NCBI GenBank assembly: GCA_028697145.1
Contig: JAQVFR010000033.1
Location: 1-42,375 of the forward strand
Reading direction: 5' to 3'
DNA length: 42,375 nucleotides
From: Actinomycetota bacterium
GTDB taxonomy: Bacteria > Actinomycetota > Geothermincolia > Geothermincolales > RBG-13-55-18
Each line of letters opens with the position of its first letter. Position 1 is the stretch's first letter. The position numbers and the translations under genes were made by a program. The notes under the pieces are model-generated. The model was not told the DNA's origin. It did not search any database and saw only the letters and a list, made by a program, of their open reading frames with translations. This document shows, in pieces, positions 1-42,375 of the stretch.

Positions 1-517
1 ACACCTCGTAGAAGTCCACGAGGTCCCCGTATTTCTCCGCCGCCTCGCCGCAGAAGCGGTACCACTTGGAGAGGTCGCGGGGGGGAGCCATGGCGGCGTT
101 CTCGCCGTAGGCGGGGTCCTGCGCCCAGCCGGGCACCCCCCAGCCCAGGAGCAGCAGGATGGACTCCGCGCCGTCCGCGAGGATCTGGGATATCTGCCGG
201 TCGTAATAGTCCCAGTTGAACACGCCGTCCCTGCTTTCTACCTCGTTCCAGAATACGACTACCTTGTAATGCCGGATCTGCTGCCTCTCCGCCAGGGGCA
301 CCTTCGCCGCCATGTTGTCGGCGTAGTCGCGCACGTCCAGGCCAAGCAGGGTGCCGCCGGCCACGGCCGAGGCGGCCGTGGCGCCGCCGCTCGTCCCTGC
401 CGATATCCCCACTCCCGCGAGGGGTAGGGTGAACAGTACCGCGCAAGACACCAGTACCAGTATGCGTAAGCAGCGTACTATCTTCCTGTCTCTGACGAAC
501 CCTGACTCGCTCATCAT
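1..517 (-). CDS. Secreted glycoside-hydrolase-like protein, 3'-truncated by window edge
   Basis: This reading frame starts at ATG 517 (a second ATG follows at 514) and runs off the left edge, giving 172 visible residues. It is not closed by a stop. The N-terminus has a basic stretch (RDRKIVRCLRI) followed by a hydrophobic segment (LVLVSCAVLFTLPLAGVG), as in a signal peptide or anchor. After about residue 55 come motifs typical of clan-A TIM-barrel glycosidases (GH5/39/42-like): LLGLDVRDYADNM, VVFWNEVESRDGVFNWDYYD and ILLLLGWGVPGWA. The last visible residues (WYRFCGEAAEKYGDLVDFYEV) are where such families continue towards the acid/base Asn-Glu, which lies outside the window. A GAGAGGA element lies about 10 bases upstream. 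The family level is inferred from motif style only. It is divergent from the adjacent glycosyltransferase, so a shared surface-polysaccharide role is possible but unproven. Confidence 0.7.
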   Translation of the reverse strand, partial: MMSESGFVRDRKIVRCLRILVLVSCAVLFTLPLAGVGISAGTSGGATAASAVAGGTLLGLDVRDYADNMAAKVPLAERQQIRHYKVVVFWNEVESRDGVFNWDYYDRQISQILADGAESILLLLGWGVPGWAQDPAYGENAAMAPPRDLSKWYRFCGEAAEKYGDLVDFYEV

Positions 518-570
518 GGTCTCGTTATCCTCTCTTCGAACCTCGGAGCCGGCCGGAATGTCATTCAAAC

Positions 571-599
571 ATTATACTTACCGCCTGCCGGGGTTGAAA
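571..599 (-). promoter_or_regulatory. Candidate sigma-A promoter for the secreted glycosidase-like gene
   Basis: On the minus strand a perfect TATAAT lies at 576..571. A weak -35 (TTTCAA, 599..594) sits 17 bases upstream, and the start codon is about 54 bases downstream. Only the -10 is convincing. The rest of the 518-802 gap shows no gene; it is the divergent intergenic region between this gene and the glycosyltransferase at 803. Confidence 0.4.
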
Positions 600-802
600 C
601 CTGATATTCAGCGACAAGAGCAACGGCAACCGGCGACATCCTCCCCTCCCCCACGACCGGTTTCACCACCATGGGAGCGCGGAAACGAAGCCCGCAAGAC
701 TCCCGTTGACGCTGCGTTCCTGTCGTGCGAGGGCTCACGGCGGCTTCCCTTGTTCATCTTCTTGCGTTATCTTCAAGGGCGAGCGCATGAAAGGAGCGCG
801 AC

Positions 803-2530
803 ATGCGATTGATGCTGCTGACCTACCGTTTCGGACGCGATATCATCGGCGGGGGCGAGAGGTACATGTGGGACCTGGTCACCCGGCTGGCAGCCCGGGG
901 CCACGACATCGAGGTCTTCACCACCTGCGCCAGGAACATGGTCTTCTCCCCCTACGGATATCTCGTATGGGACGATTTCCTGCCCAGGGGCGTGGAGGAG
1001 GTCGGCGGGGTGACCGTCCACCGCCTGCCGGCGAAGAACCCGCGGCCCCGCAAGGGGCGCCGCTTCGGCCGGGCGCTCAAGCGTTACTTCGCGGCCGAGA
1101 GGCGGAGCCCGGGCTTCGCGCTCAAGGTGGCGGAGACCATGCGCGGCATCCCCGAGCACTGCTTCCTCTCGGGATGGCATGTATACGAGGACCGCGCGGA
1201 CGGGCCCGGCCGCTGGATGGAGAGAAACGCCACCCTGCTGGTGGGCGGCGAATCCCTGACCGAGCTGCGCATGCAGGTGCATTCCCCCCTGGACAACCCC
1301 CTCACCGTAGAGCTCAACGGCATAGGGACGTGGGAGTTCGAGATGGAGAGGGGCAGGGTGAGGGAGGTCAACCTCTCCTTCGAGCCCTGCCGCGGCCTCA
1401 TCGTGGACCTCAAGGTGCCGGGGACCTTCGTTCCTCCGGAAGACGGGAGGATGCTGGGCCTGGATTTCCGGGCCGTCGCCGTGCGGGACGGGACGGCCGT
1501 GCGCGAGCTGGACATGCGCAGGGACTGGGACCACCTCACGAACACCTACCCCGAGACGCTGCTGGGCGACATCCTGTGGTCGGCCGCCGCGAGCCGGCCC
1601 TCCTCCGTCAACCGCATGCAGAGATACCTTATCGGCCCGCGCGTCCCGGGCCTCGGGCGCGAGGCCCTCAAGGCCGCGGCCCGCTGCGACCTCGTCCTCG
1701 CCTCCATGGTCCCCATGGCCACCGTCCCCCTGGCCCGCGAGGTCGCGGCGAAGGCGGGGAAGCCGCTGGTCATCTTCCCCCTCTTCCACGCCCGCGACCC
1801 CAGCCATTACTGGGAACATTTCGGGGTGGCCATGCGGGAAGCCGCGGGCGTCGACGCCAACCTCGGCGTGATGGCGGACTCCATGCGCGCATGGGGGTTT
1901 CCCGCCTTCGCGGTGGGTCCGGGCATGGACCTGGGCGAGTTCTCCGCCCCACACATAGACGGCGGGCGCTTCCGCTCCGAGTTCGGCTTCGGGGACAGGC
2001 CCATCCTCCTCTGGGTCGCCCGCAAGAACGTGCTCAAGGGTTACCGGGAGGCCATCGAGACGGTGGAGAGGGTGAGGGCGGAGGGTATAGACGCGGCCCT
2101 GGTGATGATCGGGCCGGAGGAGGACTATCTGCCCATAGGCGGGGAGGGGGTCTATTACCTCGGCGTCCTGCCCAGGGAGAAAGTGCTGGACGCCTTCGAC
2201 GCCTGCGACCTGCTCGTCTTCCCGTCCCTGCACGAGAGCTTCTGCCTCGTTTTCTGCGAGGCCTGGCTGCGCGGGAAGCCCGTGCTGGGCAACAGCTACT
2301 GCATCGCCGCGCGCGGCCTCATCGAGCACGGCGTGGACGGCTACCTCTGCTCGGACGCGGAGGAGCTGGGAGCCTGCGCCCTGGCGTTGCTGCGCCACCC
2401 CGCGCAAGCGCGGGCCATGGGTGAGCGCGGCCGCGAGAAGGTCATGAGCACCCGGGGTTGGGACCACGTGATCCGCGAGCTCGAGACGATGCTCACGGCG
2501 ATCGCGGGCGGGACCGCCGGCCGGGCATGA
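803..2530 (+). CDS. GT4-type glycosyltransferase with an internal beta-sandwich insert
   Basis: 575 residues, ATG at 803 with AAGGAG six bases upstream. The N-terminal GT-B half has the glycine-rich nucleotide-sugar family loop (GRDIIGGGERYMWDLVTRLA, residues 11-30). The C-terminal half holds the GT1/GT4 donor site, including the E-x7-E pair in HESFCLVFCEAWL (E478, E486). The family is normally about 380-420 residues. The excess is an insert at about residues 121-230, between the two halves, which begins FLSGWHVYED and continues with alternating short strands (LRMQVHSPLDNPLTVELNG). I read this as a jelly-roll or carbohydrate-binding-like sandwich. The likely role is cytoplasmic transfer of a sugar from an NDP-sugar onto a growing surface glycan. 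Donor and acceptor cannot be told. The N-terminus resembles the glycosyltransferase at 15922-17103 (GGAE.., LTTCA), linking it to the large locus. Confidence 0.88.
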   Translation: MRLMLLTYRFGRDIIGGGERYMWDLVTRLAARGHDIEVFTTCARNMVFSPYGYLVWDDFLPRGVEEVGGVTVHRLPAKNPRPRKGRRFGRALKRYFAAERRSPGFALKVAETMRGIPEHCFLSGWHVYEDRADGPGRWMERNATLLVGGESLTELRMQVHSPLDNPLTVELNGIGTWEFEMERGRVREVNLSFEPCRGLIVDLKVPGTFVPPEDGRMLGLDFRAVAVRDGTAVRELDMRRDWDHLTNTYPETLLGDILWSAAASRPSSVNRMQRYLIGPRVPGLGREALKAAARCDLVLASMVPMATVPLAREVAAKAGKPLVIFPLFHARDPSHYWEHFGVAMREAAGVDANLGVMADSMRAWGFPAFAVGPGMDLGEFSAPHIDGGRFRSEFGFGDRPILLWVARKNVLKGYREAIETVERVRAEGIDAALVMIGPEEDYLPIGGEGVYYLGVLPREKVLDAFDACDLLVFPSLHESFCLVFCEAWLRGKPVLGNSYCIAARGLIEHGVDGYLCSDAEELGACALALLRHPAQARAMGERGREKVMSTRGWDHVIRELETMLTAIAGGTAGRA

Positions 2531-2573
2531 TCCCGGCTCCGCATCGCATCCACGGAGCGTGGTCCCCCTTTCC

Positions 2574-2587
2574 TTGACGGCCGTCAA
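2574..2587. promoter_or_regulatory. Perfect 14-bp palindrome upstream of the FG-GAP gene
   Basis: TTGACGGCCGTCAA is a perfect inverted repeat with no spacer, in the 2531-2702 gap. A 5-bp GGGCG/CGCCC hairpin lies further downstream, near 2655. It is too short and lacks a U-tract for a terminator, so an operator for a dimeric regulator is the more natural reading. No binding protein is known. Confidence 0.35.
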
Positions 2588-2702
2588 TTTCCGCGCTCAA
2601 GGCGTCCTTTTGTTATTCCGACTTACCTGGTATGGGAGCGACTCCCGTCCCGGGCGTGACGCCCGTTACCCGTGGAGCGGGAACGCGAAGTGATCTCGAG
2701 AT

Positions 2703-5498
2703 GTGAGAGTGGGATGCGGTGAGATGAGCAGCAGACATGTCCTTGTTCCCTTGACGGTTTTCCTGGTCACCCTGGTCCTCGTCTGCGGGGGCTCCGCCCT
2801 CTCCCGCGATCCCGCCGGCGCGGCCGTCACCCCGACGCAGTGGCGGCAGGAATGGATGCTCGACGTGGGCGGCATCTTCAAGCACGCCTCCCCTACCCTT
2901 GCCGACATCGACGGGGACGGGCGCCAGGAGATACTGGTGGGAAACAGCAACGGCCACCTCTATTGCGTCAACCCCGACGGCGGCATCCGCTGGGTCTTCA
3001 ACACCGGGGGCAATATCCAGGGGGCGCCCCTGGCCGTGGACTGCGACGGCGACGGGACGATGGAGATCTTCATCGGCTGCGACAGCGGCTTCGTGCACGG
3101 GCTCAACGCCTGGGGCTCGCCCCTCTCCCAGTGGGGGTGGCCGAAGCATGCCGGCACCGCCTTCGGCTATTACCAGGTGTTCTCCTCGCCTGCCAGCGGC
3201 GACCTCGACGGCGACGGCGACCTGGAGATCGTCGTGGGTTCGTGGGGCCATTACATCACCGCCTGGCATTACCAGGGGCCCGTCGCCTGGCAGTATTACA
3301 ACGCCGATACCGTGTGGTCCTCTCCCGCCTGTGGGGACGTGGACCTGGACGGCAAGGACGAGGTGGTCATCGGGGCGGACTGCTGGAGCGGGCCCAACTG
3401 GCCCTGGCCGCGCGGCGGCCTCCTCTACGTCTTCGAGGGCGACGGCTCCATCAAAGCAGGCTGGCCCAAGGCCCTGCCCCAGGTGATCTGGTCCTCTCCG
3501 GCCATAGCCGACCTGGACCGCGACGGCTTCCCGGACGTGGTGGTGGGTACCGGCCTCTACTGGCAGAACGCCAACCCGGCGGCGTCGAACTATCTCTCCT
3601 ACGCCGACGGCAGGCACGTCTATGCCTTCAACTACCGCGGGGAGAACCTCCCCGGCTGGCCCGCGGGTACCGGCGACAACAACTTCTCCTCCCCCGCCGT
3701 CGGTGACGTGGACGGAGACGGGTACTTCGAGGTGGCCTGCGCCTCCCTCGACGGCTGGGTCTACCTGTGGGAGCACGACGGCGCCTTGAGGTGGAAGCGC
3801 CAGAACAGCGGCGCGACCAAGATGGGCTCGCCCGTCATGGCAGACATAGACGGCGACAGGGACGTCGACGTCCTCTGCCCCGACGCCTGGTCGGTGTGCG
3901 CGTGGGACGCGTCCGGCAACATGGTGCTCGACGCCTATACCAACGGCCTGATCATGAACGCGCCGGCGGTGGGCGACATAGACGCCGACGGGCGCATCGA
4001 GCTGGTGGTGGCCAACGGGAGCCAGGACACGGACGGGCGCTGCATCTTCTGCTACGAGGGGGGCAGTTTCGACCCCTCCCTCGCCCCCTGGCCCATGTTC
4101 CGCAAGGATGCCCGCCACAGCGCCACCATACCCCACGAGGAGGTACCCGACCTGTGGCCCCCCGAGGAGGTCAGGACGCGCCTCTTCCTCGCCGAGGGTT
4201 ACACCGGCAGCGGCTTCAGCGAATACATCCTCTTCATGAACCCCCACGACTACCCGGTGCAGGTGCAGATAAGGTACATGCTGGCCAGCGGCAAGTCCGT
4301 GGTGCAGGTGGTGACCATCCCGCCGCTCTCGCGCATGACCGTGCCGGTGCACGCCTTCGTGAGCGGCCAGGACGTCAGCGCCTATATCATCTCCGACCAG
4401 GACGAACTCATCGCGGAGAGGGCGCTCTACTTCAACTACAACGGCGGCTGGGCCGGCGGCTCCAACGTCATGGGGGCGGCCTCCGCCCAGACCGAGTGGT
4501 ATTTCGCCGAGGGGTGCACGCGGCCCGGTTTCCACACCTGGCTGTGCCTGCAGAACCCGGGCGACACCGACGCCCGGGTCACCATCGACTACCTCTGCGG
4601 CGACGGGGCGAACGAGCGCAGGAACGTGACCGTGAAGGCGCGCTCGCGTTACACCGTGGCCGTGCACGGGGCGGGAGAGGGCATAGGCGAGCACGCCTCC
4701 GCCCGCGGCGACGTCTCCATCAAGGTGACCTCGACCCAGCCCATCGTGGCCGAGCGCCCCATGTACTTCAACTACAACGGCGCCTGGGCGGGCGGCTCCA
4801 ACGTCATGGGGGCGACCTCCGCCCGGGCGGAATGGTTTTTCGCGGAGGGGTGCACACGGCCCGGTTTCCACACCTGGCTGTGCCTGCAGAACCCCACGGG
4901 CGCCGATGCCGAGGTCACCATCGACTACCTCTGCGGCGACGGGGCGAACGAGCGCAGGAACGTGACCGTGAAGGCGCGCTCGCGTTACACCGTGGCCGTG
5001 CATGACGCCACCAACGGCATCGGCATCCACGACGGGCCCCACGGCGACGTCTCCATCAAGGTGACCTCTACCCAGCCCATCGTGGCCGAGCGACCCATGT
5101 ACTTCGACTACAACGGCGCCTGGGCGGGTGGCTCCAACGTCATGGGGGCGACCTCCGCTCAGGTGGGATGGTATTTCGCCGAGGGGTGCACGCGCCCCGG
5201 TTTCCACACCTGGCTGTGCCTGCAGAACCCCACGGGCGCCGACGCCGAGGTGACCATCGACTACCTCTGTGGCGACGGGGCAAGGGTGAGCAGAAAGGTC
5301 TCGGTGAGGAAGAGCTCGCGTTACACCGTGGCCGTGCATGACGCCACCAACGGCATCGGCATCCACGACGGGCCCCACGGCGACGTCTCCATCAAGGTGA
5401 CCTCTACCCAACCCATCGTGGCCGAGCGCCCCATGTACTTCAGCTACAACGGCAGCATCAACGGCGGCCATAACGTCCTGGGCTCTCCCCTGCCGTAG
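2703..5498 (+). CDS. Secreted FG-GAP/VCBS-repeat protein with four C-terminal beta-rich repeats
   Basis: 931 residues from GTG 2703; an in-frame ATG at 2724 (MSSRHVLVPL) is an equally plausible start, and neither has a strong Shine-Dalgarno. A signal peptide (LVPLTVFLVTLVLVCGGSAL) is followed by about seven FG-GAP/VCBS blades carrying calcium-loop motifs such as DIDGDGRQEILVG and DLDGDGDLEIVVG, which would fold as an extracellular beta-propeller. From about residue 495 there are four tandem units opening with (F/W)-F-AEG-(Y/C)-T and ending near AERPMYFNYNGAWAGGSNV. The last three are 336 bp each at DNA level and nearly identical, which implies recent duplication or gene conversion. The same repeat family occurs in the SpoIID-domain protein at 22703-25177. 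No sortase signal or C-terminal membrane segment is visible. The function is probably adhesion or a cell-surface structure; this is inference. Confidence 0.85.
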   Translation: MRVGCGEMSSRHVLVPLTVFLVTLVLVCGGSALSRDPAGAAVTPTQWRQEWMLDVGGIFKHASPTLADIDGDGRQEILVGNSNGHLYCVNPDGGIRWVFNTGGNIQGAPLAVDCDGDGTMEIFIGCDSGFVHGLNAWGSPLSQWGWPKHAGTAFGYYQVFSSPASGDLDGDGDLEIVVGSWGHYITAWHYQGPVAWQYYNADTVWSSPACGDVDLDGKDEVVIGADCWSGPNWPWPRGGLLYVFEGDGSIKAGWPKALPQVIWSSPAIADLDRDGFPDVVVGTGLYWQNANPAASNYLSYADGRHVYAFNYRGENLPGWPAGTGDNNFSSPAVGDVDGDGYFEVACASLDGWVYLWEHDGALRWKRQNSGATKMGSPVMADIDGDRDVDVLCPDAWSVCAWDASGNMVLDAYTNGLIMNAPAVGDIDADGRIELVVANGSQDTDGRCIFCYEGGSFDPSLAPWPMFRKDARHSATIPHEEVPDLWPPEEVRTRLFLAEGYTGSGFSEYILFMNPHDYPVQVQIRYMLASGKSVVQVVTIPPLSRMTVPVHAFVSGQDVSAYIISDQDELIAERALYFNYNGGWAGGSNVMGAASAQTEWYFAEGCTRPGFHTWLCLQNPGDTDARVTIDYLCGDGANERRNVTVKARSRYTVAVHGAGEGIGEHASARGDVSIKVTSTQPIVAERPMYFNYNGAWAGGSNVMGATSARAEWFFAEGCTRPGFHTWLCLQNPTGADAEVTIDYLCGDGANERRNVTVKARSRYTVAVHDATNGIGIHDGPHGDVSIKVTSTQPIVAERPMYFDYNGAWAGGSNVMGATSAQVGWYFAEGCTRPGFHTWLCLQNPTGADAEVTIDYLCGDGARVSRKVSVRKSSRYTVAVHDATNGIGIHDGPHGDVSIKVTSTQPIVAERPMYFSYNGSINGGHNVLGSPLP
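4491..5498 (+). repeat. Three 336-bp in-frame tandem repeats inside the FG-GAP gene
   Basis: Units start at 4491, 4827 and 5163, an exact period of 336 bp (112 codons). Units two and three share long identical blocks, for example the DATNGIGIHDGPHGDVSIKV segment. A more diverged first unit lies at about 4180-4490. High nucleotide identity including synonymous positions suggests recent expansion, and the region is a likely site of copy-number change and of misassembly. Confidence 0.9.
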
Positions 5499-5506
5499 GA
5501 CGCGTA

Positions 5507-6946
5507 TCAGCCGGAAACGGGCTCCCCGGCCTCGAGGCGCGACCAGCGCCCGAAATGCAGGTAGGCCGCCAACGCTTTCACGCAGGAGCGCACCGTCGTA
5601 TACACGGGCGCGCCGATGCTCTCCATGCTGTCACGGTAGGTATCAAAGAACCTCGCGTCCCCGAACACCCAGGAGACCATGGGCTTGCCCGCTCGCCTCA
5701 TCTTCTCGCCGAGCTCCTCGAAGGGAAACGCGCCGATGATGCGCGAGGCGAAGGTCAGCAGCACGATCCCGTCGATGCCGGGGTCCGCCAGCACCGCTTC
5801 TATGGACCCCGAGAAGGCATCGAAGCCGTTCTGCTCTATCGCCGGCCAGATGTCCACGGGATTCCCCGGCGCCATCCAGGGCGGGAAGACGCGCCTGAGC
5901 TTCTCCAGGGTCTCCTCCCGCAGCGGCGGGATGCTCAGCCCGTTGTCGCGGGCGAGGTCGCTGGCCACCACCCCTCCCCCTCCGGACACGGTGACCACCG
6001 CGATGCGGTTGCCCTCGGCGCTGGCGGCGCCGAAGGGCCGGGGATTGAGGGAGAAAGCCTTGCCCAGGTCCATGAGGTCCTGGAAATCGTGCACGCGCAG
6101 CACCCCGGCCTGGCGCAGGGCGCCCTCTATGACCTCGTCCGAGCCCGCGATGCTGGCGGTATGGGAGAGGGCGGCCCGGGCGGATTCCTCGTAACGCCCT
6201 CCCTTCAACACCACCAGTGGCTTTGCCCCCGCCATCCTCCGCGCCACCTCGACGAAGGCGCGCCCGTCCCCTATGGACTCCAGGTAGGCCACCACCGCCT
6301 CCGTGTTGGGGTCGTCGGCCAGGTACGCGAGCACCTCGACCTCGTCCACGTCCATCTTGTTGCCGATGGCGCAGGCCTTGCTCACCTTGAAGAACCCTGT
6401 CAGCAGGTACTGCATCATGAATCCCGCCGCCATCATGCCGCTCTGGGCGATGATCCCCAGGTTGCCCCTCTGCAGGCGGGTGCGCAGGTCCGGGAAGCGG
6501 ATGAAGGGGGTGAAGATGAGGGGGTCGGTGTTCACCAGCCCGGTGCAGTTCGGTCCCCACAGGCGCATCCCGCCCTCGCGGGCGATGCGCAGGCACCTGT
6601 CCTGCAGTTCCCTCCCCTCCTCTCCCGTCTCCGCGAAGCCGCCGGACTCGATCACCGCCGCCTTTATCCCCGCGGCCGCGCCGTCCTCCAGCACACCCGG
6701 CACCTGGGAAGCGGGGACGAAGACGACGGCCAGCTCCACCTTGCCCTGCAGGTCCCTCAGGCTGGCGTAGCATTTCTCGCCGTTTATTTCCGTCCTGCCG
6801 GGGTTAACGGGATATACCGGGCCGCCGAAGGACTCGAGCATGTTGGCGATGATGGAATAGCCCCCTTTTGCCTTGTTGGGGGTGGCGCCCACGACCGCCA
6901 CGCTGGCCGGGGCGAAGAAATGGTCCAGGTCCTTATGCGCCTTCAT
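5507..6946 (-). CDS. NDP-forming acyl-CoA synthetase, alpha-subunit type
   Basis: 479 residues, close to the 455-465 of stand-alone alpha subunits of ADP-forming acyl-CoA synthetases. An N-terminal CoA-binding Rossmann domain is seen (ASVAVVGATPNKAKGGYSII, about 15-34). It is followed by succinyl-CoA-ligase-like domains with GPNCTGLVN (131-139) and the active-site His region ALSHTASIAGSD, where H262 is the phosphohistidine candidate. The family interconverts an acyl-CoA plus NDP and phosphate with the free acid plus NTP, with an ATP-grasp beta subunit; no beta subunit lies in this window. The start overlaps the end of the upstream methyltransferase by 14 bp, so it is read as the last gene of the glycan operon. 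Its stop is 8 bp from that of the convergent FG-GAP gene. A role in glycan acylation is only a guess from position; energy metabolism is the default. Confidence 0.87.
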   Translation of the reverse strand: MKAHKDLDHFFAPASVAVVGATPNKAKGGYSIIANMLESFGGPVYPVNPGRTEINGEKCYASLRDLQGKVELAVVFVPASQVPGVLEDGAAAGIKAAVIESGGFAETGEEGRELQDRCLRIAREGGMRLWGPNCTGLVNTDPLIFTPFIRFPDLRTRLQRGNLGIIAQSGMMAAGFMMQYLLTGFFKVSKACAIGNKMDVDEVEVLAYLADDPNTEAVVAYLESIGDGRAFVEVARRMAGAKPLVVLKGGRYEESARAALSHTASIAGSDEVIEGALRQAGVLRVHDFQDLMDLGKAFSLNPRPFGAASAEGNRIAVVTVSGGGGVVASDLARDNGLSIPPLREETLEKLRRVFPPWMAPGNPVDIWPAIEQNGFDAFSGSIEAVLADPGIDGIVLLTFASRIIGAFPFEELGEKMRRAGKPMVSWVFGDARFFDTYRDSMESIGAPVYTTVRSCVKALAAYLHFGRWSRLEAGEPVSG

Positions 6947-8075
6947 GGCTTGCCCCTTTCTTCCGGGTGACGAAGACCAGGTCGAATGCGAAAGGCCGGG
7001 CCAGGTTGCCCAGGCCCATGGCCAGGCGGTAAAGGGGCCGGCAGCGCGGGTGCCCGAAGCGCCGGGGCAGCAGGTCCACCTTCTTCCCCCGCCGGAAATA
7101 GTTGAAGAGGAACTCCAGGTAGATGCCGCGGCACTCCACGACCCTCAACCCTTCGCCTTCCAGTAGTTTCCATATCTCGCGGTAGGAGAGCTCGTTGATG
7201 TGCTCGGGGTTGACCACCTCCCGCTCGCGGTTCACGCGGTTGAGCAGCCTGGCGGCGTTGGGGGTGGTGACGACGATCACGCCCCCGGGCCTGACCACCC
7301 TTATCCACTCCCTCACCGCCGCGCGCGGGTCTATCACGTGCTCTACGATCTCGCCGGCGTAGAGGCCGTCGAACTCCCCCTCGCCGAAGGGCAGGTCCAC
7401 GGCGTCGCTCTCCACGCACTTGAAGTGGGGGCTGTTCTCGCGGATGGTGCGCAGGGCGGGCTCGTCCAGGTCGCAGCAGGTTATCTCGTAGGGCCAGTCC
7501 TCGCTGATGTGGCGGAACATGCTCGTGCCGGAGCCCACGTCCACCACCCTCTCCAGCTCCCGGAACCAGCGCCGGAACACCGAGGCGAGCACCCTCACGC
7601 GCGCGGCGTGGAACTGCTCGAGGAAGATGTCGAATGCGTTCTCCCCGTACACTCCCTGGTGTTCCTCCGCGGAATAGTACATCTTGAGCAGCGCGGGGTC
7701 CTGAACGTAGACCGGTACGTTCACCCTCTCCACCTCCTCGCCGCCCCGCGCGGCCACCAGCATCACGTCCAGGATGGGAGAGACGACGAAATCGGGGTTG
7801 TGCCAGCAGGATGATGGCTCCATCTCCGTCCCGCCGCGCGTGATCCGCACCGGGCAGCGCGAGCTGTCCCCGCCGACGTCCAGGGCTATCTCCATCTCCG
7901 CCGCCTCGCCCGCCGCGAGGCCGGCTTCAAAGATCCAGTACCCCCAGTGCCGCTGCGGGTGCACGTGCAGCCCGTGGTCGTATATGTCCACGGAGAAGGA
8001 CGAGACCGGCTCCGCCCCGCCCAGGCGGACCGCGAAGCCGAGCGGCTCTCCCGTTAACGTCAGGGATTCAGGCAT
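6933..8075 (-). CDS. SAM-dependent methyltransferase with N-terminal beta-rich domain
   Basis: 380 residues from ATG 8075. Residues 1 to about 130 are beta-rich (SVDIYDHGLHVHPQRHWGYW) and lack methyltransferase motifs, resembling accessory sandwich domains of glycan enzymes. From about 175 there is a class I methyltransferase: motif I VVDVGSGTS (177-185), acidic D202 in CCDLDEPAL, motif IV region DGLYAGEIVEHV and RPGGVIVVTTPN. It could methylate a sugar or cap a glycan. The annotated ATG has no spaced Shine-Dalgarno. A strong AGGAGG at 8113..8108 lies eight bases before an in-frame ATC at 8099, so translation may begin there, adding eight residues. An in-frame TGA closes the frame not far above that. 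The gene overlaps the downstream CoA synthetase gene by 14 bp. Confidence 0.85.
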   Translation of the reverse strand: MPESLTLTGEPLGFAVRLGGAEPVSSFSVDIYDHGLHVHPQRHWGYWIFEAGLAAGEAAEMEIALDVGGDSSRCPVRITRGGTEMEPSSCWHNPDFVVSPILDVMLVAARGGEEVERVNVPVYVQDPALLKMYYSAEEHQGVYGENAFDIFLEQFHAARVRVLASVFRRWFRELERVVDVGSGTSMFRHISEDWPYEITCCDLDEPALRTIRENSPHFKCVESDAVDLPFGEGEFDGLYAGEIVEHVIDPRAAVREWIRVVRPGGVIVVTTPNAARLLNRVNREREVVNPEHINELSYREIWKLLEGEGLRVVECRGIYLEFLFNYFRRGKKVDLLPRRFGHPRCRPLYRLAMGLGNLARPFAFDLVFVTRKKGASHEGA

Positions 8076-8198
8076 GCCTTCGAATACCGGGTCAGCGATG
8101 TCCGTTACCTCCTCGTATCCTCACCGGGCGCTCCATCGGCGCCCCTCCGTCAACATCATAAGTGTTCCCCGCGCCCCCTTGCGAACCTCCGCCCGGAT

Positions 8199-9800
8199 TT
8201 ACTCCTCCGTTGGCAGCTCGAATACGAAGGCATAGGCGCTGACGTTGTCCGTATCGGTCGGTGGGGCGTAGAACTCCGCCATCAGCTCCAGGCGGCTCGC
8301 GATGCCGTAGTCTATCCCCGCTATCTCCATGGCGTTCTCGATGTCGCGCCGCGTGGAGTAGATCACGATGTAGCGCACCCCTTTCTCCCGCCCATCCTCC
8401 AGCAGCCGTCCGGGATCGACGTCAGCCGGCTCGAAGTCCTGCCAGTCCCCCAGGAAGAGGGCGTCCCTCCCCAGGTAGAACGACGCCTCGGCGCCCATGT
8501 TGGTGACCACCTCCCCCTCCCCGCCATTGTCCCTCAGCCACAGCAGCGCCTCCCTGGAGGCGAAGCCCCCCAGGTCGTCCTCGAGGAAGGTTATGTTGCG
8601 CCGATAGAAATCGTTGGTGGCCGGGCGCGAGGTCACCGCCAGCGCCGCGGTCACGCACACGGCCAGGGCGAGCAGGACAGCGCCGGTCGCGGCCGGCAGC
8701 CTCCTCCTCTCCATCTTTTCCACCGGTACGCCCAGCAGCGCGCCCGCCCCCAGGCACAGCGGCGGCACGGCGGGGATGAGGAAGCGCACCGAGGCGAAAT
8801 ACCACAGGAAATGCATGGGGCCCATGAAGATAAGCCAGGCCCACAGGAAGAGGGCGTAACGGCGGAAGCGCCGCACGCACAAGGATAAGGCCAGGCCGCC
8901 GTAGCCGAAGAGCAGGTACCCCCAGTGGTAGGACCTACTGCTTATACCCGAAGGGTCCAGGTCGGAGAAGATGAGGTAACGCCTTATCCTCTCCCCCTTG
9001 CTGAACATCTCCAGTTGCGGCAGGTAGTTGCTCATCTCGTCTGCGTACGCGCTCTTGAAGGGCGTGCCGAAGACGATGAGGTTGCGCAGCGCGAACACGG
9101 CGACCGGTGCCAGGGCCAGGCCGCCGGCGATGAGCACGTGTTCCAGGCGGGCGCGCCCGCGGTACCAGTAATAGAGGAGGAACAGCCCCTCGAAGGCGAT
9201 GAGCAGCATCCCCTCCCAGCGCGTGACCGCGGCCAGGCCCGCCGCTCCCGCGGCCAGGTACAGGTCCCGCCTGCGGCAGCCTTTCATCCAGCGCAGGAAG
9301 AAGAGGGCGGACAGGCAGGCGAGCAGGGTAAAAAGTCCCTCGGACATGGGCACCGAGGACCAGGCCACACTGATGGGCTCGAAGGCGAAGAGGGCGGCGG
9401 CGGCGATGCCCGCTCGGCGCCCGAAGACCAGCCTCCCCATGGAGAAGACAGGGAAGACGCACGCCGCGGAGAAGAGCACGTTGCTGAGCTTTCCCGCCAT
9501 CTCCAGGCTGGGGATGAAGAGGTCGAGGAAGGCGATGCTCAGGGGGTAGAGCGGCAGGAACTTGAAGTGCGGGTGGCCTGCCACCGCGTATTCGAACCCG
9601 TGTCTGAGGTTGCGGGCCAGCACCAGGTAATAATAGCTGTCGTAGGTATAGATTTGCGACTTGGCGGCGAAGTGCCAGCGCCAGGCCAGGGCGGCGGCGA
9701 AGACCAGCAGGAGGGCCGCGAGCCATCCCCAGCTCCTCCACCGGGCCCCGCCGGGACCGCCCTTCGCGCCTGTATTCTTCCTGCCGTATTTCAACAACAT
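8199..9800 (-). CDS. Polytopic GT39/ArnT-like membrane glycosyltransferase
   Basis: 533 residues with about ten hydrophobic segments and the GT-C arrangement: first helix (WLAALLLVFAAALAWRWHF), then the external acidic loop YTYDSYYYLVLARNLRHGFE containing the likely catalytic Asp, then further helices. This is the pattern of dolichyl/undecaprenyl-phosphate-sugar-dependent mannosyl- and arabinosyl-transferases (PMT, ArnT). Such enzymes work on the outer face of the membrane and move a sugar from a lipid-phosphate carrier. The last 120 residues form a soluble domain. The start is four bases after the stop of the upstream membrane gene, so the two are co-translated. The specific sugar is unknown. 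Confidence 0.83.
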   Translation of the reverse strand: MLLKYGRKNTGAKGGPGGARWRSWGWLAALLLVFAAALAWRWHFAAKSQIYTYDSYYYLVLARNLRHGFEYAVAGHPHFKFLPLYPLSIAFLDLFIPSLEMAGKLSNVLFSAACVFPVFSMGRLVFGRRAGIAAAALFAFEPISVAWSSVPMSEGLFTLLACLSALFFLRWMKGCRRRDLYLAAGAAGLAAVTRWEGMLLIAFEGLFLLYYWYRGRARLEHVLIAGGLALAPVAVFALRNLIVFGTPFKSAYADEMSNYLPQLEMFSKGERIRRYLIFSDLDPSGISSRSYHWGYLLFGYGGLALSLCVRRFRRYALFLWAWLIFMGPMHFLWYFASVRFLIPAVPPLCLGAGALLGVPVEKMERRRLPAATGAVLLALAVCVTAALAVTSRPATNDFYRRNITFLEDDLGGFASREALLWLRDNGGEGEVVTNMGAEASFYLGRDALFLGDWQDFEPADVDPGRLLEDGREKGVRYIVIYSTRRDIENAMEIAGIDYGIASRLELMAEFYAPPTDTDNVSAYAFVFELPTEE

Positions 9801-9804
9801 GTCA

Positions 9805-12531
9805 TCAGGCCGCCTCGATCAAATGCGCAGCGGGGAGCGCGTACCCGCCGGGGGCGGGCCCCGACGCGGCGGGGGCTTCGCGCGTCTCCTCCCGCATCCA
9901 GTTCTCGATCTCCACCTCGATCTCCAGGCTGTTCCCGAACCAGCCGAAGAACTCGCACACCAGCCCCACGCGCATGGTGAAGGCGCCGGGAACCGGCGGC
10001 GGCCTGACCAGGGTCGAGACCGTGACCTCCTGTCCCGGCGCGATGTCGCCGGGCAGGTTACAGCGCTGGTCCTCCCACACCTTTACGCCCTTCTGTTCCC
10101 AGCTCACACCGATGCGCACCAGGCCCACGTCTACCTCGTCCGGCTCCTTGTCCTGCGTTGTCGCCTTCCACAGGGTGTCCCCGGCGTTCTCGACCTCGAA
10201 GGACAACGGCAGCAGGCCGTCAGGCGAGGCCAGGCCGATGGTCTCTCCGCCCACGATGGAGATGGTCCCGTCGAGCCCGGCGGGCTGCGTTGACACCGGG
10301 ATTTCGCCGACGTCCACGTCGAAGGTGAAAGACCTCTCCCCCAGCACCCCTTCCCGCAGGGCCAGCTGGAGCCGGTAGCGGCCGGACTCCCGAGGGGCTT
10401 TCAGGCAGAGCGGGATGCTGACCGCTTCCTCCTGCCGCAGGAAGAAGGGCCCCCAGAACTCGCCGTCCTGGACTGAGACCGTGGTCCCCTCCGCGTCGGC
10501 GAACGTGGCCTGGTAGCGTTGCGACCCTTCCTCAAGGGAGATAAAGGGTGCGCCGCCGCGGTTGCGCGCGATCAGCCCCAGGTTGAAATCCTCTCCCGGC
10601 AACACCGTATCGGGGCCGAAGGCGCCGACGTCCAGGGCCTCGGCGCCCACCACCGGGCCCGTCTCCACCCCGAACACGGTGTAGTCGCCGAAGTCCTCCA
10701 CCATGCTCAGGCCGGGGACGGAGAAGAGCCGCACGTTGAATTCCTCGCGGCGCTGCGGCTGCACCGCCTCCCAGTTCCACACCACGTAGTCGATCCCCAG
10801 CGCCCGCAGCAGCTCCAGGCTGCGCTGGGAGGGGAAACCCTGCATCTCGGTGATGGTGCGGCGGTAATGGTAGGGGAAGTAGCCGCTGTAGCCGTTTACT
10901 ATCTTCTTCCAGTGATAGGTGCTGAAATACACGACGGTCGCCTCGCTCTCGTGGAATCCCAGCACGTCGGTGAAGGCCAGCCCCAGGTCGCGGTCGTTGC
11001 TCACCGCCGGGCTCAGGTACGAGGTGGGGAGCTCGATGACCCGGACGTCCCCCTGTTGCTCGAGCCAGGAGTAGACCTCGGGCACCTCCCCGCCCACCGG
11101 CACCTCGGCGATGGTGAAGTTCACGCTCATCAGCTCGAAGACGAGGATGAGCAGGAGGCAGAAGGGCGCCGCCCGCCTCAATCCCCGCTTGCCGCCGCCC
11201 GCCCGCAGGCGCGCTACGAGCCAGGCCATGCCGTACCCCGCCAGCATCGCCAGGGCCAGGGCGACGATGACGTAGAAGCGGGAGGGCACACGTATGAACT
11301 TGAGCAGGCCCAGGTGGAACATGGCGATGAACGGCGGGTTGGATATGCCGTGCGGCTCCGGCCCCAGCACGAGCACGAACCCCAGGAGCAGCAGCAGGAA
11401 GGGGAACGCCGCACCCCGCCGGAAGGGGAATATCTCCCTCCCGTCACCCTTTTTGCCTGCCCCGGCCTTTCCTGCCCCGGCTTCGCCTCCGCCGGCATCA
11501 TCTGCCCCGGCCTCACCGCCTCCGCCGGCCTCCTTCCCGCGCCCGGCCCACAGGGCGGCCAGCCCCAGCAGGGCGAAGACGAGGACCACGAAACCCGGGA
11601 AGAACACGCTCTCCCCCCTCTCGCCCGGCAGCTCGAAGGGGGGCGCCGCATCGCCGTAAACGAGGTTCTCGGGCAGCACGCGCAGGAAGTCCTCGGGCGT
11701 CGCCGCGTACCCCTCCAGCTCGTCCATGGAGCGCTCGAAGCCGGGCAGCCTGTCGTGGGCGCGCAGGTAGGGCAGGGCGAAGGGGACGATGATAATAGCG
11801 GCTGCGGCCACGGCCGCAACGATCCCGAGCAGCCGCATCAGCCCCTCGCGCCGCCTGGTGAAGACCGCCACCCACAACCATAACGATGCCACGACCAGCG
11901 AGGTGAATATGAGGTAATGCCAGCTGGAAAGGGCTTGGGCGAGGAAGAAGACGCCGAAGAGGACCAGGTTCCACTTCCCCCCCTTGCGCAGGTAACGGTA
12001 CTCGTAGAGGAGCGCGAAGGGCAGAAAGGGCGAGAAGAAGACGTGGAGATGCCCCAGCTTGCTCAACTTGTAGGGGCAGAAGGCGAAGAAGACGCCCGCC
12101 GCCAGGCCGGCCCAGCGGCTGGAGGTGAGCTCCTTCACCAGCAGGTAGCAGCCGAAGCCCGAGAGCACGGCCGCGAAGACGACGAGGAGGTTATAGGAGA
12201 GGACGGGATTCCCGCTTATGAAGTAGACCGGCGCGGTGAGGATGCCCATGGCGAAGAGGTGCTCGGAATAGGCCAGCACGTCCCGCGACGGATAGATGAT
12301 GTTCCCCTGGAAGAGCCCGGAGGGGTTGGTGAAGATGGTCTTGGCGTCCCAGGATATGATCCAGGCGTTGAGCATGGGGTCGCCGCGCCCCCCGATGACC
12401 CCGTTATGGAGGTGAAGGACCAGCGGCCAGGTGAAGACGACGGTGAGGGCGAGGAAGAGCAGCAGCACCAGCGCGTATTCTCTTGTCTTCGTGGCCAGCG
12501 ACCACTCCAGGGCCTTCTCGAACCTGTTCAA
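9805..12531 (-). CDS. Large GT-C-fold/YfhO-like membrane protein with extracytoplasmic beta domains
   Basis: 908 residues. The start is TTG at 12531: an in-frame TGA lies three codons upstream, and GAGGG sits three bases before the codon. The first helix (YALVLLLFLALTVVFTWPLV) is followed by a GT-C-like acidic loop (GGRGDPMLNAWIISWDAK) and about a dozen membrane segments to about residue 480. The rest is soluble and beta-rich, probably outside the cell. A low-complexity loop of Glu/Gly/Ala/Lys repeats (GGGEAGADDAGGGEAGAGKA) interrupts the helices at about residues 335-365. It is encoded by a degenerate tandem repeat near 11450-11550 and is a candidate for length variation. The role is likely transfer of a lipid-linked sugar or residue onto the surface glycan, by analogy with YfhO and arabinosyltransferases. 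It may instead be a structural assembly protein. Confidence 0.8.
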   Translation of the reverse strand: MNRFEKALEWSLATKTREYALVLLLFLALTVVFTWPLVLHLHNGVIGGRGDPMLNAWIISWDAKTIFTNPSGLFQGNIIYPSRDVLAYSEHLFAMGILTAPVYFISGNPVLSYNLLVVFAAVLSGFGCYLLVKELTSSRWAGLAAGVFFAFCPYKLSKLGHLHVFFSPFLPFALLYEYRYLRKGGKWNLVLFGVFFLAQALSSWHYLIFTSLVVASLWLWVAVFTRRREGLMRLLGIVAAVAAAAIIIVPFALPYLRAHDRLPGFERSMDELEGYAATPEDFLRVLPENLVYGDAAPPFELPGERGESVFFPGFVVLVFALLGLAALWAGRGKEAGGGGEAGADDAGGGEAGAGKAGAGKKGDGREIFPFRRGAAFPFLLLLLGFVLVLGPEPHGISNPPFIAMFHLGLLKFIRVPSRFYVIVALALAMLAGYGMAWLVARLRAGGGKRGLRRAAPFCLLLILVFELMSVNFTIAEVPVGGEVPEVYSWLEQQGDVRVIELPTSYLSPAVSNDRDLGLAFTDVLGFHESEATVVYFSTYHWKKIVNGYSGYFPYHYRRTITEMQGFPSQRSLELLRALGIDYVVWNWEAVQPQRREEFNVRLFSVPGLSMVEDFGDYTVFGVETGPVVGAEALDVGAFGPDTVLPGEDFNLGLIARNRGGAPFISLEEGSQRYQATFADAEGTTVSVQDGEFWGPFFLRQEEAVSIPLCLKAPRESGRYRLQLALREGVLGERSFTFDVDVGEIPVSTQPAGLDGTISIVGGETIGLASPDGLLPLSFEVENAGDTLWKATTQDKEPDEVDVGLVRIGVSWEQKGVKVWEDQRCNLPGDIAPGQEVTVSTLVRPPPVPGAFTMRVGLVCEFFGWFGNSLEIEVEIENWMREETREAPAASGPAPGGYALPAAHLIEAA

Positions 12532-12652
12532 CCGCCCTCATTCCCTCGTTATCCGCGTGTCATCCCTCGTTTCCCCGGGACGCTGCCCGGGACGTTAATG
12601 CTCCCCCTGGTTTTCTTCGCTCCCTCCGGCCTTCCCTTCCCGGCGCCCGTTC

Positions 12653-13732
12653 TCACTCGAAGCGGGACAGGTATTCCCTCAGGGTGCGCAGCGCGCTGGA
12701 GGGGCGGAAGTCCTCCATCCTCGCCTTTCCCCGCGCGGCGAGGAGGGAGCGCAGCTCCTCGTTGGTCACCAGCTCCTCGATGGCCTCCGCCACCACCGGC
12801 GGGTCCACCTCCCTGAAGCAGATGCCCGCCCCGCCCAGGGTATAGGGGATGGCCGAGCTCTCCCTGGCCAGGATGGGCACGCCGAAGTACATGCTCTCCA
12901 GCAGCGGCACGCAGAATCCCTCGTGCATGCTGCAGGTGATGAAGACGTGCGCGGCGCGGTAGTAGGCGCGCAGGTCGGCATCCGTCACCCCCGCAGGCCA
13001 CCCCGGCATGATCGCCCTGCCCTGCAGCCTGCGCCCGTAGATGGCGTCCGCGATGACCTGGTTGTAGCCCATGAGCAGGGTGGTCCCCACCAGGAAGAGG
13101 CGCGAGTGGGCGTTGATGCCATGGTGGTAGTGGGCGAAGATGTCCACCACGTCCTCCACCCGCTTGTTGGGGACGATCCTCCCCACGAAGAGCACGTTGA
13201 CCCTGCCGTCCGAAAGCTCCTCCACCAGCCCGCGGTTATACTCGCCGCCCATCTCGCCGGTGTCCACGATGATGGGCACCACCCCCGTGCGCTCCGCGTC
13301 GAAGCCGGCCTCGAGCAGCTCCTCGCGGTTGAACTCGGAGTCGGAGATGGCGAAGTCGCAGTTCCTGAAGCTTGGGATGAGGTCCCTGCCCAGCCGGCAG
13401 TATTCCGCCATGAAGGCGTCGTAGGGCGCGAAGAACTCCGGCGGGGTGATGTTGTGATAGTAGAAGACGCGCCGGTTGCGGCTGTCGTCGTAGAACTCGT
13501 GGTTCCTGTCGTAGATGGAATAGTGAAAGACCAGGAGGTCCTCGCGGTTCTTGAGGTAGCGCCTGCGGTACTCCGGCAGGCCCTCGTTCACCTCCTCCAT
13601 GACGTCGTCGTGGGCGGTGGAGTAGACGTGGCTCTCCCACCCCCAGGAGGTCGCCGCCTCGTGGATGCGCATGACCTGGTTGGTGACGGCGTCTCCGTAT
13701 TTCAGGCGGGCGCAGATCTGGTGGATCCTCAT
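12653..13732 (-). CDS. GT4 glycosyltransferase (paralogue of the one at 14829-15935)
   Basis: 359 residues, ATG at 13732 overlapping the preceding stop as ATGA. A longer open frame upstream is only a shadow of the neighbouring gene. It has a GT-B architecture with acceptor half MRIHQICARLKYGDAVTNQV and donor half with LFVGRIVPNKRVEDVVDIF and CSMHEGFCVPLLESM, including E-x7-E. Shared phrases with the gene at 14829 (YHNITPP, VGR.VPNK, HYHHGINAHSRL versus CYHHGVNAHSRL) show the two arose by duplication. Both presumably act in the cytoplasm on an undecaprenyl-linked glycan. The 121-bp gap after it holds only a weak CCCGGG/CCCGGG hairpin at 12574-12591 and then the TTG-started membrane gene. Confidence 0.87.
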   Translation of the reverse strand: MRIHQICARLKYGDAVTNQVMRIHEAATSWGWESHVYSTAHDDVMEEVNEGLPEYRRRYLKNREDLLVFHYSIYDRNHEFYDDSRNRRVFYYHNITPPEFFAPYDAFMAEYCRLGRDLIPSFRNCDFAISDSEFNREELLEAGFDAERTGVVPIIVDTGEMGGEYNRGLVEELSDGRVNVLFVGRIVPNKRVEDVVDIFAHYHHGINAHSRLFLVGTTLLMGYNQVIADAIYGRRLQGRAIMPGWPAGVTDADLRAYYRAAHVFITCSMHEGFCVPLLESMYFGVPILARESSAIPYTLGGAGICFREVDPPVVAEAIEELVTNEELRSLLAARGKARMEDFRPSSALRTLREYLSRFE

Positions 13733-14832
13733 CCCTCCGCCCCCTTCTCCCCCAGCAGCAGCGCGGTGCCGGCTTCTTCCCGTTCTTCTACGGCGAAGCC
13801 CTCCCTCTCCAGGAGCCCGCGCAGGTACGCGGCGGGCCAGAAGCGCACGAAGCCGTCCTCGTAGGGGAAGCGGCGCGCCTCCCCGCCGCCGCGCCCCAGC
13901 AACACCCTGCCGCCGGCGCCCAGGTTCCTCCCGGCCCAGCGCAGCAGCTCCTCGAGCCTCGGCCCCTCCATGCACTCGGGGAAGGGCACGACCAGCAGGT
14001 CCGCCCCGCCGACCCGCGCTGCCTCCAGCAGCTCGAGGGGGCGGGGGTGATACCTGGCGGGACAGAATCGCGACTGCGCCTCGGCCACCGCGCGGGCATG
14101 GTCGTCCACGGCCAGCGCCAGGAGCCCCTTCTCCCACAGGGCCTCCACCAGGGCGTGCCCCGGTATGCCCACCACCACCGCGCCGGTGCCGCACAGGCCC
14201 GCCGCGTAGCGTGCGGCCTCCGCGCTCCACGCCGGCCGCGGGGAGAGCCACACGCCGCCGCGCCTGTCCCGGCCGGGGTAGGGCCCGCGGTTGCCCGAGC
14301 GCAGCAGGCGTTGGAGGATCTCCAGCTCCCGGGTGGCGAAGATGTTGAACTGCTTGAGCTGCTGGAAGTAGCCCTCGCCCACGCCCTGCACCACCCTCAT
14401 CGTGACCACGTGGGCGATCATCCTGCGCAGCGGAGGCCGCTTCTCGTCCTTTTTCTCCTCCTTCGCCTCCGGCTGCGGGGGCGGCGCCTCCCCTCCGGCC
14501 CCGAGGGGGGGTTCGAGTACGGCCGGCGGCCGCGCCGGCTCGCCGCTCTTCGCCTCGGCCTCTTCCTGCTCCCGCCGCGTGGCCGAGACCAGGCGGCGCC
14601 AGCGGCTCCCCTCCTCGCGCCTGCGGTCCTTCTCCTCGTCCTCCTCGTCCAGCGCCCGGCGCAGGCCGTGCAGGGAGGCGAACCCCTGGTCCCGCGACTC
14701 GCGCATCACCGCGAGGAGGTCACGGTCCAGCAGCTCCAGAAGTTCCGGCGTGTAGAGGAGGTGCTCGCGGCGCAGCTTCACCCGCGCTCTCAGCCCGTGT
14801 TCGTCCAGTTCCCTGCCGTTTACGAGGATCAT
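13729..14832 (-). CDS. Degenerate methyltransferase-like protein with charged helical N-terminus
   Basis: 367 residues. Residues 1-90 are helical with a highly charged stretch (LDEEDEEKDRRREEGSRWRR). They are followed by a Pro/Glu/Lys-rich linker and a helix (GYFQQLKQFNIFATRELEIL) whose spacing recalls the FNEKLVRSLEAM helix of the methyltransferase at 17109. The C-terminal half looks like a Rossmann fold (CGTGAVVVGIPGHALVEALW, then ALAVDDHARAV), but the usual motif I D/E-x-G-x-G-x-G is lost. SAM binding may therefore be absent. It is sandwiched with ATGA overlaps on both sides between two paralogous glycosyltransferases, so its stoichiometry is probably tied to theirs. It may be a scaffold or a chain-length regulator. 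This is inference from domain layout, and no family name is claimed. Confidence 0.72.
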   Translation of the reverse strand: MILVNGRELDEHGLRARVKLRREHLLYTPELLELLDRDLLAVMRESRDQGFASLHGLRRALDEEDEEKDRRREEGSRWRRLVSATRREQEEAEAKSGEPARPPAVLEPPLGAGGEAPPPQPEAKEEKKDEKRPPLRRMIAHVVTMRVVQGVGEGYFQQLKQFNIFATRELEILQRLLRSGNRGPYPGRDRRGGVWLSPRPAWSAEAARYAAGLCGTGAVVVGIPGHALVEALWEKGLLALAVDDHARAVAEAQSRFCPARYHPRPLELLEAARVGGADLLVVPFPECMEGPRLEELLRWAGRNLGAGGRVLLGRGGGEARRFPYEDGFVRFWPAAYLRGLLEREGFAVEEREEAGTALLLGEKGAEG

Positions 14833-15935
14833 CCCTCCACCTCCCCGGGCGCCGCCAGCAGGCGCGCGAGCACGCGCTCCAGGTGGCGGGCGAAGCTCTC
14901 CCGGCTGAAGTCAGCAAGCCTCTCCCTCTGCGCGGCGATCACCCGCTCCCTGAGCAGGGAGTCGCGCTCCAGGCGGTCCAGGAGCTCCGCCAGCAGGGGG
15001 TAGTCCTTCTCGGTGAAGAGTATGCCCGACCCGCCCATGGTCTCCGGCACCGCGCCGGCGTCGTAGGCCAGCACCACCAGGCCGAAGTGGAAGGACTCCA
15101 GCAGGGGGGTGCTGAATCCCTCGTGCTCGCTCGTGGAGATATAGTAGCGGCATCCCCGGTAGCAGGCCGCGAGCTGCGCGTCGCTCACCCGGCCCAGGAA
15201 GTGCACGCTCCCCTCCAGCCCCAGGCTCTTGACCAGGGCGGCGAGGGCGGCGTAATAGCTCTTGAGCATGAACCCCGCGACCACCAGCCGGGAGTGCGCG
15301 TTGACGCCGTGGTGATAGCAGGCGAAGAGCCTGATGGCGTCCTCGATCTTCTTGTTGGGGACCACGCGCCCCACGCACAGCAGGTTGGTCTTGCCGTCCC
15401 CCAGCCACCTCGCCAGCGCCGGGTCCTCGTCCGCCTCCAGGTATTCCAGGGGGGGCTGGATGGGGAGCACGTCGCTCCTCTCGGGCGCGAAGCCCATCTG
15501 GACCAGCTCGCGGCGGTTATACTCCGAGTCCGCCAGGGCCAGGTCGCAGTCCGCGAACTCCCGCAGGTGGTCGCGCCCCAGCCTGCACAGGAAAAAGGAC
15601 CCGAAGTGGTAGTCGCGGTAGAAGTCCGGCGGGGTGATGTTGTGGTACACCAGCGCCTTGCGATGCCCGGTCTCCCGGAAGAGCCCGTAGTTCTCGCAGT
15701 AGAGAGCGTAATGGTAGAGGAGCACGTCATCGGAGCCATCGTGCATCACCTTGCGGTACTCGCCGTCGTAGGCGGCGAAGCGCCGTCCGAAATCGTCCAT
15801 ATTATAGGCGTAGAGGCGGGACTCGACCCCCCAGGAGGTGAGCACCTCGTGGATGGCCAGCGCCTGGCTGCTGATGGGCTCGCCGCCGCCCAGCCAGGGC
15901 AGCACCTGGTGCACCCTCACCTCACGCACCCCCAT
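14829..15935 (-). CDS. GT4 glycosyltransferase (paralogue of the one at 12653-13732)
   Basis: 368 residues from ATG 15935 (MGVREVRVHQVLPWLGGGEP). Extending further upstream would read the out-of-frame end of the next gene. The start overlaps the preceding gene by 14 bp, and its stop overlaps the next start as ATGA. GT-B halves are clear: KALVYHNITPPDFYRDYHFG in the first, NLLCVGRVVPNKKIEDAIRL and STSEHEGFSTPLLESFHFG (E-x7-E) in the second. GTG codons at the GVREVRV segment are alternative starts. It probably adds one sugar in the repeat unit or primer of the exported glycan. Confidence 0.87.
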   Translation of the reverse strand: MGVREVRVHQVLPWLGGGEPISSQALAIHEVLTSWGVESRLYAYNMDDFGRRFAAYDGEYRKVMHDGSDDVLLYHYALYCENYGLFRETGHRKALVYHNITPPDFYRDYHFGSFFLCRLGRDHLREFADCDLALADSEYNRRELVQMGFAPERSDVLPIQPPLEYLEADEDPALARWLGDGKTNLLCVGRVVPNKKIEDAIRLFACYHHGVNAHSRLVVAGFMLKSYYAALAALVKSLGLEGSVHFLGRVSDAQLAACYRGCRYYISTSEHEGFSTPLLESFHFGLVVLAYDAGAVPETMGGSGILFTEKDYPLLAELLDRLERDSLLRERVIAAQRERLADFSRESFARHLERVLARLLAAPGEVEG

Positions 15936-17103
15936 CGTCGAGCGCGGCGAGGAAACTCTCGACCACGCGGTCCCAGCAGAAGGCACTCAGCACGTATTCC
16001 CTGCCCCGGGCGCCCATGCTCCCGCGCAACCCCTCGCTCTCGAGCAGGACGTCCATGGCCTCGTGGAAGGTGGGGTAATCGCGGAACCACAACCCGCCCT
16101 CGCTGCGCTCCACGTGGTGCCTGGTCACCGCGCAGTCCCCATGCACCAGGCACGCCGACCCCACCAGCCAGGCCTCCATGATCACGATGGAAAAACTTTC
16201 CTGGACGGAAGGGTTGCACAGGAAGGTGGCGGCGGCGTAGGAGTCCCGCTTGTCCCTCTCGTCCACCGGCCCTACGTCGACGATGACGTCGCGGAAGCTG
16301 TAGGGGATATTAACCCTCGGCTCCCCGATCATCACCAGCTTGACGTCGCGGCCGGTGTTGTGGACGTAGTTGCAGAAGTAGCGCATGAGCAGGAAGGTGT
16401 TCTTGGCCACGTCCCTCCTGCCCGCGTAGAGGACGAAGTCGCCCTCCAGGCCGTATTTCTCGCGGAAGCGCCTCCCGTCCGCGGTGAAGGGCTCGAAGCC
16501 CATGCCCACCACGCGGCCCCGCATGCCCTTGCCGTAGAGGCGCCGCACCAGCTCCATCTCCGGCTCACTGTTGAAGATGATCCCCCGCGCCGAGTGCATC
16601 ATCTTGCGGAAGATGGAGAGGTGGGCGAAGGGCTCGTCGTGCAGGCACGGGATGATGTAGGCCTTGTCCTTAACCGCCAGCACCCCCTGGTAGGTGGTGC
16701 CGAAGAGGTAGGGCGCGAAGACGAAGGCGCGGTAGCCGTCGCGGTTCTCGCGCAGGTAGCGCACCATGTCCTCGCTGGTGACCACGTTCCTTATCCAGTA
16801 CTCCTGCCTGCGCCGGGAGATGCTCTTTCCCTCCGATATCTCCTGCTGCGTCCTGGCCACCTTGCGGTCGACGTTGCGGCTCTGGTTGTGGAAGCGGCGC
16901 ACGGTGACGCCGTGGATATGCTCGATCCCCGGGGGGTAGTGGGTCTTCCAGGTGTAGGGGTCAATGGCGCAGGTGGTGAGTATCTCCACGGGCCGGCCGC
17001 GGCGGTGCAGCTCCTCGGCCAGGCACCTCACCAGGGTCTCGGCTCCCCCGATCACCTCCAGGCCGTACCTGGGGGGCACGAACGCGACGGTTTCCGCCCC
17101 CAA
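15922..17103 (-). CDS. GT4 glycosyltransferase, TTG start
   Basis: 393 residues. The start is TTG at 17103, chosen because a perfect AGGAGG (the last codons of the upstream gene) lies eight bases before it and the protein then opens MGAETVAFVPPRYGLEVIGG, a normal GT4 N-terminus. The donor half has FVLYAGRRDVAKNTFLLMRY, and NPSVQESFSIVIMEAWLVG carries E-x7-E. The N-terminal half shares GGAE and LTTCA motifs with the solitary enzyme at 803-2530. It lies five bases after the methyltransferase gene and overlaps the next glycosyltransferase by 14 bp. Confidence 0.87.
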   Translation of the reverse strand: MGAETVAFVPPRYGLEVIGGAETLVRCLAEELHRRGRPVEILTTCAIDPYTWKTHYPPGIEHIHGVTVRRFHNQSRNVDRKVARTQQEISEGKSISRRRQEYWIRNVVTSEDMVRYLRENRDGYRAFVFAPYLFGTTYQGVLAVKDKAYIIPCLHDEPFAHLSIFRKMMHSARGIIFNSEPEMELVRRLYGKGMRGRVVGMGFEPFTADGRRFREKYGLEGDFVLYAGRRDVAKNTFLLMRYFCNYVHNTGRDVKLVMIGEPRVNIPYSFRDVIVDVGPVDERDKRDSYAAATFLCNPSVQESFSIVIMEAWLVGSACLVHGDCAVTRHHVERSEGGLWFRDYPTFHEAMDVLLESEGLRGSMGARGREYVLSAFCWDRVVESFLAALDDGGA

Positions 17104-17108
17104 CGGGA

Positions 17109-18236
17109 TTACCTCCTGGCCTCGAGGAGAAAGTAGCGAGGCCCGCGCAGGGCCTCCGCCAGCGCCGCCGCGCCCTCTCCCGCGGGGATCTCCGCATCCT
17201 CCGGGCGCGTACCGTCCTCTCCGCCCTGCCGGCCGTCCACAGCCTCCACGACGGCCTCGCGGAACCCGGCCTCGAGGAAGAGCGCCCTCATGGTGTCGGG
17301 GTGGACGAGGCGCAGGACGGTGGGGTCGCGGAAGGCCTCCTCCACGCCGCGGAAGGAGGCGGGGTGGTGGTTGAGCACCGCCACCTTGCCGTCTTTCTCC
17401 ACCTTGTCCGCCAGCGCGTTGACCGTCCACAGCAGCTCCCTGGTGTCGTCCCTCTCCCCCAGGTCCTGCATGAACACCCCCGGCAGAGACTCCACCGGGC
17501 AGGACTTGAGGAAGTCCAGGGGGTGCACGTGCTGCACCTTGAGGAACTTCTCCTGGCACATGCTCACCAGGCGGGAGTCGTCCTCCACCCCCAGTGCCTT
17601 GCGGCCCTCGCGGGCGCAGGCCTCCAGGAAGTCCCCCGTCCCCGCGTAGAGGTTGACCACCTGCCGCTCCGGCTCGAAGCGGCGGGCCGCCTCCTCCAGG
17701 AGGCCCGCTTCCTGCCGGCGCAGTCCCATCTCCACCCAGGCGGTATAGCGGTCCACCCCGCCCCGGTAGTCCCTCTCCCTCTCCACCCGCAGGATCTCCA
17801 CCATGGCCTCCAGGGAGCGCACCAGCTTCTCGTTGAAGGCCCTCTGCTTGGCGAAGACCACCTCCATGTAGGGGGTCATGAAGCGGCGGATGATCCTCTT
17901 AACCAGGATGATAAAGGGCTTGAGGGGCCCGGGGCGCGCCCCGATGGGGTAATAGGTGTTGATGTCCGAGAACTGGCGCGCGAACTGCAGCATGAAGGAG
18001 AGCTCCTGCAGTGGGTCGGTGAAGAGGTCGTGCACGGGGTCGAGGTCTATGACTTTTGCCTCCCCCAGCCGGTCCCTCTCCAGGTCCTGGATCTCCAGGT
18101 CGCGGTAGATCCCCTCCTCGCGCCGCCGCGCGACCCTGGCCTCGATCTCCGCCATCACGGCGTGCAGGCCGGCGTCGTCCGGGAGGCTGAGTATGTCCCG
18201 CGGTTCCCCGGGGCGGCTCTCCTCTGCGCTCATCAT
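17109..18236 (-). CDS. Methyltransferase with N-terminal helical domain, next to Wzt
   Basis: 375 residues, ATG at 18236 (a second ATG at 18233) with AGGAGCGGAG upstream. Residues 1-75 are helical and charged. Residues 75-150 hold a conserved-looking segment (INTYYPIG, then FIILVKRIIRRFMTPYMEVV, then AFNEKLVRSLEAM) that I recall from methyltransferases and glycosyltransferases in O-antigen clusters. The C-terminal class I methyltransferase has motif I VVNLYAGTGDFLEA, acidic GVEDDSRLV and a late LVHPDTMRALFLEAGF. Its place directly after wzm-wzt, which has a carbohydrate-recognition tail, is the layout of WbdD-like capping systems where a terminal methyl group stops polymerisation and is the export signal. 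Capping is inferred. Confidence 0.8.
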   Translation of the reverse strand: MMSAEESRPGEPRDILSLPDDAGLHAVMAEIEARVARRREEGIYRDLEIQDLERDRLGEAKVIDLDPVHDLFTDPLQELSFMLQFARQFSDINTYYPIGARPGPLKPFIILVKRIIRRFMTPYMEVVFAKQRAFNEKLVRSLEAMVEILRVERERDYRGGVDRYTAWVEMGLRRQEAGLLEEAARRFEPERQVVNLYAGTGDFLEACAREGRKALGVEDDSRLVSMCQEKFLKVQHVHPLDFLKSCPVESLPGVFMQDLGERDDTRELLWTVNALADKVEKDGKVAVLNHHPASFRGVEEAFRDPTVLRLVHPDTMRALFLEAGFREAVVEAVDGRQGGEDGTRPEDAEIPAGEGAAALAEALRGPRYFLLEARR

Positions 18237-18323
18237 CTCTCCGCTCCTGCCTTCCGCGCCCGGCCGCCGCGCGTGCCCCGCTCGCTCCGGGAGCGGGGAT
18301 CAGCGGGGCCGTTTCCGCCAAAA

Positions 18324-19535
18324 CTACTGGTCAATGATATCTATCCGGCAATCCATTATCAAGAAACCGGCGTCCTCGCCGGGCGAGGTGACGTCGAAGT
18401 AATACATCTTGTCCATCCAGTGGTAATTGGTCATCTCGTCCCGGGTGTGGATGGCGGCGGAGACGTGGTACCTGCCGTCCAGCATGGGCAGCGCCGGGGT
18501 ATGGAAATCGACCCTCCCCTTTCCCTCGATGAAGGGGATGTTTATGCCCCTGAGCCTGGTGTTGGTGCCGTAGACCATCAGCCCCATCTGGTTGTAGATG
18601 CCGAAGCCGAAAACCGGGTCCTCTATGCGCCTCTTCGCCTCGTAGCCCACGCGCAGGGTCATGGCGTCTCCCGTCCTGAACTCCATCGACGGCTTGCCCT
18701 CCCCGTCGATGATGTCCAGCGAGGTGATGGACGCCTCCCGGGTGCCGAACTCCGACCCCACCGGGCTCACGCGCATGGCCACGCGGTAGGCGTCGGCCAC
18801 CTCCTTGGGGTCTCCGAGCATCTTCATCCTCCCCTTCTCCAGCCACAGCACGCGGTTGGAGAAGGCGGCGGCGATGTCCGTGTTGTGGGTGACGAGGACG
18901 ATGGTCTTGCCCTCCTGCTGCATCTTGCTCAGGCGGTTGAGGCACTTGGTCTGGAAAGCTTCGTCCCCCACTGCGAGGACCTCGTCGATGAGGAGTATGT
19001 CCGGGTTGAGGTTGATGGCGATGGAGAAGCCCAGGCGCACGTACATCCCCGAGGAGTAGTTCTTCACCTGGTTGTCGATGAACGGCCCCAGCTCGGAGAA
19101 CTCCACTATCTCCGGCAGCAGCACCTCCAGATCGCGGCGCCTGAAGCCGAGCACGGAGCCGTTGAGGTAGATGTTCTCCCGCCCGGTGAGGTCGGGGTGG
19201 AACCCCGCCCCCAGCTCGAGCAGGGCGGCGATGCTGCCATGGGTGGTTATGGTGCCGGTGTTGGGGCTCATGATGCGCGTCATCAGCCTGAGCAGGGTGG
19301 ACTTCCCCGACCCGTTGGGCCCGATGATGCTCAGGGTGCGCCCCTTCGGGACCACCAGGTCGATGTCCCGCAGCGCCCAGAAAAGGTCGTAGCCCCGCTT
19401 GCGCCAGTTGATGATCCTCTCCTTGAGGGTGTAGTTGACATCGTGGTAGAGGCGGAAGCTCTTGCTGATGCCGTGCAGCTCGATGGCCGGCTCCAGCTCC
19501 TCGTACGCCGTGGCGGGCTCCACTGCTTCCATCAT
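18324..19535 (-). CDS. wzt: ABC transporter ATPase for polysaccharide export, with C-terminal glycan-binding domain
   Basis: 403 residues. The ATPase domain (about 17-255) has Walker A GPNGSGKST (72-80), signature YSSGM (160-164), Walker B ILLIDE (180-185) and switch His in LVTHNTD (217). The spacing and the GSIAALLELGAGFHPDLTGR segment are those of the Wzt/TagH/RfbE family. Residues from about 260 to 403 form an extra beta-sandwich (GDAMTLRVGYEAKR, NTRLRGINIPFIEGKGRVDF) corresponding to the Wzt carbohydrate-recognition domain, which in characterised O-antigen systems binds the modified non-reducing end before export. The start overlaps the wzm stop as ATGA. It powers flipping of an undecaprenyl-linked glycan out of the cytoplasm together with Wzm. 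Confidence 0.93.
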   Translation of the reverse strand: MMEAVEPATAYEELEPAIELHGISKSFRLYHDVNYTLKERIINWRKRGYDLFWALRDIDLVVPKGRTLSIIGPNGSGKSTLLRLMTRIMSPNTGTITTHGSIAALLELGAGFHPDLTGRENIYLNGSVLGFRRRDLEVLLPEIVEFSELGPFIDNQVKNYSSGMYVRLGFSIAINLNPDILLIDEVLAVGDEAFQTKCLNRLSKMQQEGKTIVLVTHNTDIAAAFSNRVLWLEKGRMKMLGDPKEVADAYRVAMRVSPVGSEFGTREASITSLDIIDGEGKPSMEFRTGDAMTLRVGYEAKRRIEDPVFGFGIYNQMGLMVYGTNTRLRGINIPFIEGKGRVDFHTPALPMLDGRYHVSAAIHTRDEMTNYHWMDKMYYFDVTSPGEDAGFLIMDCRIDIIDQ

Positions 19536-20350
19536 ATGAACTCCACGAACCTCCCCTCCAGCCGGCAGAAGGCGTAGTAACCGAGCATGAGCAGGACGAT
19601 GGAGCAGGCCACCGTCCCCAGCACCCCCTCCAGGGACATGGAATAAGCCCTGGGCCCGTTCACCGGCGAGTTATAAACGATGCGCTGCCACATGAGGATC
19701 AAGTGGGTCATGGGGTTGAACATGTACAGCTGGGAAGCCCAGGCCGGCAGCGTGTCCTTGATCTGGGCGATGGGATAGACGATGGGGGTCATCCAGAACC
19801 AGGCCATGAGCAGTATCTCCACGAAGTGCGACACGTCGCGGAACATGACGTTCCAGGCCGAGAGCAGCAGGGTGAGGCCGGCGATGAACGCCAGCTCCAG
19901 CAGCATGAGCAGCGGGAACATGAATATCCACGGCGTGAGGGGCACCCTGAAGACGATGAGGAAGAAGATGAGCATCATCTCCTGCAGCACGAAGTGGAAG
20001 GAGGCCGACCCCAGGTAGGAGAGGGGCAGCACCTCCCGCGGGAAATATACCTTCTTCACCAGCTCGCCGTTGTTGACCACGGAGCCCACGCCCATGCTGA
20101 GGGTCTGGGACATGAAGTTCCAGGGCAGGATGCCGGCCATGAGGTAGAAGGCGTAATAGCGCATGTCCGCGCCGCGCACGGTGAAGATGATGCCGAAGGC
20201 CACGTAGAAGACCACCAGCATCATCAGGGGGTTGACCAGCGACCACACGAAACCGAGGAAGGAGTTCTTGTACTTCACCTTCACCTCTTTGCGGGTGAGG
20301 TTGAACAGGAGTTCGCGGTAATCGAAGAGGCGTTTCAGGTTCTCCTTCAT
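19532..20350 (-). CDS. wzm: ABC-2 type polysaccharide export permease
   Basis: 272 residues from ATG 20350 (MKENLKRLFDYRELLFNLTR). An upstream in-frame ATG at 20413 would add a Cys-rich leader unlike the family and is rejected. Six membrane segments follow the amphipathic N-terminal helix. Typical ABC2-membrane phrases are seen: KVKYKNSFLGFVWSLVNPLM, VKKVYFPREVLPLSYLG and MTPIVYPIAQI. It is the first gene of the export and glycosylation operon and is translationally coupled to wzt. The Shine-Dalgarno is weak (TTTAGGT directly before ATG). The AT-rich stretch at 20351-20400 probably holds the operon promoter, but I could not place convincing -35/-10 boxes. Confidence 0.92.
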   Translation of the reverse strand: MKENLKRLFDYRELLFNLTRKEVKVKYKNSFLGFVWSLVNPLMMLVVFYVAFGIIFTVRGADMRYYAFYLMAGILPWNFMSQTLSMGVGSVVNNGELVKKVYFPREVLPLSYLGSASFHFVLQEMMLIFFLIVFRVPLTPWIFMFPLLMLLELAFIAGLTLLLSAWNVMFRDVSHFVEILLMAWFWMTPIVYPIAQIKDTLPAWASQLYMFNPMTHLILMWQRIVYNSPVNGPRAYSMSLEGVLGTVACSIVLLMLGYYAFCRLEGRFVEFI

Positions 20351-20499
20351 ACCTAAAGAAGTTAATGGACGCGCGGTATAAAAGCAACAAAGCACGGCTT
20401 TGGTGGCCAGCACTTAACGCAGGCAAACCCCGTAAAGGCATTGTGCTCCCCGGGCGGGCGCGATGGGGACAATGCGACCAGAAGGTCGTCCGCGCTCAA

Positions 20500-20979
20500 T
20501 CAACCGGCCGCCGACAGGAGCCTGCCCGTATCCAGGCCCAACTGGAAGGCCCGCTCTTCCTCGCCATCCTCGAGAGGGCCTTCCTGGCCCTGGACGAAGA
20601 ACTTGGCAGCGCCGCCGGTGGGCTCGAGCCCCTTCGCTTCGAGGGCTTCGTGGATCCGCAGTGCGCCCCTGACGCTCCAGTCGTCGTAACGACTCCCGCT
20701 CCCTTCCGGCCTCACCCCGGTCCCGAAGGCGAGGAAGGGCTTTCCCGACCAGGACTTCTTCTTGATCCCGCGCCTGATGAAGCGCTTGATGCCCCCGGTC
20801 ATCCGCCCCATGCGGGTCCCCGACCCCACGGCGATGAAGTCGAAGTCATCTGCGATCTTGCGGGCGTCAGACGATACGAGTTCGACCTCGAGACCAGCGT
20901 CCTCGAGGCCCTTGGCGCGAATCTCCGCGATCTTGCGGCAATTCCCGTACCTGGTATGGTAAACGACCAGTCCCTTCAT
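20500..20979 (-). CDS. Flavodoxin-domain protein
   Basis: 159 residues with GGGAGG upstream of ATG 20979. The FMN phosphate-binding loop is at residues 7-15 (YHTRYGNCRKIAE), followed by the second flavodoxin region FDFIAVGSGTRMGRMTGGIK and the third GKPFLAFGTGVRPEGSGSRY. Length and the lack of extra domains fit short-chain flavodoxins or flavodoxin-like electron carriers; a HemG-like oxidase is less likely. It stands alone between the glycan operon (150 bp away) and the repeat-rich gap before rsgA. The role is presumably single-electron transfer in the cytoplasm. Confidence 0.87.
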   Translation of the reverse strand: MKGLVVYHTRYGNCRKIAEIRAKGLEDAGLEVELVSSDARKIADDFDFIAVGSGTRMGRMTGGIKRFIRRGIKKKSWSGKPFLAFGTGVRPEGSGSRYDDWSVRGALRIHEALEAKGLEPTGGAAKFFVQGQEGPLEDGEEERAFQLGLDTGRLLSAAG

Positions 20980-21103
20980 GCGATGCCTCCCTTCACCCTC
21001 AGCCGGATGACGCTTTCCCGGCGGCGGGACGGATATCGATTATTATCCCCCAGACCCGCTCAGAACGCACCAGCCTCCGCAGCGATCATATCTCTTCCGG
21101 TAT

Positions 21104-21155
21104 GGGGTCAGCCCTTAACATTCATCAAAACGTTAGCAAAGCTAATCGTTACTCC
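21104..21155 (+). repeat. Palindromic dispersed repeat, family 1, copy A
   Basis: A 52-base element starting GGGGTCAGCCCTTAAC and ending GCTAATCGTTACTCC, with an internal hairpin TTAGC-AAA-GCTAA. It is nearly identical to copy B 77 bp downstream, and related to copies C and D beyond rsgA. The surrounding 20980-21371 gap (391 bp) is lower in GC than the genes and contains no other gene. Confidence 0.85.
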
Positions 21156-21180
21156 AAGCAACAGATCCGGCAACAAATCC

Positions 21181-21231
21181 GGGGTCAGCCCTTACCCTCA
21201 TCAAAACGTTAGCAAAGCTAATCGTTACTCC
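21181..21231 (+). repeat. Palindromic dispersed repeat, family 1, copy B
   Basis: A 51-base copy of the same element in the same orientation. It differs from copy A only in the short stretch after CCCTTA (CCC-TCATC in place of ACATTCATC). The hairpin TTAGC-AAA-GCTAA is intact. Confidence 0.85.
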
Positions 21232-21371
21232 ATGCCGATGCCGTCTCCGCCGGGATCCGAAAGCGCATGGATCATCTGCGAGGCACCCCGATGCGGGCAC
21301 TGAATCCGGGGAGGAACGAAGGTGGCGAGAAGATAGTAATATTGACATGATTATCGTCTGTAGGAGGAGAC

Positions 21372-22442
21372 ATGGACATACAACTTGAGGAATTGGGTTA
21401 CGGCGGTTTCTTCGCTTCCGGCTTCGAGGAGCTGGGGCTGGACGGATGCATACCGGCGCGGGTCATCTCCGAGCACAAGGGGGCCTATGGCGTAAGGGAC
21501 GCGTGCGGTGAATACCTGGCCACCGTGACCGGAAAGCAGATATACGGAGCGCGCGGGAGGGAGGACTACCCGGCCGTCGGTGACTGGGTGGCCCTGGGCA
21601 GAATAGGGGACGGCAGGGCCGTTATCCAGGGCTTGCTGCCCAGGAGAACCTTATTGAAACGGAAGTACAGCGGCGGGTCCGGCGCCCAGGTGATCGCCGC
21701 CAACGTCGACACGGCCTTCGTCGTCGAGTCCGCGGGCGGTAACTTCAGCCCGAACCGGGTGGAGAGATACGTGGCCATCGCCAGGGAGGGCGGCATCAGG
21801 CCGGTGATCGTCCTCAACAAAATCGACCTGGTCCCGCAGGAAGAAGCGCAGGCAATGGTCTCGAGCCTGAGGGAAAGGTTCAATGGTATCGAGGTCATCG
21901 GGACCAGCGCCGTCAGCGACGGCGGCCTTGGGGGGATGAAGGCGCTCGTCCTCCGTGGAGAGACGTGCTGCCTCCTGGGACCGTCCGGAGTGGGCAAGTC
22001 CACGCTCATAAACCGGCTGCTGGGTAAGGACGCCATAAAAACCGGGGAGATAAGCGGACATACCGGCAAGGGCAAGCACACCACGACGGCCAGGCACGTG
22101 TATTTCCTCCCGGACGGGTGGATACTCATCGACAACCCGGGCATGAGAGAGGTCGGAATGACGGACGCCAAGGCGGGGCTGGAAGACACTTTCGCGGAGA
22201 TAACGGCGCTGGCCGGGCGGTGCCGCTTCGCCGACTGCACCCACGTCCACGAACCGGGATGCGCGGTGCGCGAGGCCGTGGCTCGCGGCGAGCTGGACGG
22301 GGGAAGGTTCGACAACTACCTCAAGCTGTCCCGGGAAGCCGAGTACTACGAGATGACCAGCCTGGAGAAGAGGCGCAAAGACCGCGAAACTGGCCGCTTC
22401 TTTAAAAGATCTAAGAAAGACCTGAAAAAGCGCGGTTACTGA
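21372..22442 (+). CDS. rsgA: Ribosome small-subunit-dependent GTPase A
   Basis: 356 residues, ATG with TAGGAGGAG just upstream. The N-terminal OB domain (to about 105) is followed by the circularly permuted GTPase order that defines the family: G4 NKID (149-152), then G1 GPSGVGKST (203-211), then G3 DNPG (254-257). The C-terminal zinc knuckle is C284-x4-C289-x-H291-x5-C297. It is a late 30S maturation factor that checks the decoding site and releases RbfA, acting in the cytoplasm. The gene is isolated, flanked on both sides by copies of the family 1 repeat (A/B upstream, C/D downstream). Copy C begins only about seven bases after the stop codon. This setting suggests the segment may have been moved or rearranged. 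Confidence 0.95.
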   Translation: MDIQLEELGYGGFFASGFEELGLDGCIPARVISEHKGAYGVRDACGEYLATVTGKQIYGARGREDYPAVGDWVALGRIGDGRAVIQGLLPRRTLLKRKYSGGSGAQVIAANVDTAFVVESAGGNFSPNRVERYVAIAREGGIRPVIVLNKIDLVPQEEAQAMVSSLRERFNGIEVIGTSAVSDGGLGGMKALVLRGETCCLLGPSGVGKSTLINRLLGKDAIKTGEISGHTGKGKHTTTARHVYFLPDGWILIDNPGMREVGMTDAKAGLEDTFAEITALAGRCRFADCTHVHEPGCAVREAVARGELDGGRFDNYLKLSREAEYYEMTSLEKRRKDRETGRFFKRSKKDLKKRGY

Positions 22443-22448
22443 TGAGGC

Positions 22449-22494
22449 ATCCTTTAACATTGATGAAAATGTCAGCCATGCTGATCGTTTCTCC
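22449..22494 (+). repeat. Palindromic dispersed repeat, family 1, diverged copy C
   Basis: It aligns with copies A and B from CATCCTTTAACATT to CGTTTCTCC, with about ten differences. The hairpin arms change together (TCAGC-CAT-GCTGA in place of TTAGC-AAA-GCTAA), so pairing is kept. Confidence 0.7.
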
Positions 22495-22650
22495 AAGAGA
22501 GATTTTCATCCCTTCCAGTATTCATAAGCCAACGGTCATTCGCTTCCCGGGGTAGCATGGGGCCGGCTCGCACTGATAGCACTGATAATAGTCTGCGATG
22601 TTAACGAATGACGGTGATGGGGGCTGATCCCGTCAGGTGCCCGATCACAC

Positions 22651-22701
22651 CGAGAATAGTTAGCGAAGCTGATGAAATGGTGAATGTTAAGGGCTGACCC
22701 C
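22651..22701 (-). repeat. Palindromic dispersed repeat, family 1, inverted copy D
   Basis: Read on the minus strand it starts GGGGTCAGCCCTTAACATTC and carries the hairpin TCAGC-TTC-GCTAA. It lies directly downstream of the stop codon (22705..22703) of the SpoIID-domain gene. A further partial match (GGGCTGATCCC) is seen at 22621-22631 in the same 260-bp gap, which has no gene. Confidence 0.75.
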
Positions 22702-22702
22702 A

Positions 22703-25177
22703 TTAGGAGCCGGTGTAGCCCTCGGCGAAGAGCCAGGTGGTGGAGGTGCCGGTCACGCCAAGGGCGGCATGCCCGCCGCGGCGCCCGTAGTAGTCGAAGT
22801 ACACGGCGCGCTCGACCACGACGCCCCTCCCGCCCGTCTCCTCCACCACCACGGAGACCTCGTCGGCGGGGAAATGGTCGTCCACGCGCAGGGTGAAGCG
22901 CGAGCGAGGCGGCAGGTCGAAGAAGGCCTCTTTCGCCAGCCCCGCATTGGTGAGGAAGGAGAACTTCACCCGCGCCGCCTCGCCGGAGGGGTTGCCCACC
23001 AGCACCCAGGTATCGAACCCGCCCGCGGTGTAGCCCTCGGCGAGGTACCACTTTGCCGCCGCCGCGGGCGTCCCGGCGCTGCACGACCCGCCCTGCTTCC
23101 CCTGGTAGTCGAAGTACATGGCGCGCTCCGCCACCACCGGGCGGTCGCTCTCCACCAGCGCCGCTACCTCGGCCGCGGGCAGGTGTTCGTCAACGTGCAG
23201 GGTGTAACGGGAGTGGGGGGCCACCTCCACCTCCAGCGTCTTGCCGCCGGAACCCCCGGGGACCAGGAGGTTGAAAGTCACCCTGGCCACCTCTGCGGAG
23301 GGGTTGCCCACCAGCAGCCAGGTATCGAAGGCCTCGGCGGTGTACCCCTCCCCGAACAGCCAGGTGCCGGAGAGAGCGGGCGACCCCAGGGCCACGTGTC
23401 CTCCCCTCCTGCCCTCGCTGTCGAAGTACATGGCGCGCTCGACGACCACCGGCCGGTCGCAACTCACCTTGGAGGCGAAGGAGCACGCCGAGAAGTCCGG
23501 CACCCCGTCCACGTAGAGGGTGGCGCGCGACCGCGCCGGCACGCTCATCTCCACGCGGCCGGTGTGGCCGTCCTCGCGCAGGAGGTCCACGGCGGCGTGG
23601 GCCTCCTCCCCGCCCGGGTTGTAGAGGAGGATCCACGTGTCGAAGGCCTGGGCGGTATAGCCCTCGGCCAGGTTCCACTCCGTAGCGGCCGCCGCCGCTC
23701 CGTGCTCGCACGAGCCCCCGCTGTATTCGCCCAGATAATCGAAGTACATGGCGCGTTCGGCGACGATGCCGCCGCTGCTCGTCACCTCCGCCGATATCTC
23801 GGCGTCGCGGAAGTAGTCGTCGGCGTGCACGGTGCGCCGCGACATGGCGGGAAGCTCCACGTCCGCCTGCTTCTCCTCCCCCATCGCGGTGCGCATCTTC
23901 ACCTGTGCCGAGACCGCTTCCCCGCCCGGGTTGGCCAGCAGGATGTATTCGTCGAAGCGGTCGGCGGGCGCGTTGACCATGGACGAGCGCAGTCCGAAGT
24001 AGCCGCGCAGGTTCTCCCCGCTGACGCGCACCGTTCCAGCGCTGCCGGTGAACGAGGCATAGCGCACCCTCCCGCTCGCGGTGCGGTCGGAAAGGTCCAT
24101 GCCGTAGAGCGTGCCCACGTAGGTGCTGGAACGTGAGTTGAGCCGCCTCTCCATCTCGGCCCGGCTGTAGGCCACCGTCCAGGAGGCGAAGGGGTTGTTG
24201 GCGGGGTCCTCGCACCACGGGCAGGGGACGCCGCGCAGGTAGGGCACCGGGGTGCCGAACCACACGTCCTCGTTGTTATCGGTATGGCCCCCGCAGGAAG
24301 CGGAGTAGAAGCAGTGCGCCACCGAGCCCGCGTAGGTGAGCACCTGCCCCGCCGTGGCTTCGACCGCCTGCACCCAGCCCGCGTCCTTCTCCTTCTCGTA
24401 TCCCTGGTAATACTGGCAGTGCGTCTCGTCGCAGATGTCGTAGCCGGAGGATGCGTGCTTGCCCATGCTGCTCACGGCGTAGGAGCGGGCGGCGACCGCC
24501 TGCGCCTTCACCGCTTCCTGCGGCCAGCTGCCCGAGACCTCCGCGATGCCACGCAGGTAGGTCTCGAAATCGCTCATGAGGACGGCCCGCATGGCGTAGG
24601 ACGATGCGCCGTAAACGTTCAGCTCCAGGGGTGCGTAGCCGGAGAGATGGCTCACCTTGCGCCCGCCGTTCTGGGGCAGGCACAACACGTCGCCGTCTCC
24701 CAGGGCGCTGACGTAGAGGGGGTCGCCCGGGCCTCCGTAGGTCGCGCCGTTGAGGTGGGTGCCGTCCGGCCGGAATATGCAGAACCTACCCTGCGCGTCC
24801 GCCCCCACCGTCCAGGTGCCGCCGGGGGTCATCACCCCGCCGGGGATGGCGCCGCCCCTGGTGTAGAAGGTGAAGGTCCCCGATTCCGGCGCGAGCTGGA
24901 TGGAGGACTGGTTCTCCAGGAGACCCACGTGCAGCGAGCCGGGGCAGGGCCAGGCACTCACCTGCGTCCCCTGGTAGTAATGGGTGAGGATCTGCTCGTA
25001 ACCGTGGCCCGCCGCGGCCATGCCCTTCGCGCCGTACTGGCACATGCCCACGCCGTGCCCCCAGCCTGAGCCGTAGAAGACGTAGGTCTCCTGCAGGGCC
25101 AGCGCCTCTCCCGCCCCGAACGGCACGGGCAAAACCATCAACAGCAGGGCCACGATTACCGCCAGTATCCTTCTCAG
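22703..25177 (-). CDS. Secreted SpoIID/LytB-domain protein with C-terminal beta repeats, last repeat truncated
   Basis: About 824 residues if it starts at CTG 25177, which gives a proper signal peptide with a basic n-region (LRRILAVIVALLLMVLPVPF) and GGAGG eight bases upstream. The first standard start is GTG 25153, which loses the basic residues. After the signal comes a SpoIID signature GWGHGVGMCQYGA. The SpoIID catalytic-type region follows (YLRGIAEVSGSWPQEAVKAQ, AVAARSYAV; CHCQ-like DICDETHCQYYQGY; SASCGGHTDNNEDVW), to about residue 390 counted from GTG 25153. SpoIID enzymes are lytic transglycosylases acting on denuded peptidoglycan. The rest is four beta-rich repeats (AEGYTA.. FDTW.L.. 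NP, AERAMYFDY) of the type in the FG-GAP protein at 2703. A fifth unit stops after LFAEGYTGS, where repeat copy D begins. It probably acts at the cell wall. Confidence 0.85.
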   Translation of the reverse strand: MRRILAVIVALLLMVLPVPFGAGEALALQETYVFYGSGWGHGVGMCQYGAKGMAAAGHGYEQILTHYYQGTQVSAWPCPGSLHVGLLENQSSIQLAPESGTFTFYTRGGAIPGGVMTPGGTWTVGADAQGRFCIFRPDGTHLNGATYGGPGDPLYVSALGDGDVLCLPQNGGRKVSHLSGYAPLELNVYGASSYAMRAVLMSDFETYLRGIAEVSGSWPQEAVKAQAVAARSYAVSSMGKHASSGYDICDETHCQYYQGYEKEKDAGWVQAVEATAGQVLTYAGSVAHCFYSASCGGHTDNNEDVWFGTPVPYLRGVPCPWCEDPANNPFASWTVAYSRAEMERRLNSRSSTYVGTLYGMDLSDRTASGRVRYASFTGSAGTVRVSGENLRGYFGLRSSMVNAPADRFDEYILLANPGGEAVSAQVKMRTAMGEEKQADVELPAMSRRTVHADDYFRDAEISAEVTSSGGIVAERAMYFDYLGEYSGGSCEHGAAAAATEWNLAEGYTAQAFDTWILLYNPGGEEAHAAVDLLREDGHTGRVEMSVPARSRATLYVDGVPDFSACSFASKVSCDRPVVVERAMYFDSEGRRGGHVALGSPALSGTWLFGEGYTAEAFDTWLLVGNPSAEVARVTFNLLVPGGSGGKTLEVEVAPHSRYTLHVDEHLPAAEVAALVESDRPVVAERAMYFDYQGKQGGSCSAGTPAAAAKWYLAEGYTAGGFDTWVLVGNPSGEAARVKFSFLTNAGLAKEAFFDLPPRSRFTLRVDDHFPADEVSVVVEETGGRGVVVERAVYFDYYGRRGGHAALGVTGTSTTWLFAEGYTGS

Positions 25178-25246
25178 TTCCCTCTCCTCCGTTTCGCTAC
25201 CGCTACCCGGCGCGTGCCGTTATGGCGTCATTCCTTGCAGCATCAT

Positions 25247-25341
25247 TGGGTCAATCCCGAACCGTGCCTTATAACGTCTTTCCCGCGGCCGGCACCAATA
25301 ACCCGGCTCGCTTCTTTGACGAATACTTGGGACTGGACCCA
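25247..25341. repeat. Segment bounded by inverted GGGTC-core motifs, between mazG and the SpoIID gene
   Basis: At 25247 TGGGTCAATCCCGA and, inverted at 25341..25328, TGGGTCCAGTCCCA form imperfect ends around about 95 bp. The right end abuts the mazG stop codon (25344..25342). No ORF or clear hairpin lies inside. The shared GGGTC core suggests kinship with the other dispersed elements, at moderate confidence. Confidence 0.45.
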
Positions 25342-26787
25342 TTACTTAGACTCGTCCCACATGCAGTCCAGTTCCTCCAGGGACATCTTGTGCATGTCGA
25401 GGCCGCCGTCGTCGCATTTCTTTTCCATGTCGCGGAAGCGCCGTTCGAACTTCCGCGCCGACCTGCGCAGCGCGACCTCCGGGTCCACGCCGTAATGGCG
25501 GCACACGTTGACCAGGGTGAAGAGCATATCCCCCAGCTCCTCCTCGAGGTCCCCGCCCGGGCTTCCGCGCAGCGCCTCCTCGATCTCCCGCAGCTCCTCC
25601 TCGAGCTTGGGCAGGACGTCCTCCGCCGCCGCCCAGTCGAAGCCCACGCGGGCGGCGCGGTTCTGCAGCTTGTAGGCGTGGATGAGCGCGGGCAGGCCCT
25701 CGGCCAGGCCGTCCAGCACGGACGGCTCCCCCCTCTCCTCCGCCTTGATCTTCTCCCAGCGGGCGATGACCTCCTCGGGGGTGTCCAGTTTCACCTCGCC
25801 GAAGACATGGGGGTGGCGGCGCAGCAGCTTGGCGATGATGAGGCGCAGGGAATCGCGCACGTCGAAGTATCCTTCCTCGGAGCCGATCTGGCCGTGCAGC
25901 ACCACCTGCAGCATGAGGTCGCCCAGCTCCTCGCAGAGGTGGTCCCAGTCCGTGTGGCGGATGGCGTCCACCGCCTCGTGCGCCTCCTCCACCATGTGGC
26001 GGGCCAGCGATGCGTGGGTCTGCTTGCGGTCCCAGGGGCACCCGCCGGGACCCCGCAGGCGCGCGATGATGTCCAGCAGGCGCTGGAAGTCGTATATCCC
26101 CTCCTCCGGCAGGGCGGGAAGGTAAATGGTGGTGAGGTGGTCGAAGCGCTCCCCCCGGTCCAGGTCCTCCAGGGTGACTTCCTCCACCCGCTGCTGCGGC
26201 GTGCCCGCCGCGCCCACCACGCGAAGGACGTGTTCGGGGGGGTACACCTCCAGCAGCGACAGCTTGGCCTCCGAGGCCTTGAGGCGGGAGTCCACCTGGG
26301 AGAGCAGGGTATCCACGCGCGGGTCGAGCATGCCGTAGCCCCTCTCCAGCAGGCGGTCGGCGTCCACCATGAGCACGCCCTCCACGGCGTCCAGCCCCAG
26401 CGCGGCGAGGACGGCGTCGCAGAAGCTCACCGCCCCGTGCACGCGCACCTCCAGGTCCTCACGCAGGAGCAGTTGCACCGTGCGCTCGGCCATCATGGCG
26501 AAGCCGGGAACGGCGTAGTAAGCCTCGCCGCGCGCGCGCGCTTCCTCCGCCACCTCGCCCGCGATAGCGGCGTAGACCTCCTCCATGGAGCCTCCCTTAT
26601 CGTAGTGGCGGTCGAGGGGGCGGAACCTCACGCCTCGCGCCCGCAGTTCGGGCACGCACGGGTGGCGCTCCGTGCGCAGCAGCACCTCGCCCGCCTCCTC
26701 CAGAAGGAGCACGGTCTCCAGGGTGACCAGGCCGATGGGCCCCGGCCCCAGCCCCAGCACGTGCACCACCGGTCTTTCCTCGCTCAT
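25342..26787 (-). CDS. mazG: Tetrapyrrole-methylase-like/MazG fusion NTP pyrophosphohydrolase
   Basis: 481 residues in the YabN arrangement. Residues 1 to about 220 are a TP-methylase-like domain (VHVLGLGPGPIGLVTLETVL). Residues from about 235 hold a MazG domain with GGCPWDRKQTHASLARHMVE and the magnesium motif EEAHE ... EELGD. A second, shorter MazG unit follows (LEEELREIEEAL ... EEELGDMLF). MazG hydrolyses NTPs, including aberrant ones, to NMP and pyrophosphate in the cytoplasm. The methylase half has unknown substrate in this family. Bacillus yabN lies in the same neighbourhood downstream of mfd, supporting the call. The stop codon TAA is followed directly by a GGGTC-type repeat end. Confidence 0.93.
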   Translation of the reverse strand: MSEERPVVHVLGLGPGPIGLVTLETVLLLEEAGEVLLRTERHPCVPELRARGVRFRPLDRHYDKGGSMEEVYAAIAGEVAEEARARGEAYYAVPGFAMMAERTVQLLLREDLEVRVHGAVSFCDAVLAALGLDAVEGVLMVDADRLLERGYGMLDPRVDTLLSQVDSRLKASEAKLSLLEVYPPEHVLRVVGAAGTPQQRVEEVTLEDLDRGERFDHLTTIYLPALPEEGIYDFQRLLDIIARLRGPGGCPWDRKQTHASLARHMVEEAHEAVDAIRHTDWDHLCEELGDLMLQVVLHGQIGSEEGYFDVRDSLRLIIAKLLRRHPHVFGEVKLDTPEEVIARWEKIKAEERGEPSVLDGLAEGLPALIHAYKLQNRAARVGFDWAAAEDVLPKLEEELREIEEALRGSPGGDLEEELGDMLFTLVNVCRHYGVDPEVALRRSARKFERRFRDMEKKCDDGGLDMHKMSLEELDCMWDESK

Positions 26788-26829
26788 GTGCTTACCTTTC
26801 TCGGTCCTCTACATTTTATCAGCACGCCG

Positions 26830-26933
26830 CTTCCTTGCCCGGCGCCTCAGGCACGAGGCGAGGCTTGACCCCAAGGCCTCACTTCCTTGCCCGGCGCCTC
26901 AGGCACGAGGCGAGGCTTGACCCCAAGGCCTCA
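26830..26933 (-). repeat. Exact 52-bp tandem duplication (family 2) overlapping the mfd 3' end
   Basis: Units 26830-26881 and 26882-26933 are identical. Read on the minus strand each contains GGGGTCAAGCCTCGCC and a hairpin CGCCTC-GTGCCT-GAGGCG. The second unit supplies the mfd stop codon (26901..26899). A related copy is at 37250. The 26788-26829 remainder is a short spacer. Confidence 0.9.
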
Positions 26934-29900
26934 GAAGGCTGGTGAGCTTTTCCAGGTATTCGCGGCCGCGCGCCGGCCACGATCCCTTCTCGAAGTGGAG
27001 GACCAGCTCCTGCAGGGACTTGCGGTAGTGGGCCGCGAGCCAGGGGCGCCCTTCGCCGCCAGCCGCCGCGGTGAGCGCCTCCGCCCTCGCCGCTCCCTCC
27101 GGGCCCAGGCGCAGCACCACGTCGTCGCCGTCGCGGCCCACCTCCCTCACCCCCGCGGTCCGGCAAGCCAGGCGCAGGCGCGCCACCCCGAAGAGGTTCT
27201 CCGTCTCCGCGGGGAGCGGGCCGTAGCGGTCGCGCGCCTCCTCCTCCAGCTCCGCGATCTCCTCCCCTCTCCCCGCCTCGGACAGGCGCCGGTACAGCTC
27301 TATGCGCCGCGAGGTGCGGGACACGTACTCCTGGGGGATGAAGGCGCGCAGGGGCAGGTCGATGGTGACCTCGGAGGTGCGGGGGCGGCTCACCCCGCGC
27401 AGCTCGTCCACCGCCTCCGCCAGCATGCGGCAGTAAAGCTCGAAGCCCACCGCCTCCACGTGGCCGTGCTGCTCCGCCCCCAGGAGGTTGCCCGCCCCCC
27501 TGATCTCCAGGTCCTTCATGGCCACGCGCAGCCCCGAGCCCAGCTCGCTGAAGTCGCGGATGACCTTGAGCCGCTGCAGCGCCCCATCGGTCATGTAACC
27601 TCCCTCGCGGAAGAGGAAGAAGGCGTAGGCCTGGCGGTTTCCCCTGCCTATCCTCCCCCGCAGGTGATAGAGCTGCGACAGGCCCAGGTTCTCCGCCGCG
27701 TCCACGATGAGGGTGTTTACGTTGGGGATGTCCAGGCCGGACTCCACGATGGTGGTGCACACCAGAACGTCGGCGCGGCCTGCGATGAAGTCGTCCATCA
27801 CCGCCGCCAGCCTGCCCTCCTTCATCTGGCCGTGCCCCACCGCCACCCTGGCCTCGGGCACCAGCTCGCGCACCCGCCTGGCCGCGCGCTCGATGGTGCG
27901 CACGCGGTTGTGCACGAAGAAGACCTGCCCCTCGCGGGCCAGCTCACGGCGGATGGCCTCGCGCACCAGTTCCTCGTCGTATGGCCCCACCGAGGTGATC
28001 ACGGCGTAGCGCTCCTCGATGGGGGTGTCGATGATGCTGAGGTCCCGGATGCCCGATAGGGACATCTGCAGGGTACGCGGGATGGGGGTGGCGGTGAGGG
28101 TGAGCACGTCCACCCTGCGCCGCAGGGCCTTGAGGCGCTCCTTCTGGGCCACCCCGAAGCGGTGCTCCTCGTCCACGATGACCAGGCCCAGGTCGGCCGG
28201 CCTGACGTCGTCCTGCAGCAGGCGGTGGGTGCCGATGACCACGTCCACCTCGCCCGTCGCCAGCTTCTCCAGCACCTCTTTCTGCTCCGCGGCAGAGCGG
28301 AAGCGCGACAGGCTCTCCAGGCGTACCGGGAAGGCGGCGAAGCGTTCCGCGAAGGTTCGCTGATGCTGCTGTGCCAGCACCGTGGTGGGCACGAGCACCA
28401 CCACCTGCTTGCCGTCCATGACCGCCTTGAAGGCCGCGCGCACCGCCACCTCCGTCTTCCCGAAGCCCACGTCGCCGTAGACCAGGCGGTCCATGGGCAC
28501 GGGCTTCTCCATGTCCCCCTTCACCTCGCGGATGGCCCGCTCCTGGTCCGGGGTTTCCGCGAAGGGGAAAGACCCCTCCAGGTCGCGCTGCCAGGGATCG
28601 TCGGGGCCGAAGGCGTGACCCTCCCCCGCCATGCGGTCGGCATACAGCTTGAGCAGGTCGAAGGCCATCTCCTTCACCGCGGAACGGGCGCGGCGCTTGA
28701 CGCGGCGCCAGTGGTGGCTGGAGAGGTGGTGAACCGCCGGCTTCTCGGCCCCCACGTAACGGTGCACGAGATCTATGCGGTCCGTGGGCACGTAAAGGGC
28801 GTCCGCGCCGGCATAACGCAGCATCAGGTATTCCCGCACCGCCCCGTCCACCTCGCGTTCCACCAGGCCGCCGTAGACGGCGATGCCGTGGTTGACGTGC
28901 ACCACGTAATCGCCCTCGGCGAGGTCCCACCATCCCTCCACGGGGCGGCCACCGGACGCCTCGGAGGGCGCGGGGCGCATCCGCATCCTTCCGAAGATGT
29001 CTCCCTCCGTGAACAGGGCCTTCTTCCTCTCGGGGAGCTTGAAACCCCTCGGCCAGCTGCCCCTGCTCAGCTGCGCTCCTCCGCAGCGGCCGGGGCCCTC
29101 CAGGGTGACGCTCACCCCCTCGTCCACGAGTATCTCGCGCAGCCGCTCCATGCGGCCCTCCGTTTCCACCAGGAGTGATACCTCCCACCCGCCACCTGCA
29201 AGGTCCTTGAGGTCGGCGAGGAAGTGGCCGGGGCGGCCGTGGTATTCGGATACCCCCGAGCTGGGCAGGGAAGCCGAGGGGTGCAGGGCCATGGGGTCCA
29301 GCTCGACGGCGGAGAGGCCCCTGCTCCTCGCCTCCTCCGCCGGGTTCGCCTCCTCGTCCAGCGAGCGCACTTTCTCCATCACCTGCAGGGGCTGCATCAC
29401 CGCGAGGACGGTGTCCCCCCGCGCCAGGTCCAGGAGCCTCCTGCCGCCGCCCCCCTCGGGCGGCGCCACCGGGTATATCTCCACCTCCCCGCGCGCCTCT
29501 CCCGAGCGCTGGTCCACGGGGCTGAAGTGGCGTATCCTCTCCACCCTGTCCCCGAAGAACTCAATGCGCACGGGGCGCGGCCAGCCGGGATCGAAGACGT
29601 CCAGGATGCCGCCGCGCACCGAGAACTGTCCCGCCCCCTCCACCAGGTATTCCCTCACGTAGCCCATCTCCGCCAGGCGCCGCGCCGCGGCCTCCATGTC
29701 CCCCTCCTCTTCCACGCTGAAGACCAGGGGCGAGAAGGCCTCCTCACCGTACGGGAAGGACTGCGAGAGGGCACGTGCCTCGCATACCACCACGACATGA
29801 CCGCCCTCGGCCAGTGAGCGCAAGGCGCGGGAGCGCAGGGCCACCGCCTCCGGGTCCTCCCCGTGCTCGCCGGCGATGACCAGCTCGCGGAAGGGGAGCG

Positions 29901-30144
29901 GCCGCACCTCGTCGCGTCCCAGGAGGCGCGCCAGCATGAGCGACATCTCCTCCTCTGCCGCCCTTCCCGGCACCACCGCGAGCAGCGTCCCCTCAACGGA
30001 GCGGTAGAGCGAGGCGACCAGGAAGGCGTGCAGCTCCTCCTCGGCCTTCACCGCGTAGTATCCTCCCCGCCCGGCTGCCAGCTCCGGCGGCCAGGCGCCC
30101 AGGCATTCCTCTATCGTCTTCTCCATCTCCCGCAGGATGTCCAT
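26899..30144 (-). CDS. mfd: Transcription-repair coupling factor
   Basis: 1081 residues from ATG 30144 ([20 protein letters not shown]) with AAGGAG six bases upstream; longer frames upstream look non-coding. The domains follow family order. UvrB-like N-terminal region with [23 protein letters not shown]-polymerase interaction domain with [20 protein letters not shown] and [15 protein letters not shown]. RecG-like motor with [24 protein letters not shown] and [18 protein letters not shown]-terminal domain with [20 protein letters not shown]-like sequence. Mfd displaces stalled RNA polymerase at lesions and recruits UvrA. It is slightly shorter than the usual 1150. The last ten residues ([10 protein letters not shown]) are encoded by the family 2 repeat, so the native C-terminus has been replaced. 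Confidence 0.96.
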
Positions 30145-30436
30145 GTCTCTCCTTGCTGTGTGTACGCCGAACGGGCCTCGATGCGCAGCACCCAGGCCTC
30201 CCTTAATGATACCATCCTCGCCCCGTTCCATAATCCGCCCGTCTGCCCTCCCACACTCGTCCCCTAACCCGCACGTCTGTCCACTCCCCTTCGCGGTTTG
30301 CATCGCGAAAGCGATTGCGCCGCCCGTAGGGCGCCGCAACAGTGTCCAGCGCCGTGACGCGTCCGCGCGGCAGGGCCTGGCACGCATACGTCTGCGCTGG
30401 CACGAATGTGGAGGGGTGGCCCTATGTGGAGAACAG

Positions 30437-30450
30437 AGGGCTGACCCCCT
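30437..30450 (-). repeat. Short GGGGTCAGCCCT element next to the rplY promoter
   Basis: Minus-strand AGGGGGTCAGCCCT matches the first bases of the family 1 repeat but lacks its hairpin. It lies immediately 5' of the rplY -35 box. The whole 30145-30534 gap (390 bp, divergent mfd and rplY) holds this element, the promoter and a leader hairpin but no gene. Confidence 0.4.
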
Positions 30451-30451
30451 G

Positions 30452-30480
30452 TTGCTACCCCGATGGCATTTCCCTATAAT
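30452..30480 (+). promoter_or_regulatory. Sigma-A-type promoter for rplY
   Basis: TTGCTA (30452-30457), a 17-base spacer and a perfect TATAAT (30475-30480). Transcription would start near 30487, leaving a leader of about 48 bases. In Bacillus the homologous ctc gene is sigma-B dependent; no sigma-B-like boxes were seen here. Confidence 0.65.
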
Positions 30481-30493
30481 TGTTTAGTTGGAC

Positions 30494-30511
30494 CAGCCCG
30501 GGAGCGGGCTG
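30494..30511 (+). promoter_or_regulatory. Hairpin in the rplY 5' leader
   Basis: CAGCCCG-GGAG-CGGGCTG forms a perfect 7-bp stem, followed by an A/G-rich stretch (GAAAAAGGAAGAAGAGG) containing the ribosome binding site. It could be a messenger-stabilising stem or an autoregulatory site mimicking the 5S rRNA target of bL25. This is speculative. Confidence 0.4.
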
Positions 30512-30534
30512 AAAAAGGAAGAAGAGGTGACTAG

Positions 30535-31206
30535 ATGCAAGCGGAACTGGTTGTCGCCCCCCGCGAGGAGAAGGGCAAAGAGGCGGCTAAGAAAATGAGG
30601 CATGACGGACGGATTCCGGCCGTGCTCTACGGACATGGATTCGATACCATTCTCATATCCCTTGACGAGAGGTCGTTCAAGTCCCTGCTGCGCAAGGAGA
30701 AGGGCCTGCACGGGCTCCTCAACCTCAAGGTGGAGGGGGACAAGGAGGGCACGCACACGGTGGTGGTGAAGGAACTGCAGCGCGATCCCATCAAGGACCA
30801 CATCCTCCACGTGGACTTCCAGAAGATACGCAAAGGCGAGGAACTGCAGGCCGAGGTGGCCCTGCACTTCACGGGTGAGCCGGTGGGGGTCAAGGCAGGG
30901 GGCATCCTGCAGCACTACCTCTACAGCGTGACCGTGGCATGCCTGCCCAAGGACCTGCCGGAATATATCGAGTTGGATATCTCCGGCCTCGATCTCAAGG
31001 AGAACATGAGGATCAGCGACCTCCCCGCCATCGAGGGCGTTAGATATATCCACAGCCCCGAGGAGATCGTAACGGCGGTCGCCCCCAAGCGCGTGCGCGA
31101 GGAGGTACCGGAGGCCGAGGAACTCTTCGAGGAAGGCGTGCCGGAGGAGGGTGCGCCCGCGGAGGCGGCGGAAGGCGGGGCTCCCTCCGGGGAAGAAACG
31201 GAATAA
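30535..31206 (+). CDS. rplY: Ribosomal protein bL25, CTC form
   Basis: 223 residues, the long two-domain CTC/TL5 form rather than the 94-residue E. coli L25. The N-terminal 5S-rRNA-binding domain (about 1-95) shows KMRHDGRIPAVLYGHG and VKELQRDPIKDHILHVDFQK. The C-terminal beta domain (about 100-180) shows VALHFTGEPVGVKAGGILQH and ENMRISDLPAIEGVRYI. An acidic tail (PEAEELFEEGVPEEG) closes it. It binds 5S rRNA in the central protuberance of the 50S subunit. It is followed by pth 63 bp downstream on the same strand, as in Bacillus (ctc-spoVC). Confidence 0.95.
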   Translation: MQAELVVAPREEKGKEAAKKMRHDGRIPAVLYGHGFDTILISLDERSFKSLLRKEKGLHGLLNLKVEGDKEGTHTVVVKELQRDPIKDHILHVDFQKIRKGEELQAEVALHFTGEPVGVKAGGILQHYLYSVTVACLPKDLPEYIELDISGLDLKENMRISDLPAIEGVRYIHSPEEIVTAVAPKRVREEVPEAEELFEEGVPEEGAPAEAAEGGAPSGEETE

Positions 31207-31231
31207 TCGCATCGAAGCGCATGTTCAACGG

Positions 31232-31248
31232 GGGCGGGAAAACCGCCC
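31232..31248 (+). promoter_or_regulatory. GC hairpin between rplY and pth
   Basis: GGGCGG-GAAAA-CCGCCC, followed by TCGTCTTC. The U-tract is too poor for a full terminator, so it may attenuate or protect the transcript between the two genes. Confidence 0.4.
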
Positions 31249-31269
31249 TCGTCTTCATGGGGAGGTCAC

Positions 31270-31824
31270 ATGTTCCTGATCCTGGGCCTGGGAAACCCGG
31301 GAGAGCATTACCGCAGGACCCGGCACAACGCCGGATTCTGGGCGGTGGAGGAACTGGCCCGCAAGCACGGCGCCGCCCTCAAGCCCAAGAAGGGCTACGA
31401 TCTGGCGGAGGTAAGGTTCTATACCGAGGGCGCCTACCTGGCACGCCCACTCACGTACATGAACCTCAGCGGTAAGGCGGCGCGCAAGCTGCGCCGCAAG
31501 CTCAAGGTGGCGCCCGCGTCCATCCTGGTAATCCACGATGACATCGACCTCAAGGAAGGCGTCATACGCATCAGGAAGGGCGGCTCGTCGGGGGGCCACC
31601 TGGGAGTGCAGTCGCTCATCGACAACCTCGGGACGGCGGACTTTCCCCGCATCCGCGTCGGAGTGGGGCGCCCCCCCGGCGGCATGGACCCCGCCAAATA
31701 CGTGCTCACGGAGATGAAGGGGCCCGAGTTGGAGGATTTCCTTTCCTGGTGCGAAAAGGCGGCGTCGGCGGCCGAAGCCGTGGTCATGGACGGCCTGGAA
31801 ACAGCCATGAACCTCTTCAACTGA
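31270..31824 (+). CDS. pth: Peptidyl-tRNA hydrolase
   Basis: 184 residues, GGAGG four bases before ATG. Family motifs are in place: LILGLGNPGEHYRRTRHNAG with the catalytic His (HNAG, about residue 19), the tRNA-contact PLTYMNLSGKA, and the catalytic Asp region LVIHDDIDLKEG, then GGSSGGHLGVQSLIDNLGT. The enzyme frees tRNA from peptidyl-tRNA dropped by ribosomes. The 221 bp after it (31825-32045) contains no gene I can support. It ends with a CCTCC-CGCGG-GGAGG hairpin near 32000 just ahead of the lipoprotein gene. Confidence 0.96.
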   Translation: MFLILGLGNPGEHYRRTRHNAGFWAVEELARKHGAALKPKKGYDLAEVRFYTEGAYLARPLTYMNLSGKAARKLRRKLKVAPASILVIHDDIDLKEGVIRIRKGGSSGGHLGVQSLIDNLGTADFPRIRVGVGRPPGGMDPAKYVLTEMKGPELEDFLSWCEKAASAAEAVVMDGLETAMNLFN

Positions 31825-32045
31825 CCCGCTCGGGTGTGCCCGTGTCCGTATCCGGATCTCTCGCCGGGACAACGTCCGCCCGTACCGCCGTCGCCGGCCC
31901 CGGCATTGGAACACGGCCGGGACGTCAAGGCAAGAAGGTGCCGGTCTGTAACATAAGTCCCTCCCCGGCATCGTAATGCCTGTAAGGGAGCCTCGTCCTC
32001 CCGCGGGGAGGAATAAAAGCGGCGCAAAGAGAAGAAACGACGGAG

Positions 32046-32624
32046 ATGAGAACAGCGAAGGTATCGATGGTCGTGACGGCCCTGCTCGTGCTGGCCGCCC
32101 TGGTCCTGCCTGGCTGCGGCAATGCCGAGGCCAGGGGCAGGGTCGAAGAGGCGGTGGGGATCATCGCCTCCACACAGCCCGGACTCGAGGACCTGCTGGA
32201 GCTGAACGAACGCCTGAACACCCTTGGCACCCGCTTCTCCAACGTGGACGACACCATAGCCGAGGGGAAGTCGCTGGCGGAGTTGGCCCTCCTCGACGTG
32301 GAGGAGCTGGAGGCCCTCTACGCCCGGGCAGCCGACATCCTGCGGGAGATCGCGTACATGGGAGGGGCAGGCGATTACGCCACGTACGCCCGCCTGGCCC
32401 TGGACGCGGTGGAAACCGAGCTGGAGGCCCTGGAGATGAACCGACGGCTTCTCACCGCCGTATGGGATATGCTGGACGTTCTGCCCCTCGCCGAAAGCCG
32501 GGAACAGCTCGACTATTACGCGGACGAGATAGACCGCCTCACCGGCGAGGTGTCCGGCCTCTTGAGGCGGGGGGCGGAGGCGGCCGCGGAAGCCGATGAT
32601 TATTACCGGGAGAAGGGCCTATGA
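32046..32624 (+). CDS. Small lipoprotein of unknown function, first of a pair
   Basis: 192 residues. The signal peptide (MRTAKVSMVVTALLVLAALV) ends in a lipobox LPGC with Cys24. The mature part is almost wholly helical and acidic (GLEDLLELNERLNTLG, LLDVEELEALYARAADILRE) with heptad-like spacing, suggesting a helical bundle or coiled coil outside the membrane. I do not recognise a family. Its stop overlaps the next lipoprotein start (ATGA), so the two are co-translated and may form a complex. In Bacillus nothing of this kind lies between pth and prs, so it is an insertion in a conserved block. Confidence 0.8.
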   Translation: MRTAKVSMVVTALLVLAALVLPGCGNAEARGRVEEAVGIIASTQPGLEDLLELNERLNTLGTRFSNVDDTIAEGKSLAELALLDVEELEALYARAADILREIAYMGGAGDYATYARLALDAVETELEALEMNRRLLTAVWDMLDVLPLAESREQLDYYADEIDRLTGEVSGLLRRGAEAAAEADDYYREKGL

Positions 32625-33250
32625 GAGGCTTTCCCGCATCCCCTCCCGCTCATGGGGCCCGTGACGCGATAAGAAAGGCCGCGGCCGGGAGGATGACGCT
32701 CGCGCTCGGCCTGCTCTTTGCGCTGCTTTTCTCCGCCGCCATCTCCGGCTGCGGCTCCAGCGCCCGCGCCTACGCGCTGGAGGCAAGGTCGGCCTACATC
32801 AGCGCCCGCGCCGTCCTGGTGGGCGTCGAGGAGTTCCCCTCCCGCATGGAGGAGCTGCTGCGCTCGGCGGACATCGCCGCCGTTTCCGGCGATGCCTCCG
32901 GACTCATCGCCGACGCCCGCGCCCTTCTTCCCGCCGCCTCCTCCGCCTTCCGCACCGCGAGGGAGAAGGCCGAGCTGCTCGGGGGCGAGGGCAACGAGAA
33001 GTTCGCCCCCTACGCCGACATGCTCCTCGAGCTCATCGCCCTGAACGAGGAGGTGACCGCCGCCCATACCGAGTTGATCGGCCTCTCGAACACGGTGCTG
33101 GGCGGGCTTCCCTACTCCGAGGACCCCGCGTCTCTCATGCCCACCCTGACCTACATGGACGAGGTCGCCGCGCGCATCATGGAGTTGAAGGAGAGCATCG
33201 GCCGGCTGGAGGAGGAAACGGAGGCACTCTACCGGGATATCACCGGCTAG
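32621..33250 (+). CDS. Small lipoprotein of unknown function, second of a pair
   Basis: 209 residues, ATG overlapping the preceding stop, with AGAAGGG upstream. A 24-residue basic leader precedes the hydrophobic core (MTLALGLLFALLFSAAISGC) with lipobox Cys44; an in-frame ATG at residue 25 is an alternative start. The mature part is helical (AYALEARSAYISARAVLVGV, ARIMELKESIGRLEEETEAL), in general build like its partner though not obviously homologous by eye. It is convergent with prs, five bases between stops. Confidence 0.8.
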   Translation: MRGFPASPPAHGARDAIRKAAAGRMTLALGLLFALLFSAAISGCGSSARAYALEARSAYISARAVLVGVEEFPSRMEELLRSADIAAVSGDASGLIADARALLPAASSAFRTAREKAELLGGEGNEKFAPYADMLLELIALNEEVTAAHTELIGLSNTVLGGLPYSEDPASLMPTLTYMDEVAARIMELKESIGRLEEETEALYRDITG

Positions 33251-33255
33251 CCGCC

Positions 33256-34221
33256 CTACGGCATGTTGTCGCCGCCGAAAAGCTCGCTCACCGATTCATC
33301 CTTGAACACGCTGGCGATGGTGTTGGCGAAGATGGAGGCGATGGAGAGCACCTCCACCTTTTCGCTGAGGCGCTCCTCGGGTATGGGGAGGGTGTCGGTG
33401 ACCACGACCTTCTTCAGCGGGCTCGCGTCCAGCCTCTCCTTCGCCGGCCCGGAGAAAACGCCGTGGGTGGCGCAGGCGTAGACCTCCGCGGCCCCCGCTT
33501 TGATCAGCGCATCCGACGACGTGACCAGGGTGCCCGCGGTGTCGATCATGTCGTCCACCAGCACCGCCGTCTTCCCCTCCACCTCGCCGATGACGTGCAG
33601 CACCTCGGCCTGATTGTGGCCGGGGCGGCGCTTGTGCAGGATGGCCATGGGGACGCCAAGGTAGTCGGTGTACTTGTCGGCCATCTTCACCCGACCGGCG
33701 TCGGGCGAGACGATTACCAGGTCCTGGAAGTTCTGTCGGGAAATATGTGAGGCCAGCAGGGGCACGGCGGTGAGGTGGTCCATGGGGCCCGAGAAGAACC
33801 CCTGGATCTGCCCGGCGTGCAGGTCCATGGTGAGCACGCGGTCGGCCCCCGCTACCGCGAGCAGGTCCGCGACGAGGCGGGCGCTGATGGGCTCGCGCGC
33901 CAGGGTCTTCTTGTCCTGCCGCGAGTAGCCGTAATATGGCACCACCGCCGAGATGCGCTTGGCCGAGGCCCTCTCCAGGGCGTCGATCATGAGCAGCAGC
34001 TCCATGATGTTCCGGTTGATGGGCTCGGAGCAGGTCTGAACGACGAAGGCGTCGCAGCCGCGCACGCTGTCCTCGTACCTCACGTAAAGTTCGCCGTTGC
34101 TGAAGGTCTTGAGGTCCACCTTGCCCAGGCTTATGCCCAGGTGTCCCGCTATCTGCCGGCCGAGTTCGGGATAGGACCTCCCGCTGAAGATCATGAGCTT
34201 TTTGCGCGTTACCTCCTTCAA
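33256..34221 (-). CDS. prs: Ribose-phosphate pyrophosphokinase
   Basis: 321 residues, class I length. Motifs: KTFSNGELYVRYEDSVRG near the N-terminus, ATP-loop region VPYYGYSRQDKKTLAREPIS, metal-binding VLTMDLHAGQIQGFF, and the PRPP loop VLVDDMIDTAGT. It makes PRPP from ribose-5-phosphate and ATP for nucleotide, His and Trp synthesis. Its start overlaps the glmU stop as ATGA, so it is the second gene of a glmU-prs operon like that in Bacillus. Confidence 0.97.
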   Translation of the reverse strand: MKEVTRKKLMIFSGRSYPELGRQIAGHLGISLGKVDLKTFSNGELYVRYEDSVRGCDAFVVQTCSEPINRNIMELLLMIDALERASAKRISAVVPYYGYSRQDKKTLAREPISARLVADLLAVAGADRVLTMDLHAGQIQGFFSGPMDHLTAVPLLASHISRQNFQDLVIVSPDAGRVKMADKYTDYLGVPMAILHKRRPGHNQAEVLHVIGEVEGKTAVLVDDMIDTAGTLVTSSDALIKAGAAEVYACATHGVFSGPAKERLDASPLKKVVVTDTLPIPEERLSEKVEVLSIASIFANTIASVFKDESVSELFGGDNMP

Positions 34222-35609
34222 GACGGGCCCTCCTCCTCCTCTTGCTTCGCCTTCCTCTTATATTCTAGTATGTTTCTCTGCTTGCCGCGCTCCACCCCCA
34301 GGGCGCCCGGCGGCACGTCCTTGGAGATGGCGGACCCGGCGCCGGTGACCGCGCCCTTGCCGATGCGCACGGGGGCGATGAACATGGTATCGGAACCGAT
34401 GAAGGCCTCGTCCTCGATGACCGTGCGGTGCTTGTGCACGCCGTCGTAATTGCAGGTGATGCTGCCCGCCCCTACGTTCACGCCGTCGCCGATTTCCGCG
34501 TCCCCCATGTAGCTGAGGTGTGGCACCTTGCTCCCCTTCCCCACCACCGTCTTCTTGGTCTCCACGAAGGTGCCCGCCTTGGAGCCGGCGCGGAGGACGC
34601 TGCCCGGACGCAGGCTGGCGTAGGGGCCCACGCTGGCCCCGTCCTCCAGCTCGCACTCGCGCAGCGTGGCCTGCTCTACCGTGACCCCGTTGCCGAGACG
34701 GCAATCGACCACGCGCGTGTTGGGGCCTAGGACGCACCCCTCTCCCACCACGGTCGAGCCCTCGAGCATGACCAGGGGACGCAGCACCGTGTCCCTTCCT
34801 ATGCTGACCTCGCCGCCGATATAGGTGGTGGAGGGGTCCTCCATGGTGACCCCCTCGGCCATCCAGCGGCGGTTGATGCGCCTCCTCATGAGGGCCTCGG
34901 CCTCGGCCAGTTGTTCGCGGGAGTTGACCCCCAGCGCCTCGGAGGCGTCCGGCGTGATGTAAGCGGAGACGCCCTCCCCCGCCCGCGCCAGCAGGGCTAC
35001 GGCGTCGGTGAGGTAATACTCCCCTTTGGCGTTCGCGGTGCCGAGCTCCGGGAGGATCTTTTTCAGGGTCTGCCAGCCGAAGACGTACGTGGAGGTATTG
35101 ACCTCCCTGATGGCTTTCTCGCGCGGGCCCGCCTCCGTCTCCTCCACGATGCCCGTTACCGCGCCGCCCTCGTCCCGCAGTATCCTGCCGTAACCGGTGG
35201 GGTCGTCGAGCTCGGTGGAGAGGACGGTCGCGGCGGCGCGCGAGGAGCGGTGAAGTTCGCACAGGCCGCGCAGCGTCTCGGACGTGACGAGGGGGGAGTC
35301 GGCCGTGATGACCAGCAGTTCGTCGGCGTCGACGTGGGGCGCGGCCGTCATCACCGCGTGCCCGGTACCCTTCCTCTCCTCCTGCACCACGCAGGTGGCC
35401 TGATCGCAGACCTCTCGCTCTACTTCGTCCGCGCCCTTTCCCGTCACCACCAGGATGCGGTCTATATATCCCGCCTCCCTCAACCCCTCGAGGGCGTCCA
35501 CGACCCAGGAGAGCATGGGGCGGCCGCACACGCGGTGCAGCACCTTTGGTATGTCCGATTTCATCCGGGTGCCCTCGCCGGCGGCGAGGACCAGGGCCAC
35601 GCGGACCAC
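34218..35609 (-). CDS. glmU: Bifunctional UDP-GlcNAc pyrophosphorylase/glucosamine-1-phosphate acetyltransferase
   Basis: 463 residues. GTG start at 35609 with GGAGG five bases upstream. The N-terminal nucleotidyltransferase has ALVLAAGEGTRMKSDIPKVL, GTGHAVMTAAPHV and LVITADSPLV. The C-terminal left-handed beta-helix has the family signature VETKKTVVGKGSKVPHLSYM and AEIGDGVNVGAGSITCNYDG. It supplies UDP-GlcNAc for peptidoglycan and probably for the glycan locus in this window. Confidence 0.97.
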   Translation of the reverse strand: MVRVALVLAAGEGTRMKSDIPKVLHRVCGRPMLSWVVDALEGLREAGYIDRILVVTGKGADEVEREVCDQATCVVQEERKGTGHAVMTAAPHVDADELLVITADSPLVTSETLRGLCELHRSSRAAATVLSTELDDPTGYGRILRDEGGAVTGIVEETEAGPREKAIREVNTSTYVFGWQTLKKILPELGTANAKGEYYLTDAVALLARAGEGVSAYITPDASEALGVNSREQLAEAEALMRRRINRRWMAEGVTMEDPSTTYIGGEVSIGRDTVLRPLVMLEGSTVVGEGCVLGPNTRVVDCRLGNGVTVEQATLRECELEDGASVGPYASLRPGSVLRAGSKAGTFVETKKTVVGKGSKVPHLSYMGDAEIGDGVNVGAGSITCNYDGVHKHRTVIEDEAFIGSDTMFIAPVRIGKGAVTGAGSAISKDVPPGALGVERGKQRNILEYKRKAKQEEEEGPS

Positions 35610-35638
35610 TTGCGCCTCCTTCCCGTCCCGACGGCATT

Positions 35639-35667
35639 ATTGTATAGGACGCAACCCGGCAGTCCAA
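35639..35667 (-). promoter_or_regulatory. Candidate promoter of glmU-prs
   Basis: TTGGAC (35667..35662), 17-base spacer, TACAAT (35644..35639), about 30 bases before the GTG start. It lies just after the tRNA terminator, so glmU gets its own transcription start. Confidence 0.5.
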
Positions 35668-35699
35668 CTCCGTTCCGCCGTGTCCCGCCCCGGAAAGCG

Positions 35700-35723
35700 A
35701 AAAGAGGGCTCGAAGCCCTCTTG
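35700..35723 (-). terminator. Intrinsic terminator after tRNA-Gln
   Basis: On the minus strand AAGAGGGCT-TCG-AGCCCTCTT is a perfect 9-bp stem running directly into TTTTC. It closes the spoVG/tRNA transcript before glmU. Confidence 0.8.
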
Positions 35724-35730
35724 GTTATCT

Positions 35731-35804
<74 letters not shown>

Positions 35805-35825
35805 AGAAGAAGCGTGTACTGTCGC

Positions 35826-36107
35826 CTATTCCTCCGGCAGCGGCTCGCCTTCTCCCCTTTTCACCTTGAAGAACTCGCGCAGGACCGCCTCCTGTATCTT
35901 CTCGCGCGTCTCCGAGTTCAAGGGATGTGCAATATCTTTGAAATCCCCGTTCGGGAGCTTCCGGGAGGGCATTGCCACGAAATAACCGCGATCTCCGTCT
36001 ACCACCCTCAGGTCGTGGATCACGAAACAGTCGTCCAGGATGATGCTGGCTATGCCTTTGACCATGTTCATGTCGATCTCGCGCACCGTGACCCTCGTGA
36101 TCTCCAA
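35826..36107 (-). CDS. spoVG: SpoVG-family RNA/DNA-binding regulator, TTG start
   Basis: 93 residues from TTG 36107, chosen because SpoVG proteins begin MEITDVRV and this one reads (M)EITRVTVREIDMNMVKGI. Longer ATG-led frames add an unrelated leader. The conserved core ASIILDDCFVIHDLRVVDGD, then FVAMPSRKLPNGDFKDIAHP and LNSETREKIQEAVL covers nearly the whole protein. In Bacillus, Listeria and Borrelia SpoVG binds nucleic acids and affects septation, virulence and stress. It lies between ispE and glmU exactly as in Bacillus. The Shine-Dalgarno is poor (a run of seven G). Confidence 0.93.
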   Translation of the reverse strand: MEITRVTVREIDMNMVKGIASIILDDCFVIHDLRVVDGDRGYFVAMPSRKLPNGDFKDIAHPLNSETREKIQEAVLREFFKVKRGEGEPLPEE

Positions 36108-36168
36108 GATTTGTGTCCCCCCCAGGTAGTCCTTTTGTCCTCGGCAACCGACAGGAAACTTGCTAACT

Positions 36169-36197
36169 ATATTATGCTCCTGACGCCCGCTTTTCAA
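36169..36197 (-). promoter_or_regulatory. Candidate promoter of spoVG
   Basis: TTGAAA (36197..36192), 17-base spacer, TAATAT (36174..36169). The leader to the TTG start is about 55-60 bases. In Bacillus spoVG is sigma-H driven; these boxes look sigma-A-like. Confidence 0.5.
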
Positions 36198-36261
36198 GGT
36201 TGAATGGCTGGTTTGCTAAACATTCTTCAGGATGATTTTCGCTGCGTCCGCCTTCTTCCCT

Positions 36262-36292
36262 CGCCCGCGGTCGCGGGTGCGGTTAACCCGCA
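36262..36292 (-). terminator. Tandem hairpins downstream of ispE, no U-tract
   Basis: Two adjacent stems just past the ispE stop: CCCGC-GGTC-GCGGG and TGCGG-TTAAC-CCGCA. There is no T-run, so a weak terminator or 3' stabiliser is the most that can be said. Confidence 0.3.
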
Positions 36293-36294
36293 GG

Positions 36295-37197
36295 TCACGT
36301 CGCTTCACGTGGCGTGACCGGGCTCACTCCCGCGCCGCGGAAGCTGGTGCGGAACACCAGGGGGGCATGCCTCCCCATCTCCACCTCCAGGGACGCGGCC
36401 AGCTCTTCGCTCGCCGCGAGTACGAAGATGGTGGGGCCGCTGCCGCTCACCATCGCCGCGGCCGCGCCAGCCCCGGCAGCCCTCTCCAGCAGCACCGCAA
36501 CCTCCGGCATGAGCTCACACGCGGCCCGCTGCAGCGAGTTGTGCAGGAGGGGGGCGACATCCGCGGCGTCTCCCCGCGGCAGCGCTTCGATGAGGTCCCC
36601 GGGGCCGTGCGCGGGAGGGCTGTCTCCGCCGCTCAAGTCAAAACGGCGATAGACCTCGCCCGTGGCGAGTTCAACGCCTGGGTTCACCAGCAGGACCGGC
36701 AGGGGTGGAGCCTGCACCAGCGGGGTGACGCGCTCGCCTCTCCCCTCGCCCAGCGCGGTACCTCCCACCAGGAAGAATGGGACGTCCATGCCCAGGCCGG
36801 CGGCCGCGTCCAGCAGTTCCTCCCTGGCCATGGCCTCGCCGGCTACGAAGTTGAGCGCTCGCAGCACCGCCGCCGCGTCGGAGCTGCCGCCGCCCAGGCC
36901 CGCCGCTCGCGGGATGCGCTTGGTAAGCCGCACGCTCACCCCCATGCGCAGCCCCGTCGCGGCGAGAAAGGCCGCCCCGGCGCGCAGGCACAGGTTGTCC
37001 CCGCCCGCCGGGGCGTCCCCCACGACCTCCAGGCCCAGGCCCTCGCCGCCGTCCGTCACCTCCACCTCCACGAGGTCGCAGAGGTCCACGGACTGCAGCA
37101 CCGTGCGCACGGGATGGTATCCGTCCTGAAGCGGTGGGCCCACCTCCAGGTAGAGGTTGATCTTGGCCGGTGCCTCCATGGTTATCCTGCTGCGCAT
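36295..37197 (-). CDS. ispE: 4-diphosphocytidyl-2-C-methyl-D-erythritol kinase
   Basis: 300 residues from ATG 37197 with AAGGGG upstream; ATG 37179 (MEAPAKINLYLEV) is a good alternative and matches the canonical family start. GHMP-kinase motifs: the opening PAKINLYL, the ATP loop PRAAGLGGGSSDAAAVLRAL, and motif 3 AAMVSGSGPTIFVLA. It phosphorylates CDP-ME in the non-mevalonate isoprenoid pathway, here presumably feeding the undecaprenyl carrier of the glycan locus. It is divergent from rsmA. Confidence 0.95.
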   Translation of the reverse strand: MRSRITMEAPAKINLYLEVGPPLQDGYHPVRTVLQSVDLCDLVEVEVTDGGEGLGLEVVGDAPAGGDNLCLRAGAAFLAATGLRMGVSVRLTKRIPRAAGLGGGSSDAAAVLRALNFVAGEAMAREELLDAAAGLGMDVPFFLVGGTALGEGRGERVTPLVQAPPLPVLLVNPGVELATGEVYRRFDLSGGDSPPAHGPGDLIEALPRGDAADVAPLLHNSLQRAACELMPEVAVLLERAAGAGAAAAMVSGSGPTIFVLAASEELAASLEVEMGRHAPLVFRTSFRGAGVSPVTPREAT

Positions 37198-37249
37198 ATG
37201 CCCCTTTCGCGTCTCCTCGTGCCGCCTCCCCATCATATCACGAGGCATC

Positions 37250-37281
37250 GGGGTCAAGCCTCGCCGCGTGCCTGGGGCAAC
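37250..37281 (+). repeat. Dispersed repeat, family 2, single copy in the ispE-rsmA gap
   Basis: GGGGTCAAGCCTCGCC followed by GCGTGCCTGGGGC matches the 52-bp unit at the mfd 3' end with a few changes; its hairpin is weaker. The remaining 37198-37507 divergent gap (310 bp) holds no gene. A TAGAAT at 37414-37419 could be a -10 for rsmA, but no -35 fits. Confidence 0.6.
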
Positions 37282-37507
37282 CCAGAGGGCACCGACAGGC
37301 CCCCAGGACCGCACGGCGTCTTTCCCCGACGCTGGCGCGCTGCCTGCAAGGCTCCGGCTCTTTTCCTTGCCCTGCGGGTGGGATGCGCCAACAACAGCAC
37401 GTTCTCCCGGTGATAGAATATTCGCAGGCAGGGAGCGCGGAACCCGAGGACACGGGAACGCCCCGGATCGGGCCCGCGGCATCCTGACGGGATATTGAAG
37501 GAGTGCC

Positions 37508-38350
37508 ATGGGCGAGCTGGCCAGGCCGAGCGTGGTCGCGGAGATACTGGAGAGGCACGGATTGCGCCTTACGCGCTCCCTGGGCCAGCATTTCCTCGTT
37601 GACGGTAACGTCCTTGCCCGCATGGTGGAAGCCGCCGCGCTCACCTCGGGGGATACCGTGCTGGAGATCGGCCCCGGCATCGGCACCCTCACGGAGGAGC
37701 TGTGCGCCCGCGCGGGGCGCGTGGTTGCGGTTGAGATGGATGCCCGCCTTCTCTCCGTCCTTGGCGAGACCCTCGGCTCCAGCACCAACCTGGATCTGGT
37801 GGAGGGTGATGCCATGCGCGTGGACCTGAGGGGTTTGTTCCAACCCGGGGAGCGGGTGAAGGTGGTGTCGAACCTTCCCTACAACGTCGCCACGCCGCTC
37901 ATCCTGCGCCTGCTGCGCGAACTCCCGCAGGCGGAGAGCATGGTGGTGACGGTGCAGCGCGAGCTGGCCGACCGCTATACCGCGCGGCCGGGCCACCCTG
38001 CCTACGGGGGCGTTTCGGCGAAGATGTTGCTGTTGAGCGAGGTAAGCCGCCTTGCCTACATCCCTCCCACCGTCTTCATGCCGCCGCCCCGCGTGGAGTC
38101 GGCCGTGCTGCGTATCGCGAGAAAAGACACCGCCATGTCCGCGGCGGAAGTGGAGTCTTTCTTCCTCTTCCTCAACGCTTCCTTCGCCTCCAGGAGGAAA
38201 ATGCTGGTAAACGCCCTCAGCTCGGGCCGGGTCCCTTACTGTTCCCGTGCGAACGCGGAAGATGCCCTGGTAGCCGCCGGCTTTCCGCCGGGCGTACGCG
38301 CGGAGGAACTCACCTGCGAGGAGCTCCTTTCCGTCTATCGCCGCCTCTAG
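37508..38350 (+). CDS. rsmA: 16S rRNA dimethyladenosine transferase
   Basis: 280 residues, AAGGAG four bases before ATG. KsgA motifs: SLGQHFLVDGNVLARMV, SAM motif I VLEIGPGIGTLTEEL, acidic VAVEMDARL, and the catalytic KVVSNLPYNVATPLI (NLPY). The late PPTVFMPPPRVESAVLRI and FASRRKMLVNAL are also standard. It dimethylates two adenines in helix 45 of 16S rRNA during 30S assembly; rsgA in this window acts at the same stage. Confidence 0.97.
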   Translation: MGELARPSVVAEILERHGLRLTRSLGQHFLVDGNVLARMVEAAALTSGDTVLEIGPGIGTLTEELCARAGRVVAVEMDARLLSVLGETLGSSTNLDLVEGDAMRVDLRGLFQPGERVKVVSNLPYNVATPLILRLLRELPQAESMVVTVQRELADRYTARPGHPAYGGVSAKMLLLSEVSRLAYIPPTVFMPPPRVESAVLRIARKDTAMSAAEVESFFLFLNASFASRRKMLVNALSSGRVPYCSRANAEDALVAAGFPPGVRAEELTCEELLSVYRRL

Positions 38351-38391
38351 GACAAGGGTCAAGGAGAAAACCCTGTGGGTGAAGGTGAAAA

Positions 38392-38422
38392 CGGACGTTT
38401 GAGGTCCGGGGCTTGGCGTTTT
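38392..38422 (+). terminator. Weak terminator candidate after rsmA
   Basis: CGGAC-GTTTGAG-GTCCG hairpin, then a TTTT run ten bases further on. A preceding GGGT/ACCC stem lies closer to the stop. Low confidence because of the distance to the U-tract. Confidence 0.3.
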
Positions 38423-38463
38423 GACTTACCTTGATTTGGGTAGAACCATGTACCTGAAGGTGT

Positions 38464-38501
38464 GTACGGGAAATACCGGTTCAAACCGGTGGTCCGTATA
38501 A
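38464..38501 (+). ncRNA. Structured leader candidate upstream of a 33-codon ORF
   Basis: A perfect inner stem ACCGGTT-CA-AACCGGT (38476-38491) sits within an outer GTACGG/CCGTAT pairing. A GGGAGG ribosome binding site and GTG start follow within 30 bases. It does not match a riboswitch class I know. It could be a cis-regulatory leader of the small ORF or a dimer-binding operator read as DNA. Confidence 0.3.
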
Positions 38502-38527
38502 GGCATCGATCGACGGGAGGTGGACAG

Positions 38528-38629
38528 GTGGTGAGCAAGAAGTCAAAGAGCCAGCCTCCGCCGGAGGCTCCTGATGCGGAACCTGTTTCCCTACCCGCGC
38601 CCGGCGAGCAGGAACCCACACAGCAATAG
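38528..38629 (+). CDS. Possible 33-residue peptide gene
   Basis: GTG GTG start with GGGAGG (38515-38520) seven bases upstream, ending TAG. The peptide begins MVSKKSKSQPPPEAPDAEPV, continues SLPAPGEQEPTQQ, and is Lys-rich then Pro/Glu-rich and disordered. The strong ribosome binding site is the main evidence. It lies in the 421-bp rsmA-abrB gap. The function is unknown and it may be chance. The remainder of the gap (38630-38718) shows nothing recognisable. Confidence 0.4.
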   Translation: MVSKKSKSQPPPEAPDAEPVSLPAPGEQEPTQQ

Positions 38630-38718
38630 CCCTTGGTTGCTTGGCGGTTAATACAAAAAGCGAGCTTCAGGAAGACTGCTTGAGCCGCGGGTTGGAGTCC
38701 GGCCACGGAAACGCAAGT

Positions 38719-38740
38719 GGGCGGGCCAACAGGCCCGCCC
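38719..38740 (-). terminator. Terminator-like hairpin after abrB
   Basis: GGGCGGGCC-TGTT-GGCCCGCCC on the minus strand, a perfect 9-bp GC stem 33 bases past the abrB stop. The following ACTTGCGTTT has only a broken U-tract. Confidence 0.6.
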
Positions 38741-38772
38741 GTCGTGCTACCAAGGTTGAAGTCGGTCGTTTT

Positions 38773-39015
38773 TTACTTGCGTTTGAGCTCGTTTATACAC
38801 TTCTGGCAGACGCGGCTGCCCCTGTGGGTCTTGAGCTTGTCCGGGTTGCCGCAGATGATGCAGCCCGGCTGATACTTCACCAGCACGATCTTCTCGCCGT
38901 CGACGAATATCTCTATGGGGTCGCGCTCCTTGATGTCCAGCGTGCGGCGCAACTCCATGGGGATGACGATCCTCCCGAGCTCGTCGATCTTTCTTACGAT
39001 ACCGGTCGCTTTCAT
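38773..39015 (-). CDS. abrB: AbrB-family transition-state regulator with C-terminal Cys pairs
   Basis: 80 residues from ATG 39015, chosen because AbrB proteins begin M(K)xTGIVRKxDELGR; an ATG at 39057 would add 14 residues. The swapped-hairpin DNA-binding domain is intact (ATGIVRKIDELGRIVIPMEL, then RRTLDIKERDPIEIFVDGE). The C-terminus CIICGNPDKL ... RVCQKCINELKRK has two C-x2-C pairs, a probable zinc ribbon as in clostridial AbrB rather than the Bacillus multimerisation tail. It lies divergent to metG, the Bacillus abrB-metS layout, and may repress its own promoter. Confidence 0.93.
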   Translation of the reverse strand: MKATGIVRKIDELGRIVIPMELRRTLDIKERDPIEIFVDGEKIVLVKYQPGCIICGNPDKLKTHRGSRVCQKCINELKRK

Positions 39016-39079
39016 CACTTGCCCACCCTTTCTGGCTCCGTCTGCCCGGACTTTCATGCCCGGACGCCCTTCGTTCTCC

Positions 39080-39111
39080 TTGACAATACGGGGATGTACC
39101 AGGGATATAAT
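39080..39111 (+). promoter_or_regulatory. Candidate metG promoter with long spacer
   Basis: TTGACA (39080-39085) and TATAAT (39106-39111) with a 20-base spacer, longer than ideal. It shares its -10 bases with the opposing abrB promoter. Confidence 0.45.
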
Positions 39112-39139
39112 TATATGTACATCGCCCGAGAGGTGTCAA
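39110..39139 (-). promoter_or_regulatory. abrB promoter with consensus boxes
   Basis: Minus-strand TTGACA (39139..39134), 18-base spacer, TATAAT (39115..39110). The -10 overlaps that of metG within the palindrome ATATAATTATAT (39105-39116), so only one polymerase can occupy the region at a time. Confidence 0.7.
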
Positions 39140-39175
39140 TGATATTCTTGTAATTTTTTACATGGGAAGGAAAAT

Positions 39176-40720
39176 ATGGACAAAGCATTCTACGTCACAA
39201 CGCCCATATATTATGTCAACGACCTGCCTCATATCGGCACCGCTTACACCACGGTGGCCGCCGACGCCCTGGCTCGCTACCACCGCCTCAGGGGAGAGCA
39301 CGTCTTCTTCCTCACCGGCGTGGACGAGCACGGCCAGCACGTGGCGCGCGCCGCCGAGCGCAACGGCGTCTCGCCCCAGGAGTGGGCCGACCGCATGGTC
39401 ACGCATTTCACCGGCGTGTGGGAGAGGCTCGACATCAGCAACGACTTCTTCATCCGCACCACCTCGCCCCGCCACGCCGAGGTGGCGCGCAAGTTCATCC
39501 AGGACCTCTACGACCGTGAGGACATCTACCTCGACACCTACGAGGGCTGGTACTGCGTGCCCGACGAGTCCTTCTGGCTGCCCTCCCAGCTGGTGGAGGG
39601 AAAATGCCCACAGTGCGGCCGGGACGTGGAGATGGTGCAGGAGGACAACTACTTCTTCCGCCTCTCCGCCTACGGAGAGCGCCTGCTGGAGCACATCGAG
39701 GCAAACCCGGACTTCGTGCAGCCCGAGATGCGCCGCAACGAGGTCACCAGCTTCATCCGGCAGGGGCTCACAGACCAGAGCATCAGCCGCAAGACCCTCA
39801 CCTGGGGCATTCCCCTGCCCTTCGACGAGAGCCAGGTCATGTACGTGTGGTTCGACGCCCTGCTCAATTACGTGAGCGCCATCGACTACGGCATAGACGA
39901 CGCGCGTTTCGAGGGCATATGGCCCGCGGACGTGCACCTCATCGGCAAGGAGATCCTGCGCTTCCACGCCATCATCTGGCCGGCCATGCTCATGGCCGCC
40001 GGCCTTCCCCTTCCACGCCAGGTTTTCGCACACGGCTGGCTCACCGTGGAGGGTGAGAAGATGTCCAAGTCGAAGGGCAATGCGATCAGCCCCTTCGAAC
40101 TGGTGGAAGAATACGGCGTGGATGCCTACCGTTACTATTTCCTGCGCGAGTTCTCCTTCGGATACGATGGCAATTTCTCCCGCGAGAACATGACCGGGCG
40201 CTACAACGCCGACCTCGCCAACGCCCTGGGCAACATGGTCAGCCGGGTGCTGGCCATGGTGGAGCGCTACCGCGGCGGCGCGGTGCCCGAGCCCGTGCGC
40301 GGAGACGGCGAGGCTCCGGACGCGGCCCTGAAAGATGCGGCGGGCAGGGTGTTCGGCGAGGTGGACGCCCACGTGGAGAAACTGGCCTTCAACGAAGCCC
40401 TGCAGGCTGCCTGGAATTTCCTGGGGGCTGTCAACCGCTACGTGGACGAGACCGCCGCCTGGGACCTGGCCAAGGACCCCGCGCGGGAAGGCCGCCTGGA
40501 CACCGTGCTCTACAACGCGGTGGAGGCGGTGCGCCTCACGGCGCTGCTGGTGCTGCCGTCCATGCCCGGGACGGGAGAGGGCATCTGGAGGCGTCTGGGT
40601 TTCAGCGATTCCGTCCACCTCCACCACCTGCCCGCCGCCGGCGCCTGGGGCCTTTTCCCGCCGGGGCAGAGGGTGGCCAAGGGCGAGCCCCTCTTCCCCC
40701 GCATAGAGACGGCGAAATGA
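39176..40720 (+). CDS. metG: Methionyl-tRNA synthetase
   Basis: 514 residues with GGAAGG upstream of ATG. The class I signature HIGT is at 19-22 (NDLPHIGTAYTTV), the second motif is KMSKSKGN (about 300), and the anticodon-binding helical bundle follows. The connective peptide has a single reduced zinc knuckle: YCVPDE then CPQCGR, so one Cys of the usual C-x2-C is Asp. There is no C-terminal tRNA-binding EMAP domain, consistent with the short form. No T-box or SAM riboswitch is visible in the short leader. It is coupled to tatD by ATGA. Confidence 0.97.
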   Translation: MDKAFYVTTPIYYVNDLPHIGTAYTTVAADALARYHRLRGEHVFFLTGVDEHGQHVARAAERNGVSPQEWADRMVTHFTGVWERLDISNDFFIRTTSPRHAEVARKFIQDLYDREDIYLDTYEGWYCVPDESFWLPSQLVEGKCPQCGRDVEMVQEDNYFFRLSAYGERLLEHIEANPDFVQPEMRRNEVTSFIRQGLTDQSISRKTLTWGIPLPFDESQVMYVWFDALLNYVSAIDYGIDDARFEGIWPADVHLIGKEILRFHAIIWPAMLMAAGLPLPRQVFAHGWLTVEGEKMSKSKGNAISPFELVEEYGVDAYRYYFLREFSFGYDGNFSRENMTGRYNADLANALGNMVSRVLAMVERYRGGAVPEPVRGDGEAPDAALKDAAGRVFGEVDAHVEKLAFNEALQAAWNFLGAVNRYVDETAAWDLAKDPAREGRLDTVLYNAVEAVRLTALLVLPSMPGTGEGIWRRLGFSDSVHLHHLPAAGAWGLFPPGQRVAKGEPLFPRIETAK

Positions 40721-41469
40721 ACCTCGTAGACACCCACGCCCACCTGGACCTCCTCGAGGGAGACGTAGCGCAGGCGCTGGAGCGCGCGGCGGCGGCCGGC
40801 GTCACCGGGGTGATCACCATCGGCATAGACCTGGCCTCCAGCCGCCGCGCCGTGGAGTACGCCCACGCCTTCCCCGCGGTGCGCGCGGTGGTCGGCATGC
40901 ATCCCCACGACGCCTCCGACCTGGACGCCGCGGCCTTGCACGAGATCGGGCGCCTGGCCGCAGACCCCCGCGTGGTGGGCATCGGCGAGACGGGGCTGGA
41001 CTTCTACCGCAACCTCTCCCCCCGTTCCGACCAGGAGCGCGCCTTCCGCGCCCTGCTGGACCTGGCACGGGAACTCGAACTGCCGGCGGTGGTGCACGAC
41101 CGCGAGGCGCACTCAGACACCATGCGCATCCTGGAGGAGTACGCCCCCTTCGACGGCCGCATGGTCATGCACTGCTTCTCCGGGGACCTGGAAATGGCCC
41201 GCGCCGTCATCGCCATGGGCGGCTACGTGTCGGTGGCCGGGCCCGTCACATTCCATAATGCGCGCCGGCTGCAGGGGGTCGTGCGCGAGCTGCCCCTGGA
41301 CAGGCTGCTCGTAGAGACCGACAGCCCCTTCCTCTCCCCCCACCCCTTCCGCGGCAAGCCCAACTCGCCCGAGCGGGTGGTGCTGGTGGCGGAAAAGGTG
41401 GCCGAACTCAAGGGGATATCCGTCGAGGAGCTCGATCTCCCCGACCCCCTCCCCCTGCGCGCGGATTGA
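40717..41469 (+). CDS. tatD: TatD-family metal-dependent deoxyribonuclease
   Basis: 250 residues. The amidohydrolase-fold metal ligands are all present: DTHAHLD at the N-terminus, GIGETGLDFY, VVHDREAH, MVMHCFSGD and the terminal ETDSPFLSPHPFRGKPNSP. The family acts as 3'-5' exonuclease or DNA repair enzyme, and D-aminoacyl-tRNA deacylase activity has been reported for some members. It overlaps the metG stop, matching Bacillus metS-yabD. Confidence 0.95.
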   Translation: MNLVDTHAHLDLLEGDVAQALERAAAAGVTGVITIGIDLASSRRAVEYAHAFPAVRAVVGMHPHDASDLDAAALHEIGRLAADPRVVGIGETGLDFYRNLSPRSDQERAFRALLDLARELELPAVVHDREAHSDTMRILEEYAPFDGRMVMHCFSGDLEMARAVIAMGGYVSVAGPVTFHNARRLQGVVRELPLDRLLVETDSPFLSPHPFRGKPNSPERVVLVAEKVAELKGISVEELDLPDPLPLRAD

Positions 41470-41479
41470 GGGACGGCAC

Positions 41480-41644
41480 CATCGGGTAAGCTGGCGCCGC
41501 GCGGTATCTCTCTACGGCGACGAGCTGGATGGGGACAACGTCACCATCTGCCCCGGCGGCGGTAGGATCCGGGTCACATATTCCAGCGACGGGACGATAC
41601 GGCCAGGGCTGACCTGCAGAGAACACGGTTCTGCCCGCAAATAG
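41480..41644 (+). pseudogene. Possible remnant of a short protein gene
   Basis: An open frame reading VSLYGDELDGDNVTICPGG then RIRVTYSSDGTIRPGLTCREHG, ending at TAG 41644, looks protein-like (alternating beta pattern, two Cys). It has no ATG, GTG or TTG start in frame. It is either a fragment or chance. The 41470-41722 gap otherwise shows nothing. Confidence 0.25.
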
Positions 41645-41722
41645 CGCAATGCCGAAGATAGGATTCCCATGCTGTTATGAGATGAGACCGGATATAATCC
41701 CTTTGAAGACTTCTCCTGCTAT

Positions 41723-42375
41723 TTATTGCCACCCAGACGGGAAGCCCATGCATATCTCGTACAGTTCTCCATCGCCCGTGCCCAGGACGAAGGCCCTGCT
41801 CTCGCCGGTTATGGGGTCAAATCCGGCAAGCAGAAGGAAGGGGCTCCCGTCTACCGCGTCGCAGAAGTAGCCGTTAAGCAGAATGATGGGCAGGGAATCT
41901 TCATCCAGCCCCCTGCCGTAGTCCTCGATCTCGATGGTCCTGCCCGTGAAACCCGCGTCATTCTCGAGCATGGGAAGAAAGCCGAATATGGTGTCCGTGT
42001 ATTCCTCGCCGCTCTTGAAACGGCCGGCCAGGAGGGGCTCTCCCTCCGGCGACATGACGATCTCCCCCAGGAGCAGGCAGTCCTCGTGGAGCAGCGACCG
42101 GACTAGCTCGAGTGAAGGAAACGCGTATTCCCTCACCTCGGTCTTGTTCTCGGGCACGCCGGGGTTCAGCGCGACCCAGAGCCTGTCGCTCCCGCGAGAG
42201 AGGCGCACGTCGTGCACCGCCACCGTGCCTATCTCCGCCATGTGCGCCGCTCCGCTCCCGCCGTTCTCCGCAACCAGGTACCTCGTCTGCCCCGTCTCAT
42301 CCCTGTATTGCCTGGCGCTCCACCTCCATCCGGCGGCTGCGTCGAGTTCCCCACCGCACAGGTACACGAGGTCGG
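41723..42375 (-). CDS. Unknown beta-rich protein, 5'-truncated by window edge
   Basis: About 217 visible residues ending at TAA 41725..41723. The frame continues past GTG 42367 to the window edge, so the true start lies outside. The sequence alternates short strands and turns (IGTVAVHDVRLSRGSDRLWV, VMSPEGEPLLAGRFKSGEEY, LLLAGFDPITGESRAFVLGT), in the manner of a beta-propeller or periplasmic sensor domain. I do not recognise a family. No signal peptide can be judged because the N-terminus is missing. It is convergent with tatD. Confidence 0.7.
   Translation of the reverse strand, partial: DLVYLCGGELDAAAGWRWSARQYRDETGQTRYLVAENGGSGAAHMAEIGTVAVHDVRLSRGSDRLWVALNPGVPENKTEVREYAFPSLELVRSLLHEDCLLLGEIVMSPEGEPLLAGRFKSGEEYTDTIFGFLPMLENDAGFTGRTIEIEDYGRGLDEDSLPIILLNGYFCDAVDGSPFLLLAGFDPITGESRAFVLGTGDGELYEICMGFPSGWQ

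Follow-up and report, generated by a model that had tools for sequence, protein, structure and literature searches.

A circularly permutable four-domain array of the ASRT/TM1070 fold as a candidate cell-surface retention module in Geothermincolia

In this study, two proteins encoded in the window (the whole stretch of 42,375 nucleotides analysed here) were found to share a C-terminal array of four units, one following an FG-GAP propeller and the other a SpoIID/LytB domain. The explanation that fits best, with a probability of about 0.58, is that such arrays are covalently closed rings that retain exported proteins at the cell surface through a glycan, throughout one bacterial class, probably the Geothermincolia. 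The features of the two window proteins are as follows.

2703..5498, + strand: FG-GAP propeller protein with a C-terminal four-unit array in the class I register
2853..4109, + strand: FG-GAP propeller part of this protein (PF13517, E 3.2e-31)
4179..4490, + strand: unit 1 of the FG-GAP protein (residues 493-597), which keeps its own identity among orthologues
4494..4826, + strand: unit 2 of the FG-GAP protein (residues 598-709), of the C18/P81 subtype; it has undergone homogenisation with units 3 and 4
4830..5162, + strand: unit 3 of the FG-GAP protein (residues 710-821), C18/P81 subtype
5166..5495, + strand: unit 4 of the FG-GAP protein (residues 822-931), C18/P81 subtype, where the protein ends
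22703..25153, - strand: SpoIID/LytB protein with a C-terminal four-unit array in the class II register
23924..24589, - strand: SpoIID/LytB domain (TIGR02669, E 5.5e-60)
23684..23974, - strand: unit 1 of the SpoIID protein, without its first strand (W-x-F/L-AEG)
23369..23680, - strand: unit 2 of the SpoIID protein
23057..23365, - strand: unit 3 of the SpoIID protein
22742..23053, - strand: unit 4 of the SpoIID protein
22706..22741, - strand: C-terminal strand TTWLFAEGYTGS of the SpoIID protein, interpreted as the first strand of unit 1 in a displaced position

The sequence-only reading had placed the same repeat on both proteins, and this was borne out: both exceed the curated cut-off of 26.2 bits for DUF5719 (PF18986), the FG-GAP protein with 68.1 bits and the SpoIID protein with 50.0, and units 2-4 of the former have an exact 336-bp period. 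Moreover, profile and fold searches joined the two sets, and a homologous secreted module does stand on a propeller and on a peptidoglycan enzyme. The ASRT-like family PF07100 (cut-off 25 bits) scored 26.7 bits in the FG-GAP protein and was unlisted at E <=10 for the SpoIID protein, and a domain scan at E <=10 gave no match to CWB2 or SLH in either window protein. Weak NCBIfam matches to lactaldehyde reductase were taken as chance. Units 2-4 had also been described as near-identical in DNA; the period is exact, but the identity was overstated, since these units are 78-88% identical among themselves with exact runs of at most 97 bp. The DNA identity of unit 1 to units 2-4 is only 41-45%.

Fold prediction for both window tetrads returned the ASRT/TM1070 beta-sandwich, and on these models the repeats are members of the ASRT/TM1070 (ASRAH) superfamily, Pfam DUF5719. 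By sequence the relationship is weak, the best solved relatives of a profile of the eight window units being TM1070 of Thermotoga (E 0.011) and ASRT of Anabaena (E 0.09). The AlphaFold models are compact for both the SpoIID tetrad (pLDDT 95.6, pTM 0.92, 45 sequences) and the FG-GAP tetrad (pLDDT 87.7, pTM 0.90, 20 sequences). The top Foldseek match of the SpoIID model was TM1070 (1NC7, E 1.1e-9), to which it aligned with Z 16.8 and rmsd 2.4 over 108/116 residues; its Z was 12.5 against ASRT, and the FG-GAP model reached Z 15.9 against 1NC7. The eight-stranded beta-sandwich of TM1070/ASRT type by which ASRAH domains are recognised is thus present in both predicted tetrads, and the ASRAH residues are kept: of the units with a letter at the site in question, 91% have Trp at profile position 2 and 99% have Asn at position 21. 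Among the best 50 Foldseek matches listed, compared at the level of chains, no PDB chain reached a query TM-score above 0.25, so none with the same four-domain arrangement was seen, a result that does not in itself make the arrangement new.

The ASRAH superfamily was named by De Souza, Iyer and Aravind in 2009, who argued for sugar binding from structure and context and described solo members as tetramers and secreted members as dyads or tetrads (PMC2739507). TM1070 (1NC7) and ASRT (2II7) share with the window units the beta-sandwich, the Trp of the first strand, the Asn after the second strand and a functional tetramer (PMC2739507). However, the solo forms are intracellular homotetramers, whereas the window arrays place four domains on one exported chain and occur circularly permuted, and the pocket His of TM1070/ASRT is here mostly Asp or Glu. 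The ASRT-like SHEshChhN signature with pocket His and Cys is rare: His14 and Cys18 occur together in 20 of 1118 unit matches, units 2-4 of the FG-GAP protein being among these 20, and elsewhere in the signature the units differ from it. Secreted amidase tetrads of Roseiflexus and relatives likewise carry four tandem ASRAH domains; those are always fused to an amidase (PMC2739507), unlike the present arrays with their many host types, class-wide expansion and permuted registers. Neither window host is an amidase fusion, and among 39 own-genome proteins scanned a single one (L072, four units) has an Amidase_3 domain. An actinobacterial cell-surface lipoprotein with an ASRAH dyad is likewise exported and belongs to the same Pfam family, but has two domains and WhiB and glycosyltransferase neighbours (PMC2739507), in contrast to the tetrads on many hosts found here; both window proteins have four units. 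Pfam DUF5719 probably derives from this dyad lipoprotein.

The number of units was fixed in most arrays. After removal of 12 duplicates and of 64 arrays touching an end or gap from 323 arrays, 208 of 242 complete entries summed to four unit-equivalents (25/38 in the own genome and 183/204 in relatives). The remaining 34 had three or fewer units, and several of them were fragments. Nevertheless, some arrays in the class II and III registers look intact although they have two or three units (for example L086, L112 and L149), which counts against a fixed four. The relatives' arrays were picked by best score or through a five-unit query that held four units from class II/III hosts, so that the frequencies of the register classes are not representative.

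Four registers were distinguished by the point at which the chain is cut: at a unit boundary (class I), with the first strand at the C-terminus (class II), with the last strand on the N-side (class III), or mid-unit (class IV). Class I arrays, such as that of the FG-GAP protein, begin with strand A (W-x-F/L-AEG) and finish with strand H (GGH...G). In class II, to which the SpoIID protein belongs, unit 1 lacks strand A and the last dozen residues of the protein supply it. Of 62 arrays with a first unit devoid of strand A, 60 showed such a C-terminal strand-A tail, compared with 1 of 122 others, and in the two exceptions the tail was present below threshold. A reading of the SpoIID array as four and a part units was correct as to the four, the part being the displaced first strand of unit 1 and no fifth repeat; a truncated fifth unit was rejected because no continuation was found in three downstream frames and the tail recurs in like arrays. 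In class III, strand H precedes unit 1 and is absent from the last unit; it stood before unit 1 in 27 of 34 arrays whose last unit lacks it, against 6 of 122. Fisher p-values for the two displacements were 6e-45 and 3e-18, which are too small, as orthologues were counted as independent. The class IV register is cut near profile position 60 and comprises ten arrays, and L091 with an interruption; these ten sum to 3.75-4.04 equivalents and are sited within a host domain.

Across all registers no strand is lost and none is gained, and the plain reading of this conservation is that the chain ends meet in a closed ring. The tail strand of the SpoIID protein was modelled at pLDDT 95-98, and the stretch aligned with TM1070 comprised one unit together with the strand A that precedes it (model residues 101-208), so the class II tail should belong to unit 1, into which we infer that the displaced strand packs. 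A covariation test for contact of unit 4 with unit 1, based on 202 tetrads (effective number 103), had no power, since mutual information missed even held-out neighbouring pairs. Taken with the fold, each array is very probably a closed ring of four ASRT/TM1070-type domains, the covalent counterpart of the homotetramer.

The module is expanded throughout the bacterial class. As proposed beforehand, a profile of the eight window units was run against the genome and gave 146 matches, those eight included; the search with DUF5719 gave 49 matches. When the window and 34 further stretches were re-scanned, at least 154 units were counted in 52 open frames, corresponding to about 46 genes after frames broken by gaps or frameshifts were joined. 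In the relatives search, all 20 genomes (own included) had at least 33 units and many had at least 150. In a sample of 149 Actinomycetota genomes, all 13 of the same bacterial class (own included) carried at least 32 units, whereas the other 136 had 0-3 each (31 with 1-3 and 105 with none); per-genome counts are lower bounds. Named relatives recovered with the profile included Ca. Solincola, a member of the class Geothermincolia, and Ca. Geothermincola, among metagenome-assembled Actinomycetota genomes; the window probably belongs to the Geothermincolia as well. The bacterial class is present in the scanned collection by metagenome-assembled genomes only.

The hosts are diverse and appear to be exported. 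A simple hydropathy rule found a hydrophobic, signal-peptide-like N-terminal segment in 38 of 49 own-genome array frames, and 9 of the other 11 were fragment-like. Of 217 class I-III arrays, 196 lay at most 20 residues from the C-terminus. The hosts identified in a scan of 39 own-genome proteins included SpoIID (two), YkuD (two), NlpC/P60, amidase, polysaccharide deacetylase (two) and CAP proteins, as well as subtilases, M28, a lipase, a nucleotidase, oxidases and several propellers. A C-terminal module found on such a range of unrelated exported proteins, including wall enzymes, looks like a surface anchor, and by analogy we consider that role probable. One SLH match only was found in the genome. 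The same genome has four sortase matches, so that other anchoring routes exist, which counts against the array as an anchor.

Matches to the FG-GAP protein occurred in 19 of the 20 relatives-search genomes, own included. A recent expansion of units 2-4 had been suggested and was rejected: an orthologue search covering 12 loci (own included) found four units at nine, three at one and incomplete arrays at two. Units 2-4 share a mean identity of 81% within the window array, against 64-75% to the same positions in two same-genus orthologues, which indicates that the copies were homogenised in place while their number was held. The best match of unit 1 is its own orthologue. Only a partial trace of whole-tetrad duplication is seen, since own-genome units had their best match outside their own array at the same array position in 37 of 96 cases. 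Furthermore, the array type varies within one host type. On FG-GAP hosts, class I arrays have P81 (4/5, one mixed) and class II arrays have L18 (6/6), and on amidase hosts the same pairing holds (P81 in 9/9 of class I, L18 in 5/5 of class II), which fits exchange of the whole cassette. Whole arrays thus seem to have been exchanged between hosts, with paralogy as the alternative; host labels were blastp best matches (E 1e-8) to own-genome hosts and one from L092, and do not distinguish orthologues from paralogues.

In the alignment with TM1070, the His, Cys and Asn of its motif HESLCIMN fall at profile positions 14, 18 and 21; this His (H25) and Cys (C29) are named as ligand contacts (PMC2739507). 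In the present units, an acidic residue (Asp or Glu) occupies position 14 in 87% of cases and an aromatic one (Tyr or Trp) position 16 in 90%, counted over units with a letter at the position (594 units), and both positions lie on the predicted cleft strand. Together with the sugar binding argued for the superfamily, they point by analogy to a glycan as the likely ligand. Four charged residues, E6, R52, E79 and R80, are near-invariant. Positions 18 and 81 are coupled, with 310 units of Cys18 and Pro81, 338 of Leu18 and Ala81, 29 of Cys18 and Ala81 and none of Leu18 and Pro81; judged from the sequences, the units are of two subtypes, C18/P81 and L18/A81. Position 18 is uniform across all units in 91 of 173 four-unit arrays, with about 10 expected by shuffling. 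In complete arrays of at least three units, the Leu18 kind predominates on SpoIID (21/23), YkuD (13/13) and NlpC/P60 (8/8) hosts. The sequence-only reading had suggested a common anchor or binding partner. The two window proteins differ in subtype at the predicted pocket, FG-GAP units 2-4 being C18/P81 and the SpoIID units L18/A81, so that they may bind different ligands; the split could reflect either the ligand or descent alone. The difference in subtype between the window proteins was counted against one shared retention cassette.

On the proposed mechanism, the array, usually C-terminal on exported proteins, would act as a retention cassette of general use at the cell surface. Once exported, the ring would use its four equivalent clefts to grip a glycan of repeating structure, in the wall or on the surface, and so keep propellers, proteases, peptidoglycan enzymes and other hosts at the envelope. 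Ring closure would set the number at four and allow the chain to open at more than one position around the ring, copies would be homogenised inside the array, and whole arrays would seemingly pass between hosts. Comparable systems are known from other folds. As described in PMC8881574, the three tandem CWB2 domains of Clostridioides difficile complete each other's sheets in a closed prism with PSII as ligand; the likeness lies in the fixed tandem number, the closed pseudo-symmetric ring, the exchange of strands and the presence on many surface proteins, and the difference in an unrelated fold, three domains and a known polymer ligand, which makes the triad an analogue in working only. Likewise, the tandem domains of SLH triads jointly form pockets that bind a wall polymer (PMC6081394), although the fold is unrelated and helical and the domains number three.

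Other explanations have to be weighed against this proposal. The ring could be a carbohydrate-binding module that targets substrates, fixing enzymes to outside polysaccharides such as biofilm or detritus and not to the cell's own wall. Some hosts are glycoside-hydrolase-like, and the argued sugar binding would suit this role, but many hosts have the cell's own wall, or no glycan at all, as their target (SpoIID, YkuD, NlpC/P60, subtilases, nucleotidase, lipase, propellers), and the spread of one module over about 46 hosts in a single genome is better explained by retention, so we regard substrate targeting as unlikely. Slightly less likely again is a protein-binding hub, in which an array would bind other arrays, or a protein of the surface, to build an S-layer-like coat. 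CWB2 triads offer a precedent, as they bind the wall and also tile the S-layer (PMC8881574), and the near-invariant charged residues could be interface residues. The known oligomer of the superfamily, however, is already complete in one tetrad.

Tandem beta-sandwiches often serve as stalks or spacers, and the units might passively raise the catalytic domain off the cell in this way. Stalks vary in number, whereas the present arrays show a fixed four, complementary permutations and a pTM of 0.90-0.92 that contrasts with a flexible string, and this role is very improbable. An assembly artefact would find a parallel in five other own-genome arrays, in which scaffold gaps of 100 N interrupt identical repeats, but it is scarcely credible for the window: its arrays contain no N, their units differ by 12-22% in DNA, and the same gene with four units occurs in separate assemblies.

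The fold, the family and the existence of tetrads were already known. Within the open-licence literature searched and as far as these searches reach, the class-wide expansion, the fixed number across hosts, the four permutations and the two subtypes are new. In that literature DUF5719 was not found by name, and PF07100, PF18986 or DUF1362 were found in PMC2739507 only. Among the matches listed for ASRAH-type terms, that paper alone treated the superfamily, judged by titles and the opening parts of abstracts, while a few others concerned ASRT or arose by chance. The open-licence literature on Geothermincolia showed nothing on surface proteins in its titles and the opening parts of its abstracts, and among the matches listed for 'Solincola' the relevant titles concern other bacteria.

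In conclusion, a wider proposal is put forward tentatively, at somewhat less than even odds: Geothermincolia may anchor much of their exported proteome by a closed, permutable four-domain ring of the ASRT fold, not previously described as an anchor, whose two subtypes may sort to two wall or surface polymers. If true, this would add an independent pseudo-symmetric anchor alongside SLH and CWB2, name a cell-surface anchor for an actinobacterial class and supply a signature by which the surface proteome of that class could be recognised. A main role in envelope biology would then fall to the ASRT fold, whose name comes from light signalling. Moreover, the arrays would present a clean natural case of ring closure, one ring cut at four places and nearly always of four domains, in which it becomes directly testable how an oligomeric ancestor, tandem duplication and a fixed number of repeats are connected.

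Insertions were observed among the unit arrays outside the window (L numbers denote the DNA stretches carrying them, from the same genome or from relatives). In the class IV arrays, an inserted tetrad, read as a closed ring of four units, interrupts a host domain, and the ring is opened in mid-unit. The host domain had no Pfam name in L092 or L260, the two that were scanned. In the split-unit arrays, an inserted stretch of approximately 190 residues divides one unit, and the total was still four units in all three complete cases.

Class IV arrays: L092:836-3904, L093, L095, L192, L205, L220, L232, L245, L254, L260
Split-unit arrays: L047:502-2826 (-); L121:5764-8148; L123:5809-8136; L143:5812-7161
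Scaffold gaps of 100 N: L040:4393-4492; L047:3290-3389; L055:5788-5887; L060:3912-4011; L061:5821-5920
Very divergent arrays: L048:3570-4955 (-); L066:1-858 (+)

The scaffold gaps break five arrays of the window's genome and lie within copies that are identical, which points to recent homogenisation within arrays and to assembly trouble.

In the window itself (25094-25219, -), the GTG start listed for the SpoIID gene cuts into a hydrophobic stretch, and the basic residues of a signal peptide lie upstream of this codon (ELRRILAV); thus, translation may actually begin at a codon that is not listed. A 52-bp perfect tandem duplication was present close to a gene end (26830-26933). Units 2-4 of the FG-GAP protein (4494-5495) contain both His14 and Cys18, which match the His/Cys pair lining the pocket of TM1070 and were found together in only 20 of 1118 unit matches.

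Units were also present in L099:59-5224, L135 and L142, under the record labels Ca. Methanosuratincola (an archaeon) and Acidimicrobium ferrooxidans; these records are probably mislabelled or mixed bins. The very divergent arrays, with low unit scores and a motif of their own (AERSSYF), perhaps represent a second branch of the family.
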